From: Providencia rettgeri
Lineage (GTDB): Bacteria; Pseudomonadota; Gammaproteobacteria; Enterobacterales; Enterobacteriaceae
Length of the DNA: 64,000 nucleotides
Direction: 5' to 3'
Assembly: GCF_013255915.1 (NCBI RefSeq)
Contig: NZ_CP053896.1
Coordinates: forward strand, 3,224,001 to 3,288,000
Shown here: positions 1 to 64,000 of the stretch, in pieces
Layout: every line of letters starts with the position of its first letter
How positions within the stretch are numbered: the first letter of the stretch is position 1
The notes under the pieces: model-generated
Databases searched by the model: none
Told to the model about the DNA's origin: nothing
What the model saw: the letters and a program-made list of their open reading frames with translations, nothing else
Program-made: the position numbers and the translations under genes

Positions 1-754
1 GTTAAATGTTTTTTATCAACAAGCTGATGAGCACCAACTCGACTTGTCTAATTTTAAGCTAATGGACTTCGGGACACGCCGCCGTTTTTCCTACGATGTG
101 CAATCCGCCATTGTTTCGATGCTTAAACAAGAATTTCCTTACCTTGTAGGGACGAGCAATTACAAACTTGCTCACGAGTTAGGCCTAGCCCCTGTTGGCA
201 CACAAGCCCATGAGTGGTTCCAAGCCCACCAGCAAATCAGCCCTGAATTGGCAAATAGCCAACGCGAGGCATTGCAGAGCTGGCTAGATGAATACCCTAA
301 TCACTTAGGTGTCGCATTAACTGACTGTATCACCATGGATGCCTTTTTGCGTGATTTTGATGCTAACTTTGCGAACCGCTACCAAGGGTTGCGTCATGAT
401 TCAGGGGACCCGATCGAATGGGGCGAAAAAGCCATTGCTCATTACCAAAAATTGGGTATCGACCCTATGAGCAAAACACTGGTGTTCTCTGACAGCTTAG
501 ACTTACAAAAAGCACTTGAATTATATCGTTATTTCCACCAACGGATTAACCTTGTTTTTGGTATCGGCACTCGTCTAACCTGCAATATTCCGAATGTTAC
601 ACCGCTAAATATTGTGATCAAATTGGTAGAGTGCAATGGTAAGCCTGTCGCTAAGCTATCTGATAGCCCAGGAAAAACCATTTGCGAAGATGATGAGTTC
701 GTCAATCAACTCAGAAAAGCGTTCGACCTCCCTAAAATGGAAAAAGCCAGCTAA
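1..754 (+). CDS. pncB: nicotinate phosphoribosyltransferase, C-terminal part (5' end outside window)
   Basis: This enzyme joins nicotinate to PRPP, with ATP, to give nicotinate mononucleotide in NAD salvage. The reading frame is open from base 2 with no start, so the gene begins upstream; about 250 of the roughly 400 residues usual for the family are present. The family signature RHDSGDP followed by an acidic stretch lies near the middle of the visible part, and the end (a GTRLTCNIP stretch, then KLSDSPGK) matches enterobacterial PncB. The order pncB-asnS-ompF is as in E. coli. The stop codon is TAA at 752-754. An in-frame TTG near 44 is internal, not the start. Confidence 0.95.
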
Positions 755-771
755 TTAAGTCTCTTTTCCCT

Positions 772-810
772 AGCTCTGAGTAAGAATTTGCACTTTTCTT
801 GCCCAGAGCT
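772..810 (+). terminator. possible pncB terminator hairpin
   Basis: AGCTCTG at 772-778 pairs with CAGAGCT at 804-810, and an inner AAGAA/TTCTT can extend the stem. A C-rich then T-rich run follows at about 816-830. The loop is long, so the call is tentative. Confidence 0.4.
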
Positions 811-1080
811 TCAAAACCCCCTTTTTCTTTTATTCACTTACTATTACTATAGCTTTTAAGCTCAATAACCACGCTTCGCTTCAACAGAAATGTTTTATCG
901 CGATTTTTTACTTGTTTCCTAATAAATGGCAAGTAACATAGAGCTTTGGCCCCTGAAAAATGGGATTTCGTTAATATCCCTACTTTAACTATTTTAATCG
1001 CCATAAACCGATGACATTTTTTGAATAATATTCATAGATATAAGCGGTCGAATGGATTTAAAACAATTTGAATTACATCC

Positions 1081-1203
1081 TAAATAATTCGAGTTGTAGG
1101 AAGGCGGCAAACAAAGTGAGCCCTAGGAGCATACATAAGTATGTGACTAGGGTCGGTTTGTGAAGCCAACGCATCTACGGCTCGAAGTATGACGGATTGA
1201 GAT
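1081..1203. repeat. ERIC (enterobacterial repetitive intergenic consensus) element
   Basis: The central part contains GTGAGCCCTAGGAGCATACA and then AAGTATGTGACTAGGGT. These match the two halves of the well-known ERIC core (GTGAATCCCCAGGAGCTTAC and AAGTAAGTGACTGGGGTGAG) with few changes. The core is an inverted repeat: CATAC/GTATG and CCCTAG/CTAGGG. The length of about 123 bp fits the family's usual 120-130 bp. It occupies much of the 470-bp pncB-asnS gap and ends about 40 bp before the asnS start codon. The outer limits are estimated from memory of related copies. Confidence 0.85.
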
Positions 1204-1244
1204 AGTCGAAGTAGATATCGTTAAATATGAAGAGAGTGAATTAT

Positions 1245-2645
1245 ATGATAGTAGCGCCTGTAGTCGACGTACTGCAAGGCCGAGTGGCGGTAGGCACAGA
1301 AGTCACCGTTCAAGGCTGGGTACGTACAAGGAGAGATTCAAATGCTGGTTTTTCTTTCCTCGCCGTTTATGACGGTTCTTGCTTTAATCCGTTACAGGCT
1401 ATCATTAATAATAATTTACCTAATTATAATGACGAAGTCCTGCACCTAACAACGGGTTGTTCTGTTGAAGTTACGGGTACCGTAAAAGAATCCCCAGGCC
1501 AAGGTCAATCATTTGAGCTTGAAGCCACTGCTGTAAAAGTTGTTGGTTGGGTTGAAGACCCTGACACCTACCCAATGGCAGCGAAGCGTCATAGTGTTGA
1601 GTTTTTACGTGAAGCCGCACACTTGCGCCCACGTACTAACTTAATTGGTGCCGTTGCACGTGTGCGTCATACTTTAGCGCAAGCTATCCACCGTTTCTTT
1701 GATGAGCAAGGCTACTTCTGGGTTTCAACTCCAGTGATCACTGCCTCAGACACCGAAGGCGCGGGGGAAATGTTCCGTGTTTCTACATTGGATTACAATA
1801 ACCTGCCACGTGATGACAAAGGTGAAGTCGATTTCAGCGAAGATTTCTTTGGTCGCGAAGCTTTCTTAACCGTTTCAGGCCAACTGAACGGTGAAGCCTA
1901 TGCAACAGCGATTAGCAAAGTTTACACTTTCGGCCCAACCTTCCGTGCTGAAAACTCAAATACTAGCCGTCACTTAGCTGAATTCTGGATGGTCGAACCT
2001 GAAGTGGCATTTGCTTCTTTAGATGATGTCGCAGGCCTTGCAGAAAAAATGCTGAAATTCGCCTTCAAAGCCGCTCTTGAAGAACGCCGTGATGACTTAG
2101 AATTCTTTGCACAACGTGTTGATAAAGACGTTATCAACCGCTTAGAAAGCTTTGTTAACTCAGACTTTGCACAAGTTGATTACACGGATGCCATTAAAAT
2201 CCTAGAAACTTGTGGTCAAAAATTCGAAAACCCAGTTTATTGGGGTGTCGATATGTCGTCTGAGCACGAGCGTTACCTTGCTGAGCAACACTTTAAAGCC
2301 CCTGTGGTTGTGAAAAACTACCCGAAAGACATCAAAGCTTTCTATATGCGCCTCAATGAAGATGGAAAAACTGTTGCTGCGATGGATGTATTAGCACCGG
2401 GTATTGGCGAAATCATCGGTGGCTCACAGCGTGAAGAACGTCTTGATATGTTAGATGCCCGTCTTGAAGAAATGGGTATGAATAAAGAAGATTACTGGTG
2501 GTACCGTGATCTGCGCCGTTATGGTACCGTTCCTCACTCAGGTTTCGGCCTTGGTTTTGAGCGTTTAGTGGCTTATGTCACTGGTGTCGGTAACGTACGT
2601 GAAGTGATTCCATTCCCACGTACCCCAAGAAATGCAGCGTTCTAA
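1245..2645 (+). CDS. asnS: asparaginyl-tRNA synthetase
   Basis: Charges tRNA-Asn with asparagine in the cytoplasm. The protein has an N-terminal OB-fold anticodon-binding domain (about residues 15-100, with [11 protein letters not shown]) and a class II catalytic core. Motif 2 appears as [15 protein letters not shown] and motif 3 as GFGLGFERL near the C-terminus. The start chosen is ATG 1245, which gives 466 residues as in E. coli, with AGAGAG at 1231-1236 as ribosome binding site. An in-frame ATG at 1227 would add six residues and has no better site. The gene lies just downstream of an ERIC element and is followed by a strong terminator. Confidence 0.97.
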
Positions 2646-2677
2646 TAACTGCTTTTCTATGTTAACACCTTAATATA

Positions 2678-2705
2678 CGGGCCAACTAATGTTGGCCCGT
2701 TACTT
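2678..2705 (+). terminator. asnS terminator
   Basis: CGGGCCAAC (2678-2686), a TAAT loop and GTTGGCCCG (2691-2699) form a perfect 9-bp stem followed by a T-rich tail. Confidence 0.9.
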
Positions 2706-3008
2706 TTCAGTCCTAATATACTTTCACTATACAACTATCTCATCTTGTTACATCAAATTACAGCCACATGATAACCAGGTCACAATTTTTACGTTATCAC
2801 CTTATTATTCTCCGTAAACAGCCAGCAATCTGCTACCGCTAAGAATAATCTGCTTTTTAATCTCACTATTCTCTTTTTACTGGTGATAAATAACCGCTTT
2901 GCATTCGCTAAACTGCTCAAAAAAAACTCAATTTGTCTTTTGAAAAAGTTCCCTAATTTTTGTAATATTTTTTAAACTGGTACGATGAGTGGTTGTTTAT
3001 TGAGCTAT

Positions 3009-3073
3009 TTTTTACATTTTGAAACATCTAGTTACCATTTGTTTCAGAATCTTTGATTTTGTAGCACTTTGAG
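3009..3073 (+). promoter_or_regulatory. OmpR-binding region upstream of the porin gene
   Basis: TTTACATTTTGAAACATC (3011-3028) and TTTGATTTTGTAGCACTTTG (3052-3071) closely resemble the OmpR sites upstream of E. coli ompF, where one site ends in TTTGTAGCACTTTC. Their spacing and their place about 150-200 bp before the start codon also match. OmpR binding is inferred from this resemblance, not measured. Confidence 0.7.
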
Positions 3074-3104
3074 GGTAGATAATTTTATTTAGCAATGGAA
3101 CACT

Positions 3105-3213
3105 GGTCGCCGACATAGACGACACTAATCTCTCACAAATAGTTCCAATTATTTTTTGCGAATTATTTTTGGCAGTGGCAGGTGTCCGAATAACACCAAT
3201 GAGGGTAATAATA
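3105..3213 (+). promoter_or_regulatory. conserved ompF 5' leader, probable MicF target
   Basis: The leader shares blocks with the E. coli ompF leader as I recall it: CTCTCACAAATAGTTCC, GGCAGTGGCAGGTGTC (about 3171-3186) and ATGAGGGTAATAATAATG at the start. In E. coli the last block pairs with the antisense RNA MicF. The ribosome binding site GAGGGT lies at 3201-3206. No micF gene is in this window, so the pairing is inferred. Confidence 0.6.
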
Positions 3214-4308
3214 ATGATGAAACGCAATATTCTTGCAATGGTTATCCCAGCTCTGTTAGCTGCTGGTGCAGCAAACGCAGCTGAAGTATACAACAAAGAC
3301 GGCAACAAATTAGACGTTTACGGTAAAGTTGACGTTCGTCACTATTTCGCTAAAGGCGATAGCGGCCAAGACGGTGATGATTCACGCGTTCGTTTAGGCG
3401 TTAAAGGTGATACTCAAATCACTGACCAACTGTCAGGTTTTGGTCGTTTCGAGTGGGAAACTAAAACTAATAAAGCAGAAGATGAAGGCGAAAACAAAAA
3501 CCGTTTAGCATATGCTGGCCTGAAGTTTGCTGATTTCGGCTCAATTGACTACGGCCGTAACTACGGTGTGGTTTATGACACGAACGCATGGACCGACGTA
3601 TTCCCATTATGGGGTGCGGACACTATGGCTCAGTCTGATAACTTTATGACTAGCCGTAACCGTAACCTATTAACTTACCGTAACAACAACGCTTTCGGTT
3701 ATGTTGATGGCCTGAGTTTCGCTCTGCAATATCAAGGTAAAAACGGTGACGACAACCTGTCAGCTTCTAAAAGCGGTATCCGTAAAGACAACGGTGACGG
3801 TTTCGGTTTCTCAACAGCTTATGACTTAGGCTGGGGCGTATCACTGGGTGGTGGTTACTCTAGTTCTTCACGTACTCCAAACCAAAAAGATTTATCTACT
3901 GCTGGCGGTAACAAAGCTCAAGCATGGAACGTTGGTGGTAAATTCGATGCTAACAATGTTTACTTAGCAGCTATGTACGGTCAAACTCAAAACATGACTC
4001 GTTATGGCAACAAGTCTAATGCTATTGCTAACAAAACTGAAAACGTTGAATTAGTAGCACAATACCTGTTCGATTTCGGTTTAAAACCATCTATCGGTTA
4101 TAACCAATCTAAAGGTAAAGACTTAGGTGCATACGGTAATAAAGACCTAGTGAAATACATCTCTGTAGGTTCTTACTACTACTTCAACAAAAACATGTCT
4201 GCAGTTGTTGATTACAAAATCAACCTGTTAAAAGACAACACTTTCACTGACCAAAATGGTATCAACACTGATAACGTAGTTGGTTTAGGTTTAGTTTACC
4301 AATTCTAA
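3214..4308 (+). CDS. ompF: OmpF/OmpC-family general porin
   Basis: Trimeric outer-membrane beta-barrel porin for small hydrophilic solutes, including many beta-lactams. Translation from ATG 3214 gives 364 residues starting [20 protein letters not shown], a signal peptide cut after residue 22 ([11 protein letters not shown]). Family features follow: [12 protein letters not shown], the constriction-loop region around [12 protein letters not shown], and the terminal phenylalanine in LGLVYQF. The position between asnS and aspC is the E. coli ompF position, and the leader is conserved, so orthology with ompF is well supported. The name Omp-Pst used for Providencia stuartii porins may apply. A strong terminator follows. 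Confidence 0.93.
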
Positions 4309-4353
4309 TTATCAGTTAACTGATAAGCTAGAAAACGGTAACATGTTTTTGCA

Positions 4354-4378
4354 AGCAGCGCTTCGGCGCTGCTTTTTT
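4354..4378 (+). terminator. porin gene terminator
   Basis: AGCAGCGC, a TTCG tetraloop and GCGCTGCT (4354-4373) are followed by T residues: a textbook intrinsic terminator. Confidence 0.95.
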
Positions 4379-4719
4379 ATTTCGCTCTCCCCGCCTCAAA
4401 TTTCCTCCCCCTAAAAAAACCTAAATTATCTGTAAGACAGACTGATTCACCGCCTTTATAGATATTTATGGTTAGATTACATGCAATTCCTACCTAGTTC
4501 ACAAGATCTCGCCGATTTTTGGTAAAACGGTTGGCAAAAAGCCTTTATCACGTTACCCTGAGAACTCGACTCGTTCGACTAAACCCGTTTTCAGCTACAC
4601 CCGCGAGTTTCGTATGGTATGGGCAGATTACAAGCAAGGATAGCCAACCGCATTCTCACTTATGCCTTCATACCTTAGGAACTGTGTGGGTACCACTACA
4701 GAGCTTTGGAATCGACAAC
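4379..4719. other. aspC upstream region
   Basis: This stretch of about 340 bp runs from the porin terminator to the aspC start. The aspC frame stays open upstream to 4519, but the extra 67 codons have no counterpart in AspC and look like untranslated leader. I see no clear promoter or operator. Confidence 0.5.
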
Positions 4720-5910
4720 ATGTTTGAAAAAATTACTTCTGCCCCTGCTGACCCAATCTTAGGTCTTGCTGATAGTTTCCGTGCTGATCCCCGCGATAAT
4801 AAAATCAACTTAGGTATTGGCGTCTATAAAGACGAATCAGGGAAAACCCCTGTGCTTGATACCGTTAAAAAAGCAGAAAAATTCCTGCTGGATAACGAAA
4901 ACACCAAAAACTATCTTGCGATTAGCGGAATGCCAGAGTTCGGCCGTGTAACACAAGAACTGTTATTCGGTGCACAACATGAAATTGTCACCTCAAAACG
5001 TGCACGTACAGCGCAAGCACCCGGCGGTACTGGTGCCCTGCGTATCGCAGCTGATTTTATTGCGAAGCAAACTAATGCAAAACGCGTTTGGATCAGCAAC
5101 CCAACTTGGCCTAATCACAAAAATATTTTTGAAGCGGCTGGCTTAGAAGTGCTGACCTACAATTACTATGATGCAGCCAACCACGGTATGGATTTCGACG
5201 GTATGCTTAACAGCCTGTCATCCGCTGTTGCTGGCGATGTGATTGTTCTACACGGTTGCTGCCATAACCCAACGGGTATTGACCCAACTGCTGAGCAATG
5301 GACAAAGCTGGCGGCATTATGTGCGGAAAAAGGTTTATTGCCGGTTTTTGACTTTGCTTACCAAGGTTTCGCAAAAGGCTTAGATGAAGATGCCGAAGGC
5401 CTGCGTATTTTCACCAAAAACAACCCTGAAATGATTGTGGCGAGCTCATTCTCTAAAAACTTCGGTCTATACAATGAGCGTGTTGGTGCTTGTACAATCA
5501 TTGCCAAAGACAGTGACAACGCAGAGCGTGCATTTAGTCAAGCGAAAGCGGTTATTCGCGCAAACTACTCAAACCCACCAGCGCACGGTGCTGCAGTGGT
5601 AACAACCATCCTTTCTGATGACGTATTAAAAGCTGAGTGGATCCAAGAGTTAACCGCAATGCGTGAGCGTATTAAACGCATGCGCCAACTGTTAGTGAAA
5701 ACATTGGAAGAAAAAGGCGCTAAACAGGACTTTAGCTTCATTATCAACCAAAACGGTATGTTCTCCTTCAGTGGCCTAACAAAAGAGCAGGTAGAGCGTC
5801 TACGTAGCGAATTTGGTATCTATGCCGTAAGCTCTGGCCGTATTAACGTGGCAGGCTTAACATTAGAGAACATGGTTCCATTATGTGATGCCATCGTTAA
5901 AGTGCTGTAA
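4720..5910 (+). CDS. aspC: aromatic/aspartate aminotransferase
   Basis: PLP enzyme exchanging amino groups between aspartate and 2-oxoglutarate; it also handles aromatic amino acids. Start ATG 4720 gives 396 residues, the E. coli length, beginning [18 protein letters not shown]. Visible fold-type I features are the [12 protein letters not shown] stretch, DFAYQGFA with the PLP-contacting Asp and Tyr, the Schiff-base lysine in [15 protein letters not shown], and the substrate-carboxylate Arg in SSGRINVAG near the end. Only a weak TGGA (4707-4710) precedes the start. The gene is monocistronic between two terminators, in the same place as in E. coli. Confidence 0.96.
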
Positions 5911-5939
5911 TCATTACATAGCACATGCTATCTAATACA

Positions 5940-5964
5940 AAAGGCACCTGACTAGGTGCCTTTT
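5940..5964 (+). terminator. aspC terminator
   Basis: AAAGGCACCT, a GACT loop and AGGTGCCTTTT form a perfect stem with a T tail. The A-rich 5' side may also let it serve gloC, which converges from the other strand. Confidence 0.93.
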
Positions 5965-5994
5965 ACGTCAAACTGTTAACCACTTAAAAATCAA

Positions 5995-6642
5995 TTACCA
6001 AACAGGTAACTCATCTTGTAAGAAAGGGTTTGTTTTTCGTTCAAAACCGAGATTAGACATCGGCCCATGACCAGGAATAAATTGATAATCATCGCCAAGC
6101 GGTAATACTTTGTTTTTAATTGATGAAATTAAATCTTGATGATTACCTCGTGGGAAATCACTACGACCAACACCACCTTTGAATAATACATCACCCATGG
6201 AAATTAATTTATCAGCATGGTTCACAAAAATAATATGACCGGGCGTATGGCCAGGACAATGCAGTACATCAAATGTAATATTGCCACAAGTCACTTTGTC
6301 CCCTTCTTCTAACCAGTAATCTGGTGTGAAGTCAGGGCATTCGCCTATATAAAACATTGCATTTTGCTCTGCGAGGTTTTCAATCCAAAAGGCGTCTTCT
6401 TTTTGTGGACCATAAATAGGCACTGAAAAGTGCTTAGAAAGGGTAGCCGATGCACCGATATGATCAGAGTGACCATGCGTTAACAGAATTTTAGTTAACT
6501 TCAGCCCAAGGTTTTCAATAGCAGAAATTAATTTTTCAGCTTCTCCGCCGGGGTCAACAACGACTGCATCTAACGTATTTTCATCCCAAATAACGTGGCA
6601 ATTTTGCATAAATGGTGTTACTGGGATAATAGTATATTTCAT
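5995..6642 (-). CDS. gloC: hydroxyacylglutathione hydrolase, type II glyoxalase GloC
   Basis: Metallo-beta-lactamase-fold thioesterase that hydrolyses S-lactoylglutathione in methylglyoxal detoxification. It is 215 residues, the same as E. coli GloC (YcbL). The zinc motif THGHSDHIG appears near residue 55; later ligands lie in CPGHTPGH, in the [13 protein letters not shown] stretch and in FIPGHGP near the end. It lacks the long C-terminal domain of GloB, which is typical of this shorter class. It precedes mepK and ldtD in the E. coli order, on the strand opposite to aspC. Confidence 0.95.
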
Positions 6643-6681
6643 CGAGCAATTACTCCATAATCTGTGTCACCTATGCACAGA

Positions 6682-7230
6682 TTACCATGTTCTTGCAGGC
6701 CCTGTATCAATATGTATAAAATTGCTTCGAGGATAATAACCAACACCACCTGCTTTCATTTTCAGCGCAGCTTTACGGATATTACTCAATTGTAACCCTT
6801 CGATATGGAAATCCATCGCCTGCCCGCGTGTGTGGTAGCTTTTCTTTGCCACCCCAGAGCTTTTACTGCGTAATTTATTATTAGTCTCTAAAGAACGATA
6901 ACCAGAGATCAGTTGGACAGGTTTGTTTGTTCCCATCATCATTTGTAATAAATAGATTTGCTCAAACAATTTTGGGTCAATAGTTTTCACTTTGTCGCAA
7001 CGATAATCACGGAAAAAATGATTTAAACGTGCTAGTTCAGACTTATTATAACGCCGCCCGTCAAAAAATTCGGTTTTTAACGATTCGCCTGTATTAATGT
7101 TTTGAAAACGCAAAATTCGTGGTCGAGGGGTCGTCATTGCAGCAAAGACATGGCTTGGTAATAAACTAAGGCCAATCGTTGCAGCCCCAATACCTAACCA
7201 CTTTCTGCGGGATTGATCAATTATATCCAT
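6682..7230 (-). CDS. mepK: murein endopeptidase MepK (DUF882, Tat-exported)
   Basis: Periplasmic peptidase of the M15 type that cleaves meso-DAP-meso-DAP (3-3) cross-links in peptidoglycan. Start ATG 7230 gives 182 residues as in E. coli MepK (YcbK); the frame stays open 18 codons further, but that extension has no family counterpart. The N-terminus has a twin-arginine signal (SRRKWLGIG, then a hydrophobic stretch ending VFAA). Zinc-site residues are visible in SYHTRGQAMDFHIEG and FIHIDTGPARTW. It neighbours ldtD, which makes the 3-3 links this enzyme cuts, so the two form a maker-cutter pair. Confidence 0.93.
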   Translation of the reverse strand: MDIIDQSRRKWLGIGAATIGLSLLPSHVFAAMTTPRPRILRFQNINTGESLKTEFFDGRRYNKSELARLNHFFRDYRCDKVKTIDPKLFEQIYLLQMMMGTNKPVQLISGYRSLETNNKLRSKSSGVAKKSYHTRGQAMDFHIEGLQLSNIRKAALKMKAGGVGYYPRSNFIHIDTGPARTW

Positions 7231-7619
7231 AGGTGATAGCTCAGACTCTAATAATTTCAGTATTAATCGATAAAATTTTGGCAACCTATTGAGTCTAGCA
7301 AATCATGCTTAGCTTTAATGTATAATTATGTAAAGATATGCATACTTAACAGGAATTTTATTGCAGTTTTCGTCAGTAATAGAGTTTTGTCACTCAAACT
7401 GCTCGAAACATGCAATCTTAGACACAAAATATGCTGCCTTTATCAAAGTAAGTAAAATAGCCATAGCTGAATAACTATAAAGCAATGGAATAAACAGGAT
7501 AAAAACGGAGAATAGAGGAAACGTCACGGAATGAAAATTTACGAAGAACTATGTTCAGGCCGTTAATACGTAAAATAATTAAGGGGAGAAAACTCCCCCT
7601 TATAAATTAAAACTCACAA
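7231..7619. other. mepK-ldtD intergenic region
   Basis: An AT-rich spacer of about 390 bp with the ldtD terminator at its right end and presumably the mepK promoter at its left. No small gene with a convincing start and ribosome binding site was seen. Confidence 0.5.
7581..7602 (-). terminator. ldtD terminator
   Basis: On the minus strand AAGGGGGA and TCTCCCCTT pair around a short T-rich loop and are followed by AATTATTTT. It lies 18 bp after the ldtD stop. Confidence 0.75.
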
Positions 7620-9371
7620 TTAGTGTAAAATCTTTTTCAACATTGGCAAATATTTATCTGCATTATCAATAGAATTATCATACTGATAAATATCTGCTCG
7701 ATATTGTGGCTGTTGGTCTTTATCTACCCAAGCCGTTTGGTAGTACAGAAAAACTGGGATTCTATCTGGTATATTCACATACCGTGTTGACCCCTCTTTC
7801 AATGCACCGTCAATTCGTTTTTGTTCCCAACCTGCATCACCTAACAAAATACTGGCTAACTCACTTGCTTTATTCACACGCACACATCCAGAGCTTATTG
7901 CACGTGCATTACGATTAAACAAACTATGGTTTGGTGTATCGTGTAAATAAATCGCATCTGAACTCGGCATATTAAACTTATAGCGCCCTAATGAGTTAGT
8001 TGGGCCCGGAGCTTGTCGAATTCGATATGGGAAATTAGCTGGGGTGATATTATCCCAGTCAATAGCATATGGGTTGATTTCATATGAATCAGCCCCCCAA
8101 CCAGAATAAACCGTATAGCCTTTTCGACTAAAATAACTTGGGTCTTGCTTCCCTTTTGGGGCGATATCTTTACGTGCCATACTGGTTGGCACACTCCAAG
8201 GCGGGTTAATTACCACGTTATTTAGCGCACTGCTCATGATCGGTGTTTTGCGATCTGCACGACCAACAATCACTTTAGAATCTAAAATGACTTCGTCATT
8301 TAAATAGAAATCTAAAGAGTAGCCAGGAATATTAACTAATATTCCTGTACCACTACTTGCAGGAATAATACGTAAACGTTGGATATTAAGCGCCATTAAA
8401 CCTGCTTTTTGTTTTGGCTGCATATTTAACCAAACACGCGTGCCTTTTCCAACTACACCGTCGGCCTCTAAACCATATTGTAATTGGAATTTTTTTACAG
8501 CATCAACGAGTTCTTGGTCATATACTTTGGACACGGTACTTGCAAGTGCATCACTTGGCTCTGTTGGTTCGACGGTTTGTTCAACTGCCAGTTCTGCAAC
8601 TTGAGCCATTGTTTCAGGAGGGGCAACTTCTTCGGTTACATTTCCACCCTCAAGTAACCCTTCACGTTGTAAGATTTGACGTAACATAACCACATCATCG
8701 CTAGACTGCCCTGGTTTTAATGTTTTTGTTCCTACTATTTCTAGGTTATCTTCAGGCATCGCCAATAATTTCAACATTTCCTTGCGCATTGGCAGGTACA
8801 TTGGATGATTCGGTGCCTGTGATTTAACCCAACTACTTAGGTTATTAGATTCAACGGCATCTAGCCATGGTTTCATTTGAGCCGTTGTTGGAGCAATAAT
8901 TTTATATGGCCGATTAGTATATAGCCAGTACTGCCCGCTCGCCTCTATTGATGATAAATACTGTAAATAGCCAAGCATGGCATCAGATAAAATAACGTCG
9001 CGGCCCAGTTCATTTAACTGGTTATTTTCCAGTATTGCCAACCATTCCCCAAATTGAGGCTGAACCCCAGCAAGGGATAATTCTGCCAATTGTTGTTGAA
9101 ATTGGCTAATTGCCGTTTCATCTTGCCACAATAGCTGCATTTGCCTATCAGCATATAGTTTTGCTAATTGCGTAGAAAAAATAGGTTTCACATCCGTAGG
9201 AAGTGATTGTGTTATTTTTACTAAACTTTCTGTTGGTGTAACTGGAGCTACCGCTTGAACTTCAGAAACACTTTGCTGCGTATTTTCTTCATTTGAAAAT
9301 GCAGGAAACTGTAACGCCATCAACCCGCATATTACTGAGACTTGCAGAGCTCGCACTCTTCTCTTTGCCAT
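7620..9371 (-). CDS. ldtD: L,D-transpeptidase LdtD (YcbB)
   Basis: Periplasmic enzyme forming 3-3 peptidoglycan cross-links; the family can bypass penicillin-binding proteins and confer beta-lactam tolerance. The protein has 583 residues, somewhat shorter than E. coli LdtD (615). An N-terminal signal segment (residues about 8-26) is followed by a scaffold domain, a peptidoglycan-binding repeat (VKKFQLQYGLEADGVVGKGT, about 290-310) and the YkuD catalytic domain. The active-site motif SSGCVRV has its Cys at about residue 496, with the partner His in YLHDTPN upstream. A low-complexity Glu/Pro/Val linker near residues 245-275 is poorly conserved. GGTGG precedes the start. Confidence 0.95.
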   Translation of the reverse strand: MAKRRVRALQVSVICGLMALQFPAFSNEENTQQSVSEVQAVAPVTPTESLVKITQSLPTDVKPIFSTQLAKLYADRQMQLLWQDETAISQFQQQLAELSLAGVQPQFGEWLAILENNQLNELGRDVILSDAMLGYLQYLSSIEASGQYWLYTNRPYKIIAPTTAQMKPWLDAVESNNLSSWVKSQAPNHPMYLPMRKEMLKLLAMPEDNLEIVGTKTLKPGQSSDDVVMLRQILQREGLLEGGNVTEEVAPPETMAQVAELAVEQTVEPTEPSDALASTVSKVYDQELVDAVKKFQLQYGLEADGVVGKGTRVWLNMQPKQKAGLMALNIQRLRIIPASSGTGILVNIPGYSLDFYLNDEVILDSKVIVGRADRKTPIMSSALNNVVINPPWSVPTSMARKDIAPKGKQDPSYFSRKGYTVYSGWGADSYEINPYAIDWDNITPANFPYRIRQAPGPTNSLGRYKFNMPSSDAIYLHDTPNHSLFNRNARAISSGCVRVNKASELASILLGDAGWEQKRIDGALKEGSTRYVNIPDRIPVFLYYQTAWVDKDQQPQYRADIYQYDNSIDNADKYLPMLKKILH

Positions 9372-9648
9372 ACATCCACCTTAATTAACTACATGGATAA
9401 CAATATTTTTTATTATAATTACAATTTTATTGTATTTAATTTTAGCAGTAATGTTATAGGAATAGACTAATTTTCCTTTTTTTCGGATTATAGACAGATA
9501 ACCATCACCTAATGAGAAAAAGAATTATTTTCATTATAGGTGGGTATTTATTGGTGCTTTAAACATAGATGAATTTTATTTTAATTAAAAGCGTTACCTA
9601 ATGCTTTCTTTCTCATTTAATTCCCATATAGAAAAAGAGGTTTTTATC

Positions 9649-9690
9649 ATGAAAAAATATGTTTTAAACATCGGGTTTTATTCAAATTAA
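9649..9690 (+). CDS. possible 13-residue micro-ORF
   Basis: ATG at 9649 opens a 13-codon frame (MKKYVLNIGFYSN, stop TAA) with AAGAGG at 9635-9640 at good spacing (8 bases). It stands alone on the plus strand between minus-strand genes. No similarity is known to me and chance is quite possible in such AT-rich DNA. Confidence 0.2.
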   Translation: MKKYVLNIGFYSN

Positions 9691-9734
9691 TTAATAATCT
9701 TGTTAAATTGCATTTGCACTATTTGTTAAATACA

Positions 9735-9768
9735 AGAAAACCGATATTTATTCCTAAATACCGGCTTT
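9735..9768 (-). terminator. mukB terminator
   Basis: On the minus strand CCGGTATTTA, a GGAA loop and TAAATATCGG form a near-perfect 10-bp stem followed by TTTTC. It lies just after the mukB stop. Confidence 0.85.
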
Positions 9769-9788
9769 CATTTCATTCACAAAAACTA

Positions 9789-12700
9789 TTACTGCAATGT
9801 TGGTGCTTGTACGTTCGGGGTTTCTTGTCCGAAGCCTTTTAAGCCAACCACATGCACATGCTCATGATTACCAACCACTTTACGAACTAGCTTATAGGTT
9901 GTGCCCTTCTCAGGACTAATATTCTCAGGCGCCGCAATAATTAGCTGCATTTCTAACCTGTCACACAGTTCAAATAAGGTTGCAATTGATTTAGCATCTA
10001 ATCGCGCAGCTTCATCTAAGAATAATAAACGGCAAGGAATAATATCTTTCGCACGCAAACGGCGAGACTCTTCTTCCCAGCTTTGTACTACCATCACTAA
10101 GATGGACATACCTGTACCAATAGCCTCACCGGTGGATAACGCACCACTTTCTGCTTTTAACCAGCCATCTGAACCTCTATTAACCTCAACTTCTAATTCT
10201 AAGTAATTGCGGTAATCGAGTAATTCTTCACCGATGGTTTGTGGCAACCGCTGCCCAACATCCACTTGAGGGTTAAGGCGTTGGTATAATTTCGCCATCG
10301 CTTCAGAGAAAGTTAACCGTTGGCTGGTAAACAAGTCTTGATGCATTTCACTTTCTTCAGAAAGGACACTGAGTAACAGCGCATGGCTTTCTCGAATATT
10401 CACATTGAGGCGAACCCCTTTAACCTGACCAAATGCCACGGCTTGCAGCCCTTGGTTTAGCATACGAATTCGATTCTGTTCGCGCTGAATGGTTTTGCGA
10501 ATAATATTCGCCACACTTTTTGAACTGATCGCCAATTTTTGCTCACGTGCCGTTAGCTCTTCCGTTAAGCGCGCCAGCTCAATTTCCATTTGCTCGATTG
10601 CATCAATCGGGTCATCTGTACGAATGATGTCTTGGCGAATACGTTCACGTAGGTGTTGATATACCGCGATAAAGAATTTGATCTTCCGCTCAGGGTGTTT
10701 TGGATCTTCGGACAAACGCAGTACATCACGTAAATGTTCGTTATCCGCAACCGCTAAACGCAACGCACCTAAGGCTTTATCCGACATGGAACGTAAGCTG
10801 TCACCGTCAGTATAGGCCAGCTCACGGCGATGTAAACGACGCTCGACGCCATTGTCTTTCACCAAGCGCATTACCGCACACCAACCTGCTTTTGCCGTCA
10901 CTACCTGCTCACGCAGCATATAGTAGTCTTTTTCTAACTTACGAAGGCGCTTCTGTAAGTTATCCATTTCAGCTTCACATAATGTCAGCTGTTTTTCTAA
11001 CTGGTTAATACGGCTACGATTTTCCATGACGCGCTGGTGCAGCTCATCACGTCGAATACGAGCGCGCTCTTGAGCATCAGGATCAGCTTTTACGCCGATC
11101 TCTTGCATCTCAACTTCGAGCTCTTTCAACATTTCTTGTTTGGTATCGAAAGAACTGCGTAACGAGGCGAGAACTTGATGGAATTGTGCACTTTGTGCTT
11201 GGTGCTGACGCAGCTGTTCGCGAGCGCGTGTACGCTCGGTTTCTGCCTGCTCTAAACGCTGACGTAATTTTTCATTCAAGTCCGCGTTTTCATTCACCAT
11301 TCCTGTTGAGTCACTGTAACTAAAGTGAGCACGACGCTGAACAACCTCAACTAATGCAAAGGCTTGCTGTTTTGCATTTTGTTGGCTGTGTTTTGCTGAC
11401 TCATAATCTTTGCGTAATTGTTCATGTTGTTCAGGATCACTGAGTAACACTGTCACAATCGGTTCTAACTTTTCTAACGCATGACCATGTTTATTCAGGA
11501 AATGTGCCGCTTCTTCTGCTTCCGTTAGTTCTTCGTTTATCTCTTCGACTCTGTCCGCCAATGTTTCATCGAGTAATAACCCCATTTGAGGTAATAAACG
11601 ATTAAGAGCCGCAAGGCTTTCTTTGCCTTGTGCAAATTGTTGGCGTTGCTGCTGAGTTTGCTCTTCAAATTGTGCCAAAGCACGTTCAATTTCCGTGCGT
11701 TTCTGGTTAAGCGAACGAATTTCAGCTTCAGGATCATCTTCAAAGGCCACGGAAATATGTTGGCCTATAAACCGACTGAATGCTTGGTGCGAACGCTGAA
11801 TTTTCTGCACATCAAATGACAGGTTCGCGTAACGCTCAGCAAGCTCATCACGTTCAGCAGTTAATGACTCTAAATGACTTTCACGAGCAGCACGACCAAA
11901 CAAAGGTAATTCAGGATAACGAGAGTAACGCCATTGACGCTCAGACGAACGGACTAATACCGCATTTTCAAATTCCTGCGCATCAAAAACGCTGTCATCG
12001 AACGATTGAGGATCCCCCTCGATAAAATAAACATCGTCAGGGCAATCTTGTAATGTTTCGAGCTGGCTACGAACCACAGATAAGTCTTGAACCACAATAC
12101 CATGACGAGCTGGGCCATATAACGCAGAAAAATAAGCCGCATCTTCGATGGTAATGTCATCATAAATTTCTGATAACAAAACACCATTAAAACGCTCAGC
12201 CAACGCTAACATGCGGCCATCTTCCGCACCACTTGGCTGACTTAACCGCTCAATTTGCTTTTCGAGATCTTTACGTTGCGCAGCAACTTCATCTCGTTCA
12301 ACCGTTATTTCCCTTTCTTGTTCAAGGAGTTGCTGCATAAACTCAGTCACAGCAGTACTTGACTCAAACGTTTCATGGGATTGCTCATTAAGCTGTGTTA
12401 GCGCTTCTTGGGCCATAATCCATGCAGGGGCTTTAGATGAAAGTTGGCTAATCCGCTGGCGAATTTGTTCCAGTTCTTGGCGCATTTGCATTCGTCTTTC
12501 GCCACTCTCATTCACACCAATACTGAGCTCTTCTTGTTGCGCTTCCAGCTCAGCCATCAGTGCATCAAGCTCATCTGGCTCATAGCTTTGGCCATGACGT
12601 TTACAGAATTCCGCCAATAAGCGTTCTGCATTTTGCTGGCTATTCAGACGTTGTTGCAATTCAGATAGCTGCATTCGTAATGGTTGTACACGATCCGCTA

Positions 12701-14231
12701 AATGTTGTTGTGATGACCAATCACGTAATAATGTACGCGCTTGTTGGTATGCATCACTGCGGCTAACTTCCCCTACCATATTTCTAACTAATTGATAGGC
12801 TTGCTCAAATTGGCTATGTGCGGCATCCGCCACACTCATTTTTTGCTCAAGCGCTAATAACGCTTGGGTAGCTTGTTGTTCACGCGCTTCGAAGGTATCT
12901 AGCCATTCATCTGCGTTATCAATGGATAATTCAGGAAGCTGGCACAATTCACGAGCACGCGTTAAGGCATGCAAGGCTTGCTGGTACTGAATGGCACGTG
13001 TTTGTTGTACATCCAGTGCTTGTTGGTAGTCAGCTAATTGATTTTTTAATTCATCAACTTCAATTTCAGCAGCTTCAGCTCGTGCTTCATATTCTTCTTG
13101 AGTTTCAGTCGCTTCAGCAACAACTTCACTTTGTTCTTCAAGACGATAAGTCAGTTCTTCGATATCTGCTTGATAGCGATCGATTTTTTCTTGTTGACGC
13201 AGCGCGGCTTGCACTAAATTTAAATGGTCACTGGCAGCTTGGTAGTCAGCTTCTAATTCTGTAGATGCCCCATTTTGCTCATTCAATTCACGCGCCATTT
13301 CGACGCTACGAACTTGTTCAACACGTAATTGTTTACGGCTAGCTAATAGCTCATTGCGCGCAGCCAGTGCTGCATCAAGGTGAATGCGTCTTTCATTGGA
13401 ATGGCGCATATAATCCGCAGAAACATAATCAGTCGCCTGGCTAATCAAATGTTTGAATAAGTCGCGGTCTGATTGAGTGACACGAATGGCTTCTAATGTT
13501 AAACGGTTTTCACGCAGAGCCGCTTCCATATCTTGGAATGCTTTACGTACCCCACTGTTTTCTGGCAACAAATAATCACGTAATGAGCGAGTAATGGCAC
13601 TAGAAATACCGCCATATAGTGACGCTTCAATCAGTCGATAATATTTGCTTCGGTCACTCGCAGAACGTAAGCGTTTCGGTAACACGCCTAATTCAAACAG
13701 TGTCGAGTGGTAATCGGTAATTGAGCTAAACTGCTTAAACAAAACGCCTTCCTGTTCTTCAAGACGTTCTTTTAGCTCATTGAGTGGGATCACTTTTGCT
13801 TGGCGGCCATCGATAACTTCCGTCAATATTTCCGTTGGAACTGTCGCTAATGGAATGCCTTGTACCATAAATGGCTTAATATCGACTTTTTTATCGCGCC
13901 CTGCGACTTGCTGTAAACGCACCCCCACCATAACGCGCTGATGCTTCGAATTTAACACATCCAAAATAGCGTAACAGACACCAGGACGTAACTTACCATG
14001 TAAGCCTTTATCACGAGAACCTGAGGTCGCGCCGGCTTCCGTTGTGTTACGGAAGTGAAGTAAGGTTAAATCTGGGATCATTGCGGTAATAAATGCCGCC
14101 ATGGTTGTTGATTTACCTGCACCATTACCACCCGATAACGTGGTCACTAATTCATCAAGGTCAAAAGTTCGGGCAAAAAAACCGTTCCAATTCACCAGCG
14201 TCAGTGAGCGAAATTTTCCGCGTTCAATCAT
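9789..14231 (-). CDS. mukB: chromosome partition protein MukB (SMC-like ATPase)
   Basis: Core of the MukBEF condensin, which folds and segregates the chromosome and works with topoisomerase IV. It is 1480 residues (E. coli 1486). The Walker [10 protein letters not shown] is at residues 34-42. Two long coiled-coil arms rich in Gln, Glu and Arg flank a central hinge (about 650-780), and the C-terminal head carries the signature [10 protein letters not shown] and Walker [12 protein letters not shown]. Its start overlaps the mukE stop by one base (TAATG), so translation is probably coupled. It is the last gene of cmoM-mukF-mukE-mukB. Confidence 0.98.
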
Positions 14232-14956
14232 TATTCTTCATCCTCATCACTTTCTGCCGGTTCTTGACTCTCTTCGCCATCCTCTTCATCACTATCTTTT
14301 AGTGATAATTCACCGTCAAGAGAGATAGCTTCACCATCACGGATCATCCGTAACTGTGCATCTTGTGGGTTATCGCCACTGCGCACATCGGCGCCAAAAC
14401 GGAATACAGATTCACTAATAATAAATTTACTCGAATCATTTTGCAGAAAATGCACCATTCCCAAGCGACGTAAACGATTGAGTGATGTTCTTAATTTTTC
14501 CTGCAATTTTTGTTTATCTAGGTCAGAGCCTGTCGAACGTTGATTAACAAATTTAAGTAGTTTGCTTTCATCCGCTAATGATAATAATTCTTCAAATAAC
14601 TCTTGTGAGGTAAAAATACCTTGGTTACTCAAGCGTTCAGGGCTGAGATAGAGATAACAAAGAATTTTCCCAACCATCATATCTAATTCAGATAACACAG
14701 AGCGAGGTATTAAGGTTGTTGATCGCGGACGTAAATAGAAGAACCCCTCAGGGGCACGAATTAATTCTACGTTATATCGTGCATAAAATTGTTCTAATGC
14801 TTCCTGAAAATCCATTAAAAATGCGTGGTTATCAAGGTCATCAACACTAATATGGCGACCTGAACGCAATTGGCTGTCTAGCTCTGGAAAAATCGGGTTA
14901 GCTAATGCTTGAGCCAGTTTAACTGGCATAAATTGTTCAATATTTGTCGATGACAT
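14231..14956 (-). CDS. mukE: chromosome partition protein MukE
   Basis: Winged-helix KITE subunit that binds MukF and the MukB head and sets the state of the complex. ATG 14956 gives 241 residues starting [20 protein letters not shown], matching E. coli MukE (234); an open frame runs nine codons further upstream into mukF and is not expected to be used. The body is strongly conserved ([20 protein letters not shown]) and the C-terminus is a poorly conserved acidic tail. The start lies 20 bp inside the end of mukF, consistent with coupled translation. Confidence 0.97.
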
Positions 14957-16262
14957 GTGCCTGTACCTTGGCTCCGTGATCATTAATAGCTTGCCATTCT
15001 GCCGGTAATCCCGCCAAATCAGCCTCTGCGATACCTAATTTAACAGCTTGGTCGATAATAATTCGAGCAACATCAAAATGACGTTTCTGTGGATATTGCA
15101 GTAAGTACTCATGCAACACACGGCCAACATCGAGCGGCCGTTGCTCTGCTTTATAAATAGCTAACTCAACTTCCATTAGCTCAGCAAGCTTGTCATTTAA
15201 TTCACTAAACTCTTCAAACTCAAGCTCTGGTGGTAATTCACCCATGACCTCTTCATCATGCAACGCGAGCTCTTCATCACGCATATCGAATAACCGATCC
15301 GCATTAGCGTAAGTGAGTGCCCAAGGGCTATCAAGGTAGTGCTGAACAGATTGACGTAACCGCTGAGAAAATATTCTATTTTTATCCATATCGATAGCTG
15401 TACGGATAAACTTATGAACATGACGGTCATAACCAATCCATAAATCGATAGATTGTTGACCCCAGCTAACAATACGGTCTAGTTTATTTTGCAGGTCAAA
15501 AACTAGCCTATCCACTAAGTCAGAGAACGCCGGCGCATTCATGTTGGCTTCTTGAATACGTAATAAATTCGCTTGCAGTTTATCCCCTGCGGCTTCTAAT
15601 GTGTCTTGCAACTCACGCAATGTACCTGATGTTTCTGATAGTAATTGCTCACAGTTAGCGATAGCTGCCTGCCAGTCTTGATTTAATAATGCGGCAATAT
15701 CTTCTTTTACTGAATTTTGCTGTTCATCCATAATACGTTGGGATAAATCAATACTGTCAAAAATTTCAGCAACTGAATATTTTAGTGGGGCAAACACGTA
15801 ACGATGCCAATAAAATTCATCACCACCTTCCTCTGCGGCTTCAGCGGCACGTTGCAGCTCTCCTGCAACAATAGAAAGTTGCATGGAAAGTCTTAATGTT
15901 GAGAACTCTCTCTGACGAATATAATAATCGCTGATGCCAATCCCCAAAGGGGTTAGCCGGTAAATTGCATTACCTTCAACAATGTCACTGGCAAAACGGT
16001 TAAAAATCTTCTGGCGAACCATATCATTGATGGCATTATTGGCCCTTACTGACAATGATTCAGTTGTTTGCTCAAACCCTTTGCAAACTTCACGAAAGGC
16101 ATCAACCAGTTCCCCTTCACTCATTTCACCATTGACTCTTTCACTGTTTAATACCGCTACCGCGAGCAAAAATGCTAAACGTTCAGCGGGAAGTGAAATC
16201 GAAAAATCATTTTTTCGTGCCCAAGACACAAGTTCAGGGACGGTCTGGGAAAAATCACTCAT
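14937..16262 (-). CDS. mukF: chromosome partition protein MukF (kleisin)
   Basis: Kleisin subunit that dimerises through its N-terminal winged-helix domain and bridges MukB heads through its C-terminal domain, with MukE bound in between. It is 441 residues (E. coli 440). The N-terminus [20 protein letters not shown], the helical middle region and the acidic linker near residues 330-345 all fit the family. The gene overlaps cmoM by four bases (ATGA) and mukE by 20, so the operon is very compact. Confidence 0.97.
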
Positions 16263-17047
16263 AAATCGTCCTTTTGTATTTGTTTGCGTGCCATGACATG
16301 AATATAACGCCCCATGCTAATATAGGGTTCTTCACGGCAATACTGCTGTTCTAATGCCAACAATGCCGGAAAATCTTTTTGCTGTAACTGCCGACTTTGT
16401 AAATAGTCATGGAATACCCTGACACCACTTTTACCGATGATTTGCATATTACACTCGCCTAACCAAGCATCAACCTGATGAGGAAAAAGCGGGTTTTGTG
16501 GTGATAACGAGCGTTTACGACGACGTTGAATATGTGGCGTTGCAAGATGAAAATTTCCCAAAATTGCATTACGCATCACCAGACCATTTGCATTATAGAA
16601 CATGACAGAAAATACGCCTTCTGGTCTAATTATATCTACCAGTTGTTCAATTGCATATTTTTGATCGCTAATCCATTCAAGTACCGCATGAAATAAAACA
16701 AGGTCAACAGGTTCATCAATATATTGTGCGATATCTTGCACTGCACAATGAACAAAACGCATGTTATCGCTAATACCTTGTTCCTTGGCAAGCTCACTGC
16801 CTCGTTCCAACATCTCTTCAGATAAATCGCAAAGTATCACCTGATGCCCCATTTCGGCGAGTTTGCGTGAAAAGTGTCCTTCACCACCACCTGCATCAAG
16901 TATTTTTAGAGTTTTACCCTCAAATTGGCTGCTTAATAATTGAGTTAAATCTTGCCAAACTACCGCTTCTCGTATTTTTCCTTTTGTCGTTCCGTAGATA
17001 TTTTTTGCAAATTTATCGACAATATCATCAAAGTTGCGGTCTGCCAT
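16259..17047 (-). CDS. cmoM: tRNA 5-carboxymethoxyuridine methyltransferase CmoM
   Basis: SAM-dependent methyltransferase that methylates carboxymethoxyuridine at the wobble position of certain tRNAs. It is 262 residues (E. coli 261). The Rossmann SAM motif [18 protein letters not shown] lies at about residues 50-67, with the acidic ribose ligand in [10 protein letters not shown] and the later [10 protein letters not shown] strand. First gene of the cmoM-mukFEB operon; its promoter should lie in the 354-bp gap before elyC. Confidence 0.95.
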
Positions 17048-17401
17048 GTGCTATCCGGTTGCCTATCATCTATTATTTAAAGCGGTTTATGAGCCAATTT
17101 GTCGCGAAAAAACGTAAAATGGTTGATTACATCCTGATATTGAGAAAATTAACTCTAACCAGAAATATTCTCACATTGCAGCGTATTTATCACATACAAT
17201 GCGAGGCGACTGTTAAAACAGGAATTATAACAGATAATAGCTATATTTTTGCATAGTACTTCATTGTGCTCAGCAAATTTCAGTTTGCTACTATTAAACA
17301 CTATTCTGTTATTTTCCCTCTAATTTCGCTGCGTTATTGCATATTTTTCCGTAGATTCTGCCACAATGATTAATCGATAACCCTTAAGAATAGGCTTAGT
17401 T
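17048..17401. other. cmoM-elyC divergent promoter region
   Basis: A 354-bp divergent spacer. The only structure seen is an inverted repeat at 17170-17205, CTCACATTG against CAATGCGAG with one wobble pair and an 18-base loop. No operator is recognised. Confidence 0.4.
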
Positions 17402-18229
17402 ATGTTATTTATCTTAAAAAAATATATTGGTTCTCTATTGATGCCATTACCATTATTACTCATCATCGGGTTTATCGGATTGCTTTTGCTTTGGTTTACA
17501 CGCTGGCAGCGTTGTGGAAAGGCGTTTACTACCCTAAGTTTAGTTTTAATAACTCTGTTGGGGTTACAACCTGTTTCAGATACTTTACTTGCCCCAGCAG
17601 AAAAACAATTCAATAAGCGCTATGAATTAATTACTGAGAATCCACCTCAAGATGTACGTTATATTGTTGTTCTCGGTGGCGGTTTTACGTATAACCCTGA
17701 TTGGAGTCCAAGTTCCAATCTGTTGAATAATAGCCTACCTAGAGTGACTGAAGGTGTTCGTCTTTACCTTAAACACCCTGGTAGTAAACTAATTTTCACT
17801 GGCGGTAAAGCGAGTAGTCCTATCAGCAGTGCCGAAGTTGCTGCACAAGTTGCTCAATCCTTGGGTGTCCCCGCACAAGATACTATTCCACTCACTGAAC
17901 CCAAAGATACACAAGAGGAAGCTTATGAAGTTGAAAAAATCATTGGGAAATCTCCTTTTTTATTAGTAACTTCTGCTAACCATTTACCTCGAGCGATGAC
18001 TATGTTTACTCAACGAGGAATGAACCCTTTCCCTGCCCCCGCAAATCAGTTGGTTATCACGAGTGAAATTAGTCCATGGGAGAAATATATCCCTTCCTCT
18101 TATTTCTTTGGCCATAGTGAACGTGCTTGGTATGAATTTCTTGGTACGCTTTGGTGGCATTTAAAACCCAATAATACACAGGCGTTAGAAGAGCAACTTG
18201 CTACGCCTGAGGCAGTTACCGCTGAATAG
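17402..18229 (+). CDS. elyC: envelope biogenesis factor ElyC (DUF218)
   Basis: Inner-membrane protein of the DUF218/YdcF family, needed in E. coli for peptidoglycan assembly at low temperature and linked to undecaprenyl-phosphate lipid carrier metabolism. It is 275 residues (E. coli 259). Two hydrophobic segments lie at about 10-32 and 40-60, then the DUF218 domain opens with DVRYIVVLGGGFTYNP and continues with KLIFTGGKA and LLVTSANHLPRAM. The C-terminus is about 15 residues longer than in E. coli. TAGG lies seven bases before the ATG. Same neighbourhood as in E. coli. Confidence 0.92.
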   Translation: MLFILKKYIGSLLMPLPLLLIIGFIGLLLLWFTRWQRCGKAFTTLSLVLITLLGLQPVSDTLLAPAEKQFNKRYELITENPPQDVRYIVVLGGGFTYNPDWSPSSNLLNNSLPRVTEGVRLYLKHPGSKLIFTGGKASSPISSAEVAAQVAQSLGVPAQDTIPLTEPKDTQEEAYEVEKIIGKSPFLLVTSANHLPRAMTMFTQRGMNPFPAPANQLVITSEISPWEKYIPSSYFFGHSERAWYEFLGTLWWHLKPNNTQALEEQLATPEAVTAE

Positions 18230-18235
18230 TAGCAA

Positions 18236-18267
18236 AAAAGGTGTAATCTATTGAGATTACACCTTTT
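18236..18267. terminator. bidirectional terminator between elyC and kdsB
   Basis: AAAAGGTGTAATCT, an ATTG loop and AGATTACACCTTTT form a perfect 14-bp stem with A and T runs on the two sides, serving the converging genes. Confidence 0.93.
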
Positions 18268-18316
18268 GTTTAGCTAAATCGCATATTGGCTATTTGAGCT
18301 ATTAGGAAAATGTGGG

Positions 18317-19063
18317 CTACTGAATAAATTGACTTCTAACGAGTTCAAGATCTTCAGGGGTATCAACACCAGCACCTGGCGTAGTTTTCGCGACATCCAC
18401 ATGAATTTTCTCGCCATACCAAAGCACCCTAAGTTGCTCCAGCATTTCGATTTTCTCTAATGGGCTTGCTTCCCACTTAATATAACGACGAATAAACCCT
18501 GCTCGATAAGCGTATATACCAATGTGACGCAAAAAGGTATCCCCTATTACATCATGGCTTTTCGCAAAGTTGTCTCTATCCCAAGGAATAGTTGCCCGAG
18601 AAAAATACAATGCATAACCTTCGTGATCAGTAACAACCTTGACAGTATTTGGATTAAACGCTTCATGAGCATCATTAATAGGTACAGCTAGCGTCCCCAT
18701 TTCAGCTTTACTCCCCTGAAGATTACGAGCAACTTGGCTGATAATCTCAGGTGGAATTAAAGGTTCATCACCTTGCACATTCACGATGATTTCATCGTCA
18801 GAAAAAGCATAGGTATCAATAACTTCAGCTAGTCTTTCTGTCCCAGACTGATGATTTGGGTTAGTCATACAAGCTTCACCACCTGCTTCAATCACCGCTT
18901 TAGCAACATCAGAGTGATCTGTCGCAACTATCACTCGGCTAGCCCCCGATTTAACAGCTTGCTCCATTACTCGAACAACCATTGGCTTGCCATGGATATC
19001 AGCCAAAGGTTTACCTGGTAAGCGTGTTGAGGCATAACGAGCAGGAATAATAACCGTAAACAT
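18317..19063 (-). CDS. kdsB: 3-deoxy-manno-octulosonate cytidylyltransferase
   Basis: Activates KDO with CTP to CMP-KDO for the inner core of lipopolysaccharide. It is 248 residues, identical in length to E. coli KdsB. The nucleotide-binding N-terminus [20 protein letters not shown] and the metal-site region [12 protein letters not shown] are both present. It follows ycaR with a gap of only five bases, so the two are co-transcribed. Confidence 0.97.
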
Positions 19064-19068
19064 GAGGA

Positions 19069-19248
19069 TTACTGACCTTCATCTAATGAAACGGGGCGCG
19101 CTTCATTTTCTAGTAATACAGGGATGCCGTCACGAATTGGATAGGCTAAATGATCAAACTTACAGATAAGTTCGAGGTTTTCTTTGTTATAACTTAATTT
19201 GCCGTGACATACAGGACAGGCAACGATTTCAAGTAAACGGTGATCCAT
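19069..19248 (-). CDS. ycaR: UPF0434 (Trm112-like) small protein YcaR
   Basis: This 59-residue gene is read directly from the minus strand: it begins [20 protein letters not shown] and ends LDEGQ. It closely matches E. coli YcaR (60 residues). It has CPVC and a later single Cys ([20 protein letters not shown] region), the Trm112p-like fold, in which zinc binding is often reduced. Its function is unknown to me. A good start at ATG 19248 is preceded by GGGAG on the minus strand. It lies five bases upstream of kdsB, as in E. coli. Confidence 0.93.
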
Positions 19249-19335
19249 GTTTTCTCCCGAATGGATTTTAACTCACTTGGAGTCAGGATATCACATGCAG
19301 ATATCACCGTTAACTTTAATCTTCCTGAATAAGAT

Positions 19336-19372
19336 CTCCTGCGAGAGATGAGAGGATAAAAGCAGGAGAAAT
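19336..19372 (-). terminator. weak hairpin after the cold-shock gene
   Basis: TCTCCTGC and GCAGGAGA pair around a 19-base loop just downstream of the cold-shock gene stop. There is no clear T tail, so terminator function is uncertain. Confidence 0.35.
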
Positions 19373-19387
19373 TGTTCTGTTTATTAT

Positions 19388-19603
19388 CTAATAAGCAATA
19401 ACGTCAGCTGCCGTTATGCCATCCGAATTACGAGTAACAGAGAACTCAACGTTTTGACCTTCGAATAATGATTTGATTTTTTTATTAGCAATTGACTTTG
19501 TTGTCACAAATACATCATCACCACCATTGAATGGTGAAATAAAACCGTAACCTTCTTTTGCGTCAAACCATTTAACTCGACCCATATGTAATTGAAAATT
19601 CAT
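19388..19603 (-). CDS. cold-shock domain protein, divergent
   Basis: A single cold-shock domain of 71 residues that should bind single-stranded RNA or DNA. GRVKWFDAKEGYGFISP carries a variant RNP1 (EGYGFI instead of KGFGFI). RNP2 reads DVFVTT, so the usual His after VFV is replaced. AAGGAG lies eight bases before ATG 19603, which supports the start even though it adds MNFQLH before the usual family start. It sits between ycaR and lpxK, where E. coli has ycaQ. The AT-rich upstream stretch could hold a long CspA-type leader, but I cannot show it. Confidence 0.85.
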   Translation of the reverse strand: MNFQLHMGRVKWFDAKEGYGFISPFNGGDDVFVTTKSIANKKIKSLFEGQNVEFSVTRNSDGITAADVIAY

Positions 19604-20005
19604 ATTAAAACTCCTTTTGTTCTGAGAACAATATTTTTTTTATCTTTGTATCATTACTCTTTCTTGCTTCCCATTTATAAAATGCCGATCTATTAATACA
19701 TCAAAGAGTAATTAAACTTTACCAATTCATGCGCACAAATCATTGCGCATATTTTATAACGCCCATATATATAGATTTCAGACACCGCTAATCTACTGCG
19801 AAGTTAACAGTCTATTTTGACATTATGATGACAAAACGCAGTGACAGCGACTTTACAATGTAGATTACGCGAGGATATGAAGACTAACTAAAGAACGGAG
19901 CGTGAAATTTAAGCTAGTATAAAATCCAATTATCAATGTATTGTATCTAGATACATAATAAGTAGATCTATATCACATTGGAGATATTATTATCACAGAG
20001 GAACG
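19604..20005. other. lpxK to cold-shock gene spacer
   Basis: A 402-bp AT-rich stretch that should hold the promoter and leader of the cold-shock gene. It contains a perfect 14-bp palindrome TGTATCTAGATACA at 19942-19955, about 50 bp past the lpxK stop. Nothing else is recognised. Confidence 0.4.
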
Positions 20006-21004
20006 TTATAGACAAGTTTTTTTGTTATTTGTGATAAGTTTTCTTATTCCGCTTAAGATTTTTTCAGCGTCAATCGGCTGCAATTGTGCTTGTACTGGAA
20101 GGAACCACCAATTTGGTTGTGCAAAAGCACGGCATTTCACCGCGTCTTTTTCGGTCATTAATAAGTTTTGCTCATTTTTAACTAACGGTGAAAGCTGTTT
20201 TAATTCATACGATTGGTGATCAGCAAAAGCATGAGTGTTAATAACTTCGACCCCTTTGTTTTCTAATGAGGTAAAAAAACGAGGAGGATGACCAATACCT
20301 GCTATTGCGACAACCGCAGGTAATTGTGTAACTGCACGTTTTTCACCAGTCACCAAGTTATAAGCAACATCGCCTTCAAGGGCCATTACGGCTTCATTTT
20401 CTTGAGCTTCACCACCGTTAACAATGACAGCATTAACACGCTTTAAACGCCCAGCCCTTTCACGCATAGGCCCTGCGGGTAGCCACCAACCATTACCAAA
20501 ACGACGCTGGCCATCAATAACGACAATCTCATAGTCACGTTGCAATGCATAGTGCTGCAACCCATCATCAGTAATAATCACATCTAATGGGAATTTTTCC
20601 AATAACGCTTTAACTGCATCACTGCGCTTAGGCGCAACAGCCACGGGGGATTTAGTACGATGAAAAATTAGTATGGGTTCATCCCCAGCAACTTCAGTTG
20701 TCGTCGTTTCATCGAGTATCAGCGGGTACTTTTCAGCTTTACCGCCATACCCTCGAGAAACAACCCCCACGCGGTAGCCTTCTTTGGTGAGTGATTCCAC
20801 TAACCAGATAACAACAGGGGTTTTACCATTTCCCCCCGCTGTCAGGTTTCCCACCACTACCACTGGAATTGGCGCTTTCCATGAACGTTTCAGCCCGATT
20901 TTATAAGCTATATCCCTAATTACCGTTACCAACCCATAAAGGAAAGATAACGGCAGCAATAAAAGATACAGCCATGACTTGCCAGACCAAATGCGTTCTA
21001 TCAT
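20006..21004 (-). CDS. lpxK: tetraacyldisaccharide 4'-kinase
   Basis: Phosphorylates the lipid A disaccharide precursor at the 4' position on the inner membrane. It is 332 residues (E. coli 328). A hydrophobic segment lies near residues 12-30, and the P-loop [12 protein letters not shown] follows at about 52-63. It overlaps msbA by four bases (ATGA), so kinase and lipid A flippase are translationally linked. Confidence 0.96.
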
Positions 21005-22746
21005 TGTTTAAACTGAATGCTATGTAACTGTGAATATGCGCCATCTTGAGCTAATAGCGATTTATGGTCACCACGCTCAATGATTCGGCCATCTTGTACA
21101 ACTAATATCTCATCTGCATTTTCTATCGTCGATAACCTGTGGGCAATGACCAAAGATGTTCTATTTTTCTGTAACTCATCAAGAGCAGCTTGAATAGCAC
21201 GTTCAGACTCTGTATCTAGCGCGGATGTCGCCTCATCAAGAATAAGAATTGGGGCATCACGTAGCAGTGCTCGAGCAATCGCGATCCTTTGACGTTGCCC
21301 TCCAGAAAGCATAACACCATTTTCACCAATAACCGTGTCCAAGCCTTTTTCAAGTTTAGCAATAAAATCCATTGCATAAGCCATTTCTGCAGCTTTCTCT
21401 ATTTGCTCACGGCTGTAGCTGCCGTCTGTTGCATAGGCAATATTATTGGCTATCGTATCGTTAAATAGATAAACATGCTGAGAAACTAACGCGACTTGGC
21501 TACGTAATGAAGATAACGTGTATTCACGAATGTCATGCCCATCAATTTGAATAGACCCCTCGTCGATGTCATAAAAACGTGTAATCAAATTTGCAATTGT
21601 GGACTTACCTGAACCTGATCGCCCAACCAGAGCAACTGATTTCCCTGCTGGCAAAGTAAACGAAACATCGTCTAACGCAGGATGCTCTTTGGTTGCATAG
21701 GTAAAGGTAACATGTTCAAATTTAATATCTCCTTTAACCTCTTTAAGTACTTTATTTCCGTTATCTTTTTCTTGTTCGGAATCTAAGATAGCAAATAAAG
21801 TTTGGCAAGCCGCCATACCACGCTGGAATTGTGAGTTAACGTTAGTTAATGATTTTAAAGGACGCATCAGTGCAAACATTGATGAGAAAACAACTGCAAT
21901 TGTACCCGATGTTAATTCATCACGAATTTCAGGAAAGCTCGCTGCATAAAGGACAAATGCTAGTGCAAATGATGCAATTAACTGAACAATAGGATCTGAA
22001 ATTGCTGAAGCGGTTACCATTTTCATATTTTGGCGGCGCATGTTGTTACTGACTTTATTAAAGCGTTCAGTCTCAACTTTCTGTCCCCCAAAAATTAAAA
22101 CTTCTTTATGGCCTTTTAACATCTGTTCAGCACTTGCCGTCACATGCCCCATACCGGTTTGCATGTTTTTACTAATCTTACGAAAACGTTTAGAGACGAT
22201 ACGAATAGTGACTGATACAATCGGGGCAATTACGATTAAAATAAGAGAAAGTTGCCAGCTATAATAAAACATCATCGCAAACAACCCAATGATATAAGCA
22301 CTTTCACGAATAATTGTAATTAATGCTCCAGAAGAAGAAGATGCAACTTGTTCTGAATCATAGGTAATTCTAGATAATAGTGTTCCTGTTGATTGCTGGT
22401 CAAAAAAACTAACAGGCATTCCCATCATATGACCAAATAATTTACGCCGCATGTTCATCACGACTTTACCTGCAACCCAGGAAACACAATAGGTTGAAAC
22501 AAAGCTAGACCCACCACGAACAACCATTAAACCTAACACCGCAAGCGGAAGCCATTTTAAAACGTCATTATCTGCTTTATCAAAGCCCTCATCCAATAAA
22601 GGTTTTAATAAAGAAATCATAAACGCGTCACCCGCTGCGTTTATGATAAGTGCTATTGCTGCAACGATTAAACCCGCTTTAAAAGGCGCAATTATCGGCC
22701 ACAAGCGACGAAAAGTTTGTTTTGTCGAAAGGTCTTTATCATTCAT
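21001..22746 (-). CDS. msbA: lipid A export ABC transporter MsbA
   Basis: Homodimeric inner-membrane flippase that moves lipid A-core to the periplasmic face. It is 581 residues (E. coli 582): six membrane helices in the first 320 residues, then the nucleotide-binding domain with Walker [10 protein letters not shown], signature LSGGQRQR, Walker [13 protein letters not shown] and the switch His in VIAHRLST. No strong Shine-Dalgarno precedes the start. It lies 36 bp after ycaI and is followed by lpxK, as in E. coli. Confidence 0.97.
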
Positions 22747-22782
22747 ACTTTTAATTACCAGACTTAATGTAAGCGCACTATT

Positions 22783-25176
22783 CTACTCGGGAAATAGCGG
22801 TAAGCCAAACCACAGATGATACCAGCGGGGCTGAATTTCATAGCGATAACGTGAAATTTTAATTTTTTCCTTTTTAAACCATATAGTTAACTGGCCATCT
22901 TCCGCTGTATTTAACCATTTAATATTATTATTTTTATACCGAAAATAGACTTTTGGCGATGGAATTTTCCATGCACTATACCTTGCTGATGAGACTACCA
23001 CCATTGAAGGTTGAACATTTCTTAATAATAAATCAGTTGATGACGTGCTGCTTCCATGATGAGGAGCGAAAAGAAGAGTCGAACGTAACCGATTCTTGTA
23101 CATTGCGACCAGTGATTTTTCCCCTTGTTTTTCGATATCTCCTGTTAATAAAATTTTATGAAACCCATCCGTTAATTGAATAACACAAGAATCATCATTA
23201 TGTGATATTGGTGCTAGCTTTTCAGGCCATAATACTTCAAAAGTTAATATCCCCCACTGCCATTTTTGGCCTTTAAAACACGGAAGGTGTTCCATACTTT
23301 TTATATTATTAGTTTTTTCCCTATTTACCGACGTTTTTTGTGGGCCAAAGCTACTTCTTACACTTAGCCATGGATATTGCTGGATTAAATAATTTGCGCC
23401 ACCAGTATGGTCTAAATGATTATGGCTTAAAATGACTCCAATTGGGGTTATATCGTGATATTTAAGGAAAGGAATAATTTGACGCTGTGCATTGCTATCC
23501 CCTTTCCATACATTACCTGTATCATAGAGTAACGCTAAATTGTTTTGTTCTATCACAACAGCCAAACCATGCCCGATGTCTAATACCGTCATTCTCCAAC
23601 CTTCTTTGGATTGTTTACCGCTCCCCTTTTCTAAGAAAATTGAAATAACTACACAGCTAATAAGCCCGAAATAGCGCTTGTACCACTTAAATAAAACGAC
23701 AATGATACTTAACCAACATATTAAAAATAAATAATAGGGAACATTGATAAATTCTGACCAAAAAGTACTGAAATAAGGTAATGGTTTTAGCCCTATATCT
23801 ATAACCCTATCTATCGTATATAAAATAGGTTGCTGAACCACTTTTATTGGTACTAAAAACAAGAGCAAAATAGCAGGAACAACACACCAAGAAACTAACG
23901 GGACAAACCAGATATTTGCCACTAACCCCATTACATTAATACCATTAAATAGACTAAGTTGCATTGGGATCAGTAAGACTAGTAAGCCAATTTGTAAATG
24001 GGTTAACCCTATAATTTTCCCCTTTACACCTTTAGATAAATGATATGGTAGTGGAAATATGGTTAACCAATAAAGAATGGCTAGCACAGCGAAACTAGAT
24101 AACCAAAAACTATCTGACAAAATAGCTAATGGGTCTAATAATAATATTCCTGCGATACTCCACAGTGCCCATTGCCAAGCAAAATACCTTGCAGGCTTAT
24201 TTCTGATATATACCCATAATAGTAGGGCAAATAATGCTCGAGTCGCAGGGATAGCAAAGCCAGAGATCCATGCATAAAAAATTGCTAGCCCTATACCAAT
24301 TACTACTGGTAGTGTTTCATTGACATACTTTATTGGTAAAAAATATTGAATCCCTCGAGTGATAAGAAAGCCAAACAAGTAAGCTAACCCAATATGCAAG
24401 CCTGATATAGCCATTAAATGTGTCAAACCTGTTCTCTGTAGTAAATATGTTTGTTCTACTGCCAACAAACTTCTATCTCCAAACATTAGTCCATAAATAA
24501 TCCCTTTATTAGATAATGAATTAATTAGCTCCATATAATTATGGATAACTTTTTGTCTTACAGAACAATCCTTTTTTAATAATTCTATTTTCTTACTTTT
24601 CAAAACTCCAATGATTCTATTAGCCAAATAATAACGTTGTAGGTTAAATCCTCCTTCATTTAGTGAGCTGTGTAGTGGCTTTACAGTGCCATTGATTCGC
24701 CACAACTGCCCAGCGCAAACTGTTTCCTTTGTTTTCCACGTAGCATATAAAGGAGGGAAAACAATGCGGTTGTTAATTTTATCAATACGTACTTTGATTT
24801 TTTGTTCTTTGTCACTTAATGAAATACCAACAATAACTATATTAATATCGTTATTTTTTGTAGATAGATAATTGATATGGTTAATGATATTAATTCCATG
24901 CCAATTAGCCCATAAGAAAAACATAATAGTTAATGCAAGGAACTTTCCTAACTTACCCAATAGAAAGAGCATTATTAACAGCACCATAAATAACACGATA
25001 AAGAGTAATTCACTCAACATTATAATTTCAGGTATAAATAAAAGTGGTAACGTACCTAAAATCAAAGCAATAGAAGCCAGCGTCATCGAAACAGGTGAGT
25101 TTTTATTAAAGATTAAATTATATTTTTTGAGTGGATTATTTAACCATCTCATTATGTAGATGATATTTTTTATCAA
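22783..25176 (-). CDS. ycaI: ComEC/Rec2-family DNA internalisation protein YcaI
   Basis: Polytopic inner-membrane protein of the ComEC/Rec2 family, the channel for single-stranded DNA entry in naturally transformable bacteria; its role in enterobacteria is little known. 797 residues from a TTG start at 25176, which has AGGGA at good distance; ATG 25152 (789 residues) is the alternative. Order: N-terminal membrane segments and soluble domain, the Competence domain (GLTHLMAISGLHIG at about 260) with many helices, then a C-terminal metallo-beta-lactamase-like domain with SHNHLDHTGG and APHHGSSTSS. It appears intact. A long hexanucleotide array and a palindrome lie upstream. Confidence 0.92.
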   Translation of the reverse strand: MIKNIIYIMRWLNNPLKKYNLIFNKNSPVSMTLASIALILGTLPLLFIPEIIMLSELLFIVLFMVLLIMLFLLGKLGKFLALTIMFFLWANWHGINIINHINYLSTKNNDINIVIVGISLSDKEQKIKVRIDKINNRIVFPPLYATWKTKETVCAGQLWRINGTVKPLHSSLNEGGFNLQRYYLANRIIGVLKSKKIELLKKDCSVRQKVIHNYMELINSLSNKGIIYGLMFGDRSLLAVEQTYLLQRTGLTHLMAISGLHIGLAYLFGFLITRGIQYFLPIKYVNETLPVVIGIGLAIFYAWISGFAIPATRALFALLLWVYIRNKPARYFAWQWALWSIAGILLLDPLAILSDSFWLSSFAVLAILYWLTIFPLPYHLSKGVKGKIIGLTHLQIGLLVLLIPMQLSLFNGINVMGLVANIWFVPLVSWCVVPAILLLFLVPIKVVQQPILYTIDRVIDIGLKPLPYFSTFWSEFINVPYYLFLICWLSIIVVLFKWYKRYFGLISCVVISIFLEKGSGKQSKEGWRMTVLDIGHGLAVVIEQNNLALLYDTGNVWKGDSNAQRQIIPFLKYHDITPIGVILSHNHLDHTGGANYLIQQYPWLSVRSSFGPQKTSVNREKTNNIKSMEHLPCFKGQKWQWGILTFEVLWPEKLAPISHNDDSCVIQLTDGFHKILLTGDIEKQGEKSLVAMYKNRLRSTLLFAPHHGSSTSSTDLLLRNVQPSMVVVSSARYSAWKIPSPKVYFRYKNNNIKWLNTAEDGQLTIWFKKEKIKISRYRYEIQPRWYHLWFGLPLFPE

Positions 25177-25304
25177 TTTTAGTATCCCTACATAGATTTA
25201 TTAGCTCTAGTTTAATTATTCATACTAAATTTTTTAAGTTTCTATCATCTCTTTTATGTAGCTCTTCCCGAAATATTTTTTCTTTATAAAAAGGTACATA
25301 TTAG

Positions 25305-25324
25305 TTTGCGAAGCGCTTCGCAAA
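25305..25324. promoter_or_regulatory. 20-bp perfect palindrome, candidate operator
   Basis: TTTGCGAAGCGCTTCGCAAA is a perfect 20-bp palindrome in AT-rich DNA about 130-150 bp upstream of the ycaI start. The form, with a central CG-rich step, recalls LacI-family operators. No regulator can be assigned from sequence alone. Confidence 0.5.
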
Positions 25325-25390
25325 ACATGTATATATCTCTAAAAGTAGTTTTGAATTTGTTTTATTACATTAAGAGTTTAGAAATATATT

Positions 25391-25600
25391 GGTGTTGGTG
25401 TTGGTGTTGGTGTTGGTGTTGGTGTTGGTGTTGGTGTTGGTGTTGGTGTTGGTGTTGGTGTTGGTGTTGGTGTTGGTGTTGGTGTTGGTGTTGGTGTTGG
25501 TGTTGGTGTTGGTGTTGGTGTTGGTGTTGGTGTTGGTGTTGGTGTTGGTGTTGGTGTTGGTGTTGGTGTTGGTGTTGGTGTTGGTGTTGGTGTTGGTGTT
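25391..25600. repeat. (GGTGTT)35 hexanucleotide microsatellite
   Basis: Exactly 35 uninterrupted copies of GGTGTT (AACACC on the other strand) span 210 bp, with two further matching bases before and one after. It lies between the ihfB terminator and the presumed ycaI promoter, so it is probably untranscribed or in the ycaI leader. The lack of any interruption suggests recent expansion or active slippage. Confidence 0.98.
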
Positions 25601-25612
25601 GATCAGAAATAA

Positions 25613-25646
25613 AAAACAGTGCCGTATAAAATACAAGCACTGTTTT
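25613..25646 (-). terminator. ihfB terminator
   Basis: On the minus strand AAAACAGTGC and GCACTGTTTT pair, and the second arm runs on into a T-rich tail (TTTTTTATTTC). It lies about 30 bp after the ihfB stop. Confidence 0.88.
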
Positions 25647-25674
25647 GATGTAATAATTAAGATTTACAGCCCGA

Positions 25675-25962
25675 TTATTGGCCGTAAATATTTACACGAT
25701 CACGTAATTCTTTACCTGGTTTAAAGTGAGGAACATATTTACCTTCTAGTTCCACTTTATCACCAGTTTTTGGGTTACGGCCAACGCGTGGAGCACGGTA
25801 GTGAAGAGAAAAACTGCCGAAACCACGGACTTCAATACGCTCACCGTTAGCTAACGTATCCGCCATATGCTCAAGAATTTCCTTTACAGCTTCCTCAACG
25901 GTTTTTGCTGAAAGATGAGACTGCTGGCTAGCCAGTCTTTCAATTAATTCAGACTTGGTCAT
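25675..25962 (-). CDS. ihfB: integration host factor subunit beta
   Basis: Beta subunit of the DNA-bending heterodimer IHF. It is 95 residues (E. coli 94). The DNA-binding arm contains [20 protein letters not shown] with the intercalating proline, and [10 protein letters not shown] precedes it. GGGAGG lies just upstream of the start. It follows rpsA, separated by the rpsA terminator, as in E. coli. Confidence 0.97.
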
Positions 25963-25989
25963 AGTACCTCCCTAAACTACCGTTACAAA

Positions 25990-26011
25990 GGGGCAACGCT
26001 ACTGTTGCCCC
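25990..26011 (-). terminator. rpsA terminator
   Basis: GGGGCAAC and GTTGCCCC pair perfectly around a six-base loop just after the rpsA stop. The T tail is weak, so some read-through into ihfB is likely. Confidence 0.75.
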
Positions 26012-26018
26012 CACTTAA

Positions 26019-27692
26019 TTATTCGCCTTTAGCTGCTTTGAAAGCTTCAGCCATAGCATTGTTGCCGAATGCTGTATCTTCTTGTTTGTTCACAGCTGCG
26101 ACAGCGTCTTTCTCATCAGCTTCGTCTTTAGCGCGAACAGACAGGTTGATTACACGGTTTTTACGATCAACACCAGTGTATTTAGCTTCAACATCATCAC
26201 CAACGTTCAGAACCAGTGTTGCATCTTCAACACGGTCACGTGAAGCTTCTGATGCACGCAGGTAACCTTCAACGCCCAGTGTCAGCTCAACAGTTGCACC
26301 TTTAGCATCAACTGCGATTACTTTACCAGTTACGATTGCGCCTTTCTTAGTTGCTGCTAAATAGTTATTGAATGGATCTTCAGCTAACTGTTTAACACCT
26401 AAAGAAATACGTTCACGCTCTGCGTCGACTTGCAGAACAACAGCTGCGATTTCATCACCTTTTTTGTATTCACGAACTGCTTCTTCGCCTGCAACGTTCC
26501 AGGAAATGTCAGACAGGTGAACCAGGCCATCGATGCCGCCGTCCAGACCGATGAAGATACCGAAGTCAGTGATAGACTTGATTTTACCTTCAACGCGGTC
26601 GCCTTTGTTGTGAGTTTCTGCGAATTGCTGCCATGGGTTAGATTTGCACTGTTTCAGGCCCAGTGAGATACGACGACGTTCTTCATCAATATCCAGAACC
26701 ATAACTTCAACAACATCACCAACGTTAACAACTTTAGATGGGTGGATGTTTTTGTTAGTCCAATCCATTTCTGAAACGTGAACCAGACCTTCAACGCCTT
26801 CTTCGATTTCTACGAAGCAACCATAGTCAGTCAGGTTAGTAACGCGACCAGTCAGTTTAGTACCTTCTGGGTAACGTTTAGCGATTGCGACCCAAGGATC
26901 TTCGCCCAGTTGTTTCAGACCCAGAGAAACACGAGTGCGCTCACGGTCGAATTTCAGAACTTTAACATTGATTTCATCACCAACGTTGACGATTTCGCTT
27001 GGGTGTTTAACACGTTTCCAAGCCATGTCAGTGATATGCAGCAGGCCGTCAACACCGCCCAGATCAACGAATGCACCGTAGTCAGTAAGGTTCTTAACGA
27101 TACCTTTAACTTCCATGCCTTCTTGCAGATTTTCCAGCAGTTGATCGCGCTCAGCGCTGCTTTCAGATTCAATTACAGCACGACGAGAAACAACAACGTT
27201 GTTGCGTTTCTGATCCAGCTTGATTACTTTGAACTCAAGCTCTTTGCCTTCCAAGTGAGTAGTATCACGAACTGGACGTACATCAACCAGTGAACCTGGT
27301 AAGAACGCACGAATACCGTTCAGCTCAACAGTGAAACCACCTTTAACTTTACCGTTGATAACACCAGTTACAGTTTCAGCTTCTTCGTAAGCTTTTTCCA
27401 GCATCAGCCATGCTTCATGACGTTTAGCTTTCTCACGAGACAGGATAGTTTCACCGAAACCATCTTCTACTGCATCCAGAGCTACATCGATTTCATCGCC
27501 AACTTGGATTTCTAGCTCACCCTGAGCATTTTTGAACTGTTCTACTGGGATAGCAGATTCTGATTTAAGACCTGCGTCAACAAGGACTACGTCTTTATCG
27601 ATGGCAACAACAGTACCACGGACGATAGAACCAGGACGAGTTTCAATATTCTGCAGGGATTCTTCAAAGAGTTGAGCAAAAGATTCAGTCAT
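26019..27692 (-). CDS. rpsA: 30S ribosomal protein S1
   Basis: RNA-binding ribosomal protein needed to initiate on mRNAs with weak Shine-Dalgarno sequences. ATG 27692 gives 557 residues starting [12 protein letters not shown], the E. coli length; the open frame upstream adds 12 residues without family support. Six S1 repeats are visible, the later ones with the typical [12 protein letters not shown] and [13 protein letters not shown] strands. Only a weak GAAG precedes the start, as in E. coli, where rpsA initiation depends on leader structure and is repressed by S1 itself. Codon use is that of a highly expressed gene. Confidence 0.98.
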
Positions 27693-27865
27693 ATTAATGA
27701 TCTTCAAGAGTTTTAAATTAACGTCCACTTAGCTTCCCGCCAAATGGGGTTGTTTCACATACCCCACAACATTCCATGTCGCAAGGTTGATGCTATGCTA
27801 ATAATATAATCACATAGCGGTAACTGCGTATATTATCTAATTATAAGCTAAAATAAAGCCTATTA

Positions 27866-28549
27866 TCACGATAATTGTAGAATTTTTTTTGCATAGGTGT
27901 GTGCTTTTTCAATAACTTCCTCAATAGACATACTTGTGGAATCCAGCACTAATGCGTCTTTCGCGGCAATAAGAGGTGCAACAGAGCGATTACGATCACG
28001 AAAATCGCGCTCTTCAATTTCGCTTAAAAGACGTTCAAAATTAACATCAAAACCTTTTTCTTGCAACTGCTTCATCCGCCGATGAGCCCGTTCTTCCGCG
28101 GAGGCATCAAGAAAAATTTTTACCGGTGCATCGGGAAAAACCACCGTTCCCATATCACGGCCATCAGCAATTAGCCCAGGATGGGTTCTAAATGCACGTT
28201 GGCGTCGGAGTAAAGCTTCACGTACGCGAGGAAAAGTGGCAGTTTGGGATGCAGTGTTTCCTACTGTTTCGGTTCTAATTTGATTTGAAACATCTTCCCC
28301 TTCCAGAATGACTTTCAGTACATTATCTTCAGGAACAAATTTCACATCTAAATTTGCAGCCAAAGGAACTAATGCATCTTCGGATTGGATATCAACATGG
28401 TGATGTAACGCAGCTAACGCTAATACACGATAAATCGCGCCAGAGTCTAAAAGTTGCCACCCAAACTCGTTTGCTAATGCTTGGCAAAGCGTACCTTTAC
28501 CTGCTCCGCTTGGTCCATCAACGGTGATTACAGGGGCTATCGCCACCAT
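27866..28549 (-). CDS. cmk: cytidylate kinase
   Basis: Phosphorylates CMP and dCMP with ATP, recycling pyrimidine nucleotides. ATG 28549 gives 227 residues as in E. coli; AGGAG lies eight bases upstream, which settles the start over an earlier in-frame codon. The P-loop GPSGAGKGT is at about residues 12-20, and the CMP-binding [15 protein letters not shown] is in the middle. It precedes rpsA as in E. coli. Confidence 0.96.
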
Positions 28550-28696
28550 AAAAAATCTCCTTTTCTGCAAATAGCCTAGCTACCCGCAATTAAAATCTGT
28601 GAAGGTATTATACCAATTCAGTAGATTTGTGAAATAAGCAGGTTCTGATGATTGCTAAAAAATAAGAAAAAGTTGATATTTGAATCGTAAAAATCA

Positions 28697-28725
28697 GGTT
28701 GATATCAAAGAAAATAATATCAACC
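28697..28725 (-). terminator. aroA terminator
   Basis: On the minus strand GGTTGATAT and ATATCAACC form a 9-bp stem with an 11-base loop, followed by TGATTTTT, about 10 bp after the aroA stop. Confidence 0.75.
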
Positions 28726-28736
28726 CAATCAATAGA

Positions 28737-30014
28737 TTAATGACTTAGACGTGCCAACTGTTCGAAGTAATCAGGAAAAGTTTTTGCAGTGCAGCCCGGA
28801 TCCAAAATTGTTACTGGTGTATCTGATAATGCAACTAACGAAAAACACATTGCAATACGATGGTCGTTATAGGTTTCAATTTCAGCATGTTGTAATTTTT
28901 TCGGTGGAACAACACGAATATAATCATGCCCTTCTTCCACTTCAGCGCCAACTTTTCGTAACTCTGTCGCCATCGCATATAACCGGTCGGTCTCTTTTAC
29001 CCGCCAGTTATAGATATTACGAATAACCGTTTCGCCTTCAGCAAACAGGGCAACCGTTCCAATGGTCATTGCCGCATCAGGGATCGCGTTCATGTCCATA
29101 TCAATACCTGTCAATGTTCTGCGTTCACATTCAACGTAGTCATCACCCCAACGAATAGTCGCGCCCATTTTTTCTAATACGTTGGCAAATTTAGTGTCCC
29201 CTTGCAAACTATTGCGCCCAATTCCTGTTACACGCACTACGCCCCCCTTAATGGCGGCCGCAGCGAGGAAATAAGACGCTGATGAAGCATCACCTTCCAC
29301 TAAATATTCGCCTGGTGATTGGTATTGTTGCTGCCCTTTGATAACGAAATATTCATATTGATGATTTTCGACATTAACACCGAACGTTTTCATTAATGCT
29401 AATGTGATATCAATGTAAGGTTTGGAGACTAACTCGCCAATAATTGTAATTGTTGTGTCTTGCTCTGCACGCGGTGCCGCCATTAACAGCGCAGTTAAAA
29501 ACTGGCTGGAAACAGACCCATCAACTGAAATTTGGCCACCGATAAAACCACCTTTTAAACGTAATGGTGGGTAATTCTCTTGTTCCAAATATTCAATCTC
29601 TGCACCGCCTTCCCTCAGCGCATCAACCAAATGCCCAATTGGGCGCTCTTTCATGCGAGGCTCACCCGTTAAAATAATATTATTACGGCTTAGTGATAGT
29701 GCTGCAGTCAGTGGGCGCATTGCAGTTCCCGCATTGCCTAAAAAGATTTCTGTTTCATCTGGATGAGATAAATTTCCACCTAAACCTTCTACACGACAAC
29801 GTGTTTTATCTTCAGACAATTGGTAGTTAACACCTAGCTGGCTTAATGCATTCAGCATATGGCGAATATCATCACTGTCCAATAAGTTAGTGAGTGTGGT
29901 CGTTCCTTTAGCCATCGCTGCTAATAATAGTGCGCGGTTTGAGACACTTTTTGACCCTGGCAAATTAATTGTGCCGTTGATTGAATAAATAGGTTGTAAT
30001 GTCAGGGATTGCAT
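28737..30014 (-). CDS. aroA: 3-phosphoshikimate 1-carboxyvinyltransferase (EPSP synthase)
   Basis: Sixth step of the shikimate pathway, joining PEP to shikimate 3-phosphate. It is 425 residues (E. coli 427). [20 protein letters not shown] opens the first lobe, and [16 protein letters not shown] is the PEP-site loop of the glyphosate-sensitive class I type. Later [20 protein letters not shown] and [11 protein letters not shown] are typical. It follows serC by 121 bp, an operon in E. coli, but here a hairpin lies between the two genes. Confidence 0.97.
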
Positions 30015-30100
30015 AAAAAGCAGTTTCTCCAGTGAAGTTTTGCAAGTAAATAAAATCTGGCTCTATTTTCTTTTAAGTCAAATAAGAAGAGCACAGATAA

Positions 30101-30126
30101 CCGACTGAACATCCTATTTCAGTCGG
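30101..30126 (-). terminator. hairpin between serC and aroA
   Basis: CCGACTGAA and TTCAGTCGG form a perfect 9-bp stem with an eight-base loop just after the serC stop. No T run follows, so it may attenuate rather than end transcription into aroA. Confidence 0.55.
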
Positions 30127-30135
30127 CAAATCTCA

Positions 30136-31227
30136 TTATTGAGCGTTATGGCGTTCGAAATCAGCCATAAAATCAACCAAAGCCTGTACACCAGCTAATG
30201 GCATCGCATTATAGATTGACGCACGCATACCACCAGCCACTTTATGGCCTTTTAGAGAAAGTAAGCCTTGCTCTTTGGCTTCTTCAATAAATTTCGCATC
30301 AAGTGCCGGGTTTTGCATTTGGAACGGTACGTTCATCCAAGAACGGTTTTCAACCGCAACACGGTTAATATAGAACTGGCTATCATCAATTGCATTGTAG
30401 AGTAATTGTGATTTTTCATAATTACGCTTAGCCATTTCTTGCAAACCACCTTGCTCTTTTAACCATTTGAAGACCATCCCCGCGAGATACCAAGCAAAGG
30501 TCGGTGGAGTATTAAACATTGAATCGTGTTTTGCTAATACCGTGTAATCAAATACAGATGGAGTCTGAGGCGAAGCTTTACCGAGCAGGTCTTCTCGAAT
30601 AATAACGATAGTTAATCCAGCTGGCCCAATATTTTTTTGAGCTCCCGCATAAATTACACCATAACGGCTTACATCAATCGGTTTAGATAAGATAGAAGAG
30701 GAATAGTCAGCAACAATAATTTTATCTTCAGGGAAATCAGGTTCCTCATGAATAGCTAAGCCACCAATGGTTTCATTTGGGCAATAGTGAACATAAGCGG
30801 CATCATCACTTAATGGCCACTCTTTCATAGGTTTTAAACTAACAATGCCATCTTTTTCTTCAGTAATTTGAATTACATTAGGTGTACAGTATTTTTCAGC
30901 TTCTTTTGCTGCTGACTCTGACCAATAGCCGCTTACAATGTAGTCTGCGGTCGTTTTATCACCTAGTAAATTCATTGGTAACGTCGCAAAATGGGCTCGA
31001 GCTCCACCGTGACAAAATAAAACTTTATAGTTATCAGGGATGTTTAATAAATCACGTAAATTTTGCTCTGCTTCTGTTGCCACTTCGATAAAGTCTTTTC
31101 CGCGATGGCTAACTTCCATGACAGAAACGCCTAAACCCTTCCAATTACAAAACTCTTGTTCAGCACGACGCATGACTTCAACAGGTAGCATAGCTGGACC
31201 TGCACTGAAATTATAAACCTGACTCAT
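30136..31227 (-). CDS. serC: phosphoserine aminotransferase
   Basis: PLP enzyme making 3-phosphoserine for serine synthesis and a vitamin B6 precursor. ATG 31227 gives 362 residues as in E. coli, beginning [15 protein letters not shown]; a GGTGAGG block lies directly upstream. The PLP lysine is in [12 protein letters not shown], and phosphate-binding residues are in [10 protein letters not shown]. An earlier in-frame start eight codons upstream is unlikely. Confidence 0.97.
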
Positions 31228-31443
31228 TGACCTCACCCTATCTATCTTCAATTATGGTTAATAAAATTCACTCAGATAGTTAAAGTTGTACCACTCCAAG
31301 CCTTTAGCTGCAACGGTTATTGTCAGCAATCCCAAAAATGAAAGGGGGGTTATTTTTTGATAATGGGGAAAAGAATTTTGTTAATCTTGTCACACTCTCG
31401 ACAAGCACCATTTTATGGAGAAATTAACAATAAATAAGCGATA

Positions 31444-31482
31444 ATATCCCGAATTACATCATTGCGCTGTGTTTCGGGATAT
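31444..31482 (-). terminator. pgm terminator
   Basis: ATATCCCGAA and TTCGGGATAT form a perfect 10-bp stem with a 19-base loop, about 35 bp after the pgm stop. An AT-rich tail follows. Confidence 0.65.
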
Positions 31483-31514
31483 TCATTGAAATGTCTTTTA
31501 TTGAAGATTAAAAA

Positions 31515-33149
31515 TTAGCGAATAACTTTGCTTACGATTTCAATCGCTTCTTTTTCTATTTGGCGTAAATGCTCTTCTCCACGGAAGCTTTCACAATAAA
31601 TTTTATACGCTTCTTCCGTGCCTGATGGCCTTGCTGCAAACCAGCCATAATCAGTCATGATTTTTAAACCACCAATTGGCGCATTATTACCGGGGGCTGC
31701 GGTTAAACGCTGTGTAATTTTATCTCCTGCCAATGTATCTGCTGCAACCATTTCCGGTGATAATTTACTTAGCTTCGCTTTTTCTTCGTGAGTAGCTTTC
31801 GCTTGAATACGGTTGTAAATCGGTGCCCCAAATTTTTTGGCGAGGTTATTATAACGCTGCTGCGGGTTTTCACCGGTAACCGCCGTAATTTCCGCGGCTA
31901 GTAAGCAAAGAATGATACCGTCTTTGTCTGTTGACCAAGGTGTGCCATCGAATTTTAAGAATGATGCCCCTGCACTTTCCTCACCGCCAAAACCTAGTTG
32001 TCCACTGAATAACCCATCAACGAACCATTTGAACCCTACAGGCACTTCAACTAATTCACGACCGATATCATTAACAACACGGTCAATCATCGCACTTGAG
32101 ACAAGTGTTTTCCCTACCGCAACATTTTTTCCCCACTGAGGGCGGTGTTGGAATAGGTAGTCGATTGCCACAGCAAGATAGTGATTTGGGTTCATTAAAC
32201 CATCGGGGGTAACAATGCCATGACGGTCATAGTCAGGGTCATTAGCGAAAGCTAAATCAAATTTTTCTTTCATCCCAAGCAAACCCGCCATTGCCCAACT
32301 TGATGAGCAATCCATACGGATAACACCATCATGATCCAAAGGCATAAAACGGAACGTTTGGTCTAATTGGTCATTTACAATTTCAATATCCAATTGATAA
32401 TATTCAGCAATTTTTTTCCAGTATTCAATACCGGAACCGCCTAGTGGGTCAACACCAATTTTCAAACCAGACTTAGCAATCGCTTGCATATCAACAACTT
32501 CGCCTAATGCAGATACATAAGGCATAACCAAATCTTGCTGAATAACGTATTCACTCGCCATCGCTGTATCAAAATTGACTCTTTTAACCCCTTCCAGGTT
32601 ATTGACTAGCAATTGGTTTGCATTCTTTTCAATAACAGAAGTTAAATCGGTATCAGCCGGCCCGCCATTCGCAGGGTTGTATTTAATACCGCCATCTTCA
32701 GGTGGGTTATGTGAAGGCGTAATCACAATGCCATCCGCAACATCTTGGTGTGATTGGTTATAACTTAAAATAGCGTGAGAGATAGCTGGAGTTGGCGTAA
32801 AACCATTATTTTCCTGAACAATTACATGAACTTGATTTGCCGCTAACACTTCAACCACTGTAATAAACGCCGCTTCTGATAACGCATGGGTGTCTTTCCC
32901 TACAAAACAAGGACCTGTTACACCTTGTTTTTTGCGTAAATCGGCAATTGCTTGTGCAATAGCTAATATGTGGTTTTCATTAAAATTTTTACGCAACGAA
33001 CTACCACGATGCCCTGATGTACCAAACTTAACAGCTTGAGATGTATTACCGGGTTGTGGTTGCTGCGTATAATATTGAGCGGTTAATTGAGCGACATTGA
33101 TCAAGTCACTTTGAAACGGAAGCTGCCCTGCACGTTCATGTATTGTCAC
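31515..33149 (-). CDS. pgm: phosphoglucomutase (alpha-D-glucose specific)
   Basis: Interconverts glucose 1-phosphate and glucose 6-phosphate, feeding UDP-glucose and envelope sugars. The start chosen is GTG 33149 (544 residues; E. coli 546, which begins MAIHNRAGQ), with GGGAG seven bases upstream; the frame extends 13 codons further without support. The phosphoserine loop is [11 protein letters not shown], the metal loop DPDYDRHG, the sugar loop GGEESAGAS and the phosphate site [10 protein letters not shown]. It lies 56 bp after seqA, forming the conserved seqA-pgm operon. Confidence 0.95.
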
Positions 33150-33205
33150 TTGTTTTCTCCCAAAGCACTGATGCTTTGTTATCAACATCAGTGGCCTTTC
33201 AGTTT

Positions 33206-33751
33206 TTAAATAGTATTACAAACTTTTTCAATCACATTGGTTGGAAATTGCATTTCCTGCATGATCGCATCAACCATGCTACGTTTACGATTCGTATTCG
33301 TATTCGTGATCACCCAATAGGGTGTTCCTGGTATATGACGCGGCTTAGATTGCTTACCAGCTGCAAGTAATGTTTGTTCATCACCAGCAAAATAAATACG
33401 AGTTCGGCCATGCATTAACTCTGTTGCACTCGCAAAACGATTCGCATCTAAACTATATAAAGTAGACAAAATCAACATAAAGCGGTCAATCGCTTTACTT
33501 TTTTCTGCATAAGCGTCAGATAACAGAAGCTCTCTAATGACTCTAACAGGGTTTAATGCAACAGCAGGTGTACTCATCGCAGGTTCAGCCTTAATAACAG
33601 CATGTTCCTGACTAATTTCTTTTGCTTGTACTGGCTGCCCGGATTTGAAATTTAACATACGGCGCAAAATATCCGATGCACTTTCACCGATATGCTGTGT
33701 ATGGCTCGCAATATAGCGGTAAAGCTCTTCATCAACTTCTATCGTTTTCAT
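33206..33751 (-). CDS. seqA: negative modulator of replication initiation SeqA
   Basis: Binds hemimethylated GATC pairs, sequesters oriC after initiation and organises new DNA. It is 181 residues, the E. coli length. The N-terminal oligomerisation domain begins [20 protein letters not shown]; the C-terminal DNA-binding domain includes the [19 protein letters not shown] loop. The middle linker (about 40-75) is the least conserved part. First gene of seqA-pgm, divergent from ybfF. Confidence 0.96.
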
Positions 33752-34076
33752 TTTTTCCCAGTACTTTTTTAACTAAAATTTGCGGTGTGATTATAAGACA
33801 GATTTAAAAAAAACAAAACAATTAAAATTTCAATAACTTAAAGTAAACATTATTCTAAGTTCAAAGATAATTCAGTGGGTTATCATGCCATGACTTCCAG
33901 TATTTTGCCTCAGTGATCAACTTCAATTTTCTGAAATTCATTGGCTAAGGATATTTTGATTATCGACTCATTGACTTACCTCAGCCAAAATCGCAGCTTA
34001 TTTGACCATTTGGATTTTATTCATAGCCGTGACATGATAAGACCACATGTACCGCTGACGAATTGATCAAACAAAT
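33752..34076. other. seqA-ybfF divergent promoter region
   Basis: A 325-bp AT-rich spacer between diverging genes. I see no clear operator, repeat or small gene in it. Confidence 0.5.
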
Positions 34077-34853
34077 ATGACTGTGTTACTTAACCATACT
34101 ATCCATAAACCTGAAAATCCAATCTCAAATAGTCCTATTGTACTCATACATGGGTTATTTGGTGACCTCAATAACTTAGGTGTTTTAGGACGTAATCTAC
34201 AACAATATTTCGATACGATTCAAATTGATGTTCGTAATCATGGTGACTCATTTCGTGATGAGCAAATGAGTTACCAACAAATGGCCCAAGATGTTATTAC
34301 TCTAATAAAGTCTTTAGGTTACGAAAATGCTATTTTAATTGGTCACTCTATGGGTGGCAAAATCGCCATGGCGGCAACAGCAATAGCCCCTAATTTTATT
34401 AATAGTATCGTTGCTATTGATATGGCGCCTGTCGCTTACCAAGTCCGTCGTCATGATAAAATATTCGCGGCGCTTGATGCCGTTACAGCAAAAAATGCAA
34501 AAACTCGCCAAGAAGCTACTGTGATTATGCGTGATTACATTAATGAGGATGGTGTTATCCAATTTCTGCTTAAATCCTTTAAACAGGGTGAGTGGAAATT
34601 TAATTTACCTGCCCTAAAAGCTAATTATGAAAGTATTATTGGTTGGGAAATAGTACCCGCCTGGAATAAACCCGTGCTGTTAATCCCAGGAGGAAATTCC
34701 CCTTATGTACAAGCTGAATATAAAGAACAAATCGCACAACAATTTCCGCAAGCCAAAGCGTGGGTTGTTGCTGATACAGGGCACTGGGTTCATGCAGAAA
34801 AACCAGACCATGTTTTAAGAGCTATTCATCGTTTTTTATCTATCCCTGAATAA
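34077..34853 (+). CDS. ybfF: alpha/beta-hydrolase esterase YbfF
   Basis: Serine esterase acting on acyl-CoA-like and short-chain esters in E. coli. It is 258 residues (E. coli 254). The oxyanion region is LIHGLFGDLNNLG, the nucleophile elbow GHSMGGK is at about residues 90-96, and the catalytic His is in VADTGHWVHAEKP near the end. No strong Shine-Dalgarno is seen. In E. coli ybfE lies close by; here a three-gene exporter locus separates them. Confidence 0.94.
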   Translation: MTVLLNHTIHKPENPISNSPIVLIHGLFGDLNNLGVLGRNLQQYFDTIQIDVRNHGDSFRDEQMSYQQMAQDVITLIKSLGYENAILIGHSMGGKIAMAATAIAPNFINSIVAIDMAPVAYQVRRHDKIFAALDAVTAKNAKTRQEATVIMRDYINEDGVIQFLLKSFKQGEWKFNLPALKANYESIIGWEIVPAWNKPVLLIPGGNSPYVQAEYKEQIAQQFPQAKAWVVADTGHWVHAEKPDHVLRAIHRFLSIPE

Positions 34854-34871
34854 TTGAACACATTTAAATAT

Positions 34872-34905
34872 AGATATTGAAAAGATATATAGCTTTTCAA
34901 TATCT
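34872..34905 (+). terminator. ybfF downstream hairpin
   Basis: AGATATTGAAAAG and CTTTTCAATATCT form a perfect 13-bp stem with an eight-base loop (ATATATAG), then TTTAAATATATTT. It is AT-rich but probably ends ybfF transcription before the exporter locus. Confidence 0.6.
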
Positions 34906-35095
34906 TTAAATATATTTGTAGTTAAATATAATTACTTTATTAATTACATAATAAGACTAACTTCAATACACAGTGAATTACAAACCCTGTATTATCCAAA
35001 TTCTACTCCACCTTATTACTATCTAGTGCATATTTTATCAATGCAAATTTGGAATTAAAAATTCAAATAACTTAAGGAATTTATTAATATAGAAA

Positions 35096-37201
35096 ATGGA
35101 TAGTCTCAAATCAAAATCAACATTATACTTCATTAGTGTTATTGCTAAGTTATCAGGGCAAGTAAATCCTAAAGAACTAGAACAAACACTCAATCAATCT
35201 ATTGGTTATAATGAAAAACTTAACATTATTAAATCGAAACATGCCATTCGCTGTAGGAATAAATATCAGAAGAATAAAAATGTAACTAAAATCGTATGCC
35301 CTGCTATTTTATATAATACCAAAGGAGAAGCCATTCTATTAGCTAACTGCAATCAAGAACAAGTACTCATTCAGCAATTTGGGAATACGCCGCCAGAGAT
35401 ATGGAGTATTGATGAGCTGAATCAACAATGGAATGGTCATTGGTTAGAAGTAAACCTTAAGCAGGGTCAATTTGACATTACCTGGTTCCAAGTTGAATTT
35501 ATGAAATACAAACCTATTATTTTGTGGGTTTTATTCTTTTCATTTATATTACAAATACTCGCATTAGTTTCCCCTATTGTTATGCAAGTTATTATGGATA
35601 AAGTGCTCGTTCATAATAGCTTAGTCACATTGGACGTTTTAATTTTTGGGTTAATTATTGCGGCGTTAATAGAAGTGACATTGAAAGGGTTACGTGAGTA
35701 TATTTATCATCACACTGTTAACCGCATTGATATGACACTTGGTTTGAAGCTGGTGAATCATTTACTGAGACTACCTATTCCCTTTTTTAAAAGCAGGCAA
35801 ATAGGCGCAATTGTCACCCGAGTAAAAGAGCTCGAAACTATTCGTGAATTTTTAACCAGCAGCTTTTTTACTCTATGTGTCGATGTGCTATTTTTATTTG
35901 TATTTATTTTTGTGATGAATTTGATCTCCACAACACTCACAATAATATTTTTGTGTTCTATTCCTTTTTATCTTTTATTAGCTTGGTGGTTAACGCCTAA
36001 AATTGAATCTGCTGCACAACAACAGTTCACCAATATTGCCATCAATACCTCTTTTTTGACCGAAAGTATCAATGGGATCGAAACAGCCAAAAGCTTATCC
36101 GTCGAACCAAATTTCACTCGTCGCTGGGACGGCCAAACCGCTGATATGAGCCAAACTAACTTTGTATCAGGGCAAATAAGCTCCCGCTCTGAACATCTAG
36201 TGATGGCTATTGAAAAAATCACCAGTGCTATTGTTTTGTGGGTTGGTGCTTCTGAAGTTTTAGCATTGCAGATGACGATTGGCCAGCTTATTGCCTTTTA
36301 CATGATGGTTAGCCACGCTAACCAGCCCCTCATCAAACTAACTAAACTATGGGGGGACTACATTCGAACCAGTGTCGCTATCGAAAAACTCTCCCAAATT
36401 ATTAACTTACCTACCGAACAATCACAGCAAGAAAATAAGTTATCTCTTCAAGGGCATTTAAATCTAAAAAATATCTCGTTCCGCTACCAACCTAACATGC
36501 CATTTGTTCTAAAAAACTTTAATTTAAATATTAAAGCGGGAGAAACTATTGGTATTGTTGGAACATCAGGGTCAGGTAAGAGCACCCTCGCTAAATTATT
36601 ACTACGGCTTTATACCCCTGAAAGTGGTGCTATTTTTGTGGATGGAACCCCCATGTCTGCGATTAACTTGCACTCCCTTAGACAACAAATTGGTATTGTT
36701 TTACAGGAAAATTTCTTATTCAGCCAATCTGTTTTTCACAATATCGCTCAAACCTCACCGGATGCCTCCATGGACGAAGTCGTTCATGCCGCCAAAATGG
36801 CGGGAGCACACGATTTTATTTTGAAATTACCAAAAGGTTACGACACCGTTCTTGCCGAGGGGGGAACATCACTTTCTGGCGGCCAACGCCAACGTATTGC
36901 TATTGCTAGAACACTGCTTTCCAACCCTAAAGTGATTATTTTTGATGAGGCAACTAGCGCTTTAGATGACGAATCCCAAGCCGTTATTCAAGAAAATATG
37001 CATATTATTGCAAAAGGAAGGACCATCATCACAATTGCTCACCGCCTATCAACTATTCGCCATCACCAGCGAATCATTGTGATGCAAAATGGTGAAATTA
37101 TCGAGCAAGGTAGCCATCAGCAACTTATTGAACAAGGTAATTTTTATAAACATTTGTGGACTCTACAACAGTCTCTGAAATCAGACATGGACGTAAAATG
37201 A
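35096..37201 (+). CDS. type I secretion ABC exporter, RtxB-like
   Basis: Inner-membrane ATPase/permease of the HlyB type, 701 residues. The N-terminal ~135 residues look like a degenerate C39 peptidase-like domain without a catalytic Cys motif, so it should recognise an uncleaved RTX-type substrate. Five to six membrane helices follow (about 140-430), then Walker A GTSGSGKST, signature LSGGQRQR, Walker [15 protein letters not shown] and H-loop IAHRLST, all intact. A stop codon lies one codon before ATG 35096, which fixes the start; AAGGA is 17 bases away, unusually far. It overlaps the next gene by ATGA. The pairing with a second ABC protein matches MARTX RtxB-RtxD-RtxE systems; the exact substrate is unknown. 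Confidence 0.88.
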   Translation: MDSLKSKSTLYFISVIAKLSGQVNPKELEQTLNQSIGYNEKLNIIKSKHAIRCRNKYQKNKNVTKIVCPAILYNTKGEAILLANCNQEQVLIQQFGNTPPEIWSIDELNQQWNGHWLEVNLKQGQFDITWFQVEFMKYKPIILWVLFFSFILQILALVSPIVMQVIMDKVLVHNSLVTLDVLIFGLIIAALIEVTLKGLREYIYHHTVNRIDMTLGLKLVNHLLRLPIPFFKSRQIGAIVTRVKELETIREFLTSSFFTLCVDVLFLFVFIFVMNLISTTLTIIFLCSIPFYLLLAWWLTPKIESAAQQQFTNIAINTSFLTESINGIETAKSLSVEPNFTRRWDGQTADMSQTNFVSGQISSRSEHLVMAIEKITSAIVLWVGASEVLALQMTIGQLIAFYMMVSHANQPLIKLTKLWGDYIRTSVAIEKLSQIINLPTEQSQQENKLSLQGHLNLKNISFRYQPNMPFVLKNFNLNIKAGETIGIVGTSGSGKSTLAKLLLRLYTPESGAIFVDGTPMSAINLHSLRQQIGIVLQENFLFSQSVFHNIAQTSPDASMDEVVHAAKMAGAHDFILKLPKGYDTVLAEGGTSLSGGQRQRIAIARTLLSNPKVIIFDEATSALDDESQAVIQENMHIIAKGRTIITIAHRLSTIRHHQRIIVMQNGEIIEQGSHQQLIEQGNFYKHLWTLQQSLKSDMDVK

Positions 37202-38526
37202 AACATCGATTAGACAAAAACCGTTATAACAGCTTTTTGCCTTCACACTTGGCGATATTAAAAACACCACCGTCTTACTTGGCACTATACGTCGCTATTT
37301 CTATTAGTGTAGGCGTTTTTCTTGCTGTGACTTGGTCATTTTTTGGTAAGTTGGATATTCAAGCAACCACGCAAGGTAAACTTATTGTTTCAGGACGAAC
37401 ACAGTTAATTCAAGCGTTTGAATTAAGTCGTTTAGAACATATTCATGTCACTGATGGGCAAGTAGTAAAACAAGGGGATCCTTTAATAACTGTCAATGTA
37501 TTAGGTGTTGACCAAGATATCCTGAGTTTAAATTACCAACATAACTTCCATGTAGCCGAAATATTAATTTATCAAGCATTGATTTCACAACAGCCTATTG
37601 AGCAATTACCTTTATTTAACCAATTAACTGAACTAGAACAAAACAATACACGGGCTAGCTATCAAACACAAAAAATAGAATTTGATTCATTAATTAATGA
37701 ACTTAATAATGAAATTCAATTAAATACTGTCAATCAGCAAGCTAGAAAAGACGAATTACTCACTATCAATTCCCTCATCGTAAACATCAAAAAGCGCCTC
37801 GATGCACACCATTCGTTAACTAAAAAGCAGTTGATCAGCCAGAAGGAATTTTTAGAACAAGAGCGAGAACTATTAATCGCTAAAAAAGAAAAAGTCACCA
37901 AATTATCTGAGCTTTCCATTCTGAAAAGCCAGTATCAAGCCTTAAATGAAAAGGTAGGCAGAATTAAAGCCCAAAAAAACCAAGAGTGGGATGAAAAATA
38001 CAAACAAGCTGACTTTAAGCGGGCTTCCCTTGAGCAAGAACTATTAAAAAATAAAGAAAGAAACCAATTAGAAATCATACGGGCTCCCGTTGATGGCACG
38101 ATACAACAACTTGCTACACACACTATAGGTGCAGTGTTACAACCCGCACAGCAGTTAATGGCTATAGTACCTAATAATCATGTTCAACTAGCTGAAATTA
38201 AAATCTTAAATAAAGATATTGGTTTCATCCATGAAGGGTTAAGAGCAGAGGTGAAAATAGATGCTTTCCCTTACACTCGTTATGGCACAGTTGAAGGGGA
38301 AGTGATTTCCGTCTCTCGTGACAGTACTCTCGATGAAAATCTTGGATTAGTGTTCTTAGGGCAAATAGGTCTTAAGCAAAAAGAACTATTAGTTGATGGT
38401 GAGTCTATTGAGTTGACACCCGGTTTATCCATTGTGGCAGAAATAAAAACGGATAAACGCCGTATTATTGATTACTTACTTAGCCCAATCAATGAATACA
38501 CCTCAAACGCGATGAGAGAAAAATAA
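37198..38526 (+). CDS. type I secretion membrane-fusion adaptor, HlyD/RtxD-like
   Basis: Periplasmic adaptor that links the ABC exporter to TolC. The start is ATG 37198 inside the ATGA overlap with the upstream gene, giving 442 residues; an upstream in-frame GTG (37156) is unlikely. One membrane segment lies at about residues 29-50, then a lipoyl half (GKLIVSGRTQLIQ), a long coiled-coil hairpin rich in Glu, Lys and Gln (about 130-290), the second lipoyl half (IIRAPVDGTIQQLATHTIGA) and a beta-barrel domain. This is the standard HlyD layout. A gap of three bases separates it from the second ABC gene. Confidence 0.9.
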   Translation: MKHRLDKNRYNSFLPSHLAILKTPPSYLALYVAISISVGVFLAVTWSFFGKLDIQATTQGKLIVSGRTQLIQAFELSRLEHIHVTDGQVVKQGDPLITVNVLGVDQDILSLNYQHNFHVAEILIYQALISQQPIEQLPLFNQLTELEQNNTRASYQTQKIEFDSLINELNNEIQLNTVNQQARKDELLTINSLIVNIKKRLDAHHSLTKKQLISQKEFLEQERELLIAKKEKVTKLSELSILKSQYQALNEKVGRIKAQKNQEWDEKYKQADFKRASLEQELLKNKERNQLEIIRAPVDGTIQQLATHTIGAVLQPAQQLMAIVPNNHVQLAEIKILNKDIGFIHEGLRAEVKIDAFPYTRYGTVEGEVISVSRDSTLDENLGLVFLGQIGLKQKELLVDGESIELTPGLSIVAEIKTDKRRIIDYLLSPINEYTSNAMREK

Positions 38527-38529
38527 TCG

Positions 38530-40629
38530 ATGGAACAGTTAAATAATCATGGCTTGGATGCCTTAGTTTGGGTGGCTAAATATTATCAAAACAATGTTTC
38601 ATCTGACCAACTAAGACATGCTATTGGCATGCAAACTTTATCCCCTACTGAGTGGGAAATTAGAGAATGCGCACAGACATTGGGGTATGAAACCGAGCTT
38701 ATTGCAGCACAATATACACAATTAAGTACGCTACCTTTGCCCGCTTTAATCTATATAAATGGTTTCTGGCAAGTGATTAGCCAAGAAAATGAATTGGTAC
38801 TCATTAACCCAACTAATGATGAACGAGAACCTATTTATAATTCGATTGGGCATCAACAAGCTAAATTTGACGTATTACTCATTAAGGAGCAATTAGAGCC
38901 GGAGCAAAAAAAGGCCTTTGGCTTTAGCTGGTTTATTCCCTCTATTTTGCGACAACATGTTAAATTACGAAATATTTTTATTCTCTCGGCCATTATTCAG
39001 CTTTTCGCCTTAATTAGCCCGCTGTTGTTTCAAAATTTAATCGACAAAGTGTTAGTTGGCCGCAGTCTCTCAAATTTACACGTTATTGCATTGGCGATTT
39101 TTGCCATTGCTGTTGCAGAGCCGATATATGGTTTTATTCGTAATAAGATTTTTAGTCATAGTAGTAGCCAGATAAGCGCTGAATTATCAGGGAAAATTTA
39201 TCGCCATTTAATGGCCTTACCTTTAAATTATTTTAAGCTAAGGCCAACAGGGAAAATTATCGCAAGGATCCGTGAATTAGCTCATATAAGGCAGTTTTTA
39301 ACGGGCTCGACACTGATGCTATTCATTGACTTTATCTTTGTTATCCTTTTTGTCGCGGTTTTATTTTCCTACAGTAGTTTGATGGCTTGGATTTTATTGG
39401 GCTCTATGGGTGTATTCTTTGTTTTATGGATGATTTTAGGCCCAATCATTCGCCAACAAACTCAAAAATCTTACCAAGCCGATGAAAATGGTCTCACTTT
39501 TCTCACCGAAAGTATTACTGGGATTGAAACCATAAAAACGACAGCAACAGAAAAATACTTTAATCAACGCTGGAAAAAAATATTTAGCAAGCAGCTAACT
39601 CAAAGCTTTAAAGTATCAATGCGCAGTGAAGTTGCCTCTCAGTTAATGACACTTGTGAGTAAAATAACTACCGCAATTCTTTTGTGGGTTGGTGTCAAAG
39701 AAGTATTAAACGGTGGGATTTCTCCTGGCGAATTAGTGGCATTTAATATGCTAAGCGCGCATGTTACACAACCTGTATTGCGATTTGCCCAGGTTTGGCA
39801 AGATTTCCAACATACCATCATTTCATTGCGTCGGGTGGGAGATATTCTTGATGAACCTGTAGAAAATGAACGTAAAGGGATTGCAAACACTTCAAATATT
39901 CACGGAAAAATCGAGTTTCAAAACATCCGCTTTCGTTATCAACCTGATACGCCTGAAGTTATCAATAATTTGTCATTAATGGTTAATTCTGGTGAATTTA
40001 TTGGGATTACTGGCCCTTCTGGTTCTGGAAAAAGCACCTTAACGAAATTATTACAACGACTTTATGTACCACAACATGGGCAAGTTATTGTTGATGGCAT
40101 GGATTTAGCTGTCGCAGATACTGTGTCATTACGCCGAAAAATGAGCGTTGTATTACAAGAAAGCACTTTATTCGTCGGTTCTATCGCAGAGAATATCCGT
40201 TTAAGCCACCCGCAAGCGACTAACGAACAAGTTATTCACGCAGCAAAATTAGCTGGAGCATATGACTTTATTATGGCATTGCCTGATAATTTTAATTATC
40301 TCTTATCAGAAAAAGGCTTGAACCTTTCAGGTGGTCAACGTCAAAGAATTGCACTTGCGCGCGCTTTACTCACCGAACCAGACATTTTAATTCTCGATGA
40401 AGCCACTTCTGCGCTCGATTACGAGTCAGAAGCTGCCATTATGGAAAATATGCCTTTAATTACGCAAGGAAGAACAGTCATTAGTATTGCTCACCGACTC
40501 AACACGATTATGCATGCTGATAGGATATGTGTTATTTGCCAAGGAGAAGTACACGAAATGGATACACACGAAAACTTGCTCAAATCAAATGGCTTATACG
40601 CCAATTTATGGCGCCAACAAACGCAATAA
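38530..40629 (+). CDS. type I secretion ABC exporter, RtxE-like
   Basis: Second full-length HlyB-type exporter, 699 residues. The N-terminal C39-like domain (about 1-125) has LDALVWVAKYY where peptidases have a catalytic Cys, so it is a non-cleaving version. Membrane helices lie at about 145-430, followed by Walker A GPSGSGKST, signature LSGGQRQR, Walker [16 protein letters not shown] and H-loop IAHRLNT. Both ABC proteins of this locus keep all ATPase motifs, so both could hydrolyse ATP as a heterodimer, as proposed for Vibrio cholerae RtxB/RtxE. No outer-membrane TolC partner gene, toxin or acyltransferase lies nearby. A terminator follows. Confidence 0.88.
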   Translation: MEQLNNHGLDALVWVAKYYQNNVSSDQLRHAIGMQTLSPTEWEIRECAQTLGYETELIAAQYTQLSTLPLPALIYINGFWQVISQENELVLINPTNDEREPIYNSIGHQQAKFDVLLIKEQLEPEQKKAFGFSWFIPSILRQHVKLRNIFILSAIIQLFALISPLLFQNLIDKVLVGRSLSNLHVIALAIFAIAVAEPIYGFIRNKIFSHSSSQISAELSGKIYRHLMALPLNYFKLRPTGKIIARIRELAHIRQFLTGSTLMLFIDFIFVILFVAVLFSYSSLMAWILLGSMGVFFVLWMILGPIIRQQTQKSYQADENGLTFLTESITGIETIKTTATEKYFNQRWKKIFSKQLTQSFKVSMRSEVASQLMTLVSKITTAILLWVGVKEVLNGGISPGELVAFNMLSAHVTQPVLRFAQVWQDFQHTIISLRRVGDILDEPVENERKGIANTSNIHGKIEFQNIRFRYQPDTPEVINNLSLMVNSGEFIGITGPSGSGKSTLTKLLQRLYVPQHGQVIVDGMDLAVADTVSLRRKMSVVLQESTLFVGSIAENIRLSHPQATNEQVIHAAKLAGAYDFIMALPDNFNYLLSEKGLNLSGGQRQRIALARALLTEPDILILDEATSALDYESEAAIMENMPLITQGRTVISIAHRLNTIMHADRICVICQGEVHEMDTHENLLKSNGLYANLWRQQTQ

Positions 40630-40641
40630 CACGGATAAAAA

Positions 40642-40673
40642 AGCATCACACCTATAGCAAGTGGTGCTTTTTT
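40642..40673 (+). terminator. exporter operon terminator
   Basis: AGCATCAC and GTGGTGCT pair (one wobble) around an 11-base loop, followed by a run of T, 12 bp after the last exporter gene. Confidence 0.85.
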
Positions 40674-40798
40674 ACTAAAAGCGCTCATTTTACAACCGAT
40701 TAAACCAAATCATCGTAGATGAAGCTATAGCACAAGGGGATTAGCTAGGGTATCATGGCGCGCTGAATTACTGGCACACCCTTTTAGCAGTTATAGAC

Positions 40799-41092
40799 AT
40801 GGCAAAAGAACAAACGGATCGGACTACACTAGATTTGTTCGCTGAGGAACGAAGGCCTGGGCGACCTAAAACAAGCCCGCTATCACGGGATGAACAACTG
40901 AGGATCAACAAACGCAACCAACTGAAACGAGATAAAGTGAAAGGATTGCGTAGAGTTGAATTGAAACTGAACGAAGAAGCTGTCGTGATATTGAATCAGT
41001 TAGCTGAAGATAAAAATATAAGCCGTAGTGAATTGATCGAAGAAATTTTGATGTCACAACTTGAGCATGTTAACACATCAATACTCAAATAA
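40799..41092 (+). CDS. ybfE: LexA-regulated small protein YbfE
   Basis: A 97-residue protein closely matching E. coli YbfE: it begins MAKEQTDRTTLDLFA, carries RPGRPKTSPLSRDEQLRINKR, and has a C-terminal ribbon-helix-helix-like part (VELKLNEEAVVILNQLAED, SRSELIEE). The RHH end suggests DNA binding; the family's function is not known to me. In E. coli it belongs to the SOS regulon, but I could not find a convincing LexA box in its upstream region here. It precedes fldA-fur as in E. coli. Confidence 0.9.
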   Translation: MAKEQTDRTTLDLFAEERRPGRPKTSPLSRDEQLRINKRNQLKRDKVKGLRRVELKLNEEAVVILNQLAEDKNISRSELIEEILMSQLEHVNTSILK

Positions 41093-41215
41093 CGTTATCT
41101 TGATAAATCACACAAATTTGACAGACTTAGCATCATTTTTTCGCCAGAATAAGGCGTAATATTCTATCTATTTTCGTTCTAAATGGGCTCTAGAAGGCGA
41201 ATTTTCACCTCTAGT

Positions 41216-41235
41216 CCTCTTAGAAAAACAAGAGG
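41216..41235 (+). promoter_or_regulatory. hairpin covering the fldA ribosome binding site
   Basis: CCTCTT (41216-41221) pairs with AAGAGG (41230-41235), and AAGAGG is the only Shine-Dalgarno-like sequence before ATG 41247. Six base pairs could partly mask it. No riboswitch or sRNA site is claimed. Confidence 0.35.
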
Positions 41236-41246
41236 TTAATCACTTT

Positions 41247-41774
41247 ATGGCAGTCATAGGCATTTTCTTCGGAAGTGACACAGGTAACACAGAAAATATT
41301 GCCAAAATGATCCAAGAAAGATTGGGCAAAGATGTAGCAGAAGTTCACGATATCGCAAAATGCAGTAAAGAAGATATTGAAGCTTTTGATATTCTACTTC
41401 TCGGTATTCCAACTTGGTATTATGGTGAAGCTCAATGTGATTGGGATGATTTCTTCCCTACTCTCGAAGAAATTGATTTCGAAGGTAAACTTGTCGCCTT
41501 ATTTGGTTGTGGAGACCAGGAAGACTACGCTGAATATTTCTGTGATGCTATGGGTACGATCCGCGATATTATTGAGCCTCGTGGTGCTGTTATTGTTGGT
41601 CATTGGCCAACAGAAGGTTATCACTTTGAAGTATCCAAAGGTATGGCAGATGACAACCACTTTATTGGTTTAGCTATTGATGAAGATCGTCAACCTGAGC
41701 TAACTGATGAACGTGTTGATGCATGGGTAAAACAAATCTCTGAAGAAATGTCTTTAGCTGAAATTTTAGGCTAA
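41247..41774 (+). CDS. fldA: flavodoxin 1
   Basis: FMN electron carrier that reduces the glycyl-radical activases (including PflA, encoded later in this window), biotin synthase and other radical-SAM enzymes. It is 175 residues (E. coli 176). The FMN phosphate loop GSDTGNTENIA is at about residues 9-19, and flavin-stacking residues are in PTWYYGEAQCDWDDF and the GCGDQEDYAEYF stretch. It lies directly upstream of fur, as in E. coli. Confidence 0.97.
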   Translation: MAVIGIFFGSDTGNTENIAKMIQERLGKDVAEVHDIAKCSKEDIEAFDILLLGIPTWYYGEAQCDWDDFFPTLEEIDFEGKLVALFGCGDQEDYAEYFCDAMGTIRDIIEPRGAVIVGHWPTEGYHFEVSKGMADDNHFIGLAIDEDRQPELTDERVDAWVKQISEEMSLAEILG

Positions 41775-42043
41775 TAGGTCATATAAAGAAACCTTACCCA
41801 TAGATTGCACCACTGTCTTGTACAAAATGAATCACTTAAGCCAGTGGCGTAATCTAAAATAACCGATAAGGTATCCTAATAGGATAGGTTCTCAAGAGAT
41901 TATCAAAATAATGAGACAATGCATGGTTTCTATTTTTATTTTCCATGCCTATAATTGTAAATCAGTTTAGAAGACAACTGTATTGATGTTAAAAATGTCT
42001 CATTATTGTTAAATTTATGATTTAAGATACAGGACAAACCCGC

Positions 42044-42493
42044 ATGACAGACAACAACAAAGCATTGAAAAATGCTGGACTCAAAGTCACTCTTCCAAGA
42101 TTAAAAATTTTGGAAGTACTTCAAGAGCCTGAGTGCCACCACGTCAGTGCGGAAGATCTCTATAAAAAGCTGATCGATATGGGCGAAGAGATCGGGTTAG
42201 CAACCGTATACCGCGTGTTAAACCAATTTGATGATGCAGGTATCGTAACCCGTCACAACTTCGAGGGTGGTAAATCTGTATTCGAGTTAACTCAGCAACA
42301 TCACCATGATCATTTAATCTGTTTAGATTGTGGAAAAGTGATTGAGTTTACTGACGAATCCATTGAAACTCGCCAAAAAAATATCGCTGCTCGCCATGGC
42401 ATTAAACTATCTAACCATAGTTTATATCTATATGGTCATTGCGCAGATGGTGATTGCCGTGATAATGCTGACGCACACGAAGCAAAAGAGTAA
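42044..42493 (+). CDS. fur: ferric uptake regulator
   Basis: Dimeric iron-sensing repressor. It is 149 residues (E. coli 148). The winged-helix N-terminus has AGLKVTLPRLKILEVLQ and VYRVLNQFDDAGIVTR; the metal sites include QQHHHDHLICLDCGKVIEF, and HCADGDC is near the C-terminus. It begins 269 bp after fldA. No clear classical Fur box was found in the gap by eye, and no convincing uof-type leader ORF. Confidence 0.97.
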   Translation: MTDNNKALKNAGLKVTLPRLKILEVLQEPECHHVSAEDLYKKLIDMGEEIGLATVYRVLNQFDDAGIVTRHNFEGGKSVFELTQQHHHDHLICLDCGKVIEFTDESIETRQKNIAARHGIKLSNHSLYLYGHCADGDCRDNADAHEAKE

Positions 42494-42540
42494 TAGTATT
42501 CAACCATCGCTGATAAAACGTAATGGTTAAAAATACCAAA

Positions 42541-42570
42541 ACCCTGATAATAAACTTTATCAGGGTTTTT
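42541..42570 (+). terminator. fur terminator
   Basis: ACCCTGATAA and TTATCAGGGT form a 10-bp stem with a short loop, followed by a T run. Confidence 0.93.
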
Positions 42571-42973
42571 TATTTTAAATATCCATATTTTTTTCACTCA
42601 ATTAGTGATAATTTATGATGAATAACTTAAATTTAACTATTTATCACTACAATTTTTAGTTAATAAAAAATTTTCCTAGAAACTATAATAGTTGCAATTC
42701 AAATCAAAACCCTTATATTATTTCACTGATGAATATATTCTATCATCTAGAATTATACTTATATATCAAAGTGGTATATAAATAACATTATAGATGTTTT
42801 CTAATTTTTCATACTATATAAAAATTATTTTATTTCCTTTCTATTATTTTAACTATAATTTAGAAAGTTGATGATTCAAATGTAGCCATAAAGTTAAAAT
42901 ACACTTTAAATGCACAATTACATTTATTGACTAAACTAATTACGTATTTTAGTAATTTGTAAGAGATTATCTG
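42571..42973. other. AT-rich region upstream of ccmA
   Basis: About 400 bp of extremely AT-rich DNA between the fur terminator and ccmA. It should hold the ccmA promoter. The composition suits H-NS binding, but no specific site is recognised. Confidence 0.5.
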
Positions 42974-43663
42974 ATGAAAAAAACATATCTTTTTCTCAAT
43001 ACAAGTTTTTTCTTCTGGTTTCTTACTTTAATAGGGTGGTTTTTTAGCTATTTATCTATCACCTTATTTTCGTTCGTATTATCAGTGCTATTCTTGATCT
43101 TATACTTCAATCAAAAAAAGGTAAGTAAAATGTTCACCAAAAGACAAAACAAGCCCACGCCTACATCGACGTCCCCTTCTATAAGTAATGAGCCTGAAGT
43201 GACTGCAAAGATAGAAGAACAAATTACACTATCAACGCCTACTATTAGTGAAGAAAAATCGAATACGGTTATCTCTAGGGACGTTATTTTTGAAGGGAAT
43301 ATTACCTCTAATGAGCAAGTACATATCTATGGAAAAGTCATTGGAAATATAACAGGAAAAGATAATACTGTTAAAGTCATGTTAAACGGCCAAGTCACGG
43401 GAAATATTACCTGTAAAGAGCTGGTAGTTAATGGGCGTATTGAAGGTGAGTGCTTATCTGATACTATTTGTATTGAAAATAATGGCGAAATCCACGGTAC
43501 TATCCATTACAGTAGCTTATCGATTAAAAAGGGTGGGGTTTTATCTGGCCATGCTCAAATTAAAAATCCTCCTCATCAATCGGAAAAAGTTACCATATTA
43601 AAAGATAAGTTAAAACAAGACGCTATCATACCCAATGAAAGTGTAAATAACGCTTCTTTGTAG
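42974..43663 (+). CDS. ccmA: bactofilin family protein CcmA (cell shape)
   Basis: Membrane-anchored bactofilin of 229 residues. Two adjacent hydrophobic segments (about residues 8-28 and 30-46) form a membrane hairpin; a Ser/Thr/Pro-rich linker (about 60-95) leads into the bactofilin beta-helix domain (about 98-205) with repeated Gly-rich turns (GNITSNEQVHIYGKVIGNI and similar). It resembles CcmA of Proteus mirabilis, a membrane protein affecting cell curvature and swarming. Codon 53 is an ATG at 43130 with AAAAGG eight bases upstream, which would yield a soluble 177-residue form without the anchor. AAGAGA precedes the main start. Confidence 0.82.
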   Translation: MKKTYLFLNTSFFFWFLTLIGWFFSYLSITLFSFVLSVLFLILYFNQKKVSKMFTKRQNKPTPTSTSPSISNEPEVTAKIEEQITLSTPTISEEKSNTVISRDVIFEGNITSNEQVHIYGKVIGNITGKDNTVKVMLNGQVTGNITCKELVVNGRIEGECLSDTICIENNGEIHGTIHYSSLSIKKGGVLSGHAQIKNPPHQSEKVTILKDKLKQDAIIPNESVNNASL

Positions 43664-43780
43664 TCACCATAAAAATAAGGTGAATATACCCACCTTATTT
43701 TCAATTTTTATATCAGTATTTACACCCATTAAAACATCTCATTAATATTAAAATATATAGCAAACCTCTTTCCTATCTAG

Positions 43781-43819
43781 GCAAATGACTGCCATAGTTC
43801 CCCTATAGCAGTCATTTGT
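43781..43819. terminator. bidirectional terminator between ccmA and chiP
   Basis: CAAATGACTGC and GCAGTCATTTG, extended inside by ATAG/CTAT, form a long stem between the two converging genes. Confidence 0.8.
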
Positions 43820-43838
43820 TACTAAAATATTTTCTACT

Positions 43839-45236
43839 CTAGAATACAGTAAATGGCATCATTACCATAAACTTAATATCTTTTTCATCTTGGAAAATAT
43901 TTCCATAACCACCACCATAACTCGGAATATCTGTATGATTATCATATTTGGTAAAATGTAGCTTAAATAGCGTATCTTTTGCTCTACCTGACTGCACGGT
44001 ATATAAAATATCAAAGTTCCATGCACTTTCTTTTAAGCGTACATCTTGAGCATATTGGCTATTCGTACTTGGTTTAGCATCCCAACCATAAATATATGAG
44101 GTTCCGACTTTCCATCCTGCTAAATCCCAATTTTTTAAATCATACATAACACCAGCCATAACGGCTTTTTCATTATTAGCATTCCAGTCTGAACGGCCAT
44201 CCCACCAGATATCCATGCGGCCATTTGATGTTGCCCAACCAGGGGTCATACGCTGTAGGAAATAACCTTGATTACCTTTAGCTTTTACATAGGTTCCCTC
44301 TAATTTAAAATCAAATTCATCGTAGGTGTAACCTAATGTCATCGCTTGCAACCAAGCTAAACCGTCATAAACATCATTAACTCCGCCGTCTGAAACCTTG
44401 TCTTTTGCTCCATAAAATTGATAAGACATACGTAAATCACGGTCTACAACAGGAACTGCATAGGAAACCTTGGCAAAATATTGGTCCATATAGCTTTTTG
44501 CTTGCCCATATGCCCCTTCAAGAACTAAGTTGTTTTTAAAGTCATATTTGAAACCAATTGATTGTAAATAGCTGATCCCAGTTTTACCATCCGCTTCACG
44601 AAAATCATACATACTGCGGTACCAAGGTGCTTTATAGCGGTCGGTCCACATATAGGACATGCTGAGTTCACCATTTTGCTCAAAATCAAACACCCCGCCC
44701 ACCTCTAATCCACGGTATGTTCCAGGCATATAACTCCAATGGGATGCTAATAGCGTTTGCCCCGTTGGTTGAATATAGCCGCCTCTCCCCCAGAAAGGGC
44801 CATATTTCAATTTTGCAGCCGCTTTATAAAAAGTCACACCACTACGATCCCCTGTCCATTTTTCATCCCAACGTGATTTTGCGTCACTAAAACCGATTTC
44901 ATTTGGTGCAGCAGGCCCACTGTTCGATAGCTCAATAGCTGTAAAACCCGCTAAATCAAGCCCAATAATGTCCTGAAAATAGCCGGATGAGAAATCTAGG
45001 CTGGCATTAAACGTTGAGTGTTTAAGATTATCCGCATACTTTTTATATTTATCACTATTAGGGTCTAAATCTTTACGTGAACGATCTCGTTGCCAGTAGT
45101 AAAGGCCACCAGTAAGTTTTGAATCTTCAAGAAATTGCTCCGCATGCATGATTGGCTGGTAACCAATAGGTAGCATCGCTATTGCGATTTTTAAGACGAG
45201 CAATTTCCTGCCAGTATTGACATTTTTATTAACCAT
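43839..45236 (-). CDS. chiP: chitoporin ChiP (OprD family)
   Basis: Outer-membrane porin for chito-oligosaccharides. It is 465 residues (E. coli 468). After a signal peptide ending near HAEQ, the mature protein shows strong family blocks: [56 protein letters not shown] and the C-terminal MVMMPFTVF with terminal Phe. GAGGA lies well placed before the start. In E. coli chiP lies near fur with the lipoprotein gene chiQ; here chiQ is absent from the neighbourhood and chiP faces the other way. Confidence 0.93.
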
Positions 45237-45720
45237 TCTTGTATTCCTCTAATATTTTTTAATTTTATTTTTCGGCCGAAATACGATTTAACTTTCCATT
45301 TAAATCTAAATATTCACAATGAGTTATGCCTCTTGCGATGTATTTAGCCTATTTTTTGCAACGCGAATTATCAACACAGATACAGGCTTTGTTGCCAAAA
45401 TATGATCAACGACACATTAATTTTAATTAATTGCCATTATCACCAGTGATGACCTTGCTAAAAATAAAATGTAATAAATTGATAAATATAAAAAATATAT
45501 AGAGAATACACATAAGAAAGGGTTCAAGATAAAATCAATAAATTAACTGTTTGTACCTTAATTTTTCCTATTTTGTAGGAATTCTCAAAGTTCTATCACC
45601 ACATTGACCTAATTGCCTTAAAAAAGCTCAGATTACTGAGTCAAATAATTAGGATAAATGTTGTTGTACTGAAAAATAACATACGTAAGTATAAAATTTC
45701 TTAATAAACAATAAAGCTAA
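45237..45720. other. chiP upstream region
   Basis: About 480 bp of AT-rich DNA expected to carry the chiP promoter and leader. A 12-bp palindrome lies 34-45 bp before the chiP start codon. I see no complete small gene. Confidence 0.5.
45270..45281. promoter_or_regulatory. palindrome before chiP
   Basis: TTTCGGCCGAAA is a perfect 12-bp palindrome flanked by T- and A-rich sequence near the chiP translation start. chiP is controlled by NagC and the sRNA ChiX in E. coli; whether this is a NagC-type operator cannot be decided by eye. Confidence 0.35.
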
Positions 45721-45746
45721 CGGGGTACAGGCTACTGCACCCCGCT
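45721..45746 (-). terminator. ansB terminator
   Basis: CGGGGT and ACCCCG pair, with an inner partial pairing of GCAG and CTGT. It lies about 30 bp after the ansB stop on the minus strand. Confidence 0.65.
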
Positions 45747-45773
45747 GTATTAAATTAACACTTGTTTTGATAA

Positions 45774-46817
45774 TTAATATTTTTCGAATAATGCCTGAAT
45801 TTGCTGAGGATCTTTAGTCTGAGTTAAGGCTAACTGAAGCAATACACGCGCTTTTTGCGGGTTCAACCTTTCTGAAGCAACAAAACCATATAAGTTATCA
45901 TCCACTTCGGCATTTCTTGTCGTATAACCTGTTGGTACACGACTTGAACGAACGACAACCACGTCTTCTTTCGCTGCTTTTGCTAAAGCGTCAAATACCG
46001 CTTTATACATATTACCGTTACCCACACCTGCGCTTACAACCCCTTCAACCCCTTCTTCTCTCAAAGCTTTCACCGGAGCCGCTGATGCATTGGCATAATT
46101 GTAAACAATGCCTACCGCAGGGAGCTTTTCGAGTTTACTGACATCGAATGCCGCTTTGTCACCACGAGGTTGCGCTGCTTGGAAATAAGTGACTTTACCA
46201 TCATGAATAAAACCTTCTGCCCCACCATTAACTGCATCAAATGCCTGTACTTCAGTGGTGCTCATTTTCATCACATTACGGCCTTGCACGACTTTATCGT
46301 TCATTGCCATCAGAACACCGCGCTCTCCAGCAGACTTATCCGTCGCTAAAACTACTGCATTATACAGGTTCAAAGGACCATCAGCGCCCAAAGCTGTTGA
46401 AGGACGCATTGCACCAACCAAAACAATTGGCTTTTTACATTGCGTGGTTAAATCAAGGAAAAATGCCGTTTCTTCTAAAGTATCAGTACCATGAGTGATT
46501 ACAAAACCATCTGTTTTATCGCAATCTTGGTTAATTTTTTTCGCGAGGCTCAGCCAGACTTGGTCATTCATATCTTGTGAGCCAATATTCACCAATTGCT
46601 CACCACTTAAATTGGCAATTTTTTTGGTTTCTGGCACTGCATTAATTAAAGCATCAATCCCTACTTTACCCGCTTGATAACTGGAAGATGTGGCTGAATC
46701 ACCGCCACCTGCTATCGTTCCCCCTGTCGCCAATACTGTAATATTAGGTTGAGCGATAGCGGATACGGCAAACAGTGAAACCAATGTCGCCAAAAGCGCT
46801 TTATTTCTGTTTTTCAT
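45774..46817 (-). CDS. ansB: L-asparaginase II (periplasmic)
   Basis: High-affinity asparaginase that hydrolyses L-asparagine to aspartate and ammonia in the periplasm. It is 347 residues (E. coli 348). The signal peptide is cut around AIAQP; the nucleophile motif VLATGGTIAGG is at about residues 28-38, and the second catalytic motif VITHGTDTLEETAFFL is near 110. Divergent from ycaO across 194 bp. E. coli ansB is under FNR and CRP; no clear matching site was recognised here. Confidence 0.96.
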   Translation of the reverse strand: MKNRNKALLATLVSLFAVSAIAQPNITVLATGGTIAGGGDSATSSSYQAGKVGIDALINAVPETKKIANLSGEQLVNIGSQDMNDQVWLSLAKKINQDCDKTDGFVITHGTDTLEETAFFLDLTTQCKKPIVLVGAMRPSTALGADGPLNLYNAVVLATDKSAGERGVLMAMNDKVVQGRNVMKMSTTEVQAFDAVNGGAEGFIHDGKVTYFQAAQPRGDKAAFDVSKLEKLPAVGIVYNYANASAAPVKALREEGVEGVVSAGVGNGNMYKAVFDALAKAAKEDVVVVRSSRVPTGYTTRNAEVDDNLYGFVASERLNPQKARVLLQLALTQTKDPQQIQALFEKY

Positions 46818-47011
46818 CCTATTTTCCTTTCATTAATAAACTTCAGTTATTATGTGAAATTATGCTGAATTTTATGTGACCTATACAATTATTTTAGGAT
46901 AAATAATGAATTTTAAGATGATTTATCTGTGAATAAATAAAAAGCGTGAGGCTTGCGACAAAAATCCGTATCATAGGCCGTTTGAAACACTCTATTCACA
47001 AGTGACTGACA

Positions 47012-48766
47012 ATGAGCCAAACTTTTATTCCCGGCAAAGATGCCGCTCTTGAAGATTCCATCGATGCATTTCAAACCAAATTAAAGAAATTAGGGTTTGA
47101 TATTGAAGAAGCCTCTTGGTTAAACCCTGTACCCAACGTTTGGTCTGTACATATCCGCGATAAAGCGTGCCCTCTTTGCTTTACTAATGGTAAAGGAGCG
47201 AGCAAAAAAGCCGCATTAGCCTCAGCGCTTGGTGAGTATTTTGAGCGTTTATCAACGAATTACTTCTTTGCGGACTTTTACCTTGGTAAATCTATCGCTG
47301 AAGGGGATTTTGTTCATTACCCTAATGAAAAATGGTTTCCACTAACCGAAGATGATAGTTTACCTGAAGGGTTATTAGACAATCGTTTGATTAAATTTTA
47401 TGACCCCGATAACGCCTTAGCCGCCAGCCAATTAATTGACTTACAATCCGGCAATGAAGAACGTGGTATCTGCGCCCTGCCATTTACCCGCCAATCAGAC
47501 AATCAAACCGTATATATTCCAATGAATATCGTTGGCAACCTATATGTTTCCAACGGAATGTCTGCGGGAAATACCGCCAACGAAGCGCGTGTACAAGGCC
47601 TTTCCGAAGTCTTTGAACGCTTTGTTAAAAATAAAATCATTGCTGAAAGTATTAGCTTACCGGCTATCCCTGCTGACGTCATGGCTCGTTATCCTGCGGT
47701 AGTTGAAGCCGTTGAAACCTTAGAAAAAGAAGGTTTTCCAATTTTCTGTTATGACGCATCACTAGGCGGCCAATACCCTGTAATTTGTGTGGTTTTGTTC
47801 AATCCACAGAACGGGACTTGTTTTGCCTCATTTGGTGCTCATCCTGACTTTGGTGTTGCCCTTGAACGTACAGTCACCGAATTGCTACAAGGCCGTGGCT
47901 TAAAAGACCTCGATGTATTTAATGCACCGACCTTTGATGACGAAGAAGTGGCTGAACACACAAACCTTGAAACTCACTTTATTGATTCAAGCGGTTTAAT
48001 TAGCTGGGATTTATTTAAAGATGATGCCGATTATGCCTTTGCAGATTGGAGCTTTAAAGGCACAACTCAAGAAGAATTTGCAACGCTTATTAGTATTTTC
48101 AATACATTAGATGCTGAAGTCTATATTGCAGATTATAACCATTTGGGTGTCTACGCTTGCCGTATTTTAGTCCCAGGTATGTCTGATATTTACCCAGTAG
48201 AAGACTTACATATCGCCAATAACGCGATGGGCGCTTATTTACGTGACACGATTATCAACCTACCTGATAGCCAATGGGAAAAACAAGATTATCTTGCACT
48301 TATCGAGCAATTAGATGATGACGGTTTAGATGATTTTACCCGTGTTCGTGAATTACTTGGGTTGGCTGTAGGTAAAGACAATGGGTGGAGTAACCTGCGT
48401 ATTGGCGAACTAAAATCCATGTTGGCACTGGCTGGTGGTGATCTCGAGCAAGCACTTGCTTGGGTTGAATGGACACAAGACTTCAATAGCTCGGTATTTA
48501 CTGCTGAGCGTGCAAATTATTATCGTTGCTTGCAAACCCTGTTGTTGTTATCCCAAGAAGAAGAACGTGATCCTGCACAATACTACAACGCCTTTGTACG
48601 TATGTATGGTCAAGAGGCAGTAAATGCTGCATCAGCCGCTATCGCTGGGGAATCATGCTTCTATGGCTTGTGGTCTATTGACGAAGAACTTAAAGCACTT
48701 CCTGCGCATCAAGCCTTGCTGGCTGCTTATGAAAAGCTGCAAAAAGCAAAGCGTGATAATGCATAA
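47012..48766 (+). CDS. ycaO: YcaO, cyclodehydratase-family S12 methylthiolation accessory factor
   Basis: ATP-binding YcaO-domain protein, 584 residues (E. coli 586). In E. coli it assists RimO-dependent beta-methylthiolation of ribosomal protein S12. It begins MSQTFIPGKDAALEDSIDAF. The ATP-site blocks are KKAALASALGEYFERLST and EARVQGLSEVFERFVKNKII, and the C-terminal TPR-like part is conserved. It is full length without a peptide-substrate gene beside it, so a natural-product role is unlikely. In E. coli focA follows; here a sugar-acid cluster is inserted between the two. Confidence 0.95.
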   Translation: MSQTFIPGKDAALEDSIDAFQTKLKKLGFDIEEASWLNPVPNVWSVHIRDKACPLCFTNGKGASKKAALASALGEYFERLSTNYFFADFYLGKSIAEGDFVHYPNEKWFPLTEDDSLPEGLLDNRLIKFYDPDNALAASQLIDLQSGNEERGICALPFTRQSDNQTVYIPMNIVGNLYVSNGMSAGNTANEARVQGLSEVFERFVKNKIIAESISLPAIPADVMARYPAVVEAVETLEKEGFPIFCYDASLGGQYPVICVVLFNPQNGTCFASFGAHPDFGVALERTVTELLQGRGLKDLDVFNAPTFDDEEVAEHTNLETHFIDSSGLISWDLFKDDADYAFADWSFKGTTQEEFATLISIFNTLDAEVYIADYNHLGVYACRILVPGMSDIYPVEDLHIANNAMGAYLRDTIINLPDSQWEKQDYLALIEQLDDDGLDDFTRVRELLGLAVGKDNGWSNLRIGELKSMLALAGGDLEQALAWVEWTQDFNSSVFTAERANYYRCLQTLLLLSQEEERDPAQYYNAFVRMYGQEAVNAASAAIAGESCFYGLWSIDEELKALPAHQALLAAYEKLQKAKRDNA

Positions 48767-48780
48767 TGTGAATTAAATCG

Positions 48781-48804
48781 TTGACGGGGAACTTGCCCCG
48801 TCAA
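48781..48804. terminator. terminator between ycaO and the dehydratase gene
   Basis: TTGACGGGG, an AACTTG loop and CCCCGTCAA form a perfect 9-bp stem between converging genes, followed by CATTTT on the plus strand. Confidence 0.88.
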
Positions 48805-48833
48805 CATTTTCACAATTTATTGGTTTATATTAA

Positions 48834-50429
48834 TTATAAATCCAATGAACGTTTCCATAATAAGAAATCAAACTGTTCTAATCGGTCCGCTTGAACCTGA
48901 TAGTCACCGCTTGCCGTTTCAATCACCCGTTCAAATAACCCTTTACTAATTGTTGGTAGTGGAACCCCATCAATAATTGGCCCGCAATCATAATCAATTA
49001 TGTCTGACAGACGCTCTGCAATGGCACTATTAGTCGATATTTTTAAAACTGGCACAATCGGGTTCCCTGTAGGAGTTCCAAGTCCTGTTGAAAAAATAAC
49101 CACATTACACCCCGCAGCAACAAGGCCGGTAACCGCATCAACATCATTACCCGGCGTGCAAACTAATGATAACCCGCTGTCAGGCATAGGCTCCGCATAG
49201 TCACACACCGCACTAATCGGCGACGTTCCGCCTTTTTTAGCCGCTCCCGTCGATTTAATTGCATCTGTTATTAATCCATCTGCAATATTACCGGGACTCG
49301 GGTTATCGGCAATCGTAGTATTAAAGAAATTTGCTGTCTTTTCATAACGCTCCATCAAGTCTAAGAATTTTCTCTTATCCTCAAAAGACACGCACCGTTT
49401 CACCATATCCCCTTCTGCACCACACAATTCAGGGAATTCAGCTAAACCTGATGCGCCCCCCAAGGTCACTAACCAATCAGAAACTAGCCCCATCGCAGGA
49501 TTACCCGAAATACCAGAAAAACCGTCAGAAGCGCCACATTTCACACCGAGTTTTAAATGAAACAACGGAACATCCACACGGGACTGTGGTTCGACAGCCT
49601 TCATGCACTCATAAGTTTGCTTCAAAGCGGTTTGCATCATTTCTTCTTCGCTATTCCATTCTTGCTGGCGGAAGTAAAGTGCAGGCTTATTAAAATTGGA
49701 GTTTCGAGCAGCAAGTGACTCTTTAAACATTTTGCGCTGTGCTTTTTCGCAGCCCAAACTAAACACCGTAATACCAATCACATTAGGGTGATCTGCATAG
49801 GCAGCAAGCACATCACACATTGTCTTACTGTCAGAAGTCGCCCCACCACAACCACTCGTGACCGTAATGCAACGCACACCTTCTATATGTGGGAATAATT
49901 TAGGTTTTGCGCCTTCCCTTTGCTCGCCTGCGGTTAAATCTAACGCAAAGTTTTTCAAACTATTATTGGTATAACCTAATGCCTCATTTAAGGCATCAGT
50001 GAGCTTTGTTACATTGCGGTTTTCACAAAATACTAATGGAAAGATTAACCAATAGTTTGCAGTTCCCACTCGCCCATCTTCACGTATATAGCCTTTAAAT
50101 GTACGTCCTTGATATGCCGATACATCTGGCGCATTCCACTCATATGGCGCATCTTGCTCTAAAGAAACCGGAGCTGCATAGTGGCGAATATTATCGACTG
50201 TGATAACTTCACCTTTTGCGATTGGCTTTGTGGCTTTTCCTACTGCAGTACCATACATCGAAACAATACCATCAACGGGTATCGCTTCCATGGCGAACTT
50301 GTGTTTTGCTTTCACATCGGTCACTAGGGTCACTTCTTCACTTCCCCAGTGGTAGATATCGCCTGCTTGCAGGTCTTTCAAAGCAACAATTAAGTTGTCG
50401 CTCTCATCAATTTTGAGAATTTTTTGCAT
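48834..50429 (-). CDS. UxaA/GarD-family sugar-acid dehydratase
   Basis: Member of the altronate/galactarate dehydratase family, 531 residues. The N-terminal SAF domain (about 1-90) is followed by the catalytic part with FKGYIREDGRVGTANYW, SGCGGATSD, FSLGCEKAQ, LGVKCGASDGFSGISGNPAMG, NPSPGNIADG and FSTGLGTPTGNPIVP. The Cys residues are candidates for metal ligands. The expected reaction is water elimination from a sugar acid to a 2-keto-3-deoxy acid. It has no uronate isomerase or mannonate genes beside it, so altronate is not certain. It is the last gene of a dapA-like/MFS/dehydratase operon, 24 bp after the transporter gene. Confidence 0.82.
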   Translation of the reverse strand: MQKILKIDESDNLIVALKDLQAGDIYHWGSEEVTLVTDVKAKHKFAMEAIPVDGIVSMYGTAVGKATKPIAKGEVITVDNIRHYAAPVSLEQDAPYEWNAPDVSAYQGRTFKGYIREDGRVGTANYWLIFPLVFCENRNVTKLTDALNEALGYTNNSLKNFALDLTAGEQREGAKPKLFPHIEGVRCITVTSGCGGATSDSKTMCDVLAAYADHPNVIGITVFSLGCEKAQRKMFKESLAARNSNFNKPALYFRQQEWNSEEEMMQTALKQTYECMKAVEPQSRVDVPLFHLKLGVKCGASDGFSGISGNPAMGLVSDWLVTLGGASGLAEFPELCGAEGDMVKRCVSFEDKRKFLDLMERYEKTANFFNTTIADNPSPGNIADGLITDAIKSTGAAKKGGTSPISAVCDYAEPMPDSGLSLVCTPGNDVDAVTGLVAAGCNVVIFSTGLGTPTGNPIVPVLKISTNSAIAERLSDIIDYDCGPIIDGVPLPTISKGLFERVIETASGDYQVQADRLEQFDFLLWKRSLDL

Positions 50430-50453
50430 GTCACACCTTCCTAAAAATTGTCA

Positions 50454-51767
50454 TTAGTTAGATGACAATGCTTTGAGGTTGTTGTTATGAGTGTTTTTTT
50501 TAAGTAATGCGATTAAAACGGCACAACCGACGGTGATCACCGCTAATGTCACGATACCTGCGGTATTGCTATTCATCATTTTATCGACTTCCACGCGAAT
50601 GATTGGTGCGAGGAATGAACAGAATGCCCCCATGGTGGTACAGAAACCAATTCCTGCTGCTAATGCAGGACCACTTAATAACTGAGGTGGAAACGTCCAA
50701 AACACCGGTTGAACGGATAAAAAACCAACAGCGCTTAAACATAACGCCGCAATAGCAAAAACAGGGCTCGCAAATGCTGACAATGCCAAACCTAATGCTG
50801 CGGCTAACATACACAGAACTGAGATTTCGATACGACGAGTTGGATGACGGTCGGCAAAACGAGGAATGTAATACACTCCAAATGCAGAACAAGCCCAAGG
50901 TATTGCCGCAACTAAGGATTGTTTAAAACCTAAGCTTTCCCCCATTAAGGACGCAACTTGGGAAGGCAGAAAGAACATCAAACCGTATACTGAAATTTGG
51001 ATCGTGCCGTAAATCAGTGCAAGGTGCCAAACTTTGATATTTTTTAGTGCAGATAATACTGATGTGGTTTCAGTTTTTGCATTTTCTTTAGCTAATTGTT
51101 CAGTTAGGGCTTTTTTCTCTTCTTCGGTTAAAAAACGGGCTTTTTCAGGGCTATCATCCAAATAAAAGAAGGCAAAAATACCAATCACAACAGCGGGAAG
51201 GCCTTCAATGACAAACATCCAGAACCAGCCCGGCCGACCTAACCAACCATGCAATTCCAGTAACGCGCCGGATAATGGCGAGCCCAGTGTCAACGCCAAA
51301 GGTACGCCTAAAACAAAGATTCCAATTACAGACCCGCGTACATTATTGGGGAAATAAATGGAAGCTAATAATAGAATACCTGGATAAAAACCGGCTTCCC
51401 CCAACCCCAATAAGAAACGTAAAATAATAAATTGCGTCTCATTGGTGACAAAACCTGTCATTGCAGACAGAACGCCCCAGATAACTGTCGTAATACTTAG
51501 CCATTTTTGCGCCCCTATTTTGTTTAAAATCAGGTTTGCAGGGATGCCAAACAATGCATAAGCAGCAAAGAAAATCCCTGCGCCGAATGCAAAAGCAGAA
51601 TCGGATAAACCAATGTCGACTTGCATCGCATCTTTAGCAAAACCGACATTCACACGGTCAATAAATGCAACAAAATACAAAATAAACATCAGAGGTACTA
51701 AACGTTTCCACGATTTGGCTATCGCAGAATTTAAAACAGGATTGTTATAAGCTTTCGTTGTCGCCAT
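50454..51767 (-). CDS. MFS transporter, anion:cation symporter (ACS) family
   Basis: A 437-residue major facilitator with 12 predicted membrane helices. The family hallmark FIDRVNVGFAKDAMQ lies at the end of helix 1, GEAGFYPGILLLASIYFP at helices 4-5, and a central cytoplasmic loop (about 205-240) is rich in Lys and Glu. ACS members typically take up sugar acids (galactarate, glucarate, galactonate) and other organic anions with protons, which fits the enzymes on both sides. AGGGA precedes the start. The exact substrate is unknown. Confidence 0.85.
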   Translation of the reverse strand: MATTKAYNNPVLNSAIAKSWKRLVPLMFILYFVAFIDRVNVGFAKDAMQVDIGLSDSAFAFGAGIFFAAYALFGIPANLILNKIGAQKWLSITTVIWGVLSAMTGFVTNETQFIILRFLLGLGEAGFYPGILLLASIYFPNNVRGSVIGIFVLGVPLALTLGSPLSGALLELHGWLGRPGWFWMFVIEGLPAVVIGIFAFFYLDDSPEKARFLTEEEKKALTEQLAKENAKTETTSVLSALKNIKVWHLALIYGTIQISVYGLMFFLPSQVASLMGESLGFKQSLVAAIPWACSAFGVYYIPRFADRHPTRRIEISVLCMLAAALGLALSAFASPVFAIAALCLSAVGFLSVQPVFWTFPPQLLSGPALAAGIGFCTTMGAFCSFLAPIIRVEVDKMMNSNTAGIVTLAVITVGCAVLIALLKKNTHNNNLKALSSN

Positions 51768-51818
51768 GATATTTTTCCCTGTTGGTAAGATGTTCTATTG
51801 TGTTTGATTCAGGAAAGG

Positions 51819-52712
51819 TCAGAGCGGTAAATCAGCAAGGGTTAATAACTGCTGAAGTTGCTCAATCTGTATATTGTTCAAGCCAATAAATGGCGCTGTA
51901 CAATAGTCTGAATTAACCACACCTTTTAGCTGCAATGCTTTTTTAAAGGTTGGGATAAATGGTGCATTGACACTATATATAGCCATCAATTGGTCTACTC
52001 GTTGTTGGTGTTTTGCCACTAATGCTAAATCACCCTGGATAAACGCCTGCATCCACGATGCAAAAAACTGTGGAACAATATTTGAAAGCCCACCAATGCA
52101 ACCATTTCCCCCCGATAAAACCACATGAGCAAAGTTATTATCGTAACCTGCATATACCTCAAAATGAGGTAAGCGGGTTTTCACCGTTTCAATCACTTGG
52201 GCGGTATGAGTCGTGTCAGGAATGGTATCTTTCAACCCGATGATATTGGGATATTTATCCGCTAAACGTAGGCAAACATCTGGAGAGACAGAATAACCTG
52301 TTCGTTCAGGGAAGTTATAAATGAAAATGTTAGCAGATGTTTTGGCTGCTATCGTGCTGTAAAAACGGAAAACACCTTCATCATCCAGCGGAAAATAATA
52401 TGGGCTAATGATCATCACCCCATCGATTCCTTTTTCATATGCATAGTTAGCCAATTCAACCGACTCTTGCACATCAAGGCGGCTTGCTCCTGCATAAACA
52501 CGCATTTCCTCCTTTGGGTAACGACTACATAGGTCGATTAGTGTTTTTGAGCTCTGCATATTAAGCGCAAAAAATTCCCCCGTGCTTCCCATTGTGACAA
52601 AACCGGAGACTTTGCCTTTCAATGAATCATAAACACGTATGTTTTGTTCTATATCCACTCGACCTTTGTCATCAAAGATGGTCACTACTGGAGTGATATA
52701 ACGACTTTCCAT
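51819..52712 (-). CDS. DapA-family aldolase/dehydratase
   Basis: Class I (Schiff-base) TIM-barrel enzyme of the dihydrodipicolinate synthase/N-acetylneuraminate lyase superfamily, 297 residues. The pyruvate-binding GSTGEFFAL is at about residues 42-50, the catalytic Tyr is in YNFPERTGY, and the Schiff-base Lys is in IIGLKDT. In this operon it most likely cleaves a 2-keto-3-deoxy acid made by the dehydratase, giving pyruvate and an aldehyde. True DapA (lysine synthesis) is unlikely in this setting. AAGGAG precedes the start. First gene of the operon. Confidence 0.83.
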   Translation of the reverse strand: MESRYITPVVTIFDDKGRVDIEQNIRVYDSLKGKVSGFVTMGSTGEFFALNMQSSKTLIDLCSRYPKEEMRVYAGASRLDVQESVELANYAYEKGIDGVMIISPYYFPLDDEGVFRFYSTIAAKTSANIFIYNFPERTGYSVSPDVCLRLADKYPNIIGLKDTIPDTTHTAQVIETVKTRLPHFEVYAGYDNNFAHVVLSGGNGCIGGLSNIVPQFFASWMQAFIQGDLALVAKHQQRVDQLMAIYSVNAPFIPTFKKALQLKGVVNSDYCTAPFIGLNNIQIEQLQQLLTLADLPL

Positions 52713-53057
52713 ACCGGTAATCTCCTTACCTATTATTGTTCATATATACAAACTGCATTCATAAATAAAAACAATAAACAAGAAATCATGAATTATGGAT
52801 TGAGTCAAATTCATCCAATTTATATATAAATCTCACATAATTATTTGATTAAAAAGAATTTAAAGAAAAGAAATAGCAATTAGGCTGGCTAAAAAATAAT
52901 TTTTTTATTACTAAATTTTGAACAGAGTCACGTCTTTATTGCGACTTGAGCCATTAACAGGTATGACCAATTTGAGATTAAACGTATTCCTGAGATGATT
53001 TACATAGTGGTATTTTAAACCTAGAATAGCGACAAAATTAATCAGTGAGGTGGTTTA
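52713..53057. other. divergent control region of the sugar-acid cluster
   Basis: A 345-bp AT-rich region between the DapA-like gene and the IclR regulator. It should hold both promoters and the IclR operator. A loose inverted repeat AGTC ... GACT near 52927-52948 is too weak to call. Confidence 0.45.
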
Positions 53058-53831
53058 ATGTCTACGGGGCACATGCCGACAATTCGGGTATTAGAAATAC
53101 TGCAAGTTTTATCGGCTGAAAATACTGGGCTTTCTTTGACACAACTTTCTGATAAAACACAAATCTTAAAGGGGACTATTTATCCTATCTTAAAAACGTT
53201 GGTTGAACATCGATATATTAATTATGATGACAATAGCCAGCTGTATTATTTAGGTATCGCCTGCTCACTCCTTTCCCGCTCATTTTTCGAAAAATCCTAT
53301 TGGCTAAAAATGGTTCATCGGGAAATGGTACATATTGTTGATGAATGCAATGAAGTGTGTCAAATGGGGATTTTAGACGGTGCCGATGTACTATACATTG
53401 ATAAAGTCCAATCAGCCCAAAAGGTCCAATTAATCTCTAATATTGGTACTCGTTTGCCTGCTATTTACTCGGCACTTGGTAAGGCCATGATTTTTAACTA
53501 CAGTGACCAACAAATTTCCGAGCTTTATCCTTCAGGTTTTACCCCGTTAACCCAATACAGTGTGCAAACTTTGGCTGAACTGCGCCTACAGCTTAACGCA
53601 GTTCGTGAAAATAATTATGCCGTTGATAATAAAGAAATAAATGAAGAAACGACCTGCTATGCTGTTGCATTGCGTCAGCGGGATAAAATCATAGCTGCAA
53701 TTAGTGTGTCTATCCCAACTTTCCGCATTGATGAATCCAAAGTGAACCAAGTCATCAAAACACTTTTAGCAAGTCGTGAACGTATTGAGCAAGAATTGAA
53801 CACACTCGAAGATATTGAGTTTTATACCTAG
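53058..53831 (+). CDS. IclR-family transcriptional regulator
   Basis: 257 residues: an N-terminal winged helix-turn-helix (about 8-70; LSLTQLSDKTQILKGTIYPI) and a C-terminal effector domain (about 90-250; MGILDGADVLYIDKVQS, GTRLPAIYSALGKAMIF and the variable effector loop around EINEETTCYAVAL). GAGGTGG lies just before ATG 53058. Transcribed away from the dapA-like/MFS/dehydratase operon, it is the probable local regulator, binding a keto-deoxy acid or the transported sugar acid. Confidence 0.88.
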   Translation: MSTGHMPTIRVLEILQVLSAENTGLSLTQLSDKTQILKGTIYPILKTLVEHRYINYDDNSQLYYLGIACSLLSRSFFEKSYWLKMVHREMVHIVDECNEVCQMGILDGADVLYIDKVQSAQKVQLISNIGTRLPAIYSALGKAMIFNYSDQQISELYPSGFTPLTQYSVQTLAELRLQLNAVRENNYAVDNKEINEETTCYAVALRQRDKIIAAISVSIPTFRIDESKVNQVIKTLLASRERIEQELNTLEDIEFYT

Positions 53832-54294
53832 CCATAACATTAAAAGCTGTTTGATTAGTTAATCATATATCACTTTCATTTGTAGATTCATTTATACGAA
53901 TCTTTTATTATTTACATTATTGTTAGATAAATATTGCAGAAATACGGTTTGGCTAAGGAATATATATCGGAATCCCCCTGAATTAAATAGGGTATTATGC
54001 AAACATAAGTTAAATTATATGCCAAAAGGATCATATTCATCTTAAATAGTTAACATTTACGCGTATATTTTTACTTATTTTAATGCTCAAAACTGACTTT
54101 ATAAAAATTTTCAATAAATTTTAAAAAATATTTAAACCTTATATATCAACAAGATAGATTCAAATTTAACAATTTACTAACCATTTTTACCGCTCTCTCT
54201 AGAGAGTTCATGATCCATATCAAATTTATCAATTCACCCCTTTGTTACTATTATTGCGTGCTATAATTAATCAACTTTGTAAGAGAGTGTTGGT
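53832..54294. other. focA upstream region
   Basis: A 463-bp AT-rich region before focA, long as in E. coli, where the pfl operon has several anaerobically controlled promoters. One FNR-like site is visible near its right end. Confidence 0.5.
54210..54223 (+). promoter_or_regulatory. FNR-like site upstream of focA-pflB
   Basis: ATGAT-CCAT-ATCAA differs from the FNR consensus TTGAT-N4-ATCAA at one base. It lies about 72-85 bp before the focA start. Anaerobic activation by FNR is known for E. coli pfl; binding here is inferred. Confidence 0.55.
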
Positions 54295-55152
54295 ATGAAA
54301 GCTGACAACCCTTTTAATTTATTGCCACCTGCTGTAATGGCGCAAGTCGCAGATGATGCCTCTTTTTATAAGGCAAATAAACATCCTGCAATTACTTACT
54401 TGTCAGCATTCACTGCCGGTATTTTTATCTCTATCGCGTTTGTATTCTATATCACAGCAACAACCGGGGCAGCTGAAGCGCCTTATGGTTTCACTAAACT
54501 TATTGGCGGGATTTGTTTCTCCTTAGGTCTGATGTTAGTGGTTGTATGTGGCGCAGATCTTTTCACCTCCACCGTACTCACTATCGTCTCAAAAGCCACA
54601 GGAAGAATTACTTGGGGGCAAATGTTCCGTAACTGGTTTAATGTCTATATTGGTAACTTAATTGGTGCGTTATTCTTTGTTGCACTGATTTGGTTTGCAG
54701 GACAATACACCGCAGCCAATGGTCAATGGGGGTTAAATGTCTTACAAACCACCAGCCATAAATTACACCATACCTTTATTGAAGCGGTTACATTAGGAAT
54801 TTTAGCAAACTTAATGGTTTGCCTTGCGGTTTGGATGAGTTACTCCGGCCGTAGTTTAACTGATAAACTGGTCGTTCTAGTGTTACCTGTCGCGATGTTC
54901 GTAGCGAGCGGTTTTGAGCATAGTATCGCAAACATGTTCATGATCCCGTTAGGCATTATGATTAAAGAGTTCGCCCCCGCTGAATATTGGTCTCAAATAA
55001 ATATGTCTCCTGACCAATTTTCACACCTAACGGTTGGTAACTTTATTACAGATAACTTAATTCCAGTCACTATCGGAAATATTATTGGCGGTGCGATTTT
55101 AGTCGGCCTCATTTATTGGTTTATGCATTTACGTAGTGGCCAAAAACATTAA
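54295..55152 (+). CDS. focA: formate channel FocA
   Basis: Pentameric inner-membrane channel that moves formate made by PflB in and out of the cell. It is 285 residues, the E. coli length, with six membrane helices. The key Thr lies in GADLFTSTVLTIVSKATG (about residue 90) and the pore His in FVASGFEHSIANMFMIPLG (about 209). AAGAGAG precedes the start. pflB follows after 70 bp, the conserved focA-pflB operon. Confidence 0.96.
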   Translation: MKADNPFNLLPPAVMAQVADDASFYKANKHPAITYLSAFTAGIFISIAFVFYITATTGAAEAPYGFTKLIGGICFSLGLMLVVVCGADLFTSTVLTIVSKATGRITWGQMFRNWFNVYIGNLIGALFFVALIWFAGQYTAANGQWGLNVLQTTSHKLHHTFIEAVTLGILANLMVCLAVWMSYSGRSLTDKLVVLVLPVAMFVASGFEHSIANMFMIPLGIMIKEFAPAEYWSQINMSPDQFSHLTVGNFITDNLIPVTIGNIIGGAILVGLIYWFMHLRSGQKH

Positions 55153-55222
55153 TAGCCACTGACACACACGAAAAGATTTATTAAGATCCCTAAAAGATCC
55201 ATTGTTAAAAGGTAAAAGTATC

Positions 55223-57505
55223 ATGTCCGAGTTAAATGAAAAATTCGCTTTAGCATGGCAAGGTTTTAACCAAGGTGACTGGCAGAATAACGTCAACGTA
55301 CGTGACTTCATCCAGAAAAACTACACTCCATATGAAGGTGATGAATCTTTCTTAGCAGGCTCTACTCCAGCAACTGACACGTTGTGGGATAAAGTCATGG
55401 AAGGGATCAAAATCGAAAACCGCACTCATGCGCCAGTTGATTTTGACACTGATGTCGCTTCAACCATCACTTCTCATGATGCAGGTTACATTACTAAAGA
55501 ATTAGAAAAAGTCGTTGGCTTGCAAACTGACGCACCTCTGAAACGTGGTCTTATCCCATTCGGTGGTATCAAAATGGTTGAAGGCTCATGCAAAGCTTAC
55601 GACCGTACTTTAGATCCAGAAATCAAAAAAATCTTCACTGAATACCGTAAAACTCACAACCAAGGTGTTTTCGACGTTTACACGCCAGACATCTTAAAAT
55701 GCCGTAAATCAGGTATCTTAACTGGTCTACCTGATGCATATGGTCGTGGTCGTATCATCGGTGACTACCGTCGTGTTGCACTGTACGGTATTGATTTCCT
55801 GATGAAAGACAAATTTAACCAATTCACCTCTTTGCAAGAAAGATTAGAAAAAGGTGAAGACCTACAAATGACTATCCAACTGCGCGAAGAAATTGCTGAA
55901 CAGCACCGTGCATTGGGTCAAATGAAAGAAATGGCTGCAAAATACGGTTACGATATTTCTGCACCAGCAACAAACGCACAAGAAGCAGTACAGTGGACTT
56001 ACTTCGGTTACTTAGCCGCTGTTAAATCACAAAACGGTGCTGCAATGTCATTTGGTCGTGTTTCTACCTTCTTAGACGTGTATATCCAACGTGACTTAGA
56101 AGCAGGTAAAATCACCGAACAACAAGCGCAAGAATTGATTGACCACTTAGTCATGAAACTGCGTATGGTACGTTTCTTACGTACTCCTGAATACGATGAG
56201 CTGTTCTCTGGTGACCCAATCTGGGCAACTGAATCATTAGCAGGTATGGGCCTTGATGGTCGTACTCTGGTAACGAAAAGCACATTCCGTTTCCTGAACA
56301 CACTGTATACCATGGGCCCATCTCCTGAGCCAAACATGACTATCCTGTGGTCAGAAAAACTGCCAATGAATTTCAAAAAATTCGCAGCTAAAGTGTCTAT
56401 CGATACCTCATCAGTTCAGTATGAAAATGATGACCTGATGCGTCCAGACTTCAATAACGATGACTACGCAATTGCATGTTGCGTCAGCCCAATGATTGTT
56501 GGTAAACAAATGCAGTTCTTCGGTGCTCGCGCAAACTTAGCGAAAACCATGCTGTATACCATCAACGGTGGTGTTGATGAAAAACTGAAAATGCAAGTTG
56601 GTCCTAAACATGCACCAATCATGGACGAGGTCTTAGATTTCGATACTGTGATGAACCAAATGGACCACTTCATGGATTGGTTAGCAACTCAGTACGTCAC
56701 TGCACTGAACTGCATCCACTTCATGCACGATAAATACAGCTATGAAGCTTCACTGATGGCGTTACATGACCGTGATGTTTATCGCACCATGGCTTGTGGT
56801 ATTGCGGGTCTATCTGTTGCTGCTGACTCACTGTCTGCAATCAAATATGCGAAAGTTAAACCAATTCGTGATGAAGACGGTATCGCTATCGACTTCGAAA
56901 TCGAAGGTGAATATCCACAATTTGGTAACAACGACTCTCGTGTAGATGATATCGCGTGTGACTTAGTTGAACGTTTCATGAAGAAAATTCAGAAACTGCC
57001 TACTTACCGTAACGCGGTACCAACTCAGTCAATCCTGACCATCACCTCTAACGTAGTGTATGGTAAGAAAACAGGTAATACACCAGATGGCCGTCGTGCA
57101 GGTGCACCATTCGGACCAGGTGCAAACCCAATGCACGGTCGTGACCAAAAAGGTGCGGTAGCTTCACTGACTTCTGTTGCTAAACTGCCATTTGCTTACG
57201 CGAAAGATGGTATTTCTTATACTTTCTCTATCGTACCAAATGCGTTAGGTAAAGATGATGATGTTCGTAAAACGAACTTAGCGGGTCTGATGGATGGTTA
57301 CTTCCACCACGAAGCGTCTATCGAAGGCGGCCAGCATCTGAACGTTAACGTTATGAACCGTGAAATGCTGTTAGATGCAATGGAAAACCCAGAGAAGTAC
57401 CCACAACTGACTATCCGTGTATCTGGTTATGCTGTACGTTTCAACTCACTGACTAAAGAACAACAGCAAGACGTTATTACTCGTACTTTCACCAGTACAA
57501 TGTAA
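55223..57505 (+). CDS. pflB: pyruvate formate-lyase (formate acetyltransferase)
   Basis: Glycyl-radical enzyme converting pyruvate and CoA to acetyl-CoA and formate without oxygen. ATG 55223 gives 760 residues beginning [15 protein letters not shown], the E. coli length; the seven codons before it are unlikely to be used, and AAGGT lies at 55208-55212. The adjacent active-site cysteines are in [11 protein letters not shown], and the radical glycine is in RVSGYAVRF (Gly735 counting the initiator Met, equal to Gly734 in E. coli). Activated by PflA, encoded just downstream. Confidence 0.98.
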
Positions 57506-57536
57506 TAATTAGCTCATTAAAATAAAGTAAATTAAA

Positions 57537-57555
57537 GACCCCGCTTTACGGGGTC
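57537..57555 (+). terminator. pflB hairpin 1
   Basis: GACCCCG, a CTTTA loop and CGGGGTC form a perfect 7-bp stem shortly after the pflB stop. It is followed by TGAGGTTGTT rather than a pure T run. Confidence 0.7.
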
Positions 57556-57566
57556 TGAGGTTGTTG

Positions 57567-57603
57567 ACAAAGCGGGATAAAAGCGTGATTTTTCCCGCTT
57601 TGT
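57567..57603 (+). terminator. pflB hairpin 2
   Basis: ACAAAGCGGGA and TCCCGCTTTGT form a perfect 11-bp stem with a 15-base loop. No T run follows. Confidence 0.55.
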
Positions 57604-57697
57604 GTTATCAGCCGAAAATCAATAAATTGATTTTCCTAGTTTATTTTCAAAACCTATTCGACTTGCAGCCAAATATAATATGTTTGTCAGCAGTCTG

Positions 57698-57719
57698 AGC
57701 CCCCTCACGGGGGCTTTTT
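57698..57719 (+). terminator. intrinsic terminator before pflA
   Basis: AGCCCCC, a TCAC loop and GGGGGCT are followed by TTTT: a canonical intrinsic terminator 67 bp upstream of the pflA start. Confidence 0.92.
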
Positions 57720-57786
57720 ATCTATACCAGCAACGATATTTTTGCTCTAAAGTTTGCGGTATGAAGGATATTTTGGAGTGCCTGCT

Positions 57787-58584
57787 ATGTCTATCGATGA
57801 TACTAAAACCAAAACAATAGCGACGACTAATGTGACAGAAACCCCAACCACACTCGGCCGTATTCATTCGTTTGAATCATGCGGAACCGTTGATGGTCCT
57901 GGGATCCGTTTTATTGTGTTTTTCCAAGGCTGCTTAATGCGCTGCCTGTATTGCCATAACCGCGATACTTGGGATACCCACGGTGGCAACATTGTTACCG
58001 TTGAAGAATTAATGAAAGAAGCCGTAACCTATCGCCACTTTATGAATGCGACTGGCGGAGGTGTTACCGCCTCAGGCGGAGAAGCTATCTTACAAGCTGA
58101 ATTTGTACGTGACTGGTTCCGTGCCTGTAAAAAAGAAAATATTCATACTTGCCTTGATACCAATGGATTCGTGCGCCGCTACGACCCAGTGATTGATGAA
58201 CTGATGGATGTCACTGACTTAGTGATGTTAGATTTAAAGCAAATCGATGATGAAATTCATCAAAAATTAGTGGGTGTTTCTAACCATCGTACTTTGGAAT
58301 TTGCTCGTTACCTTGCCAAACGCAACCAGAAAACTTGGGTACGCTATGTTGTCGTGCCGGGTTGGAGTGATGATGACCATTCAGTACATTTACTGGGCGA
58401 ATTTACCAAAGATATGAGCAATATCGAAAAAATCGAATTACTGCCCTACCACGAACTCGGTAAACACAAATGGGAAACCATGGGTGAAGAATACAAACTA
58501 GATGGCGTTAGACCACCATCAAAAGAAGTGATGGAACGAGTTAAAAGTATTCTAGAAAGTTATGGTCACAAAGTAATGTACTAA
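57787..58584 (+). CDS. pflA: pyruvate formate-lyase 1-activating enzyme
   Basis: Radical-SAM enzyme that installs the glycyl radical on PflB. The cluster motif is CLMRCLYC (Cys-x3-Cys-x2-Cys) after [26 protein letters not shown] and [12 protein letters not shown] follow. ATG 57787 with GGAG at 57775-57778 gives 265 residues, about 19 longer at the N-terminus than E. coli PflA (246); the extension is rich in Thr and looks unstructured. An even earlier TTG is unlikely. A terminator between pflB and pflA suggests its own promoter. Confidence 0.95.
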
Positions 58585-58591
58585 CCAATTT

Positions 58592-58611
58592 GAGGCTCTT
58601 TATAGAGCCTC
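58592..58611. terminator. terminator between pflA and the DUF2000 gene
   Basis: GAGGCTCT, a TTAT loop and AGAGCCTC form a perfect 8-bp stem between converging genes. Confidence 0.85.
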
Positions 58612-58631
58612 TGCTTTATCTGCCATTATTC

Positions 58632-59054
58632 TTATCTAAACAAAGGTAAGTGGCCAATAAGCTGCGTCACCGCCTTTTTATTTCCTACCAACCCAATACC
58701 AGCTAACTGAATATTTTTATATTCGTGTTCTAATAATTTTTGCTGATACTCATCATAAGTCCGGCACGATTGTGCCAATAAGCTAAAAGGAATAATGTAT
58801 ATTTCATTTACCTTTAATGCAGCCACTTCAATCTCTTTAATATACTGCTCCGGTGATTTTAAAATCGGTAATGGCGCATAAATCACACCGGGGTAATTGA
58901 TATTATCCGCACTGTTCAAATCTTCCCCTACTATATTGTTAACTTTATTTCCTAAACTCACGCCAATCACACTAGCGGCATTCATTGCCAACCCGTTAGA
59001 TAAATCCTGATTAACGACGATAGCACAACGATGCTCAGCTGGATTAAATATCAT
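58632..59054 (-). CDS. DUF2000 family protein
   Basis: 140 residues. The N-terminus RCAIVVNQDLSNGLAMNAASVIGVSLGNKV is typical of DUF2000, a family with a fold like peptidyl-tRNA hydrolase 2; its function is unknown to me. The body contains a YAPLPILK stretch and a conserved small core. It is divergent from an Lrp-type regulator 149 bp away, an arrangement I recall as recurrent for this family, which suggests regulation by, or a metabolic link to, the amino acid that regulator senses. Confidence 0.75.
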   Translation of the reverse strand: MIFNPAEHRCAIVVNQDLSNGLAMNAASVIGVSLGNKVNNIVGEDLNSADNINYPGVIYAPLPILKSPEQYIKEIEVAALKVNEIYIIPFSLLAQSCRTYDEYQQKLLEHEYKNIQLAGIGLVGNKKAVTQLIGHLPLFR

Positions 59055-59203
59055 TCCTGTCCCCTATGATTTTATGTGTATTCAATTTCCCAATAATTAT
59101 GGCATTTAAAGAAAGAAATAGGCTTTCTAACTCAGTCATTACACGCTAAGATTTAGGTAAATTTATCCCATTTAAAGCATTTTTAAGATAGAGATTTTCA
59201 TTT

Positions 59204-59671
59204 ATGGCAATAGATAAGACAGAAATAAAAATACTAAAGTTACTACAAGATGATGCTCGAATAACTAACCAAGTGCTTGCCGAAAAAGTAGGCATGTCAG
59301 CCTCTCCCTGTTGGCGAAGGGTTAAAAAATTAGAAGAAGAAAATATTATTCAAGGATATCGCGCCATTCTCAATCGTAAAAAGATTGGCTTAGGTGTGAT
59401 GGTTTTTGTTCGCGTCATTATTGATAGTGATAGCGAGGCTGAAGCACAAAAATTTGAACAAGAAGTGACTGAGCTAGAAAATGTCGTCGCTTGCTACAGT
59501 ATTGGTGGTGATACTGACTTTTTATTACAGGTTGTATCCCATGATTTAGACTCCTATGCCGACTTTGCTATGACGGTTATTCGCCGGTTACCGGGAATCA
59601 AAGAAATGCAAAGTATGTTTGTACTTAAAGAAATTAAGCCGTTGGATGCTTACCCAATATCACTTATTTAG
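59204..59671 (+). CDS. Lrp/AsnC-family transcriptional regulator
   Basis: 155 residues. The N-terminal helix-turn-helix (DKTEIKILKLLQDDARITNQ, then SASPCWRRVKKLEEENII) is followed by a C-terminal RAM domain (about 70-150) with VVACYSIGGDTDFLLQVV and LPGIKEMQSMFVLKEIK. RAM domains bind amino acids. It is shorter than global Lrp (164) and differs in sequence, so it is a local feast-famine regulator, probably acting on the divergent DUF2000 gene and itself. Confidence 0.9.
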   Translation: MAIDKTEIKILKLLQDDARITNQVLAEKVGMSASPCWRRVKKLEEENIIQGYRAILNRKKIGLGVMVFVRVIIDSDSEAEAQKFEQEVTELENVVACYSIGGDTDFLLQVVSHDLDSYADFAMTVIRRLPGIKEMQSMFVLKEIKPLDAYPISLI

Positions 59672-60018
59672 CTTTTAAATTAAATAAAATCTTACTTAAT
59701 TATTATGAATCGTGATTATTTAATTGACGATTTAACCTTGTTGATAGAACCAAAAAAATAGCTTTTTTCACTAAATATACTAAATATTCGTATTTTATTC
59801 AGTACATTAAGGAATAGATAACCTTCTTATTTCGATAGAAAATATTTTATACAAGAAAATTTTAATCAAAAATACCTTACCAGAATAGTCTGCTTTATAA
59901 TAAGCTAACTTATCTGCATACTACTGCCGATAAGTTACAAGAATGAGTATAAGCTCAAAAAACTTATTAATAATAATATATCGCTAATTCACTACGACTA
60001 ACAGGTTCCTTTTTTATC
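59672..60018. other. spacer between the Lrp-type gene and the membrane-protein gene
   Basis: A 347-bp AT-rich spacer. It holds one hairpin at 59907-59936 (AACTTATC against GATAAGTT, 14-base loop) without a T tail. Nothing else is recognised. Confidence 0.45.
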
Positions 60019-60825
60019 ATGAATAATGAAAACTTCAGTGCAGATAACAACCCTGCACCTACAATTAACGCACAAACTCAAGCCGATACATTCGTTTTTC
60101 ACGCAGAACCTCGCGCAGTAGATGCAGGTGAAGGTGTTAACTGGATCAGCCAATCATGGTCTCTCGTTAAAGAAAAACTGGGAATGTGGATCCTAATTAA
60201 CATCGTTCTGTTTGCAGTGATCTTTATCATTTCAATGATCCCATTCTTGAACTTACTGATTACTTTTATTACACCTATTTTTATCGGTGGTATTATTGCT
60301 ATCAGTGAAAATCAACGTAAAACAGGCCAAGCAGAAATCGGCTTATTATTTGCAGGCTTCCAAAATAAATTTGGTACCCTATTTGCCGTTGGAGCCATCA
60401 ACTTTGCTGCTAACTTAGTAGGAATGATCATCGCATTTATTATCGGTGGTTCTGCAATGTTCGGTTTACTGATGGAAAGCAACCAATACGGTTCGCCATC
60501 TGACGCGGCTATCCTTGCGTCTTCAGGTACATTCTTCTTTGCAATCATCATAATGGCCATTGCAGCATTAGTGGGTACAGCCTTAACTTGGTTTGCTCCT
60601 GCATTAGTGATGAACCATGATTTCACTGTTGGCGCTGCAATCTCAGCAAGCTTACAAGCTGTTAAGAAGAACCTCCTACCAGGTATCCTGTTCTTTATCG
60701 TTTTATCAATCTTAATGATAATTTCAGTTATCCCATTAGGTTTAGGTTTATTAGTTTCTATGCCAATTATGTATGTTTGCTATTACAGCAGCTATCGCAG
60801 CCTGTTTTTCTCACAAGTAAAATAA
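60019..60825 (+). CDS. BPSS1780-type multi-pass membrane protein, function unknown
   Basis: 268 residues. A polar N-terminus of about 45 residues is followed by five or six membrane helices (from about residue 55, LGMWILINIVLFAVIFIISM, to the C-terminus). WFAPALVMNHDFTVGAAISASLQAVKKN and the closing YSSYRSLFFSQ are patterns I associate with the BPSS1780 group of uncharacterised proteins. It stands alone, with its own terminator. No function can be given. Confidence 0.7.
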   Translation: MNNENFSADNNPAPTINAQTQADTFVFHAEPRAVDAGEGVNWISQSWSLVKEKLGMWILINIVLFAVIFIISMIPFLNLLITFITPIFIGGIIAISENQRKTGQAEIGLLFAGFQNKFGTLFAVGAINFAANLVGMIIAFIIGGSAMFGLLMESNQYGSPSDAAILASSGTFFFAIIIMAIAALVGTALTWFAPALVMNHDFTVGAAISASLQAVKKNLLPGILFFIVLSILMIISVIPLGLGLLVSMPIMYVCYYSSYRSLFFSQVK

Positions 60826-60871
60826 ACCAAAATCTAATGATTTGACGACTTTGTTAAATCATTAAATCTAA

Positions 60872-60899
60872 AAAAAGGAAAGCAATTGCTTTCCTTTTT
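60872..60899 (+). terminator. terminator after the membrane-protein gene
   Basis: AAAAAGGAAAGC and GCTTTCCTTTTT form a long perfect stem around AATT, ending in a T run. Confidence 0.88.
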
Positions 60900-60976
60900 G
60901 CTATTCCGAAAAAATTCACATATATTCCTTTAAGTGATAATTTCCCTCTTCTTTTCATAATTTGGAGTTGTTTTCC

Positions 60977-61870
60977 ATGTATTTCGATACCACTGATTTA
61001 AAACTGTGTGTTAATGTCGCCAATGCAGGAAGCATCACCCAAGGAGCGAAACTAACTTATCTTACACTGCAATCTGCAAGTGAACGAATACGTGGGTTAG
61101 AAAATGAATTAAACATCGATATATTTATTCGTTCAGTGAAAGGGGTTTCATTATCGAATGCAGGTCATGCATTTATTGAGTATGCGAAAACAATTTTGCA
61201 GCAAATTGAATTAATGCAAGATGAACTGCGAAAATATAGTCGACACCTGCGTGGGCATATTAATATTCTTTGTAATACTTCAGCTCAAATGGAATTTTTA
61301 CCCGCCCGTGTTAGCGCTTATTTACGACAACAACCCACTATGTCTGTATCCGTGAAAGAAATGCCAAGTGCTAATATCGTCACTGCCATCAAAAATAAAA
61401 TTGCAGATATTGGTATTATCGCAGATTCTACTGACCTCACTGGTCTGGATATTCGTCCATTCAGCTCAGATGAATTAGTCGTTTTTGCCCATAAAGATAG
61501 CCTTTGGGTAAGCCAAAAAAGCGTTCTATTTTCTGATATTATTGATGCTGAATTTATTGGTTTAATGGAAGATAACCCATTACAAAAACATATTGATAAT
61601 AACGCTAAACAACAAGGCAAACGGCTCAACTACCGGATACGCATGCCAACACTAGATGCGGTAATGCAAGGGGTTAACGATGGAATTGGCATTGCTATTA
61701 TTCCCAAACAAGCGGCACAGCGTAGTCAATTTTCTACTAGTAAAATACTGCAATTGACCGAAGATTGGGCATGCCGAAAATTAGTTATCTGCGCACGAGA
61801 TTTCAGCCAATTACCTGATTATACCAACGAGTTTATTCATTTTTTAATTAACTGGTCATCTGAAAGCTAA
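60977..61870 (+). CDS. LysR-family transcriptional regulator
   Basis: 297 residues from ATG 60977, with GGAG nine bases upstream; an in-frame TTG five codons earlier is less likely. The N-terminal helix-turn-helix (VANAGSITQGAKLTYLTLQSASERIRGLENEL, cited here as positions about 12-43) is followed by a linker helix and a periplasmic-binding-protein-like effector domain. Its end overlaps the end of the TauE-type exporter gene on the other strand by 15 bp. Regulation of that exporter is possible but not shown, since the pair is convergent, not divergent. Confidence 0.88.
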   Translation: MYFDTTDLKLCVNVANAGSITQGAKLTYLTLQSASERIRGLENELNIDIFIRSVKGVSLSNAGHAFIEYAKTILQQIELMQDELRKYSRHLRGHINILCNTSAQMEFLPARVSAYLRQQPTMSVSVKEMPSANIVTAIKNKIADIGIIADSTDLTGLDIRPFSSDELVVFAHKDSLWVSQKSVLFSDIIDAEFIGLMEDNPLQKHIDNNAKQQGKRLNYRIRMPTLDAVMQGVNDGIGIAIIPKQAAQRSQFSTSKILQLTEDWACRKLVICARDFSQLPDYTNEFIHFLINWSSES

Positions 61871-62584
61871 TTTTGCCGTCATGTAAATCCCTAATCCGAT
61901 TAACCCAATAAAAAAGCAACGACGGAATAATTTCTCGCTAATAATCTTGCGTAAATATTGACCAAGATACATTCCACCAATAGCAGGTATTAAGGCAAAG
62001 GCAGATAAACTCCAATTAATATCATATTGTTGATGGTCAATGGATAACTTGATGGCTAATGCAACTGTTGATGCGGTAAATGCTAACCCTAGAGCCTGAA
62101 TAAGCTCATCTTTATTTAATTTTAAGGTTTGCAAATAAGGGACTGCTGGAATAACAAATACTCCTGTAGCTGCTGTAATTACACCTGTAATATAACCCAC
62201 TGTTGGCGAAAGCCATGTTTCATGTTTCTCGAAAGATGGCGTTTTTTTAGCAATTAAGCCCCAAATTCCATAGATAATAAGCACGATACCCAGTGCAGGT
62301 AGTGTCCAACGAGATGCCGAGGTTAAAGAAGGTAAAAAACTGAATAATGTGCCAAGCATGACCCCAATAATAAAACCACTGAGCCGTTTGATTAGTGCCA
62401 TAAATTGTGGGCCAATCAATAATTGCCATATATTAGTAATTAATGACGGAATAATTAATAAGCTCGCAGCTGCAGCAGGCTCCATTGATGTGCTTAATAA
62501 CCCCATCGCGATTGTTGGTAGGCCTAGCCCGATCACCCCTTTTACAATACCTGCCAATAAGAAAACACCAATAATTACACCCAT
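61856..62584 (-). CDS. TauE/SafE-family sulfite/organoanion exporter
   Basis: 242 residues from ATG 62584, chosen because GGGGTGA lies five bases upstream; an in-frame GTG three codons earlier is the alternative. Eight hydrophobic segments. The family pattern appears twice: GVFLLAGIVKGVIGLGLPTI (about 5-25) and PTVGYITGVITAATGVFVIP (about 125-145). The family exports sulfite, sulfoacetate or other small anions; the substrate here is unknown. Confidence 0.83.
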   Translation of the reverse strand: MGVIIGVFLLAGIVKGVIGLGLPTIAMGLLSTSMEPAAAASLLIIPSLITNIWQLLIGPQFMALIKRLSGFIIGVMLGTLFSFLPSLTSASRWTLPALGIVLIIYGIWGLIAKKTPSFEKHETWLSPTVGYITGVITAATGVFVIPAVPYLQTLKLNKDELIQALGLAFTASTVALAIKLSIDHQQYDINWSLSAFALIPAIGGMYLGQYLRKIISEKLFRRCFFIGLIGLGIYMTAKLAFR

Positions 62585-62721
62585 CAATATCACCCCGATA
62601 AATTTACTTTACCGTAGATTAATGTCATGCATTGAATGCTGCTATTTGGAAAATATTGAGGGGGGATCAGGTTTAACCTGAGGATGCTTTTTCCAGAACA
62701 CTTTAAATTTACACAAAAAAA

Positions 62722-62741
62722 CGCGACTGTCGTCAGTCGCG
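62722..62741 (-). terminator. serS terminator
   Basis: CGCGACTG, a four-base loop and CAGTCGCG form a perfect 8-bp stem; on the minus strand it is followed by a run of seven T. Confidence 0.93.
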
Positions 62742-62767
62742 CTTTATGTTTGAAAGAGTAACGGAAA

Positions 62768-64000
<1,233 letters not shown>

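Follow-up and report, generated by a model that had tools for sequence, protein, structure and literature searches.

Bacterial microsatellites are usually discussed as a single unit at a single gene. The closest described systems are non-coding arrays upstream of adhesin genes. At hmw1A of Haemophilus influenzae, more copies of (ATCTTTC)n result in less transcript, according to the available section of PMC8262952. The repeats at nadA of Neisseria meningitidis act via the spacing of distal elements (available section of PMC2791445). A different type of system is the CRP-S promoter. The available section of PMC6728893 gives the consensus TGCGA-N6-TCGCA as the site of CRP with Sxy/TfoX, describes the CRP-S sites of E. 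coli as asymmetric (TGCGA-N6-TTCCA), and reports an E. coli reporter with two TGCGA halves that was active with or without Sxy expression.

In the window, the stretch of 64,000 nucleotides from Providencia rettgeri that was analyzed in the present study, a perfect array lies between the ihfB terminator inverted repeat and ycaI. The features of this region are as follows.

25389..25601, strand not assigned: perfect tandem array of 35.5 units of TTGGTG (35 x GGTGTT at 25391-25600), from the sequence and Tandem Repeats Finder.
25675..25962, minus strand: ihfB (integration host factor beta; PF00216), upstream of the array.
25611..25646, minus strand: inverted repeat AAAACAGTGC...GCACTGTTTT with a T run, the presumed intrinsic terminator of ihfB, assigned by eye.
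25305..25324, strand not assigned: palindrome TTTGCGAAGCGCTTCGCAAA, a match to the CRP-S consensus TGCGA-N6-TCGCA by sequence comparison.
22783..25176, minus strand: ycaI (comEC/rec2), a 797-amino-acid open frame from TTG (PF03772, PF00753, and PF13567).

Tandem Repeats Finder reported a period of 6 and 35.5 copies with 100% matches and 0 indels. On the sense strand, which is the minus strand and the direction of ihfB and ycaI, the array reads (AACACC)n. (GGTGTT)4 occurred in the 4.74-Mb genome at the array site only, and (GGTGTT)3 gave 33 overlapping matches in the window versus 0.00 expected from 100 dinucleotide shuffles of the window. The original prediction had described 35 uninterrupted 6-bp units in non-coding DNA between the ihfB terminator and a ComEC/Rec2-type gene. 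The repeat count was confirmed, with 25391-25600 being the whole GGTGTT units of 25389-25601. The two neighbors were borne out by the sequence and open reading frames, and the assignment of ycaI to ComEC/Rec2 by its three Pfam domains. The non-coding placement also stands. A coding role is unlikely because relatives carry units of 2, 4, 7, and 8 bases, with which repeat frames could not persist. The ATG at 25152 appears by eye to be a likelier start of ycaI than the TTG. Hairpins similar to the ihfB inverted repeat were present in the relatives inspected. Our terminator scan, which covered loops of 3-8 only, did not list 25611-25646, the loop of which is too long for the scan. Besides the ihfB terminator, no regulatory element was found upstream of the array, although the promoter scan was uninformative, with 3 sites versus 2.4 expected.

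In 24 Providencia genomes, we examined the spacer that follows ihfB and scored perfect arrays of at least three copies. Such an array was found in the ihfB-ycaI spacer of 14 genomes and was absent from 10/24, with unit lengths of 2, 4, 6, 7, 8, or 9 bases. Across all genomes surveyed, two loci cut by contig ends (L017 and L025) and one containing N (L030) were counted as array-bearing, and two cut short after ihfB (L042 and L217) as array-free. The sense unit was AACACC in seven genomes, with 8 to 42 copies in the six that have the whole array. The remaining sense units were CCAACAC (x15), ACCAGC (x28) with CAGCAT (x5.8) at one spacer, CAAACAGC (x11.6), CTCCAAAC (x8.5), TAAC (x14.8), CA (x32.5) with AACC (x6.2) plus a run of N at one spacer, and CAAACTCCG, of which three copies run to the contig end. 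A difference in copy number, which the original prediction had anticipated, was observed between the two genomes of this species that were compared: the second (G005) has 10 copies versus 35 here. In a tree of the 1.5-kb rpsA-ihfB region, the AACACC, CCAACAC, and ACCAGC loci fell in one clade and the other units on separate tips, which suggests that the arrays of these three units probably share a single origin. Imperfect repeats, which may be decayed arrays, were present in the spacers of 6/25 array-free relatives (Tandem Repeats Finder, score 36), the best being TTTATTTTCCTTT x 4 with a score of 74 in L092. The ihfB-ycaI spacer of L048 contains no microsatellite and is filled with what we take to be REP/BIME palindromic repeats.

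Arrays at the ihfB spacer also occur outside Providencia. In the genus g83, which we guess to be Proteus, 5/20 genomes have one, all with other units (TCTATTC x8.7, TTCTGC x7.3, TTCCATC x6.1, TCTAATC x10.9, and TCTCTTAT x11.2). Among 98 further enterobacterial genomes, an array was found in two (0/18 and 2/80), namely CCCTAAT x4.4 (L191) and CTGCTT x6.5 (L206). These 98 genomes were chosen among the approximately 150 best RpsA matches listed for 295 genomes and, therefore, small symbiont genomes are missing from them; L051 and L052 were excluded from the first 18 because their genomes belong to the g83 set. A tblastn search for ycaI matched in 62/80 loci and gave no match at L191 or L206. The ORF after L206 resembles, by eye, the start of ycaI. 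Downstream of the L191 array is a chemoreceptor-like ORF (PF02203) instead of ycaI, and thus the array follows ihfB, but not always ycaI.

Four control spacers were read for arrays: A (1/18), B (0/24), C (rplQ, 0/23), and D (rplS, 1/24). Control A is the spacer by an Lrp/AsnC-type gene and was selected because this genome has an array there; 6/24 genomes are without the gene, and L144, a weak second match in G013, was dropped. Control B is the spacer at 31251-31515 of the window, and its 0/24 refers to the spacer itself; ATTCGT x 3 was found in two loci approximately 1.8 kb from it. Controls C and D are spacers after the ends of ribosomal-protein operons, with G015 having no rplQ match for control C. 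Recurrence at the ihfB spacer stands out against these controls (Fisher's test, 14/24 versus 1/71 for controls B-D pooled, about 1e-9, a value that ignores kinship). In a 400-kb sample of this genome, TTTATCATT x9.9 was the only other array of at least five copies.

This second perfect array is located at L068:4694-4782 (G000:C1, about 2744694), just downstream of the Lrp/AsnC-type regulator gene. Its site is empty in the other genome of the species and in 17/18 genomes with that gene. Separately, an array of TAGAATAAA x 6.2 lies downstream of rplS in G016 (L274:2037-2093), and the ihfB spacer of G016 also has a 9-base unit.

The units at the ihfB spacer share a strand composition. In a hand count of approximately 13 separate units, from Providencia and beyond, C was at least twice as frequent as G on the sense strand in every one. 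In three arrays from other spacers of the genus (AAAATCGG, ATGATAAAA, and TAGAATAAA), G exceeds C on the sense strand. Replication skew was rejected as the cause of the strand bias because it runs opposite: the GC skew of the plus strand was negative in 8/8 stretches of the window. A sign test on the unit bias (13/13, null of one half) gave 0.0002. However, this test overstates the case because C simply outnumbers G in many spacers of this kind, namely in 22/24, 24/24, 14/23, and 4/18 control spacers (64/89) and in 11/18 and 32/40 genomes of other genera. Given this frequency in the controls, what stands out is only how strong the bias is. Between 60 and 200 nt past the stop, a C:G ratio of at least 2 was found in 15/24 Providencia and 17/20 g83 genomes, and in 9/24 and 13/20, respectively, with arrays masked. 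The corresponding counts were 0/18 and 4/40 in other genera (this count spans 58 of the 98 genomes, while the array and rut counts span all 98) and 0/18, 1/24, 0/23, and 1/24 in the controls (2/89 together). In this genome, 5/75 co-directional spacers had such a ratio, in a survey with crude ORF calls that did not include the ihfB spacer itself.

We also searched for Rho-utilization (rut)-like windows with a rule that follows RhoTermPredict as given in the available section of PMC6407284. The rule is a 78-nt sense window with C above G and a C every 11-13 nt, applied without the pause site that RhoTermPredict requires. Such a window is present at this locus as a consequence of (AACACC)n. Windows with a C:G ratio of at least 3 were found in 13/24 Providencia genomes (12/14 array-bearing and 1/10 array-free), 9/20 g83 genomes, 7/98 others, and 0/18, 4/24, 0/23, and 1/24 controls. 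Windows of any strength occurred in 68/98 other genomes, 21/24 loci of control D, and 2/10 array-free Providencia genomes; array-free L028 has G above C. The rut signature is supplied by the array, and array-free relatives are mostly without it. With a rut-like window in only 2/10 array-free Providencia genomes, the function supposed here is not a conserved one across the genus. The sense RNA folds more weakly in 18/21 Providencia genomes, but in 8/20 g83 genomes and in 61/80 others, and weak folding is therefore not special. The composition pattern is compatible with a flexible insulator and just as well with a biased spacer that holds a neutral array.

The palindrome at 25305-25324 agrees with the CRP-S consensus at 14/14 positions, which was equaled by 0/200 spacer shuffles. 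The original prediction was correct that a palindrome neighbors the array, but missed its match to this consensus. It had also proposed that copy number could alter spacing at the ycaI promoter, which was not borne out. The CRP-S-like site lies on the ycaI side of the array and, therefore, copy number leaves the distance from this site to ycaI unchanged. In the 8 tabulated of the 14 array loci, this distance was 158, 158, 158, 158, 159, 152, 132, and 131 bp, with array lengths of 49 to 257 bp. The array end was 62-75 bp from the site in these loci, but 145 bp in L014, for which a site matching less well than the rule requires was taken. The 20-base consensus match before ycaI was reached by at most 1/200 letter shuffles at 20/22 Providencia loci with ycaI (exceptions, L014 and L031) and at 19/20 g83 loci (exception, L095), where its form is degenerate. 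The strict CRP-S pattern had 0 matches in the 20 g83 loci (L076-L095), whereas a degenerate search did match: a palindrome of the TTTACGAGTTTCTTCTCAAA type lies 169-180 bp upstream of ycaI in 18/20. A TfoX_N gene (PF04993, above the cut-off) is present in 24/24 Providencia genomes. However, the Providencia site is symmetric, and the symmetric reporter described above was independent of Sxy; therefore, Sxy dependence is not to be taken for granted.

The exact 14-mer GCGAAGCGCTTCGC was found at 36 places in 15/24 Providencia genomes. Its context was read at 20 loci with 21 sites, and one representative per context was compared with Pfam. Sites were located ahead of a helix-hairpin-helix (comEA-like) gene (3), a prepilin-like (pseudopilin) gene (3), rmuC (3), and ycaI (2), between an HNH gene and flhB (4), and between sbcD and phoB (5), with no gene start near one site (the first site of L108). 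The HNH-nuclease gene beside flhB, which we take to be yajD-like, has the CRP-S-type palindrome in L108, L110, L114, and L121; L108 carries a second copy at a distance of 675 bp, and no gene starts close to it. In E. coli, yajD is a member of the Sxy regulon. The palindrome between sbcD and phoB was observed in five Providencia genomes (L106, L109, L119, L122, and L124), and either gene could be under Sxy/CRP control.

Based on these comparisons, we tentatively favor, with less than even confidence, a slippage-driven array with replaceable units in an insulating spacer, perhaps acting as a Rho-type back-up terminator. In this reading, slippage would maintain and renew a non-coding microsatellite at a single favored position, a spacer bounded by the end of the rpsA-ihfB genes on one side and by the CRP-S-type promoter of ycaI (comEC), the gene for the DNA-uptake channel, on the other. 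Copies may change through strand slippage, as the genome comparison suggests, and the spacer may tolerate any unit provided that the read-through RNA is C-rich and G-poor. We speculate that this RNA serves as an insulator of flexible sequence, the simplest form of which would be a rut stretch in reserve behind the intrinsic terminator. Such insulation would keep ihfB transcription from leaking into a gene that is meant to be off outside competence. The insulator is favored because arrays recur here (14/24) versus few at the control spacers, and because all of the approximately 13 units are strongly C-biased, against the GC skew. In contrast, it is weakened by the L191 array, which precedes a chemoreceptor-like gene and not ycaI. 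A broader proposal, which we regard as doubtful, is that a repetitive spacer rich in C and poor in G has been preserved in evolution between a ribosomal-protein operon and comEC through the repeated birth of new arrays, the length of which would set read-through into comEC and background DNA uptake.

Neutral slippage is nearly as likely as the insulator. The spacer would be free of sequence-specific content, and duplicated C-rich motifs would expand, drift, and vanish, leaving arrays without function. Consistent with this, one clade of five genomes has four different units (L027, L030, L031, and L032) and an empty spacer in L028, five different units occur across 20 g83 genomes, and the second genome of the species already lacks the TTTATCATT x 9.9 array. 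Furthermore, the arrays may simply reflect the spacer around them, since masking of the arrays leaves a C-rich spacer in 9/24 Providencia and 13/20 g83 genomes. However, neutral slippage does not alone explain why arrays are at this spacer rather than the four controls, or why all of the approximately 13 units are strongly biased in the same direction, against the GC skew.

By analogy with contingency loci, slippage may instead alter the expression of ycaI and, hence, competence from cell to cell; we consider such a copy-number rheostat unlikely. Two properties of contingency loci were found here, a perfect short-unit array and a copy number that varies within the species (two genomes), and the C-rich, G-free 7-mer array at hmw1A and the nadA repeats provide a precedent. 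The array also adjoins a CRP-S-type site in Providencia, and a degenerate site is present before ycaI in 19/20 g83 loci. However, the presumed activator site lies between the array and the gene, its distance to ycaI does not vary with array length, and 10/24 Providencia genomes have no array.

An assembly artefact, a possibility that the original prediction had itself raised, is very improbable. Long perfect repeats are hard to assemble: the array runs off the contig end in G016 and G020, and the two arrays at the G004 locus are separated by a run of N, which is either a gap or a withheld stretch. However, many separate assemblies have arrays with different units, and G010 and G013 among them are single-contig. 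Moreover, the complete chromosome of P. rettgeri RB151 (NZ_CP017671.1, L034) carries 15 copies of a 7-base unit at the equivalent spot, so that the array is not the fault of a single assembly. The copy number of 35 is as assembled and could be off. The G020 contig that opens in the array starts with AGATGTGTATAAGAGACAG (L017:1-19), which is presumably leftover sequencing adapter.

Other candidates were rejected. G-quadruplex or telomere-like DNA is not a common denominator because several units have no GG on the plus strand (TTAG, GT, and 4/5 g83 units). A search of 24800-26100 gave no Rfam match at E up to 1. A dispersed element was also rejected; the motif is single-copy in this genome, and no plasmid record matched 25150-25962.

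The comparative pattern is real and unusual, and the function proposed for it is drawn from sequence comparison. Since the place is kept and the unit is exchanged, this locus offers a direct test of whether composition, and not sequence, is selected. In Providencia, a hypervariable element also adjoins what is presumably the comEC competence promoter. The literature matches listed included no study of transformation in Providencia and no paper on the ihfB-ycaI repeat.

In comparison with known systems, the locus resembles rut sites in its C-rich, G-poor 78-nt sense sequence with spaced C, present at 12/14 array-bearing Providencia loci. It differs from them in that the signature is missing in 8/10 array-free Providencia genomes, and the likeness is one of sequence. 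Similar to CRP-S competence promoters, TGCGA-N6-TCGCA is located ahead of comEC in Providencia, with the same motif near comEA-like, pseudopilin, rmuC, and HNH genes. However, E. coli sites are asymmetric, whereas the Providencia site is symmetric, as in Haemophilus. To our knowledge, promoters of the CRP-S type do not include a tandem array. The hmw1A and nadA loci share with this locus a perfect, short-unit, non-coding array of variable copy number upstream of a gene, and the hmw1A unit ATCTTTC is also C-rich and G-free (available section of PMC8262952). In contrast, hmw1A and nadA are adhesin genes with demonstrated effects on expression, while here a DNA channel gene is compared at the sequence level. 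Moreover, the Providencia array lies upstream of a presumed activator site, and its unit is replaced from species to species.
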